Shown: piece after piece, positions 1 through 20,404 of the stretch | Numbering within the stretch: the first letter of the stretch is position 1 | Layout: every line of letters starts with the position of its first letter | Origin: a virus | Reading direction: 5' to 3' (one strand) | IMG/VR virus record: IMGVR_UViG_3300020000_000065 | Location: 1 to 20,404 of that record | DNA length: 20,404 nucleotides | The notes under the pieces: generated by a model | What the model saw: only the letters and a program-made list of their open reading frames with translations | Told to the model about the DNA's origin: nothing | Database searches by the model: none | Position numbers and translations under genes: made by a program

Positions 1-31
1 TTCGTAATTTCAAACACACAGGAGAACAGCT

Positions 32-1516
32 ATGGCCGAAGGCGACAAGCTCACAGGTACGTTCGTCGGGACGTTCACAGGTACGTTCACCGCTTCTGCG
101 TCGCCTGGGCCTGCGCCGTCGCCTGCGCCGTCGCCCACTCCTGCACCATCACCGACACCGGCACCGCCTGCGGTCCCGTCTGAGAGTCCGAATGGCGCAA
201 CGATACCGCCCAATGTGCTATTGGTCGACGGCTTCGGGCACAAGTGGACGGTTCTCGACGGTGTCATTCAACGCAATGGCACGGCAACCATATCGGCGAA
301 CGTGAAGACGTTGCTGTATTTCGGCGGCGCGATCTATCAGACGAATGAGGCGGGCGGTTGGTGGAGGTGGAACGTGAATCAATGGGAGAATTCATCCGAT
401 CCACGTGCGGCAGCACCGTCGCCATCTCCTGCGCCTGGACCTTCACCGGCACCGCCACCATCACAAGGCGTGCCTGACATTGCCAACATGGCTCGACATC
501 CCGGCGACATGCTCGAAGTCGGCAAGTTCTGGATTTACGATAACCGCTGGGGCTCTCGTGGATTATCCGAAGGCGGCGCGTCGCATCAGTACACGCAAGA
601 AGTCGAGCGAGCGCTGACGCCTTCTTCATCGGGCGCTATCGCTTTCCGCATCAAGTGGAAGTGGCCCGAGTTCGATCAATCGGGCGCGAAGGTCAATGAC
701 AATCCGGCATACGGTGAAGTCAAGGGCTATCCCTGCGCGATCTACGGTCCGCCACCTGGGCTGCAAGGTCCGGATCAATATCCCGGCTGGGTCGTTGCTG
801 TGCGTGCGGCTGATGGCGTCACGGTGCCGAATCCGCCTGCCGGTGCGCCGACAGATGTCGTGCGCGAGTGGCAACCGAAGGGCGGCTCGGTCATTCGACG
901 CGTGCCTTCGAGTTGTGCACCTGGGCATCATCTGCCTAAGCGCCTGGGCATGCCTGACGGTTCAATCGTCGCCGACTTGAAGTGGAAGAAGACCACTGCA
1001 ACAGGCAGAGGGCATCTGTCCTTTGACATCTGGCTTCAAGAGACACCCGATCAAGTGCACGGTTTCCCGAATACGTCGATCACGCACGAGATCATGATAC
1101 CCGTGGGCAATTGGGGCACCTATGGGCGGCATCCAAACGGGCGCAATCCCGGTTGGTATAGCCACGACACCACTATCGACGGTGTTGTCTATCACGTGTA
1201 CTTCGCGGGCGAAGGCTATTCATTCATGAATGGAACGCTCTCCGGTAAGTATGCGAACGAAGAGAAAGGCGGACAGCGCACGGGTTGGAAGTTCATTATC
1301 TTTCAACACGACGGCGACGATCATCCGAAGGGCGCGGACGGCAATATTCACTTGGACTTCTCGAAGTTCTTCGCGCACATGCAGACGCGCAAGGCCAAAG
1401 ATGGCAAGCCATTCGTGCGCGGCACTGAATACTGCACCAATGTTCAACTTGGCGTTGAGATGGTGTACGGCAACGGCGACTTAACTATCTACGACTTCAA
1501 CGTCACAGGAAAGTAA
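32..1516 (+). CDS. Modular GH12-family (endoglucanase-like) phage protein
   Basis: This 494-residue protein resembles a modular cellulase. It has a short N-terminus with repeated GTF motifs (residues 8-20), a Pro/Ser/Ala/Thr linker (about 25-50), a small beta domain (about 60-128) rich in W and G, a second Pro/Ser linker (about 131-148), and a C-terminal domain (about 165-494). The C-terminal domain follows glycoside hydrolase family 12: an FWIYDNRWG strand near its start, a LSFDIWL strand, HEIMI carrying the candidate nucleophile E353, an FSKFFAHM helix, and LGVEMVYGNGDLTIYDF carrying the candidate acid/base E476. Both catalytic glutamates are kept, so activity on a beta-glucan is plausible. 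The usual Trp after EIMI is Pro here. AGGAG at about 20-24 precedes the ATG by 7 nt. The gene sits directly before the tail chaperones, where a tail tube or virion protein is expected, so a virion-bound depolymerase is inferred. No signal peptide was seen. Confidence 0.8.
   Translation: MAEGDKLTGTFVGTFTGTFTASASPGPAPSPAPSPTPAPSPTPAPPAVPSESPNGATIPPNVLLVDGFGHKWTVLDGVIQRNGTATISANVKTLLYFGGAIYQTNEAGGWWRWNVNQWENSSDPRAAAPSPSPAPGPSPAPPPSQGVPDIANMARHPGDMLEVGKFWIYDNRWGSRGLSEGGASHQYTQEVERALTPSSSGAIAFRIKWKWPEFDQSGAKVNDNPAYGEVKGYPCAIYGPPPGLQGPDQYPGWVVAVRAADGVTVPNPPAGAPTDVVREWQPKGGSVIRRVPSSCAPGHHLPKRLGMPDGSIVADLKWKKTTATGRGHLSFDIWLQETPDQVHGFPNTSITHEIMIPVGNWGTYGRHPNGRNPGWYSHDTTIDGVVYHVYFAGEGYSFMNGTLSGKYANEEKGGQRTGWKFIIFQHDGDDHPKGADGNIHLDFSKFFAHMQTRKAKDGKPFVRGTEYCTNVQLGVEMVYGNGDLTIYDFNVTGK
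107..181 (+). repeat. Proline-rich (PS/PA/PT) linker repeat 1
   Basis: Short codon repeats here encode alternating Pro-Ser, Pro-Ala and Pro-Thr pairs. This is the kind of extended linker that joins domains in secreted cellulases. It separates the GTF-repeat N-terminus from the small beta domain of the GH12-like protein. A second, shorter Pro/Ser linker is encoded at about 418-470, before the catalytic-type domain. Confidence 0.8.
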
Positions 1517-1990
1517 ATGGAACTAGATCAAGTACAGGAAGAACCGGGCACGCAGCGTGTTGCTATTGCCTGGGATGAAGATGGCGAACCGACAGACGGC
1601 TTCATCATCGTGGGCAAGGACTCGGACGAGTATCAACGCACGATCTCGGGGCAGCGGCAGAAGGCCATTCGTCGGCAGGCGGTGAAGCGCACACGCTTCG
1701 ACTTGAAGAGCGAAGAAGGTGCAGAGCAACTCGATGCCACGTTGCGTCAAAATGAATTCGAGGTTGCCGCTGCTGTTGTCGTCGGTTGGTTTGGCTTCAC
1801 TGTCAACGGTCAGGCTGCGCCGTTCGTGCGCGAACGCGTGACGCAGATACTCGCGGTGAAGCCAAGTTGGAAAGACCGCATCCTTGCCGCGTTGGAGGAT
1901 GAAGCGGCTTTTTTGAAGGGCTCGCCGACAAAATCTGCGAGTTCGTCGAAGCCAGTGCTCGCGGTGGCAAAAGAGGTAAAGACGGCATAG
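1517..1990 (+). CDS. Tail assembly chaperone, short (gpG-like) product
   Basis: This 157-residue acidic protein lies immediately before the tape measure gene, the standard place for the tail assembly chaperone of long-tailed phages (lambda gpG equivalent). Such proteins are non-structural: they bind the tape measure and help recruit tail tube subunits. The start ATG directly follows the upstream stop (TAA then ATG), with AGGA at 1507-1510 as Shine-Dalgarno. The function call rests mainly on position, length and the frameshift arrangement, because chaperone sequences are poorly conserved. Near its end the gene has a T6G slippery heptamer (1909-1915). Ribosomes that do not slip add 24 residues after the site and stop at 1990. 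Confidence 0.8.
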   Translation: MELDQVQEEPGTQRVAIAWDEDGEPTDGFIIVGKDSDEYQRTISGQRQKAIRRQAVKRTRFDLKSEEGAEQLDATLRQNEFEVAAAVVVGWFGFTVNGQAAPFVRERVTQILAVKPSWKDRILAALEDEAAFLKGSPTKSASSSKPVLAVAKEVKTA

Positions 1991-2310
1991 CGCTGTATGA
2001 GACGCTTGCTGTTGTTGAAAGGATGACGGGTGTTGCTCCTGACGAACTTGTTGAACTACGAAGCCATGAGTTGCCTCCTGGGACTGATTATCTCTGGGAG
2101 TGGTTTTCTCGTCTCAGTTCAACGCGCACACCGGGCTTCGGGCTTGCGGCTATCACAGAGACAGAGTTGTGCTCGTTCTTTCGCAATCGGCAGATCGTTC
2201 CTACACGATGGGAATTTGATCTACTCGTTCGCATGGACAAGACTTTGCGCGAAGCGTCTGATGATGACAAGCCGCAAGAGCGCGATGACGACGCCGATGT
2301 CGAAGGGTAA
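1517..2310 (+). CDS. Tail assembly chaperone, -1 frameshift (gpGT-like) product
   Basis: A -1 shift at 1909-1915 joins codons 1-133 of the upstream frame to an open reading frame that runs without a stop from 1915 to 2310, giving a product of about 264 residues. The downstream part includes the stretch sometimes called as a separate ORF from 2023. That ATG has only a GAAAGG touching it, too close to act as a ribosome site, and the frame is open well upstream, so a fusion is the better reading. The T part ends in an acidic tail rich in D and E. In lambda, gpGT at a few percent of gpG bridges the tape measure and the tail tube protein. Here the tape measure ATG follows the stop by 3 nt, and its Shine-Dalgarno (GAAGGG, about 2302-2307) lies inside the end of this frame. 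Confidence 0.82.
1909..1915 (+). promoter_or_regulatory. -1 programmed ribosomal frameshift slippery heptamer
   Basis: The heptamer T TTT TTG fits X XXY YYZ, with the upstream frame reading TTT (Phe132) then TTG (Leu133). Sliding back by one base lets both tRNAs re-pair on TTT TTT. The -1 frame is open from here to 2310, across the end of the upstream ORF. Confidence 0.85.
1918..1948 (+). promoter_or_regulatory. Candidate frameshift-stimulating RNA stem-loop, possible pseudoknot
   Basis: Bases 1921-1925 (CTCGC) pair perfectly with 1937-1941 (GCGAG). The stem can extend outward through two G-U pairs and one G-C pair (1918-1920 with 1942-1944). The core stem begins 5 nt after the slippery site, a suitable spacing. 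Four loop bases, CGAC at 1926-1929, are complementary to GTCG at 1945-1948 just past the stem, so a pseudoknot is conceivable. The missing connecting loop between the two stems makes its geometry doubtful. Confidence 0.5.
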
Positions 2311-2313
2311 GTC

Positions 2314-5300
2314 ATGGACATAACAACACTCGGCATCGGCATCGACTCACGACAGGTCGATGAAGGTCGGCAATCGCTGGACAACTTCACGCGTGCCGCA
2401 GGCAGGGCAGAAGATGCCGCCGAAGGTGTCGGCAAAGGCGCGAAGAAGGGCGCGAGTGATGTAAAGAGTTTCGAAGATCAAATGACTGCGGCTGCGGTCA
2501 AGGGTGCTCTCTTTGCTGATGCTATTCAGAAGGGTGTGCAGATGGCAATTGATGCCGTCAAGCAACTCTATGCATTGATGGCGGAAGCAGGCGATTACGC
2601 AGACCTTGCCGACATGACGGGCGCTTCAGCGGTCAACATCGCGAAGCTACAGACTGCGGCAGATGTGGCCGGTATATCCATGCAAGGCATGGCAGGTCAC
2701 ATGAATGCGATGACGCGCATACTCAAGTCGACTGATGAAGAAGGCGACAAGGCTGCGAGAGCGTTAGCGCGTATCAACATCAACTATGAAGACTTTATAA
2801 AGCTGGACCCGGCAGAGCGTGTTGCAGCGCTCGGTGTGGCGATGGGCAAGTATGCTGATGGCGTCGAGAAGACGGAAATCTTGCAAGCCATAGCGGGTCG
2901 AGGTGCCGGTGAACTAGGCAAGGCAATCAAAGTGCTTGCCGATGAAACGGCATTCGCTACGCGGCTCAATAATGAGATGATTCAATCTGTCGATGGATTG
3001 AATGATGCTAACGCTGAATTCACATCGAAGTCGCGGCAATACATTCAAGCTATTCTTGTTGGCACTGTGCCTGCAACAGAAGCGTTCAAGCTCGTTATCA
3101 AAGAGACTACCGCATCTATGTTCGGCATGGGTGATGCGGCTGATGCACTTGGCGCGAATCAAGGTGCGCACAGTTTTTCTGAAGCTGTCGGACACGGTCT
3201 TGCCGGTGCGATCACTGCATTTCAATTGATCTACAGGGTTGTCGAAAGTGTCATCAACGCAGTAGTGTCGTTGATTAAAGTCATCATCGACTTAGGTACG
3301 ATGGACTTCTCTGGTGCATACAAGACGGTAGAGGATTTAGGCGAGAAGATAAAGTCGATTTGGTCCGAAGACTTCGCAGGGATTTCTTTCGGCAACACGC
3401 AAGGCTTCAAGGGAAGTTTTCAAAAGAAACTCGACATGATGTCCAAGGCGGCGAGAGAAGCTGCGGCAATGGCAGCGGGCGGCGAAGGTGCCTACGAAAC
3501 GCAAGAAAAAATACGGCAAGGGCAAACCGACAAAGAAATAGCGGACGCCAAAAAGAAGGCAGAAGAACTCGCGAAGATTGCGAAGAAGGCCGCTGAAGAC
3601 GCACTCAAGGCAGCGGAAAAGCAAGCCGATGACTTCGACAAGATCGTCGGCGGCGGCACCTTGAAGGCTGTTGGATACAACGACAACTTCATTGAACAGA
3701 TGAAGGTTATCAACGCCGAAAGTAAGAAGCGCAACTACACCGAAGATCAGTATCGAAAGATTGTCGATGGCTTGATCTCGCAACAGCCGTTCTACACGCA
3801 AGCCATCAAGGATCAAGCGCAGGCGGCAGAAGATTATGCTGACGCAGAGAAGAGAGCGTTCGAAGCAGCGGACAAGGATCGAGCCACTGTCTTGAAGGCG
3901 TCTGATGAAGCAGCGCTTGCGGCAGAAACAGAACTCGCGAATCGCGGCAAGTTGAAGAGTGAGATCGCAGCGACGACGTTGGCACGGCTTGAGGATTTGC
4001 GCGTCGTCAATATGTCTGACCCGGTCTTGCGCGAGTTCTATGAGCGGCAGATTGCGAATCAGAAAAGAATCATCGCGGCGATGAAGGGCATCGAAGTTGT
4101 CGATGCAGCGAAGAAGAATGCCGATGAAACAGCGAAGGCATTCGAACAAGCCTGGGAACAGATCGGGCAATCGCTTACCGATCAATTGATGAAGGGCTCG
4201 TTGAAAGCAGCGGACCTCATAAAGAATTTATTCAAGACGATGATCCTGCGTCCGACGATCATGGGCGCGGCGCAAGGTTTCGGTGCGAGCTTCATGGGTG
4301 GTGCGGCAAGCGGCGGTGCGGCAGGCGGCGGCGGTGGCGCATTTGGCGGTATCGGTGGCATGGCAGGATCAGCAGCCGGATCGGCGCTGTTCGGCGGTGT
4401 CGGCACGGCTGCGGCAACGACGTACACGGGCGCAATGGCCGCTGGCCTGCCGGTGGCGAACGCGATAGGCATGGGGGCCGGTGCGGGCCTTGCTGCTATC
4501 CCGGTGGTAGGGTGGGTTGCCTTGGCTGCGATTGCGGCCTATGCGCTCTACAAGAAGTTCGGCAAAGGTGGCGGGCCAAAGATGGAGGGCTCTGCCGGTT
4601 ATTCGTCTGATACTTTGATCGGCAAGTTCGGTAATGAGATGGACTCGGGTGCCGCAAATGCCGTGAAGGATTTGAACGCGAACTATAAGAAGATGGCGCA
4701 GATGCTCGGTGCTGCGCGGCAAGATGTTCAATTCGGCGTTGGTATATCGACAGACCCGCGTGGCGACGCAGCGTCGATGGTTCAATTGATTAGTTCGCTT
4801 GGCGGTAGCTACACGAACAAGAATGTCGGACGTAGCGAAGAAGAACTCGCTGCGGAGATAGCGAAGGGTGCTGCGTTTCTGATGGTTGATGCAATTCGCA
4901 ATTCTGGCATGGATGCACAGTTGCTTGCGTACTTCGACAAGATGACTGAAGGCATGACCGATGAAATGAAGCTCGCTTCTGTTGAACAGCTTGCCGCTGT
5001 TAATGTGTATTGGAAGCAAGTGCAGGGACTCGGCGGCGTCATGAAACAGTTCGCGAATATGTCGCTCGAAGCGGCTATTCGTCTCGGCGAGCTTTCCGGT
5101 GGCATCGAGAATTTCGGTGCTAATCTCACGAGCTATGTCGCGAATTACTTATCGCCCGCAGAACAACAGTCGATGAAGTTTCAACAGATTGCCGCGCAAC
5201 TTAATGAAGCGGGCTCCGGGTGGACAGGTTGGAGTGAAGCGATCTTGCGCACTTACGACAGAGCGTCGTTTCGCAAGTTGGTCGACGGTCTTGATCTCGC

Positions 5301-6255
5301 AGTAGAAGGCGACAGAATGCGCTATGCGGCGTTGATGAAGGTCAATGCAGCATTCGCAGAACTCAACCCGTTGATAGAAGAGGTGGCGGCTAAAACTGAA
5401 ACGGCTGCGGAGAAATACGAACGCTTGTCGAATGTGCTTGAGACAGCGACGGATAACTTGCGCGATGCTTATGAGCGTCAACGGGATACATTGATTGGGA
5501 CGCGTGACGCGATGCGTGACGCGACGCAATCGTTCTTGGACTTCAACAAGTCGCTGAAGGTTGACGAAGCATTGAGCACGCTCACACCGGGTGAGCGCAT
5601 GGGGGAACTTCGCGATCAGTATGGTGCTGCACGCAGTGCGGCGGCTGCTGGTGGCTACAAGGCGGAAGACGTTGAGCGCATGCAAGCGGCTGCGCGAGCC
5701 TTGCTGCAAGGCGGCAGGGAGTTCTACAGTTCGGGCGAAGGTTACGATGAGTTGTTCAACAAGGTCACATCTGAGATGGAACTTGCAGCGGGTTCGACTA
5801 AATACTTGAGCGACGTTGCCGACATGCAATTGCTCGCGTTGAATCGTCAAGTCGATCACCTCATTTCCATTAACGAAACTTTGATGAGTGTCGACACCGC
5901 TTTGCGTTTGTTCTTAGAGGCACGTCACGATCTATACACGCTGGGTTATCCGCACGCCGAAGGCTTGTCGCGAGTCCCATTCAACAACTATCCTGCGTTG
6001 CTTCATCAAGACGAAATGGTCTTGCCTCAAAATGAATCGGCGTTCATTCGTGGTCTGCCTGACTTCTCAGGGGAGTTGCGTGCACTGCGTCAAGAGGTTG
6101 CGGCATTGCGCAAAGAGAATCGGCAAGATGCAGGCAACACAATCGGTGCGACGTTCACAGCGGCGCAACAGTCGGCACAAGTGCAAAGCGAAGCGACTAT
6201 CCGGGCCGCTCGTCAGCGAACCTATCAATCACGTTCTCGGCCTGTATTGGCCTAA
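2314..6255 (+). CDS. Tail tape measure protein
   Basis: At 1313 residues this is the longest helical protein in the window, and it follows the chaperones as tape measure proteins do. It sets tail length and is ejected ahead of the DNA. The N-terminus (DITTLGIGIDSRQV, then Ala- and Gly-rich helix) is typical of the family. A hydrophobic segment lies at about 300-329, a Lys/Glu/Ala coiled-coil stretch at about 395-446, a segment resembling the C-terminal part of lambda gpH-type proteins (QLMKGSLKAADLIKNLF) at about 620-640, a Gly-rich stretch at about 660-690, and a second membrane-like segment with small residues at about 728-747. The C-terminus is again coiled and charged. With the usual ~0.15 nm per residue, a tail near 195 nm is expected. 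No lysozyme or peptidase domain was recognised in it. Confidence 0.93.
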   Translation: MDITTLGIGIDSRQVDEGRQSLDNFTRAAGRAEDAAEGVGKGAKKGASDVKSFEDQMTAAAVKGALFADAIQKGVQMAIDAVKQLYALMAEAGDYADLADMTGASAVNIAKLQTAADVAGISMQGMAGHMNAMTRILKSTDEEGDKAARALARININYEDFIKLDPAERVAALGVAMGKYADGVEKTEILQAIAGRGAGELGKAIKVLADETAFATRLNNEMIQSVDGLNDANAEFTSKSRQYIQAILVGTVPATEAFKLVIKETTASMFGMGDAADALGANQGAHSFSEAVGHGLAGAITAFQLIYRVVESVINAVVSLIKVIIDLGTMDFSGAYKTVEDLGEKIKSIWSEDFAGISFGNTQGFKGSFQKKLDMMSKAAREAAAMAAGGEGAYETQEKIRQGQTDKEIADAKKKAEELAKIAKKAAEDALKAAEKQADDFDKIVGGGTLKAVGYNDNFIEQMKVINAESKKRNYTEDQYRKIVDGLISQQPFYTQAIKDQAQAAEDYADAEKRAFEAADKDRATVLKASDEAALAAETELANRGKLKSEIAATTLARLEDLRVVNMSDPVLREFYERQIANQKRIIAAMKGIEVVDAAKKNADETAKAFEQAWEQIGQSLTDQLMKGSLKAADLIKNLFKTMILRPTIMGAAQGFGASFMGGAASGGAAGGGGGAFGGIGGMAGSAAGSALFGGVGTAAATTYTGAMAAGLPVANAIGMGAGAGLAAIPVVGWVALAAIAAYALYKKFGKGGGPKMEGSAGYSSDTLIGKFGNEMDSGAANAVKDLNANYKKMAQMLGAARQDVQFGVGISTDPRGDAASMVQLISSLGGSYTNKNVGRSEEELAAEIAKGAAFLMVDAIRNSGMDAQLLAYFDKMTEGMTDEMKLASVEQLAAVNVYWKQVQGLGGVMKQFANMSLEAAIRLGELSGGIENFGANLTSYVANYLSPAEQQSMKFQQIAAQLNEAGSGWTGWSEAILRTYDRASFRKLVDGLDLAVEGDRMRYAALMKVNAAFAELNPLIEEVAAKTETAAEKYERLSNVLETATDNLRDAYERQRDTLIGTRDAMRDATQSFLDFNKSLKVDEALSTLTPGERMGELRDQYGAARSAAAAGGYKAEDVERMQAAARALLQGGREFYSSGEGYDELFNKVTSEMELAAGSTKYLSDVADMQLLALNRQVDHLISINETLMSVDTALRLFLEARHDLYTLGYPHAEGLSRVPFNNYPALLHQDEMVLPQNESAFIRGLPDFSGELRALRQEVAALRKENRQDAGNTIGATFTAAQQSAQVQSEATIRAARQRTYQSRSRPVLA

Positions 6256-6270
6256 CAGGAGTGAATTCAA

Positions 6271-6714
6271 ATGCCAGCAGCAAACAAGTTCAACGACTAC
6301 AGCGAACAAAAGAATCGCGGTGTTCACAATTGGGGCTCGCACACGTTCAAGATGTTTCTCACGAACACGCTGCCAGTTGCTACACAGTCGATGCTCTCTG
6401 AAATCACGCAACTCTCTACGGGCGGCGGCTACACAGGTGGTGCGGGCGGCGGTGTTGCGCTTGGCGGGCCGCTTACCATTTCTGAAGCAGCCGGTGTGAC
6501 AACGGTAGCGGCGGCTCAAGTTGTCTTCACGGCAGCGGGCGCGGCTATCGGTCCATTCCGCTACTATGGCATCTACAACGACACCGCGACGAGTCCGGCT
6601 GATGCCCTTGTGATGTGGTGGGATCACGGCTCTAACGTGACGTTGAATGACGGTGACTCGTTCACTGTGAAGTTCAACAACGCGAGCCCAGGTACGATCT
6701 TCACCGACTCGTAA
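6271..6714 (+). CDS. Phage virion-type structural protein, small
   Basis: This 147-residue protein resembles a family of small phage structural proteins with the pattern KFN, then F KM FLTNT, then EITQLSTGGGYT near the N-terminus, and a GPFRYYGIYND segment followed by MWWDHGSNVTLNDGDSFTVKFN near the C-terminus. The composition (small residues, Gly, Thr, beta-prone, no membrane segment) suits a compact beta protein on the virion. The exact role is not known to me. It starts 16 nt after the tape measure stop with a good ribosome site (ACAGGAG, about 9 nt before ATG). Lying between tape measure and tail tip, it is more likely a tail than a head component, but that is inference. Confidence 0.7.
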   Translation: MPAANKFNDYSEQKNRGVHNWGSHTFKMFLTNTLPVATQSMLSEITQLSTGGGYTGGAGGGVALGGPLTISEAAGVTTVAAAQVVFTAAGAAIGPFRYYGIYNDTATSPADALVMWWDHGSNVTLNDGDSFTVKFNNASPGTIFTDS

Positions 6715-6720
6715 AGTCGT

Positions 6721-6951
6721 GTGGCGCACGTCCCGACGTGCGACCCGAATGTAGTTATCGAGTCGCAAACGCCGACGAGTGTTATCTACCTCGTACCCGT
6801 GACGGGCGAGAGGTGGAGGATTGATGGCGTGTGCAGTCAATGCGGCGAGTGCTGGCAAGGGCTCACAACACCGAAGCCGACACTCGATTGCCCGGTGCGC
6901 CCGACGATCTCGAAGTTCCCTAGCTGCACGCTTAGCGGAGAGTACCTCTAG
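6721..6951 (+). CDS. Small six-cysteine protein of the tail module
   Basis: This 76-residue protein has no recognised family. It begins with GTG 6 nt after the upstream stop and has no clear Shine-Dalgarno, so it may depend on translational coupling. It contains six cysteines at about residues 7, 38, 41, 44, 57 and 69. Three form CxxCxxC (CSQCGECW). The spacing suggests metal binding, either zinc or an iron-sulfur cluster. Lambda tail-tip protein gpL carries an iron-sulfur cluster, so a tail-tip metal protein has precedent, but nothing here proves the comparison. Its TAG stop shares one base with the GTG start of the giant tail-tip gene, so the two are probably translated together. Confidence 0.6.
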   Translation: MAHVPTCDPNVVIESQTPTSVIYLVPVTGERWRIDGVCSQCGECWQGLTTPKPTLDCPVRPTISKFPSCTLSGEYL

Positions 6952-9900
6952 TGCCTTCGAATCTATACTTCACTGCCGTTGTACCGACAGTCGGACCGAC
7001 AGCCGGGACGAAGGCTACGTACCTGCCTCTCGCTTCGCCTGCCATTAACAATGTTTGGCCTGGGTCAGAGGTCAATTCGTCATTCACCGAAGTACCTCCG
7101 GACGATACGAATCAGCAGTCGCGGCAATGCCCGATGCTGAACGACACTGCGAATAGGCAGACGTACTATCTCGGGCGTTTCTGCACATTGCCTCTTGATG
7201 CGCAGACCATTCCGGCGCAAAGCTGGGACTATCGAAATGTTGTGTGCGGCGAGTGGAATACGCAGTGCAATACATATCACTGGCCTGTTATCTATGTATG
7301 GCGTCCCTCGACTAATTCGGTCGTTGGATACTGTCTCAACGCGTCCGCTCAAATGGGTGTTGAGTGGGCTGTCACACCGGCAGGTGTTTCGGGGCAGTTA
7401 TTTGCCGGTGCGGCGGTAACGTGCCAAGCAGGCGACATACTTGTCTGTGAGTTCTGGGCTTCTGGCATTTTAGGTATGACCGGCAGTCAACAGCTTCAAT
7501 GGCTGTGGACCCAGGCATCTAACACCTATATTGCTTCACCGTACAAGCTAGTTTATTACTCGGGTCCGGTAGGACCGAATACACCGAGCACCGCTGACAC
7601 GCTCGTGTTCTCGCCGATGACGGCGTTCGCAGCGACATCGACAGTCACGCGCAACTACACGAGCAACGCAGTGCCGCTGACACTCTCGCCGATGTCGGCG
7701 ACTGCGGCAACGTCAGGCGTGGTGAAGGTATACAACAGCGTCGCAGACCCGATGACGTATGCGCCGATGGTGCCGTTCGATGCGACGGCAACAGTGACGC
7801 GCAACTACACAAGCAGTGCGGACCCGGCAACGTATGCAACGACGCCAGTAGACGGCGAAGAGTTCTTTAGCGGCATCACGAATTTCTTTCCTTGTGCCGA
7901 TCAGGCTCTAGTCTTTCCATCAGGCGGGCTGAAGGCAGGGTCACTGCCGAAGGTCGGGAACAACAACGTCGCATCTGGCAGTGCGGTCGAAGGATCGTTG
8001 CCGTTGTTCTGGGGCGGCGGCGCGAACATCGCGAACCGCACGACAGCGACGGTGTCGAACACCGTTGTGCAATCGCACTTCTTCGGGCGCTTTTCTTCGC
8101 GTCCATTGGCCGCGCAAACGATACCGGCGCAGAATTGGAACTATGCAGTAGTTGTCGGTGAGGGCAATCTCAATGCGAATGCGTTTCTATGGCCGGTCAT
8201 GTATGTGTACCGGCCTTCGAACAGCACTGTTGTCGGTTATGTCTTCAATGCGGCGGCTGATGCGGGCACTGAGTTGCCAGCTACAGCGGCGACGGCGACG
8301 CGGACATTCGCGGGTGCACGGGTAGCAGGCATTCAAGATGGCGACATACTTGTCGTCGAAGCGTGGACAGTTACGTCGCCGACAATCGCCGGTATCTACA
8401 CGCAGACATTCAGGATCACCGACAACACATCGAAGATCGCTTCGCAGTATAAGGTGCTCTTCGCACCTAACTCGGTCCTGTTCTTTAGTAGCGCGACACC
8501 GACTTCATCGCCGACAGCGGGAACGAAGGCAACCTATCTTCCGAAGACACCGACAGCTACGCAGCACACCGCATGGGGCACTGCTGAAGGTGCGTTGCCA
8601 GAGACGATTGTTCATAATCCCGTGTGGCGCGGTGTTGTGTCGAAGGCGAACACTACTGCGCAATCGCTGTTCCTGGGTCGGTACTCGACGCCACCACTGG
8701 CAGCGCAAACCATACCGGCGCAGTTGTGGAGTTGGGAAGTATCTGCGGGACAGAATAACGCCAATGCGCATACATTCAATTGGCCGGTTCTGTATATCTG
8801 GCGTCCGTCAACGAGTCAGGTTGTTTCGTACATTCTCGATGCGTCGGCGAACTACGGCATTGAGTGGCGGCTCTTAGGCGACCCGCGTCTAGATCAACAA
8901 TTCTCGGGTGCGTCTGCTGATGTTCAAGCGGGTGACTTACTGGTCTGCGAGCTTTGGGCTGTCAATGTTCAAACAGCGGCGACAGCCTACAGCGAAGATT
9001 TCTGGATCAATGCGCAAAATTCTGATTTAGTCTCGCCCTACAAGTTGCGCTACTACACAGGCGCGGCAGCGATAACATCGACAGCCGATCCGACTGCTTA
9101 TAGTTGCGTCGCGCCCGATGCAATCAGCACAGTGACGGTGTATGCACCGCCATTGATGGAGACGCTCACAGAGAACTTCGAAGCACCACTCGACACGGGC
9201 AAGTGGACGACAAGTAACTTCGATGGCACGGTGACGTTCACAGGTGGCGTCGGTGTCTTCGATGTTTCGACTGGCATTGCTGGCGCGCAGGCCGAAATCT
9301 TTTCTGCTGGGCCGTTCTACGATCTTAGACAGAGCAAGGTCTTCTTCAAGCTCGTTAAACCATTCAAGCAAGTCGGTGATCCTAGCACCGCCGATTTCTC
9401 GCTGGGCATTATGTCGCCCGGCAATAACACGCTAGCGTTCGCGCAAAACACTGCCGGGTATCTGCGAATCATTAAATTCACGGGCGGTGCATGGGGCCAT
9501 GTTGCAGATATAACCTTCTCCTATTTCGCAGAAGAAGACACCTATAGATGGTTGCAGATTCGCGAGCAAGCCGGGACAACATACTTCGAGTCTGCGCCGA
9601 GTAGCGCTTCTAATCCGCCGACTGCCGGTCAATGGGTTGTTCGTCACTCTGCGCTGACGAACACGCTGCCGGTTAACTTTGCATCGTGTCAGCCTGTCTT
9701 CTGGATATACACGAACGCAGGCGGCACGAAGTTGCAGGCCGCGCAGATTGACGGGTTCAACACCGCTGCTTCTGCCGGTGCTGCCGCAGCAATCACGTCG
9801 GTTGCAGACCCGATGACGTATGCGCCGATGGTGCCGGTTGCGGCAACGTCGAGCGTGCAAGACTACAGCAACGCGAACACGAACGTCTATGCGCCGATGT

Positions 9901-12900
9901 CGCCCGTTGCGGCAACGTCGAGCGTGCAAGCTGTCAGCAACGCAGTGCCGCTCACGTTCGCGCCGATGTCGCCGACAGCGGCAACGTCTTCGATCACGCG
10001 GGTCTACACGAGCAACGCAGTCGCAGCGTCCTACGCTCTCGCGCCGGTTGCCGCCACATCGTCAGTTGCCGTCTTCAGCAACGCAGTCGCAACGACGTAC
10101 ACACTCGCGCCGGTTGCCGCGACGAGCATCTATGTGCCGACTGCCGGGAACGTGGGGCCTGCGGCCTATGCGCTCGCGGCTGCGGCTGCGGTGTCGAGCG
10201 TGCAGGGCAACAGTGCTGCGTTGCCTTTCGTCTTCAGTTTCGCGGCGACGGCGACGGGCACCGGGCGCGGCTGGGCGAGCGTCGGAAATGCGGGCCTGTA
10301 CGCTCTCGGGGCCGCTCCGGGCTCCGGTAGCATTGGCAGGGTCGGGATCGCGTCGCCTGGATCGTTCTCGCAAGCCGGTTTCCCAGGTTGGGACACCGGG
10401 GCTTACTACAGCAGCGCTGATCCGATCGGATACAGCACAACAGGCATAGCGGCGACGGTTTCGCTCGGTCGGGTTTATTCATCGGTCGCTTCGTCGACGG
10501 GCTTTGCACAGTCGCCGAATGCAACAGGCGACACCGCTGCGCTCTTCTCGGTTGCGTCACCGCTTGCATTCACGCCGCTTGCCGCAACAGCGGCAACATC
10601 GGGCTTCGCTGTTTATTCGGTTGCGCTGCAAGCGAACTACACGCACACCGCACCGAATGCGACGGCATCGGTAGGACGCACCTACACATCGACTGCGACG
10701 GCAACGAACTTCTTCACAGCGCCTTCTGATGCAGGCGATGTGTCCGCACGGTTTTCTTCTGCGTCACCTACTGCGTACAGTCAGACAGCGATAGCGGCAA
10801 CGTCCGGCGTTGTCCGCATCGTGTTCTCGACGGCGTCGCCGATAACATACAGCCACACCGCACCGGACTCGTTCTCTGGCATTGTCCGGATTATTCCGAG
10901 CAATGCGGTGCCTGCGGTTTACTTTAACTTTCCGCAGGATGCACAAGTCAGTCTTGCGCGCACGTCGATTGCGTTGCCGTTCACGTATGCACCGCTCACG
11001 GGCACTGCGACGACAAGCGGCTTCGCTCGATCTTCGCTTGCGATAGAGGTAGCGTACAACCTTGTCTCGCCGGTCACGTCGGATGTTCTCGGTCGGACAT
11101 ACACGAGTGTTGCGTCACCGGCTGCGTATGTCTTGAGCCCAGGTTATCCGGGTGATGCCGTAGCAGACAACTCGACTGCGACGAGCACTGCATACAGTTC
11201 GACTGTGTTTGCGGCGACTGCTTTCCCGAGTAAGAACTCGATTGCGCTGCAAGCGAACTATGCGCACGATCCGCCTAACACGCAATCAGGGCGCATCACG
11301 TTTTCGACTGCGTCGCCTGTGGCGTTTACCGTTGCATCACCGGCAACGAATTCGTATGTTCCTGGCAAGGTGGCATCGGTTGCGCTGCCGCCTACATTCC
11401 TGACGACTGCGACAGCGTCTAATCATCGGCGAGACTACGCAACGAAAGCACTTGCGGCGCTCTATCTGCAAGCACCGTATGTCAACAGTGATCGTGCATC
11501 GAATGAGGTCAAGCCGCCGATAATCTTCCCGCTGCCGTCGCCGATGTCGGCGGTAACAGATGAACAGTTCGCAGCATGGTTGAACGACGATCATGCGATT
11601 CGTGTTGTGCTGATCGAGACGAAGTGTGTTGACCCTGTCACGAACATGACCGAGTCTGTCTTCTTCGCGTCGCGTGGCTTCGTGACGAAAATCGAAGACG
11701 GTCCGAATGCTGCCTTCTATGCGCCGTTGATGCGCGGCGGGCTTGAGTTCGCGCAGACCATCGACCTCGACTTGCAAGGCAATCAATCGTATGGCGACAT
11801 CGAGCTAGACAACACCGAAGGTGATCTCGATTGGATGTTTGACCGCGTGTGGCTCTATAAAGAGTTCAAGGCATACGTCGGTGATGCGACATGGCCGCGC
11901 CGTGATTTCAGGCAGATATTCGACGGCACGATTGAAGACATTGACAGCAGCATGCGCGACACCGTGAACGTGCGGCTGCGCGACAAGCTGTATCGTCTCG
12001 ATATGCCGATCACTGATTCGAAAGTCGGCGGCATTGGACCTAACGCAGACCAACTCGTGCCGATCACGTTCGGCGAATGTCACAACATCACGCCGTTGAT
12101 CTATAGCGCCAAGGATTTGATCTATGTCTATCATGCGCGTCTAGCAGAGGGACAGTTAGAGGTTCGCGACAACGGTGTTCCTGTGGCGTCTACATTCCTT
12201 CAAGGCGCACCGCAATCGTTTCAATTACAGAAACAGCCTTATGGCAGGGTCACATGCAGCGTGCAAGGCGATAAAACTCCTACCGCTGCGGGCTTCACTG
12301 GTGGCTACGTCAACACAGTGGCGTCTCTGGTGCGTCGGTTGCTAATTGAATGGGGCACCATTGCTGCGAATCGTTTTACAGCAGCCGACATTGATGTTCG
12401 CAACTTCACTGTGTTCGACGCAAAGAATAAAGCGCCGGTTGGTCTACACGCAACAGAGCGAATGACAGTGCTTGAGGCGTGTCAGCAACTTGCCGCGTCT
12501 GTGGGTGCACGCCTGACGATGACAGCGCTCGGTAAAGTACAACTCGTGAAGCTGAAGTTGCCGCCGGACGACGATTCAACGCCAGTGAACTTGCAGTACA
12601 ACGGCGATTTTTCTGCGCTGCTTGATGGCTGGACCTATAACGGCGGTAGCGGCGGCGTTGCCCCTGATGCGACAGTAGGCATCAATCTTTCTGATGTCTG
12701 GACTCCGCCAAACACAAACACGTTCTATGCGCATCAACAAGGCATCGTAAATAATCCAGAAGGCTATTTCGAATACATTGGCAAAGCTATTCCAGTTGAA
12801 CCCGGCAAGCAATATGTCGTTAGTGCGTACACTGGTGCCCATCGCTGTCGCGTCGCTATTTACTTCAGTGAGTACAACGAAGCTGGCACACTTCTCGGCG

Positions 12901-13568
12901 GCGTGCCTGTCCTGCCGACAACGGCATTCAACAACGCAGAAGCGTTAGGCGGGCAAGGGTTGTCAGGCTATAAGCAGATATACAACTCACAGGTAACAGC
13001 GTCGACTACTAGATGGATTCGTGTTGTGATGCGCAAGTACGATACCATCTCAGGCAACACTGACTCGTGGATATTCGCTAACACGGTATCGTTCACCGGC
13101 ACAGAGTCGAATGTTCTTCCGACAATTGTTGTCACCGAGTCGGACATGGTGTCGGGCTCGCTGCACATCGCGGATCGTTTGCCATTGGTGCCGGGTGCTC
13201 GCCTGGGCTATTGCAAGAATTGGACAATACAAGAAGACACAGCGCAAGGTGTGCCAGAAGATCACAAGGAGATGTATAGACGCGAGTGGTTGACCGTATC
13301 AATTGCCGAAGCAGTTGAGCAAGAGAATTGTTTATTGTTGGATAGCTACAGCGCGAACAATGAGTGCACTCGGCGTGTTGCGTTGCGTTCGTCACAGCGT
13401 CACGTGTATGAGTTCGTAGGCTTTGCGAACTTGATGTTCACGCCAGTGGGCGCAGCGATGAAGGTGATTCACCGTCGCTTTAATTTGTCCGCAGGCAAGA
13501 CAGGACAAGTCGTGTCGGTAGCTGTAAACTGGCTAACGTCCCAGGTCACAATCAGGGTGCTAATCTGA
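6951..13568 (+). CDS. Giant repeat-rich tail-tip / hub protein
   Basis: This 2205-residue protein starts at GTG with GGAG about 10 nt upstream, overlapping the previous stop by one base. Domains in order: a ~200-residue module (about 5-205); four short repeats (about 213-302); second and third copies of the module (about 303-509 and 510-704); a single short repeat; a ConA/LamG-like beta-sandwich (about 734-940); roughly 25 copies of a ~23-residue repeat (about 948-1519); then a region without repeats (about 1521-2205). The last region looks like a tail hub or minor tail protein, judging by its position after the tape measure and before small tail-tip genes. It contains an inserted carbohydrate-binding-like sandwich (about 1882-2050). 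The repeat array is probably an extended shaft and the flanking modules receptor binders; that is inference. No catalytic motif was recognised. Confidence 0.8.
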   Translation: MPSNLYFTAVVPTVGPTAGTKATYLPLASPAINNVWPGSEVNSSFTEVPPDDTNQQSRQCPMLNDTANRQTYYLGRFCTLPLDAQTIPAQSWDYRNVVCGEWNTQCNTYHWPVIYVWRPSTNSVVGYCLNASAQMGVEWAVTPAGVSGQLFAGAAVTCQAGDILVCEFWASGILGMTGSQQLQWLWTQASNTYIASPYKLVYYSGPVGPNTPSTADTLVFSPMTAFAATSTVTRNYTSNAVPLTLSPMSATAATSGVVKVYNSVADPMTYAPMVPFDATATVTRNYTSSADPATYATTPVDGEEFFSGITNFFPCADQALVFPSGGLKAGSLPKVGNNNVASGSAVEGSLPLFWGGGANIANRTTATVSNTVVQSHFFGRFSSRPLAAQTIPAQNWNYAVVVGEGNLNANAFLWPVMYVYRPSNSTVVGYVFNAAADAGTELPATAATATRTFAGARVAGIQDGDILVVEAWTVTSPTIAGIYTQTFRITDNTSKIASQYKVLFAPNSVLFFSSATPTSSPTAGTKATYLPKTPTATQHTAWGTAEGALPETIVHNPVWRGVVSKANTTAQSLFLGRYSTPPLAAQTIPAQLWSWEVSAGQNNANAHTFNWPVLYIWRPSTSQVVSYILDASANYGIEWRLLGDPRLDQQFSGASADVQAGDLLVCELWAVNVQTAATAYSEDFWINAQNSDLVSPYKLRYYTGAAAITSTADPTAYSCVAPDAISTVTVYAPPLMETLTENFEAPLDTGKWTTSNFDGTVTFTGGVGVFDVSTGIAGAQAEIFSAGPFYDLRQSKVFFKLVKPFKQVGDPSTADFSLGIMSPGNNTLAFAQNTAGYLRIIKFTGGAWGHVADITFSYFAEEDTYRWLQIREQAGTTYFESAPSSASNPPTAGQWVVRHSALTNTLPVNFASCQPVFWIYTNAGGTKLQAAQIDGFNTAASAGAAAAITSVADPMTYAPMVPVAATSSVQDYSNANTNVYAPMSPVAATSSVQAVSNAVPLTFAPMSPTAATSSITRVYTSNAVAASYALAPVAATSSVAVFSNAVATTYTLAPVAATSIYVPTAGNVGPAAYALAAAAAVSSVQGNSAALPFVFSFAATATGTGRGWASVGNAGLYALGAAPGSGSIGRVGIASPGSFSQAGFPGWDTGAYYSSADPIGYSTTGIAATVSLGRVYSSVASSTGFAQSPNATGDTAALFSVASPLAFTPLAATAATSGFAVYSVALQANYTHTAPNATASVGRTYTSTATATNFFTAPSDAGDVSARFSSASPTAYSQTAIAATSGVVRIVFSTASPITYSHTAPDSFSGIVRIIPSNAVPAVYFNFPQDAQVSLARTSIALPFTYAPLTGTATTSGFARSSLAIEVAYNLVSPVTSDVLGRTYTSVASPAAYVLSPGYPGDAVADNSTATSTAYSSTVFAATAFPSKNSIALQANYAHDPPNTQSGRITFSTASPVAFTVASPATNSYVPGKVASVALPPTFLTTATASNHRRDYATKALAALYLQAPYVNSDRASNEVKPPIIFPLPSPMSAVTDEQFAAWLNDDHAIRVVLIETKCVDPVTNMTESVFFASRGFVTKIEDGPNAAFYAPLMRGGLEFAQTIDLDLQGNQSYGDIELDNTEGDLDWMFDRVWLYKEFKAYVGDATWPRRDFRQIFDGTIEDIDSSMRDTVNVRLRDKLYRLDMPITDSKVGGIGPNADQLVPITFGECHNITPLIYSAKDLIYVYHARLAEGQLEVRDNGVPVASTFLQGAPQSFQLQKQPYGRVTCSVQGDKTPTAAGFTGGYVNTVASLVRRLLIEWGTIAANRFTAADIDVRNFTVFDAKNKAPVGLHATERMTVLEACQQLAASVGARLTMTALGKVQLVKLKLPPDDDSTPVNLQYNGDFSALLDGWTYNGGSGGVAPDATVGINLSDVWTPPNTNTFYAHQQGIVNNPEGYFEYIGKAIPVEPGKQYVVSAYTGAHRCRVAIYFSEYNEAGTLLGGVPVLPTTAFNNAEALGGQGLSGYKQIYNSQVTASTTRWIRVVMRKYDTISGNTDSWIFANTVSFTGTESNVLPTIVVTESDMVSGSLHIADRLPLVPGARLGYCKNWTIQEDTAQGVPEDHKEMYRREWLTVSIAEAVEQENCLLLDSYSANNECTRRVALRSSQRHVYEFVGFANLMFTPVGAAMKVIHRRFNLSAGKTGQVVSVAVNWLTSQVTIRVLI
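6963..7565 (+). repeat. Tail-tip module, copy 1 of 3
   Basis: This is the first copy of a ~200-residue module. Shared landmarks are PTAGTKATYLP near the start, a YLGRF-type motif, AQTIPAQ followed by a W, WPV.Y.WRPS, a QAGDILVCE-type segment, and a YKL.YY ending. It lies at the N-terminus of the 2205-residue protein. Confidence 0.8.
7587..7856 (+). repeat. Four ~23-residue repeats between modules 1 and 2
   Basis: Four units of the pattern (S)xADPxxYAPMxPxAATSxVxRxY are encoded here. They match the long array at 9792-11508, including a 33-nt exact DNA match, so module-linker and shaft repeats have a common origin. Confidence 0.8.
7743..7775 (+). repeat. 33-nt exact direct repeat, left copy
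   Basis: These 33 bases, coding for ADPMTYAPMVP in context, recur exactly at 9804-9836, 2061 bp downstream. They sit within 23-residue repeats of the inter-module linker and of the long array respectively. Confidence 0.9.
7857..8477 (+). repeat. Tail-tip module, copy 2 of 3
   Basis: This is the second copy of the ~200-residue module. It keeps FFGRF, PLAAQTIPAQ, WPVMYVYRPS, a QDGDILVVE segment and an SQYKVLF ending. The PTAGTKATYLP motif is much altered in this copy, so it has diverged more at the N-terminus than copies 1 and 3. Confidence 0.8.
8478..9062 (+). repeat. Tail-tip module, copy 3 of 3
   Basis: This is the third copy of the module, directly abutting copy 2. It has PTAGTKATYLPKTP, FLGRYSTPPLAAQTIPAQ, WPVLYIWRPSTSQVV, QAGDLLVCELW and a YKLRYYTG ending. 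The PTAGTKATYL motif recurs from copy 1 almost unchanged. Confidence 0.8.
9792..11508 (+). repeat. Array of about 25 degenerate ~23-residue (69-nt) repeats
   Basis: Each unit follows roughly SxAxPxxYxxxPxAATSxxxRxY, that is, SNAVPLTFAPMSPTAATS and similar. I count about 25 units in about 1.7 kb, close to 69 nt each. The first few units are the most alike: bases 9837-9861 recur exactly 69 nt later at 9906-9930. Later units drift in sequence and slightly in length. Alternating small and aromatic residues suggest beta strands stacked into a shaft. The units match no repeat family I can name. Confidence 0.82.
9804..9836 (+). repeat. 33-nt exact direct repeat, right copy
   Basis: This is the right-hand copy of the 33-nt repeat at 7743-7775. 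Recombination between the copies would delete about 2 kb in frame, removing modules 2 and 3 and the ConA-like domain. Confidence 0.9.
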
Positions 13569-14080
13569 TGGCAGTAGTAGTCAACGAGCGAGATGTCATC
13601 ATGCGAAGGGCACCGGCACGTATCGTGTCTGTGACTGCGCCTAGTGAAGTCATCACGCCAAACACAGGCATCACGCTCGTGTCTGATTGCGGGCAATGGT
13701 TGAAGATGCCTGCTGGCGATTTGTATTGGAATCGTCCGCCCGGTAGTCTTGCTCGCGAGACGTTGACAGTGGTCTTCAAAGACATTCCATCCAACAATCC
13801 GTTAGTGTGGAAAATCGGCAGTTGGGCGAGAGCATGGAGTGAAGCAAAGCAAGCGATGGTGCTCTCGTGGTTCTCAGAAACGACAGTGGCGAATCACGGT
13901 GTTGTTCTTACTGGCACCGGCAACACAAGAACAGTTGAGATGTCCAGTTATACGAGCAACCTGCCGCATCCATCTACGCAATACAACAGGATTTGCGGCG
14001 GCGTGCGCGTCAGTACAACTTATGCGGGCACCGAGTTCGTCGGCTTCAAAGTTGTCAGCGAAGAAGGCTATGCATCATGA
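13568..14080 (+). CDS. Tail-tip-region protein, unknown function (170 aa)
   Basis: This 170-residue protein begins at an ATG overlapping the hub gene stop by one base (TGATG), so it is translationally coupled. It has no membrane segment and no motif I recognise. Composition and pattern (VVFKDIPSNN, WSEAKQAMVLSWFSETT, a C-terminal VGFKVVSEEGYAS) suggest a soluble beta-rich or mixed domain. Its place between the giant hub protein and another tail-tip protein makes a structural or adaptor role in the tail tip likely. I know no specific function for it. Confidence 0.65.
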   Translation: MAVVVNERDVIMRRAPARIVSVTAPSEVITPNTGITLVSDCGQWLKMPAGDLYWNRPPGSLARETLTVVFKDIPSNNPLVWKIGSWARAWSEAKQAMVLSWFSETTVANHGVVLTGTGNTRTVEMSSYTSNLPHPSTQYNRICGGVRVSTTYAGTEFVGFKVVSEEGYAS

Positions 14081-14931
14081 GCAATATCCGATTGATTTGG
14101 GACAACGCCGTTGACCGTGCGTCACTCGTCGCGTCGAGCGAGTCCGGCTTACTCGTTGTCGGAAATCTACTATCGAACCTCAAGGCTAAAGTGTGGCGTT
14201 CACTCGATGTGAATGCCGGTGTCGCTTGTAGCTGGCCGCAATCAGAAACGATCAGTTGCGTCGTTGCTGCGTTCAACAACCTCACATCACAAGCCACGAT
14301 GCGCGTGATCGGATACGCGAAGGAAACAGACACGACGCCTGCGTTCGACACCGCACACGTGCTGTGCGCGGCACCTCCGGGCCTGGGACAGTTTTTATGG
14401 GGCTCGCCCCTTGGCGAGAACTTCTATCAGCGTGGCGGTGCCTCTCTGTTCTCCTATGGCTATGGCGGTTATGGTGTCGTGTGGATACCGGGCAACTACG
14501 CTGTGCGCAAGCTCGAAGTGCACATCTTCGATCTGACCAATCCAGACACGTACATCGAAGTCGGACGACTCATTGCCGGTCCGGTGTGGTCGCCGAAATA
14601 TAACTTCAACTTCGGACACAGCGTCTCGTTCATTGATTCGAGCAAGAGCAAGCGCACTGAAGCAGGCGACTTGCGCAGCGAGCGCGGACCGAAGTGGCGA
14701 CGCGTTGAGTTTGAACTCGGCAACATGGATTCTGCGGATCGTGCCGCGTTGCTGCGGCTTGCTCGTTTGAACGGTACGACAGAACCGTTGTTCGCGAGCC
14801 TGTTCCCAGAAGACGACGACAAGTTGCTCGAACAGAGCTATCAACTGTGGGGCAAGTTTGCGGACAGCACGCAACTGTCTCAACCCAATTACGACATTTA
14901 TGCCGCGAGAATCGCGATGGAGGAAGTGTGA
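14077..14931 (+). CDS. Tail-tip-region structural protein (284 aa)
   Basis: I place the start at the ATG at 14077, which overlaps the previous stop as ATGA and has GAAGAAGG about 9 nt upstream; a longer in-frame ORF from 13993 is unlikely. The protein starts MSNIRLIWDNAVDRA. Its first two thirds look like a beta-sandwich (res ~1-175) of the discoidin-like kind found in phage tail proteins. Its last third has a KWRRVEFELGNMDSADRAALLRLAR segment followed by PLFASLFPEDDD. This last pattern recurs in tail-tip proteins encoded after the hub in siphoviruses of proteobacteria, as far as I can judge from memory. The next gene overlaps its stop (TGATG). Confidence 0.7.
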   Translation: MSNIRLIWDNAVDRASLVASSESGLLVVGNLLSNLKAKVWRSLDVNAGVACSWPQSETISCVVAAFNNLTSQATMRVIGYAKETDTTPAFDTAHVLCAAPPGLGQFLWGSPLGENFYQRGGASLFSYGYGGYGVVWIPGNYAVRKLEVHIFDLTNPDTYIEVGRLIAGPVWSPKYNFNFGHSVSFIDSSKSKRTEAGDLRSERGPKWRRVEFELGNMDSADRAALLRLARLNGTTEPLFASLFPEDDDKLLEQSYQLWGKFADSTQLSQPNYDIYAARIAMEEV

Positions 14932-15338
14932 TGGCAACAAGCAATCGCCCCTTCGACTATGGTCGCAAAGACTACATCGACAAGCTGAATAATCTATACA
15001 ACACCGGCATACCGCGTGTGCGCACTGACCCAGCGAACCCGGATGCTGCGGGCACCGATGTGACAGCAAGTAGACAGATGAAGCTCGGTGACAATGGATG
15101 CTGCGTCGATTGCAGGGGCACAGGCATAACTATCTCATTCGCTGCCGAGTGTTTGGTCGACGGCTTCGCAGTCACCATTAACGCTGTGTCGGGCGGCTCG
15201 GTGACGATCAGCACTGCCTCTCTCGGCGTGAACTTCTTGGATGGCGCAACGTCATCGAAGACGATGTCGGTCGGTAATGCCGCAATCATTTCGAGCGACG
15301 GCATCGGCTTTCGCATCTTCCGCATGACGGCGGCGTGA
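14931..15338 (+). CDS. Conserved phage tail-module protein (135 aa)
   Basis: The ATG at 14931 overlaps the previous TGA and has GAGGAAG 5-10 nt upstream, so I prefer it to the longer reading from 14847. The protein opens with a charged helix (SNRPFDYGRKDYIDKLNNLY) and then becomes Thr/Ser/Gly-rich and beta-like, with two adjacent cysteines and a third nearby (GCCVDCRGTG). No membrane segment or catalytic motif is seen. The N-terminal pattern resembles small conserved phage proteins that sit next to tail-fibre genes, so a baseplate or fibre connector is possible. The function is otherwise unknown. Confidence 0.65.
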   Translation: MATSNRPFDYGRKDYIDKLNNLYNTGIPRVRTDPANPDAAGTDVTASRQMKLGDNGCCVDCRGTGITISFAAECLVDGFAVTINAVSGGSVTISTASLGVNFLDGATSSKTMSVGNAAIISSDGIGFRIFRMTAA

Positions 15339-15345
15339 GGCAATC

Positions 15346-17376
15346 ATGGGCATACGATTCTATGGAGGTTTGCCGATCAGAGTGCCGCCCGCTACGGTGT
15401 TGCCGAGTGCGTTGCCGGTCAACACCGTGCCAGCGGGACAGACTACCTACATCGACACGACGAAGCGCTTTCGAGTAGCGGACAGCAATCCTGTCAAGGT
15501 TGCCGATAACGATTCACCACTCGTCACAGCGACGCTTACTTGTTCTAGCGGCATACTCGAAGTTATACCGAATGTGGGCGTGATCGTTTCCAACAACATC
15601 AGCACTCGCGTTGTTGTCATGGGCTCAACTACGAACGTAAATCGCGCATTCGACGGTTTACGTTGGACACCGACACCGGCATTCAGTGGCACTGCAACGA
15701 TCACTCTGCGCACGAGCGACGGTGACAACATTGATACCGACACTTTCAACGTCGTTGTGTCAGGTACAGCACCGCCTTATGTGCCGCCTGGGCCAACGAA
15801 CTCTGTGCCGTCAGGGACGAAGATGGTGCCGTATGGCTACACGCTCAACTTCTCAGGCGACGGCATCACTGTGTATGACCCTGATGTGGCGACGCTGACA
15901 ACGACGCTCACGATGGTCGGTGGCATTGTTCACGTGACGCCAAGCGGCGCAGCCGTGACCGGCAACGATACAGGGCTCGTCACTCTCGTGGGCACACAGA
16001 CGCAGATTAGTGCAGCACTCGGCACGTTGATCTTCACGCACAACGGCGGCTTCTGGGGCTACGCTAAGATAACAGTGTCGACAAACGATGGTCCGAAGAC
16101 AAGTGCGAACGACATCAACATTGTTGTCGGTGTGCCTGCACTGCCGCCTGTGCAACTCGTGCCGCCACAACCGTTCTCGGTATCTGGCTTTACTGCGGGC
16201 TCGAACATCAAGTTCACGAGTGGTCCCGGTCCTGACAATTCGATGAAGATCACCGCTGCCTATAAGATGTCGCTTCGCACAACGATCTCGTGCGGTCACG
16301 GCATCATTAAATATGACGCCAATGCCACGGGCTACACGAATCTCGCCGATGGTTGTCCGACGAAGGTGCTCTATGGTTATTGGAACGGTGCCGCTGCGAC
16401 AACGATGCGACAGATAAACAATTATTGGAATGTCATTGGTATGGCGCGTGCACGCAATGCCGGTTCCGGCCTGGGCGGCGGTGCTGTGTCCTGGCCCTAT
16501 GCAACGGGCAATGCGGGCGTGCCGCTACCGCACGATGTTCAATTCATTCGAGCCTGCGGCAAGCCTGTCTTGCTCGTTGTCGGCGGGCCTGGGTATGGCT
16601 TCAACTACACGACGCGAGCGCAGTCGGATGCCTTGCTTGGCTCGCTCATTCCGTTGATCTATGCAATGGGTGGCGTCGACGGCATCGACATTCAGTTTTA
16701 CGACGGCGACTTAACTGGCTTGAGCCTCACAACGGAAGCTGTCTATATCGCGCAGCAATTGAAGGCAGCATACGGTTCGAAGTTCATGATTGTTTATTCA
16801 TTCAGGCAAAACCCAGCGTCGCAGCAAGTGAAGGACATTGCTGTCGCTTTGCACAATGCAGACTGCTTGACGTTAGTTCAACAGATATTCATGGACAATG
16901 CAGCGAACAAAGTGGCGAATGCTGTATCAAGCAAGGTTCTTCAGTTCATAACGGACACGCAAATTCCACGTAACAAACACATGATTGGCATGTCGCATAA
17001 CTATGACTACACGAACAATCTCACCCTAGCAGAAGCCGTGAATGCATATCAACAAACGAATACGGTCAACACCGCCTTTCGTGGCGTGTCCTGTTGGTCT
17101 ATTGACCTAGATGCTGCGGTAACTGGCTCATTCAGCACAGAGTTCAAATGGACGCAGCTTGGCTATACCTTGACTGACAAAGGTACGGCACTCATAACAG
17201 GACACTCAACGAGACAAGTGACGCTCACGGGCGACTACCAACAAATTAACTCGGCGTTGGCATCGTTCTACTATTATCCGGACCTTAACTATCAAGGCCC
17301 GGACCCTGTTGTCATGACGACAACCGATGGCACGCTATCGGACACGGACTCGATCAATGTCACTGTGATGAATTAA
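15346..17376 (+). CDS. Tail fibre-like protein: cadherin-like repeats with a GH18-like, apparently inactive, barrel
   Basis: This 676-residue protein has two cadherin-like beta-sandwich repeats (about 27-142 and 147-263), each ending in a strand with SDG or NDG and DT- or D-rich turns. A third repeat seems to start near 270-325 and finish at about 603-676 (TTTDGTLSDTDSINV). Between its halves lies a GH18-like barrel (about 340-600): KVLYGYWNG opens it, VVGGPGYGF (about 411-419) matches the SxGG strand, DGIDIQFYDGD (445-455) matches the DxxDxDxE strand, and CWSIDLD (583-589) matches the final barrel strand. In the catalytic motif the third Asp is Gln450 and the acid Glu is Tyr452, so chitinase-type catalysis is unlikely and glycan binding is more probable. 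A GAGG lies just before the ATG. Position at the end of the tail genes fits a receptor-binding fibre. Confidence 0.78.
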   Translation: MGIRFYGGLPIRVPPATVLPSALPVNTVPAGQTTYIDTTKRFRVADSNPVKVADNDSPLVTATLTCSSGILEVIPNVGVIVSNNISTRVVVMGSTTNVNRAFDGLRWTPTPAFSGTATITLRTSDGDNIDTDTFNVVVSGTAPPYVPPGPTNSVPSGTKMVPYGYTLNFSGDGITVYDPDVATLTTTLTMVGGIVHVTPSGAAVTGNDTGLVTLVGTQTQISAALGTLIFTHNGGFWGYAKITVSTNDGPKTSANDINIVVGVPALPPVQLVPPQPFSVSGFTAGSNIKFTSGPGPDNSMKITAAYKMSLRTTISCGHGIIKYDANATGYTNLADGCPTKVLYGYWNGAAATTMRQINNYWNVIGMARARNAGSGLGGGAVSWPYATGNAGVPLPHDVQFIRACGKPVLLVVGGPGYGFNYTTRAQSDALLGSLIPLIYAMGGVDGIDIQFYDGDLTGLSLTTEAVYIAQQLKAAYGSKFMIVYSFRQNPASQQVKDIAVALHNADCLTLVQQIFMDNAANKVANAVSSKVLQFITDTQIPRNKHMIGMSHNYDYTNNLTLAEAVNAYQQTNTVNTAFRGVSCWSIDLDAAVTGSFSTEFKWTQLGYTLTDKGTALITGHSTRQVTLTGDYQQINSALASFYYYPDLNYQGPDPVVMTTTDGTLSDTDSINVTVMN

Positions 17377-17685
17377 ATGTGGGATGAAGTACAGCAATGG
17401 ATACTTCGCTTCGCCGGTGTTGCGGGTGCTCTCGTGTCGATGCGCTTTGTGAGTGGGTCACTCTTCGAGCGTGTGCTCATGGTGATCGGCGGCGCGTTCT
17501 TCTCGTTCTACGCAACTGAGTGGGTCGCGCAATGGCTCGCGTTGCCGCAGGGGCTCACGGGCTTTCTCCTGGGGCTGTTCGGCATGTCGGTGCTCTCTCG
17601 CGTGTGGGAGTGGGTTCAATCGACGAATGCTGTGTCGGGCTTTCTCGATGCATGGTTGAATAGAGGCAAGCCGAAGGATAAATGA
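17377..17685 (+). CDS. Small membrane protein, putative holin
   Basis: This 102-residue protein starts at the base after the fibre-gene stop. It has two or three hydrophobic segments (about 11-27, 32-54 and 58-76) and ends in a short basic tail (RGKPKDK). Size, topology and the position just before an endolysin gene fit a phage holin, the protein that permeabilises the inner membrane at a set time. Sequence alone cannot show which of the three membrane proteins in this cassette is the true holin. No dual-start motif of the lambda S type is evident; the second Met is at residue 22. Confidence 0.65.
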   Translation: MWDEVQQWILRFAGVAGALVSMRFVSGSLFERVLMVIGGAFFSFYATEWVAQWLALPQGLTGFLLGLFGMSVLSRVWEWVQSTNAVSGFLDAWLNRGKPKDK

Positions 17686-17686
17686 C

Positions 17687-17989
17687 ATGATGCTCGATGC
17701 TTCTTTCGTGTCGTCGGCGTGCTGGTTCTTCATCGGCACGACGGCTATCGTCGCGAGCTTCAACGGCATGGTGCGCAAGACCGTGCTCGAATGCATTGCA
17801 CTCGGCGGCGTCAGCCTGGGCGCGTTCTCACGATCCTACTATGTCTACATGCGGCAAGAGACGGACCCTGATGCGCTTTGGATTTCGATTGCGCTCGCGA
17901 TCTATTGCCTTGCCATGTGGTACAAACTCGTGTGGGTTATTCCACACCGGCCCGATTACAAGCCGCCACCGAAATCGCCTTACTACTGA
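17687..17989 (+). CDS. Small three-segment membrane protein of the lysis cassette
   Basis: This 100-residue protein is separated from the previous gene by 1 nt and has AAGGA about 9 nt before its ATG. Two consecutive ATGs (17687 and 17690) could both serve. Hydrophobic segments lie at about 9-25, 33-50 and 64-86, followed by a proline-rich tail (HRPDYKPPPKSPYY). It could be a second holin, an antiholin, or an accessory membrane protein. Its stop overlaps the endolysin-fusion start (TGATG), so the two are translationally coupled. The family is not recognised. Confidence 0.65.
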   Translation: MMLDASFVSSACWFFIGTTAIVASFNGMVRKTVLECIALGGVSLGAFSRSYYVYMRQETDPDALWISIALAIYCLAMWYKLVWVIPHRPDYKPPPKSPYY

Positions 17990-19251
17990 TGGCAAACATC
18001 ACGCTCACAGACTACATCGTCAAGCGCAATGTGCGGGCGTTCCTGTGGGCGATTCGATATGGCGAAGGCACGCAAGGCGAGAACGGATACCGCACGCTGT
18101 TCGGTGGTCAATTGTTCAAGGGTCCGGACGGTGTCTATGGCACGTTCGACGACTTCGCCGATCACCCGCGCATCAAGACGACGGTGACGCTGCGCAATGG
18201 CAAGGTCTACACGTCGACTGCGGCGGGCGCGTATCAATTCATCGTGCGCACATGGGACGGTGTTTGCAATCAATACGGCTTCATCAACTTCGAGCCACCG
18301 ACACAAGACCTTGCCGCTATCGCATTGATAGCTGGCCGCAAAGCACTCGAAGATGTTGTCGAAGGTCGCATCGACATCGCAGTTGCGAAGTGCAATAAAG
18401 AATGGGCTAGCCTGCCTGGGAGTCCCTACGGGCAACCCGTTGTCACGCTGGGAGAGTTCAAGCGAGAATACGAAGAGGCAGGCGGGCTGTATTTGAATGA
18501 ACAAGCGCAACCCTTGCCGATACCATTGCCACCGGAAGCAATCGCACTTGAGCCCAAATTGCCACCGGCTAACGGCAGCGAAGTCGTCGAGATTGCGAGA
18601 GGTAAAACGGCGGACATCGAGGCAAGCTACATACAGGAGAAGCAAATGCCTATACCCGCAGTTGTCGCGGCATTGTTGCCGACGCTCATTCAACTCGTGC
18701 CGCAGTTGACGAAGATTTTCGGCAGTGGCTCTGAGGTATCGAACCGCAATATCGCAGCGGCAGAAGCAGTGTTCACCGTGGCGAAGGATGCCATCGGCGC
18801 GAAGAATGAACAAGAGGTTGTCGAAGCGGTGAAGGCCGATCCTGTTCAAGCAACCATCGTCAAGAATGCTATCGAGAAGAACTACTTGAACATTCAAGAG
18901 GCGGGCGGCGGCGGCATCGAAGGCGCACGAGCGTACAGCGTCGCTGTCGCATCCATGCGCACGCCAGAGGGACAGCCGCTCTCGTTGCTCACGCAACCGG
19001 CCTTCGTGATCTCTATCGTCATGCTCGGGCTCGTTGTCATGATGGTGCTTGTCGTGCTGTTCCCGTGGGAAATATTTCGAGCGAACGGCGGACAGATTTA
19101 TACCGATGAAGTACGATTGATCGTGGTGACAGCCATCATCGGATCACTCTCGACGATAGGGGCTTTCTGGCTCGGATCGTCATTCGCAAGCCGTGGCAAT
19201 AACGCGAGTGGCTCTCGCACACGTTCAACCGATTCAGGAGCAATGCAATGA
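17989..19251 (+). CDS. GH104 endolysin fused to a holin-like membrane domain
   Basis: The start is the ATG overlapping the upstream TGA; the in-frame extension from 17878 lies inside the previous gene. Residues about 10-172 match lambda gpR, a muramidase/lytic transglycosylase that cuts the MurNAc-GlcNAc bond: GEGT with catalytic E26, ADHPR, STAAGAYQF, QDLAAIALI, and WASLPGSPYGQP. Lambda gpR is about 158 residues; here the gene continues for about 250 more. A Pro-rich linker (about 172-198) leads to a second region that starts at Met220, with an amphipathic LPTLIQLVPQLTKIFGSGSE, an acidic helical stretch, and two membrane segments (about 335-357 and 375-396) ending FWLGSSFAS, typical of stand-alone phage holin-like proteins. 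No signal peptide precedes the enzyme, so release or flipping across the membrane must rely on the membrane domain or the neighbouring holin candidates. Confidence 0.85.
   Translation: MANITLTDYIVKRNVRAFLWAIRYGEGTQGENGYRTLFGGQLFKGPDGVYGTFDDFADHPRIKTTVTLRNGKVYTSTAAGAYQFIVRTWDGVCNQYGFINFEPPTQDLAAIALIAGRKALEDVVEGRIDIAVAKCNKEWASLPGSPYGQPVVTLGEFKREYEEAGGLYLNEQAQPLPIPLPPEAIALEPKLPPANGSEVVEIARGKTADIEASYIQEKQMPIPAVVAALLPTLIQLVPQLTKIFGSGSEVSNRNIAAAEAVFTVAKDAIGAKNEQEVVEAVKADPVQATIVKNAIEKNYLNIQEAGGGGIEGARAYSVAVASMRTPEGQPLSLLTQPAFVISIVMLGLVVMMVLVVLFPWEIFRANGGQIYTDEVRLIVVTAIIGSLSTIGAFWLGSSFASRGNNASGSRTRSTDSGAMQ
18635..18648 (+). promoter_or_regulatory. Internal Shine-Dalgarno and start codon inside the endolysin fusion gene
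   Basis: AGGAGA followed by 5-6 nt and ATG lies in the coding sequence for IQEKQM, exactly at the linker-to-membrane-domain boundary. The start of the full-length gene has no comparable purine tract and relies on the TGATG overlap. Confidence 0.65.
18646..19251 (+). CDS. Possible nested holin-like protein from an internal start
   Basis: An in-frame ATG at 18646 (codon 220 of the fusion) lies 6 nt after AGGAG (18635-18639). This is a stronger ribosome site than the one before the full-length gene. The product would have 201 residues: MPIPAVVAALLPTLIQLVPQ at the start, two C-terminal membrane segments, and the FWLGSSFAS end. Free-standing phage proteins with this layout begin at just this point. 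The sequence shows the start signal. That it is used is inference. Confidence 0.55.
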   Translation: MPIPAVVAALLPTLIQLVPQLTKIFGSGSEVSNRNIAAAEAVFTVAKDAIGAKNEQEVVEAVKADPVQATIVKNAIEKNYLNIQEAGGGGIEGARAYSVAVASMRTPEGQPLSLLTQPAFVISIVMLGLVVMMVLVVLFPWEIFRANGGQIYTDEVRLIVVTAIIGSLSTIGAFWLGSSFASRGNNASGSRTRSTDSGAMQ

Positions 19252-19457
19252 AGATCGAATGTAGCGAAGGTTCAAGCGGCGTGTGGTCTTGGCGCTTCAA
19301 GAGCGACAACGGCGAAACCGTCATCGCCGAAGGCACGAAGACTTTCGAGTCGCAGGCAGAAGCGAAGAAGGCCATTGACGCATTCGCCGGATCAGTGGGC
19401 GTCAAGGCAAACGCGGTCAGCTATGTGCCGCTTGTGCCAGAGAAGGAAGAAGAGTAG
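19248..19457 (+). CDS. DUF1508 (YegP-like) small protein
   Basis: This 69-residue protein matches one copy of the DUF1508/YegP fold pattern: WSWRFKSDNGETVIAEGTKTF, then an Ala/Lys helix (SQAEAKKAIDAFAGSV), ending in an acidic tail. The domain is found in short bacterial proteins of unclear function. The ATG overlaps the fusion-gene stop (ATGA), and AGGAG lies 7 nt upstream, so it is the last gene of the late operon here. Its 3' end overlaps the convergent nuclease gene by 41 nt. A lysis role is not implied by the family. It could be a late-expressed moron or accessory gene. Confidence 0.75.
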   Translation: MKIECSEGSSGVWSWRFKSDNGETVIAEGTKTFESQAEAKKAIDAFAGSVGVKANAVSYVPLVPEKEEE

Positions 19458-19911
19458 GCAAGCGCTCGATCAGCGCTAGGGGCAAGGTAGTGCCCATGCG
19501 CGGGCCGCAGTGCCACGACGCGATCTGACGCAGGCGTGCGGCACTGGCGACGGCAAGGGCATCCATCTCCTGCGCCGTCATCCCTCGAAGGTCGACGAGC
19601 CATGTTGCCCGCTGATTGCCGATCAGGCACCAACAGCGCCCGCCCGCCCAGGTCCGGCGAGCCGCGTACACGATCTGAGATCGGCGCATGCCGTGACCCA
19701 GGCCGAGCACCTGGGAATCGTCCCGGCGTGCGGTGTCGCTGAACTTCAATTCGAGGCCCCCTTCAACACCGTCGATGCAGTAGTCAACGTCCGGCGTGCC
19801 GTCGTTGACGACGTTCTCGACGCGCTCGAAGTGAAAGCGCAGATGCATCGTCTGACAACTCTTCACGAGGTTGGGTCTGACGCGATCATGCCAGAAGCCG
19901 ACTTCATCCAT
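19417..19911 (-). CDS. PD-(D/E)XK-type nuclease
   Basis: This 164-residue protein carries a PD-(D/E)XK core: GTPDVDYCIDG with D41, then LELKF with E54 and K56, preceded by an FERVEN helix. After the core come GHGMRRSQIVYAARRTWAGGRCWCLIG and a hydrophobic strand, an order found in VRR-NUC and phage Holliday-junction-resolvase-like nucleases. It probably cuts structured DNA in replication or recombination, but the substrate cannot be told from sequence. It starts inside the end of the upstream gene (ATGGATGA, 8 nt) without a clear ribosome site, so it is coupled. Its C-terminus runs 41 nt into the opposing DUF1508 gene. Confidence 0.72.
   Translation of the reverse strand: MDEVGFWHDRVRPNLVKSCQTMHLRFHFERVENVVNDGTPDVDYCIDGVEGGLELKFSDTARRDDSQVLGLGHGMRRSQIVYAARRTWAGGRCWCLIGNQRATWLVDLRGMTAQEMDALAVASAARLRQIASWHCGPRMGTTLPLALIERLPTLLPSLAQAAHS
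19461..19495. other. Two adjacent small hairpins at the convergent gene end
   Basis: AGCGCT (19461-19466) and AGCGCT (19472-19477) form a 6-bp stem with a 5-nt loop. GGGCA (19480-19484) and TGCCC (19491-19495) form a second one. Neither is followed by a T-run on either strand and both lie in the 3' part of the minus-strand nuclease gene. They could attenuate transcription from the left but are not clear intrinsic terminators. Confidence 0.3.
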
Positions 19912-20191
19912 CAGGCCACAATGCCGCGTTGATTTGATAGTCAGCGCTGCCCAGGCGCATCGCTAAGTCGCGGCATTGGTCAGGAGTTAGTCGCGGACGT
20001 TTGCCTATTGCACATTCACGCAAGATGTTTTCTACTGGCACACGTCGTCCGAGCATAGCTATCCATGCAGTGTCTTTCTCCGGGCACCATGACGAGTAAA
20101 CTTCTTCGAGTGCGTCTGAATATTCGGCATAGTCTGTGTCGTTGAGATTGTTGCGCAAGTAGCGGTCGATCTTGTCGTAAGCGTCACTCAT
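19904..20191 (-). CDS. Hypothetical protein (95 aa) of the minus-strand operon
   Basis: I take the start as the ATG at 20191 (MSDAYDKIDRYLRNN), which has GAGAAAGG about 8 nt upstream and overlaps the stop of the preceding gene as ATGAGTGA. A longer reading from 20221 would begin inside that gene with no ribosome site. The protein is charged and mostly helical, with an acidic first half and a segment RPRLTPDQCRDLAMRLGSADYQINAALW at the end. There are no membrane segments or catalytic motifs. The family is not recognised. Its coupling to a nuclease suggests a DNA-metabolism role. Confidence 0.65.
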   Translation of the reverse strand: MSDAYDKIDRYLRNNLNDTDYAEYSDALEEVYSSWCPEKDTAWIAMLGRRVPVENILRECAIGKRPRLTPDQCRDLAMRLGSADYQINAALWPDG

Positions 20192-20404
20192 GCGTGATGC
20201 CTTTCTCAAGCATGCTGTCAAACTTCGCTTGTATTTCTTCGGCGAGTCTGTGTTGCTTCGGTGATTCGCTGTCGGCTAGTCGCCAGTATTCTTTTCCTAG
20301 ATCGTATGCGCGCACGAGCGACTCGCGCACTTCTTTCGTCGTTACTTTACCGCTTGCCTCAAGTTCTCTGATGCGTTCTGTCAGCGCTTCGACGGTGCTC
20401 GCAA
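20184..20404 (-). CDS. Hypothetical protein, partial (C-terminal 72 aa)
   Basis: An open frame enters from the right edge and ends at TGA (20186-20184). Visible residues are helical and charged: ALTERIRELEASGKVTTKEV, then RAYDLGKEYWRLAD, ending FDSMLEKGITHE. The N-terminus lies outside the window. The stop overlaps the next start by 8 nt (ATGAGTGA), the same arrangement as the next junction, which supports it being a real gene of the same operon. No function can be assigned from this part. Confidence 0.6.
   Translation of the reverse strand, partial: ASTVEALTERIRELEASGKVTTKEVRESLVRAYDLGKEYWRLADSESPKQHRLAEEIQAKFDSMLEKGITHE

Follow-up and report, generated by a model that had tools for sequence, protein, structure and literature searches.

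The window analysed here is a stretch of 20,404 nucleotides from a virus of bacteria, for which environmental DNA is the sole source. It contains a gene for a 2205-residue protein, preceded by a Phage_TAC_18 gene and a tape measure gene and followed by a phrog_8610-type gene. The neighbours of the hub gene are the same in L025, L026 and others, and in L024 and L025 the tape measure gene is directly followed by the hub gene. The gene thus has the position of a gp27/pb3-like hub, beside tape measure and tail-tip genes. On contigs L002 and L003 it has 0 mismatches to the window copy; a frameshift or pseudogene is ruled out, as the same frame is open in identical genes on three contigs. The features are as follows.

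2314..6255, + strand: tape measure protein gene (phrog_25966, E 1.6e-13), upstream of the hub gene
6951..13568, + strand: gene for the 2205-aa hub protein; GTG start, single open frame, tape measure region directly upstream
6951..7565, + strand: T module A (aa 1-205); phmmer identifies B and C as its paralogues
7569..7853, + strand: N-terminal repeats (aa 207-301) between modules A and B; three full and two partial units
7863..8465, + strand: T module B (aa 305-505), phmmer paralogy
8466..9056, + strand: T module C (aa 506-702), phmmer paralogy; abuts B without repeats
9072..9134, + strand: repeat unit ahead of the Lam module (aa 708-728); one full and one partial unit thereabouts
9171..9770, + strand: Lam module (aa 741-940)
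9798..11477, + strand: main array (aa 950-1509); 24 full and 1-2 partial units
10410..11237, + strand: four three-unit blocks within the main array (aa 1154-1429; 69, 70, 69 and 68 aa)
11556..13565, + strand: hub, predicted gp27/pb3-like fold (aa 1536-2205), from a phrog_8917 match, an AF2 model and VIA
12576..13112, + strand: CBM4-like insertion within the hub (aa 1876-2054), from VIA fold comparison

The hub region matches phrog_8917 (E 7e-39). An AlphaFold2 (AF2) model of aa 1430-2205 has a mean pLDDT of 63, with model residues 102-776 mostly above 60. VIA matches this model to T5 9ioz_L (Z 17.4; 427 residues aligned, rmsd 4.1) and to MuSo2 3cdd_E (Z 17.1), and Foldseek to 8hqz_A (2.9e-10); model residues 107-776 (aa 1536-2205, the protein end) align to pb3 residues 4-710. 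The protein is a tail-tip hub, as the initial annotation had it, and its C-terminal 670 residues have a predicted T5 pb3/Mu-type hub fold. The repeats lie in this same polypeptide, within one open frame, as had also been claimed. The domain inserted in the hub gives VIA Z scores of 10-11 to carbohydrate-binding modules (CBMs) and other beta-sandwiches; CBM4-2 structures, at Z 10.2, are level with other beta-sandwich families, and Pfam CBM_4_9 scores 14.4 bits (E 0.052), below its cut-off of 25.9.

The T modules have no Pfam match common to their members and no PDB match, and the Lam module has no Pfam or PDB match; we take the latter to have a concanavalin-like look. Both kinds look surface-binding and may bind glycans.

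The repeat unit

Units were located with a circular-profile Viterbi procedure and counted with the modules masked. About 25 tandem units had been proposed at 9792-11508, and 24 full and two partial ones are found at 9798-11477. Between or before the N-terminal modules there are four full units in all, plus three partial ones (aa 207-301 and about 708-728), in line with the five or so noted. The proposed unit had about 23 residues; lengths in the main array range from 20 to 25 aa and cluster at 22 and 24 rather than at 23.

The array is real and above chance. With a profile seeded by five relatives alone, and computed against the arrays' own composition, the main array scores 372 bits; shuffled controls (n=60) have a mean of 11.3 and a maximum of 17.6 bits, and the scores of six segments outside the repeats in this protein are 7-10 bits. 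Across 192 units from six proteins, the consensus is S (92%) x A (96%) x P (64%) A T Y/F (70/24%) x L x P/A ... A A T S x V x R (53%) x Y T; column 1 is S in 92%, column 3 A in 96% and column 8 Y or F in 94%. At the DNA level, a tandem repeat is recognisable for 2.4 copies only (9822-9988), which rules out a DNA minisatellite. The units of the window have 30% of residues in common on average, and these two figures together indicate that the array is old.

That the units could not be assigned to a known family is borne out as far as the libraries searched go. In Pfam, PHROGs and NCBIfam no family model matches aa 950-1509 at E ≤ 1, and by sequence no PDB chain matches a profile of 12 units at E ≤ 10; the open PMC literature searched lists nothing about such repeats or about hub arms at the N-terminus. 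For these libraries it is a new repeat family, and the arm discussed below varies a theme already known.

Relatives and comparable proteins

Unit numbers vary among related phages, as a comparison suggested by the initial annotation reveals: seven related phage types have 20-26 main-array units next to the hub, and runs of 1-11 units elsewhere. These counts exclude L009, a frameshifted near-copy of L005; the fragments L007 and L022, and L015 (20 mismatches to L014 over the aligned stretch), do not stand as types of their own. In 7/7 types the repeats separate the hub from the modules, and the modules vary in kind and number. The last 12 units are collinear across all seven by residue alignment and in most unit-level pairings, with gaps in some of the latter (e.g. 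W-L004 and L005-L014). Over 21 pairs, amino-acid identity is 43% for the array versus 71% for the hub, so that the array diverges faster.

More distant hub loci number 84, comprising 80 of 129 confirmed ones together with L024 (the L096 contig), L027, L028 and L030. In 69/84, at most 40 aa lie ahead of the hub match; more than 60 aa do so in 11/84, some clearly out of frame, and at 18 bits the window profile detects no array in any of these 11. The idea that the repeats are common to all hubs of the family is rejected on these figures.

The window protein shares its hub fold and its place after the tape measure gene with T5 pb3, Mu gp44 and gp27. As described for T5 (PMC10038345), pb3 is a trimer and its fibronectin-domain extension is C-terminal. 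In the VIA alignment pb3 is matched from its residue 4; in the window protein, by contrast, the hub comes last, with about 1,520 residues ahead of it and a CBM4-like domain inserted. In the account given in PMC7291167, the siphophage Tal has its hub domain at the N-terminus with the extension after it, and 'evolved' Tal/Dit proteins carry CBMs. The window hub polypeptide likewise bears sugar-binding-type modules, but the order is reversed, extension and repeats being N-terminal.

Two further sets of proteins combine some of the same parts with other repeats. EBPR siphovirus 2 gp72 (JF412297), annotated as a hypothetical protein, has the same hub family at its C-terminus (phrog_8917, E 7.6e-98). 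About 400 of its N-terminal residues form a different 20-odd-residue tandem repeat of 18 units, of the type xGxFxLxGQ, unlike the window unit; a search of gp72 for T or Lam modules found none. Compared by hhalign in the register seen by eye, these GQ repeats and the window repeats score 7.3 (E 0.25, not significant), which exceeds six reversed or column-shuffled controls (maximum 3.8 for two-unit profiles). In proteins of about 810-1280 aa from L037, L038, L039, L043-L046, L048 and L049, tandem repeats about 21 aa long, of the type ATLSVTEAxDTxSAT, connect T modules; Lam modules are present too in 8/9, and there is no hub fusion. Weak evidence, from the one member checked (L043), points to a podovirus-like set. 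With the window units, these TEA-type repeats show no homology by hhalign (E 0.92, 0.89 and 0.98).

Order within the array

Unit i resembles unit i+3. A three-unit super-repeat of 68-70 aa is detected at p ≤ 0.009 in 6/7 phage types; in L010 there is no three-unit period (p 0.25), and the best offset is 1. Among 47 internal gaps, counted by hand in 21 pairwise unit alignments that are not independent, 15 span three or six units and 19 span single units. Conserved columns alternate at lag 2 (p 0.006, a single post hoc test on 24 columns). This alternation and a very low-confidence AF2 model would give two strand-like stretches per unit, and hint weakly at beta-richness.

Structure prediction of consecutive units, put forward earlier as a check, was run on the 12 C-terminal units with a 10-row alignment. 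The resulting pLDDT of 31 indicates neither order nor disorder, and the 12-unit model was kept out of the fold search. No contact pattern could be read from column covariation, which is confounded by orthology and had its offset-3 average spoiled by one zero-spread cell; 92 overlapping nine-unit windows, when aligned, lost the unit register (745 columns).

Ala, Ser, Thr and Pro make up 54% of the array, and charged residues 5.6%. Such an Ala/Ser/Thr/Pro-rich composition is also typical of flexible linkers. Together with the low model confidence for the repeats and the unreadable covariation, it counts against an ordered arm.

The array is best explained, with a probability of roughly 0.6, as a spacer arm rich in beta structure, set within the chain of a siphovirus baseplate hub on its N-terminal side. 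That it would be ordered, and not a random linker, is argued by the conserved columns, the lag-2 alternation, the three-unit period and an excess of third-position divergence (0.58, against 0.43 at first and 0.37 at second codon positions). The earlier proposal of a beta-rich shaft carrying the modules agrees with the position of the repeats between surface-binding-looking modules; its beta part is weak, and a shaft is one candidate beside a trimeric fibre and a flexible linker. Bacterial glycosidases have Pro/Thr-rich linkers between their domains, and the array might similarly be an intrinsically flexible, low-complexity linker that owes its regularity to unit duplication alone. The composition, the pLDDT of about 25-31 for the repeats in both AF2 models (12-unit and aa 1430-2205) and the fast divergence relative to the hub would all fit. 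This is nevertheless rather unlikely, given an aromatic column that hardly varies, orthology by position among the last 12 units, the lag-2 alternation with a third-position excess that signals purifying selection, and a mean hydropathy (0.52-0.55) that places 7/7 arrays to the ordered side in a charge-hydropathy comparison.

A candidate arm on the hub

In the spacer-arm reading, the C-terminal 670 residues, with their predicted fold, would be the hub and close off the tail tube. About 24 units, each with two short beta-strands and arranged in threes, would lead outwards from it to the concanavalin-like module and the three T modules, which may bind host surface glycans; shorter runs of the same unit would keep the modules apart. 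Arm length would evolve by blocks of units, and modules would be swapped as cassettes. The arm probably departs from the side of the hub and not from its tip, since the first hub domain in T5 belongs to the ring ending the tail tube.

Such a layout, if true, is the reverse of the described arrangement: known siphophage hubs, as far as the cited accounts describe them, have their adhesion parts at the C-terminus, and in this clade they would be N-terminal on a long repeat arm. The binding modules would then have a different place on the tail tip. As a spacer the repeat would be defined and testable: it is absent from the searched libraries, has a three-unit order and separates exchangeable modules. 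More speculatively, the array may adopt a novel beta-repeat fold, three units (68-70 residues) to a layer, in N-terminal hub side arms, and at least three unrelated repeat types of about 21-25 residues may have come to serve as spacers that can replace one another, whether for the same hub or for surface-binding modules of the same kinds; we regard this as tentative. Other phages carry the same modules on different repeats, so that spacer requirements can be tested directly.

The initial annotation set the repeats within the hub as opposed to a separate trimeric fibre. The same polypeptide indeed holds repeats and hub; such hubs form trimers, though, and three arm copies would start side by side and could intertwine. 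In a triple beta-spiral, such as the adenovirus fibre shaft, three intertwined chains share a short strand-turn-strand repeat with a conserved turn residue. That the arrays of the three hub chains intertwine as a single trimeric beta-fibre, starting at the hub N-terminus, is a minority reading of some weight: the pb3 trimer (PMC10038345) and the two strand-like stretches per unit suit it, and AF2 runs on single chains could account for the low confidence. Such a fibre does not, however, need a three-unit period within the chain, and the repeats resume after each module, so that the chains would have to part and rejoin.

Finally, the repeats themselves could bind the host surface in many copies, by avidity, with the modules secondary. 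A precedent is offered by crAss-like phages, in which tandem BACON repeats associated with the tail are a proposed means of host binding, according to PMC6949934; BACON is a whole domain of a known family, whereas the window unit has about 23 residues and matches no family. The faster divergence of the array than of the hub also fits. Against this improbable reading, charged residues are nearly absent from the array, its aromatics of an exposed type are few apart from one conserved column, separate modules of other kinds are present, and the C-terminal half of the array holds position-specific, not variable, units.

Repeat array and its gene

Within this virus record of IMG/VR (20,404 bases), the repeats lie in a single reading frame, identical copies of which are found on two more contigs, one of them 59 kb long:

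6951-13568, + strand, hub protein gene (2205 aa)

Over aa 948-1519, the autocorrelation of residues is highest at lags 46, 23 and 69 (z 6.6, 5.3 and 4.6 against 200 shuffles), and between aa 950 and 1509 a circular profile allowing insertions and deletions places 24 full units. Scored with a profile made exclusively from five relatives, the array reaches 372 bits, compared with at most 17.6 for 60 shuffles; six further segments of the protein score 7-10 bits. The tandem repeats reported in the initial annotation are thus borne out, and their assignment to a tail-tip protein was correct.

None of the Pfam, NCBIfam or PHROG models covers the repeats, nor does any PDB sequence match. A tblastn search of 50,697 phage records with the array gave nothing at E<=10, and a search of 84,980 prokaryote genomes with alignments of the hub and of the T modules (see below) revealed no relative. 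By the libraries searched, the repeat is, at the level of sequence, a new family.

Hub identity and reversed order

The predicted fold of the protein matches known hubs, and a tape measure gene, along with tail assembly chaperones, lies upstream, which identifies it as a siphovirus baseplate hub. Over its C-terminal part there is a match to phrog_8917, a family of unknown function (E 7e-39), and a weak one to a tail family. In the AF2 model of aa 1430-2205 (13 rows; mean pLDDT 63), the hub is mostly at 60-89 and the last repeats at 25-31. VIA places T5 tail-tip hub chains on top (Z 17.4, 17.2 and 16.9), with the MuSo2 43 kDa tail protein at Z 17.1, contractile-system hubs at Z 14-17, and a CBM4-like insertion within the hub (aa 1876-2054; Z 10-11). 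Foldseek agrees, and a Caulobacter phage tail protein is among the best BFVD matches.

The hub forms the C-terminal end, with ~1,520 residues in front. This order is opposite to that of T5 pb3, where the VIA alignment begins at residue 4 and fibronectin domains prolong the C-terminus into the central fibre (PMC10038345), and to that of Tal proteins, whose hub domain is N-terminal with the extension after it (review excerpt, PMC7291167). An N-terminal extension is a minority habit in the phrog_8917-type hub family, since among 84 distant hub loci the hub match begins within 40 aa of the start in 69 and has more than 60 aa in front in 11. At L024/L096 (one contig), ~2,000 aa of other domains precede the hub, at L083 ~1,000 aa, and in gp72 of EBPR siphovirus 2 ~400 aa built from another tandem repeat; the window repeat itself turned up solely within its own clade. 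Hubs with adhesion extensions are a known theme, of which the window protein is a variant; what stands out is its reversed order and three-unit periodicity.

Modules, three-unit order and proposed role

Using the window's own segments, phmmer divides the protein into three paralogous T modules (~200 aa), one Lam module (L), repeats (R) and hub. Seven distinct types, among which modules are exchanged, were recognised in the loci collected; the remainder are copies, fragments or distant hubs.

Module order in the seven types (R numbers, full units counted with modules masked)
window: T-R3-T-T-R1-L-R24-hub
L004: T-R5-L-R2-L-R26-hub
L005: T-R11-T-T-R26-hub
L006: T-R8-T-T-R2-L-R2-L-R23-hub
L008: X-R8-T-T-R1-L-R21-hub
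L010: T-R7-L-R3-L-R20-hub
L014: T-R8-T-T-R26-hub

In L008, the N-terminal module is X instead of T; L038 likewise contains X (E 6.8e-23). At L009:7800-14460, the hub gene of L005 recurs as a near-copy broken by frameshifts, either an assembly error or a damaged gene.

Conserved columns of the unit alternate (1, 3, 5; 8, 10, 12; 19, 21, 23; lag-2 over lag-1 autocorrelation of conservation, p 0.006), a pattern as in two β-strands per unit, which suggests β structure. Charged residues make up 5.6% of the window array (5.6-8.7% over seven arrays), and their mean hydropathy puts all seven on the side of the charge-hydropathy line that is typical of ordered proteins. Each unit resembles the third one after it in six of seven types (p<=0.009; L010, p 0.25), a likeness also visible at lag 68-69, and the window array contains:

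aa 1154-1429, four three-unit blocks (69, 70, 69 and 68 aa)

In the alignment of all seven types the last 12 units are collinear; the window and L005 differ by an additional three-unit block in L005 and by a single-unit gap. Arrays diverge faster than hubs (43% versus 71% identity, 21 pairs); third codon positions of the array nonetheless change most.

The most likely reading, with a probability of about 0.6, is a spacer arm: the repeats would act as spacer, T and Lam modules may bind glycans, and the arm would leave the hub ring laterally. Given their low confidence, the models would be compatible with a shaft, a trimeric fibre or a flexible linker alike.

Other repeats and neighbouring genes

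In nine podovirus-like or unassigned contigs, T modules are joined by a different ~21-aa repeat, ATLSVTEAxDTxSAT (TEA-type), for which no homology to the window unit was found:

L037, L038, L039, L043-L046, L048, L049: proteins of ~810-1280 aa, one open at the 5' end, with modules joined by the TEA-type repeat

Besides T, these proteins carry Lam (eight of nine) and X (one), with 248 units by profile count; phrog_38872 (unknown function) covers part of both proteins tested. The repeat of gp72 is of yet another type:

L073:3783-6542, EBPR siphovirus 2 gp72: 18 N-terminal tandem units (xGxFxLxGQ) and a hub of the same family

The register seen by eye between the gp72 and window repeats was reproduced, with a score that is not significant (7.3, E 0.25; six controls, at most 3.8 for identical two-unit profiles). 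L154 holds a copy of the N-terminal 405 aa of gp72 (85% identical).

Three further genes and one adjoining pair were noted in the window:

32-1516, + strand, 494-aa protein resembling glycosyl hydrolase family 12
1517-1990 and 2023-2310, + strand, adjoining tail assembly chaperone genes (phrog_313; Phage_TAC_18, E 9e-11)
15346-17376, + strand, 676-aa protein, chitinase-like (GH18-type) over aa 332-454
17878-19251, + strand, endolysin (phrog_90, E 2e-39)

The 494-aa protein, upstream of the chaperone genes, matches its family at E 7.9e-5 (23.3 bits, under the Pfam cut-off of 27), behind a Pro/Ser/Ala-rich linker. Downstream of the hub gene, the chitinase-like stretch (phmmer against solved chitinases, E 5e-6) is flanked by cadherin/Ig-like parts (weak Pfam matches), and this protein may be a further tail enzyme. 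The C-terminus of the endolysin has, by eye, apparent transmembrane segments.

Follow-up and report, generated by a model that had tools for sequence, protein, structure and literature searches.

An endolysin gene with a predicted in-frame nested holin-like gene in an uncultivated virus

How C-terminally anchored endolysins reach the cell wall is an open question (PMC8943055), and it is raised again by a gene in a linear, 20.4-kb fragment from an uncultivated virus (an IMG/VR record; this whole stretch is called the window below), in which a muramidase and a holin-like membrane part share one reading frame. The initial annotation, which recognized this arrangement, took membrane-anchored endolysins to be anchored at the N terminus only, but C-terminal anchors have been published for Enc34 ORF39 (PMC8943055), M4Lys (PMC7143992) and LysAP (PMC8879335). 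At issue here are whether the fusion is genuine, what its membrane part is and whether that part is also made on its own.

A GH104 endolysin fused to a membrane module

The fusion gene (17989..19251; this gene, its parts and its two upstream neighbours are all on the + strand) is uninterrupted from ATG 17989 to TGA 19251 and encodes a 420-aa endolysin–membrane protein. When the C-terminal 201 residues served as the query, a scan of viral contigs yielded 18 loci, with 14 distinct gene sequences including that of the window. A stop codon between the two parts, which the initial annotation had named as the sign of a sequencing error, was found in none of the 18 contigs. Because all 18 keep the fusion, with seven different distances from the main start to the internal Met (213–220 codons) that are in frame every time, the joining of endolysin and membrane module is genuine and is no sequencing or assembly error. 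The probability that two genes were joined artificially is negligible, and we rejected this reading: independent contigs and three divergent relatives carry the same fusion, and no evidence supporting an artefact was found. Two scans of genome contigs returned no prophage or host-genome copy.

The assignment of the N-terminal part to the lambda gpR-type GH104 enzymes was borne out by both sequence family and catalytic residue. Within this domain (residues 1–172; 17989..18504), residues 10–172 match the PHROG endolysin family phrog_90 (E 1.9e-39) and residues 15–167 match lambda lysozyme (1AM7, E 6.7e-20), with the catalytic Glu26 aligned to the Glu of the lambda 'SEGT' motif (Glu19). The fusion is unusual for this enzyme family, as had been supposed. 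In the isolated GH104 phages that we inspected (Sortsne, ctn9Y15, Ssp-JY37 and IPK) the endolysins are ordinary and unfused. Hydropathy of the window protein revealed no N-terminal hydrophobic segment, which sets it apart from SAR endolysins with their weakly hydrophobic, N-terminal signal-arrest-release TM, and its GH104 catalytic domain places it outside the Enc34/M4Lys type, in which a PHA02564-type catalytic domain is followed by a short C-terminal transmembrane domain (TMD).

The two parts are joined by a variable, disordered linker (residues 173–219; 18505..18645), for which dN/dS is 0.28 (calculated for residues 172–213); the two domains have values of 0.08 and 0.05. With a pS of 0.61, at which synonymous differences are near saturation, the linker evolves fast, yet purifying selection acts on its amino-acid sequence, and it is hence translated.

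Elsewhere in the window, the tail genes include those for a tail assembly chaperone and a tape measure. The nearest homologues of the tail proteins belong to phages of Azospirillum, Xylophilus, Acinetobacter and Leptolyngbya, a hint that the host is Gram-negative. A 2205-aa tail-region protein (6951-13568) has a GTG start and many degenerate repeats of the SNAVPLTFAPMSPTAATS type, and contains a tandem array with a period of 69 (9822-9988). A 676-aa structural-type protein (15346-17376), with no Pfam or PHROG match, carries GVDGIDIQFYDGD, which by eye resembles a GH18 chitinase motif without the catalytic Glu. At the other end, a 494-aa protein (32-1516), Pro/Ala/Ser-rich in its N-terminal part, matches Glyco_hydro_12 at E 7.9e-5, under the curated cutoff.

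The membrane module and its stand-alone homologues

The C-terminal 201 residues constitute a holin-like membrane module, which we describe as a nested in-frame gene (18646..19251). Hydropathy places its two strong hydrophobic segments at residues 340–358 (TM1; 19006..19062, KD 3.21) and 377–395 (TM2; 19117..19173, KD 2.08), in agreement with the segments at about 335–357 and 375–396 proposed in the initial annotation; beyond TM2 come GSSFAS and a tail rich in Arg. A third, marginal segment, H1 (residues 222–240; 18652..18708, KD 1.76), is hydrophobic or amphipathic, lies just 3′ of the internal Met and is a helix in a low-confidence model (the AF2 models have pLDDT of 49 and 51). The three segments reproduce the plan of the GTA_holin_3TM family (PF11351). 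H1 was absent from the initial annotation, as were the conserved start at 18646 and the canonical holin two genes upstream, both described below.

Searched alone, as had been proposed, the module matches phrog_1544 (E 6.4e-4); no Pfam holin family was matched, the curated PF11351 cutoff was not reached, no relative was found in the PDB, and the matches among isolated phages were weak and confined to Vibrio phages (E 0.09). Profile searches recovered three distant relatives, each representing a divergent clade by one contig. Two of them, L021 and L053, are GH104 fusions, and in the third, L022, the module follows an unrelated hydrolase (phrog_873 type, with an 'RNRNPGNI' motif as in M4Lys). The module is thus joined to two unrelated hydrolase types, with a Met and a Shine–Dalgarno (SD) sequence at the junction in both. 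In the L022 gene (5542-6549), an M4Lys/Enc34-like 'RNxNPGNI' hydrolase carries the window-type module, so that one hydrolase type occurs with two different C-terminal membrane parts.

Homologues of the module also exist as separate genes. One is a 183-aa gene of Vibrio phages that matches phrog_1544 at E 9.9e-46 and the L022 module by BLASTP at E 4e-7; another, in L066, scores 32.1 bits against GTA_holin_3TM (Pfam cutoff, 24.8), with a GH24 lysozyme encoded separately about 1.6 kb away. Comparison by hhalign of the fused-module profile with these two stand-alone homologues gave a probability of 95.6 (E 1.3e-8) with Met1 aligned on Met1, over a match that spans module residues 1–103 and leaves the TM hairpin outside. 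The link from the window module to PF11351 runs via the intermediates L022, L058 and L066. These comparisons point to distant homology with the 3TM holin family and uphold the holin-like label of the initial annotation; because the window module does not itself reach PF11351, we call it holin-like and not a member. The holin of R. capsulatus is presumably a PF11351 member. Disruption of its putative lysozyme partner reduced release, whereas for the holin itself there was no direct proof at the time of that discussion (PMC3423380). The experimental case for a holin role of the GTA_holin_3TM family is thin.

The fusion might have no special role: the module could be a holin or lysis accessory, joined to the endolysin by loss of a stop codon and simply co-expressed with it, with host proteases cutting the linker to yield a soluble endolysin and a membrane protein. 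The unstructured and fast-evolving nature of the linker would suit such processing. We regard this as very unlikely, given that all 18 contigs keep the parts in frame, as do the three divergent relatives, in which two hydrolase types occur, and that we found no relative in which a stop codon separates the parts.

An internal start signal and two predicted products

Directly 5′ of an in-frame ATG at the endolysin/module junction stands CAGGAGAAGCAA. The predicted ribosome-binding site and start (18636..18648) consist of GGAG at 18636-18639, a 6-nt spacer and the ATG at 18646-18648, which encodes Met220, invariant in 17 aligned sequences. With an SD core defined as AGGA, GGAG or GAGG located 4–10 nt upstream of an ATG, the internal start has such a core in the window, in 17/18 contigs and in 3/3 divergent relatives (GGAGAAAACAACA-ATG in L021, AAAGGAGACCACG-ATG in L053 and AAGGAAAAGAAG-ATG in L022), a conserved in-frame internal ribosome-binding site and start of the kind that defines two-polypeptide endolysins. 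The background frequency in the window is about 1% (3/363 other ATGs on the + strand and 3/293 on the other strand). The one exception is L014, in which the SD is weakened to CAGGGAAAAGCT by a Glu-to-Gly codon change that leaves a purine run, AGGGA. A free-energy ranking of SD sequences without a spacing limit was not discriminating, and the core-and-spacing test was used instead.

The residues that precede the Met vary by clade (QEKQ/QEKA, AEKTT, KEKK, KETT) while the SD persists, and its retention in L021, L053 and L022 despite changed amino acids is stronger evidence for an internal start than the synonymous sites provide. Among the latter, Q216 is CAG in 13/13 and E217 is GAG in 13/13, compared with nearly equal use in the genes overall (CAA/CAG 141/125; GAA/GAG 200/199). 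Of 412 five-codon windows ranked by synonymous conservation, the one starting at codon −7 relative to Met220 is 10th and those directly on the SD are about 22nd–24th, so that synonymous sites lend modest support. The mRNA is locally open at the internal start in L021, L022 and L053, where 0–7% of other ATGs are more open, and is not unusually open in the window clade (20% in the window).

At the main start, 17989, an SD core is absent, and in the window and 18/18 contigs the ATG overlaps the stop of the upstream gene as TGATG (17987..17991 in the window) or TAATG; this start is probably translationally coupled to the upstream gene. These features suggest that full-length expression is coupled and lower, with the short product initiated independently. 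Because the internal SD-ATG is conserved and the stand-alone homologues start exactly at the internal Met, one gene with two predicted products, an endolysin-tagged holin-like protein and a free holin-like protein, is the most likely arrangement; the membrane part, although fused, probably continues to be produced on its own as well. Overlapping the stop of the fusion gene is a further ATG, preceded by its own GGAG, which begins a small DUF1508 protein (19248-19457; E 4.6e-5).

A dual start could also serve timing. In lambda, the S gene has a dual start and the longer S107 form delays lysis by S105. By the same logic, the bare module might be a holin that requires H1 to traverse the membrane (N-out), and the attached 219-residue enzyme would keep H1 inside, so that the full-length protein, acting as an antiholin, would poison the raft and delay lysis. 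The predicted products do share the membrane module, with the marginal H1 right after the start; yet H1 may be merely amphipathic and peripheral, and we consider this antiholin role quite unlikely.

Two membrane proteins are encoded immediately upstream. The first (17377..17685) is a canonical holin candidate of 102 aa with two hydrophobic segments (phrog_2359 holin, E 2.5e-13). The second (17687..17989), a conserved membrane protein of 100 aa, belongs to no PHROG family and ends in a conserved tail (HRPDY.PP.KS..Y). Its stop provides the overlap with the fusion start, in the window as in each of the 18 contigs; it is possibly an antiholin or a second holin. The two may act as membrane openers or timers, and the canonical holin, two genes 5′ of the fusion, could provide the way to the wall. 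With this gene present, hole formation need not fall to the module. A crude lipobox scan of four loci recognized no spanin-like lipoprotein gene near the cassette.

Computation shows that the fusion and the internal start are conserved and that the module has the homologies described; translation of both products, their co-assembly, their topology and delivery of the enzyme at a hole are inferred. The full-length protein, made from the TGATG-coupled start at 17989 without an SD, would be a GH104 muramidase held by its flexible linker at the inner membrane, on the cytoplasmic face. Its anchor would be the C-terminal TM hairpin, for which positive residues past TM2 and the lack of an N-terminal signal favour an N-in, C-in topology. 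The SD-preceded ATG at 18646 would supply the bare 201-aa holin-like protein, probably in excess, and the shared module would let both co-assemble into a raft of holin-like subunits, a minority of which bear the enzyme. Once the membrane is opened by the module, the upstream holin or both, the pre-docked enzymes would gain access to the wall at the lesion, by the reach of the approximately 47-residue linker or after its cleavage. Such a mixed assembly is the simplest model that employs both products.

The module may instead carry or flip the enzyme to the far side of the membrane and hardly depend on a holin, in the manner of the C-terminally anchored M4Lys, Enc34 ORF39 and LysAP, the internal start being incidental. 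M4Lys alone lyses E. coli, requires its C-terminal TMD and is claimed to be exported independently of a holin (PMC7143992), LysAP requires its C-terminal TM (PMC8879335), and the L022 hydrolase is similar to the M4Lys/Enc34 type. The membrane parts of these three enzymes are, however, short (1–2 helices), and inspection of the M4Lys gene revealed no internal start with an SD ahead of its TMD, whereas here the internal SD-ATG is kept across four clades; we therefore judge this mode of delivery to be unlikely.

The best explanation, to which we assign a probability of roughly one half, is that an endolysin gene contains an in-frame nested 3′ gene of the 3TM-holin-like type and encodes two proteins that co-assemble. 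That the nested gene leads to a mixed raft with some subunits bearing the muramidase, so that enzyme release is physically tied to hole formation rather than to free diffusion, in an arrangement that recurs with two unrelated hydrolases, is a more tentative proposal. If it holds, one gene may supply both halves of the host-bursting machinery, with a natural way to dock a muramidase at a future membrane hole. A gene that encodes both an anchored enzyme and the bare anchor, by way of a conserved internal start, makes the question of the route to the wall directly testable by a few point mutations.

Comparison with known systems

The layout of the window gene is shared with lambda C/Nu3, in which an in-frame partner, translated from an internal start, is nested within an enzyme gene; that pair is a capsid protease and a scaffold, not a lysis system. 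GTA_holin_3TM/phrog_1544 proteins resemble the window module in their three-segment plan, through distant homology that aligns Met on Met, and differ in being encoded by stand-alone genes, whereas the window module is fused and falls below the Pfam cutoff. The C. sporogenes holin–endolysin fusion (TpeE family; PMC9527704) likewise holds both functions in one chain, but its holin is N-terminal with a single TM and no nested second product has been reported. Enc34 ORF39, M4Lys and LysAP share with the window gene an N-terminal catalytic domain and a C-terminal TM part, and raise the same question of how the enzyme reaches the wall; in Enc34 and M4Lys, the catalytic domain is not GH104 and the TM part is short.

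Heteromeric endolysins composed of a full-length and a C-terminal product are known (PMC9430671). Endolysins with internal starts are common among phages that infect Gram-positive hosts, and the single-gene, two-polypeptide endolysins Lys170, CTP1L and LysIME-EF1 come from phages of Gram-positive hosts (PMC9430671, PMC4777826, PMC7098653). Like the window gene, each is a single gene with an in-frame internal start and its own ribosome-binding site, and its C-terminal product is common to the full-length enzyme; that product is a cell-wall-binding domain attached in two cases to a catalytic domain, whereas that of the window gene would be a three-segment holin-like membrane module. In the open-access literature we found no report of an endolysin with an internal start that yields a holin-like membrane protein, nor of a C-terminal anchor combined with an internal-start endolysin; anchored and internal-start endolysins are each known, and their combination is apparently unreported. 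The survey in this literature excluded Gram-negative hosts, which were judged unlikely to have internal starts. If the proposed two-product reading is true and the host is Gram-negative, two-product endolysin genes would extend beyond Gram-positive hosts, and from wall-binding partners also to membrane partners.

Follow-up and report, generated by a model that had tools for sequence, protein, structure and literature searches.

An endolysin gene joined to a TeaA-type holin domain with a conserved internal start that very likely yields the holin alone

Introduction

Holin and endolysin are normally encoded by separate genes, with the canonical endolysin kept free in the cytoplasm until lysis. 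The locus described here raises the question of whether a single viral gene can supply both lysis functions, as an enzyme joined to a membrane domain and, from a second start within the same gene, as the membrane domain alone. It lies in IMG/VR virus record IMGVR_UViG_3300020000_000065, the analysed stretch, termed the window below, comprising 20,404 nucleotides. An initial annotation of the window, made from its letters without database searches, had proposed that a Shine-Dalgarno (SD) motif and an ATG within the gene give rise to a holin-only product. We have examined the organisation of the lysis cassette, the affiliation of the two domains and the fate of the internal signal among close and distant relatives, and we consider how the two putative products might act.

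Organisation of the lysis cassette

The features of the cassette are listed in Table 1. The two small membrane protein genes that precede the fusion gene were each aligned as the window and four further loci, and for the second of them (17687-17989) no PHROG family match was found. The start codon of the fusion gene overlaps the stop codon of this upstream gene and lacks an SD motif of its own; it is a probable coupled start. At the other end of the fusion gene, the SD motif of the DUF1508 gene is located within the last codons of the fusion. The computed product sizes are 45.1 kDa when translation starts at 17989 and 21.0 kDa when it starts at 18646.

Table 1. Coordinates of the lysis cassette features in the window.
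Feature	Positions	Strand	Basis
Small holin-like gene, 102 aa, phrog_2359 'holin'	17377-17685	+	hmmscan E 2.5e-13
Small membrane protein gene, 100 aa, about 2 hydrophobic helices	17687-17989	+	hydropathy
TGATG, overlap of the upstream stop and the fusion gene's own start, without SD	17987-17991	+	
Fusion gene: endolysin, linker and TeaA-type holin domain, 420 aa	17989-19251	+	
Lambda-lysozyme-type catalytic domain	18016-18504	+	phrog_90 E 1.9e-39; PDB 1am7 E 1.2e-19
Glu26 codon	18064-18066	+	invariant 16/16
Proline-rich variable linker	18505-18645	+	alignment
Internal SD, AGGAG, spacing 6	18635-18639	+	kept in 16/18 close loci
Internal ATG start codon, residue 1 of the TeaA-type domain	18646-18648	+	
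Predicted holin-only product, 201 aa, 21.0 kDa, phrog_1544/TeaA relative	18646-19251	+	
Predicted transmembrane helix 1	19006-19062	+	hydropathy
Predicted transmembrane helix 2	19117-19173	+	hydropathy
DUF1508 gene, 69 aa, SD AGGAG, spacing 7	19248-19457	+	Pfam E 4.6e-5

Ahead of the lysis genes, positions 15346-17376 encode a protein of 676 amino acids which showed only a weak cadherin-like match in Pfam and no PHROG match; by eye, it appears to be built of repeats and to include a chitinase-like region. A 164-amino-acid open reading frame on the minus strand (19417-19911) carries, again by eye, a motif like that of small nucleases. At 100% identity, another locus (L001) encodes a fusion protein that matches the one of the window; it is situated on the 59,217-base IMG/VR contig IMGVR_UViG_3300042822_000005, and the window may therefore belong to a phage genome near that size.

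Affiliation of the two domains

The N-terminal part of the protein is an endolysin of the lambda lysozyme type (Table 1), and we take its Glu26 to be the catalytic Glu of that enzyme. The C-terminal domain, 201 residues long with two membrane helices predicted from hydropathy, is less readily placed. The trail leads to TeaA of Vibrio phage ICP1, which is annotated as a holin, and it passes through free-standing proteins of Vibrio phages and through weak matches to phrog_1544, with E-values of 6.4e-4 for the window domain and of 4.3e-5, 0.001 and 0.0086 for the distant relatives L036, L037 and L056, respectively; TeaA itself matches this family with an E-value of 1.7e-53. A profile-profile comparison (hhalign) between the fused domains and the free-standing family yielded a probability of 98.7% and an E-value of 1.5e-16 over 168 columns, while negative controls with two unrelated membrane proteins from this cassette gave 0.1% and 0.2%. 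Moreover, the internal Met of the fusion falls on Met1 of TeaA in the profile alignment. The GTA_holin_3TM family (PF11351) has reportedly been assigned to TeaA by remote homology, and a Pfam scan of the window protein at E-values up to 0.1 did not detect it, which is a weak criterion.

TeaA is described, in the accessible part of the report on it, as collapsing the proton motive force, as being triggered by energy poisons and as having the antiholin ArrA as its partner (PMC7182436). From the homology to this protein, we infer that the membrane domain of the window is probably a holin by function as well. Judging from the positive charges behind the last helix, both termini of the domain probably face the cytoplasm (N-in/C-in). 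Two AlphaFold models, with mean pLDDT values of 49.0 and 46.2, were too poor for use.

The internal start signal in the window

The signal itself is as the initial annotation had described it. An AGGAG stands 6 nt ahead of an in-frame ATG, exactly at the joint of the enzyme-plus-linker part and the two-helix membrane domain, and it is stronger than the signal at the gene's own start, the ATG at 17989 having no SD match of even 3 nt. SD matches were scored against an assumed anti-SD of the E. coli type, which may not be that of the host. Among the 119 other in-frame ATGs in the long open reading frames of the window, for which 14931 was treated as a gene start, none had a match of at least 5 nt at a spacing of 4-10 nt and five had one of 4 nt; among the other in-frame ATGs of 17 fusion genes, a match of at least 5 nt occurred once in 108. 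In the predicted RNA structure none of 70 positions sampled along the gene is as open as the region of 18646.

When the junction was recoded synonymously, an equally strong SD arose in 10-43% of the trials per gene for the 14 genes of the main clade, and over 17 genes the same procedure gave P 0.10-0.68 per gene. It is thus a weak test and, since recoding often restores the motif, a single gene alone is not decisive; it is the comparative result, presented below, that decides. One further in-frame ATG, near residue 168, was considered as a candidate start because it is preceded by an SD-like sequence in 9 of 14 close genes as judged by duplex energy. It was set aside, a 4-nt SD at normal spacing being present only in L005 and the window having no ATG at that place.

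Conservation among close relatives

A search with the membrane domain yielded 18 close loci, and in all of them the fusion frame is open across the joint and the internal ATG is kept. Where AGGAG is not retained, it is replaced by GGGAG in L003 and by AGGGA in L013, so that among the 14 distinct aligned genes the SD match extends over 5 nt in 12, over 4 nt in L003 and over 3 nt (GGA) in L013. Both the length and the sequence of the linker vary, and the stretch that stays constant beside the ATG is the part that encodes the SD. Throughout the 399 columns of the alignment, the internal start is the sole Met column with an SD match of at least 5 nt in at least 12 of the 14 genes. The codons CAG and GAG of the SD show no synonymous variation in the 13 genes, in each case, that keep the residue. 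This result lends support, in that of the 12 conserved Gln columns only the one in the SD lacks codon variation, but it is modest, as 5 of the 19 conserved Glu columns lack it too. There are also further windows of low variation, and the lowest synonymous variation of the fusion gene occurs at its 3' end, where the SD of the next gene lies.

A sequencing error as the cause of the fusion was rejected, given that the two parts are fused in 18 of 18 close loci and in 52 of 80 loci (the best 80 of 481) of the second set described below. Two scans of genome contigs produced no relative, and the membrane domains of four distant loci (L036, L037, L094 and L101) had no match among 50,697 phage records. 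One candidate, L039, was set aside because only a short segment at the C-terminus of a different protein accounted for its match.

Distant relatives and a set selected by the enzyme

Three more distant loci carry a comparable signal at the domain boundary. In L036 and L056, both with an enzyme of the lambda type, it reads GGAG-9-ATG and AAGGAG-6-ATG, respectively. L037 combines the same membrane domain with an enzyme of a different family (phrog_873) and has AAGGA-7-ATG; the retention of domain and signal beside an exchanged enzyme argues for a module to which the start belongs.

A second set was collected with the enzyme domain alone as seed, a procedure that selects for neither the signal nor the membrane domain, and the best 80 of 481 loci were used (L070-L149). 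In 52 of these 80 the enzyme is fused in frame to a TeaA-type domain; the others comprise 19 plain lysozymes, 5 truncated genes, 3 with other tails and 1 in which the two parts are out of frame. The lysozyme-TeaA fusion is common in viral contigs that have this type of lysozyme, at 52 of the best 80 of 481, as against no match covering 80% of the query among the 50,697 phage records. Subtraction of 14 main-clade members from the 52 left 38, removal of 4 duplicates left 34, and removal of L070, which is on the same contig as L056, left 33 non-redundant fused relatives. For L088, L095 and L102 the boundary was extrapolated by 26-27 profile positions. SD counts at the gene's own start in 34 relatives were excluded as evidence, overlapping starts having been preferred in picking them.

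A start codon is present at the boundary in all 33 of these relatives, drawn from the best 80 of 481 loci, and it is ATG in 27 and GTG in 6; the GTGs were accepted only when accompanied by an SD, while the ATGs were picked by position and not by SD. An SD match of at least 4 nt precedes 25 of the 27 boundary ATGs, and one of at least 5 nt precedes 19. The background at codon boundaries of the linkers is 91 of 1113 (8%) and 22 of 1113 (2%) for the same two thresholds, and control in-frame ATGs elsewhere gave 14 and 5 of 227. The corresponding binomial probabilities are below 1e-24 with the relatives treated as independent; as to their kinship, 37 domains form 26 clusters at 60% identity and the median pairwise identity of the domains is 32%. 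The distance from GGA to the start codon is 10 nt in 23 of the 32 fused relatives listed, and 6 of the 32 have their SD in a different codon register, which indicates that nucleotides are kept rather than residues. Predicted RNA openness at the internal start lies above the mean of the gene in 28 of the 33 relatives, and in 5 it is the highest value sampled.

Two relatives, L071 and L073, retain the fusion with an SD match of less than 4 nt, weak or absent. Relatives that keep the fusion and lose the signal had been named in the initial annotation as the observation that would speak against an internal start, and 31 of the 33 non-redundant relatives (from the best 80 of 481 loci, and including the 6 GTGs selected by their SD) show the opposite. 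With the SD and start kept in diverged relatives, and with the homology to TeaA beginning exactly there, the proposal of an internal start for a holin-only product is supported. L093 (2001-2927) and L128 (1775-2632), in which the same type of lysozyme is followed by an unrelated hydrophobic tail, form a small negative control (n = 2), and no ATG or GTG of either tail has an SD match of at least 4 nt. These two tails are perhaps closer to those of the Enc34-type tethered endolysins.

Unfused gene orders and the origin of the internal start

Free-standing TeaA-type genes start at the residue homologous to the internal Met, and several of them lie directly 3' of an enzyme gene. A single base is shared by the lysozyme gene and the TeaA-type gene of Xanthomonas phage PBR31. 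In Vibrio phage 1.251.O an amidase gene, and in Vibrio phage 1.133.O a peptidase gene, ends 2 nt ahead of the TeaA-type gene, and in PVA1 an annotated lysozyme is followed by an unannotated TeaA-type gene. No enzyme is annotated beside the TeaA-type gene in ICP1 and 1.161.O. In L100 (2504-2540) the lysozyme and TeaA-type genes are out of frame and overlapping, with GGAG-8-ATG at the homologous place, and this locus is either genuinely unfused or affected by a contig indel.

Given the homologous starts of the free-standing genes and the enzyme genes upstream of them, 18646 looks like the start of a once-separate holin gene that was kept after the fusion. Loss of the stop between two such neighbours would produce a fusion with the holin start left inside, as is found here.

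Proposed mode of action and alternatives

The conservation of SD and start across the fused relatives makes it very likely that one gene gives rise to two products, an enzyme-bearing holin of 45 kDa and a free holin of 21 kDa. Ribosomes that finish the upstream membrane protein gene would restart at 17989 and generate the 45-kDa endolysin with its C-terminal TeaA-type holin, while those binding the AGGAG of the linker would start at 18646 and generate the free 21-kDa form. Before triggering, the enzyme would be held on the cytoplasmic side, the predicted N-in/C-in topology implying that it stays inside until the membrane opens. Triggering of the holin would then open the membrane, and enzyme-bearing subunits at the lesion would reach the wall.

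Whether the long and short forms co-assemble is close to an even question. Mixed assembly is plausible because the whole holin domain is common to both products and because the products of known two-product endolysins often, if not always, associate, as stated in the accessible part of PMC9430671. That the ratio of the two products sets the timing of lysis appears rather doubtful. Tentatively, the fused loci could represent a widespread class of phages with holin and endolysin in a single nested gene, in which a weak coupled start yields the enzyme-bearing holin, a strong internal one provides an excess of free holin, mixed membrane rafts form, the lesion brings an enzyme with it and the balance between the two starts acts as the lysis clock. 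The clade's cassette also contains a separate holin-like gene upstream (phrog_2359, Table 1), and the fusion therefore need not be the sole holin; other holins may act in the clade.

A special case of the two-product reading would make the long form an antiholin, its bulky enzyme slowing the assembly of the short form and acting only after triggering. Dual-start holins such as lambda S do use a longer, inhibitory form, but the long form here has an intact enzyme domain with the invariant Glu26; we regard this as unlikely.

Somewhat less likely is a tethered endolysin of the Enc34, M4Lys and LysAP kind, in which the tail exports or anchors the enzyme itself and a separate holin form does not exist. 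The C-terminal membrane helices of those enzymes are important in lysis according to the accessible parts of the reports (PMC8943055, PMC7143992, PMC8879335). The tail of the fusion protein, however, corresponds to a complete TeaA-type holin, as long as the free-standing ones and equipped with a start, and in M4Lys and LysAP no strong internal signal marks the beginning of the tail. In addition to its part in the two-product scheme, the long form may work as a tethered endolysin.

It is improbable that only the 45-kDa protein matters and that the SD and ATG are leftovers of an ancestral holin gene. A leftover would be expected at first, free-standing TeaA-type genes with homologous starts being known, but it should decay, and the signal persists in 31 of 33 fused relatives (6 of them SD-selected GTGs; from the best 80 of 481 loci) although the linker peptide changes and the median domain identity is 32%. 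Least credible of all is a coding coincidence in which the end of the linker favours Lys-Glu or Gln-Glu, with codons (AAG GAG or CAG GAG) that resemble an SD and often give one on recoding, as it is opposed, among the best 80 of 481 loci, by the excess of SD matches at boundary ATGs over the linker background, by the SDs in another register, by the in-frame start codon that always comes next, by the uniquely invariant Gln codon column and by the lysozyme fusions with non-TeaA membrane tails that lack the signal.

Relation to known systems

A literature search, in which most subscription papers were out of reach, revealed no report of an endolysin-holin fusion in which a start for the holin is nested. 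The catalytic domain of lambda lysozyme R (PDB 1am7) is homologous to that of the fusion protein, and lambda R lacks a membrane tail. Dual-start holins, exemplified by lambda S, resemble the locus in that one gene with two starts yields two membrane products; their two forms differ by a few residues, the longer being inhibitory, and their starts are a few codons apart, whereas those of the fusion gene are 219 codons apart. TeaA of ICP1 (phrog_1544) is homologous over the whole domain and begins at the same position but, unlike the fused domain, it is encoded by a separate gene with that of the antiholin ArrA adjoining.

A natural holin-endolysin fusion from Clostridium sporogenes similarly unites both functions in one protein, though with a holin of the TpeE family, a C-terminal enzyme and a Gram-positive setting, and the accessible part of its report describes no nested product (PMC9527704). 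Enc34 ORF39, M4Lys and LysAP share with the fusion gene an N-terminal enzyme and C-terminal membrane helices; in M4Lys (237 aa) and LysAP (227 aa) the tail is much shorter, and the word 'internal' is absent from the main texts of the three papers (PMC8943055, PMC7143992, PMC8879335). In the two-polypeptide endolysins Lys170, CTP1L and LysIME-EF1 an in-frame internal start with its own ribosome-binding site lies between the domains, an arrangement that recurs, conserved, in the fusion gene. Their short product, as far as the accessible text describes it, consists of a cell-wall-binding domain, alone or together with a second enzyme, where the fusion gene has a relative of a holin (PMC9430671). 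Internal-start endolysins are established in phages that infect mycobacteria or Gram-positive bacteria (PMC9430671; reviewed in PMC6023083), and the survey of two-polypeptide endolysins, in its accessible part, passed over Gram-negative phages because such cases seemed unlikely there (PMC9430671).

At the locus described here the enzyme is very probably made joined to a holin while a second start supplies the holin alone, which places two key parts of lysis in one gene. This would extend internal-start endolysins from wall-binding tails to holins, and beyond the phages of the published survey, and it offers a lead on a question raised for the Enc34-type enzymes, namely the route by which a membrane-tailed endolysin reaches the wall. 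The fusion gene is thus a variant on two known themes, the two-product endolysins and the membrane-tailed endolysins.
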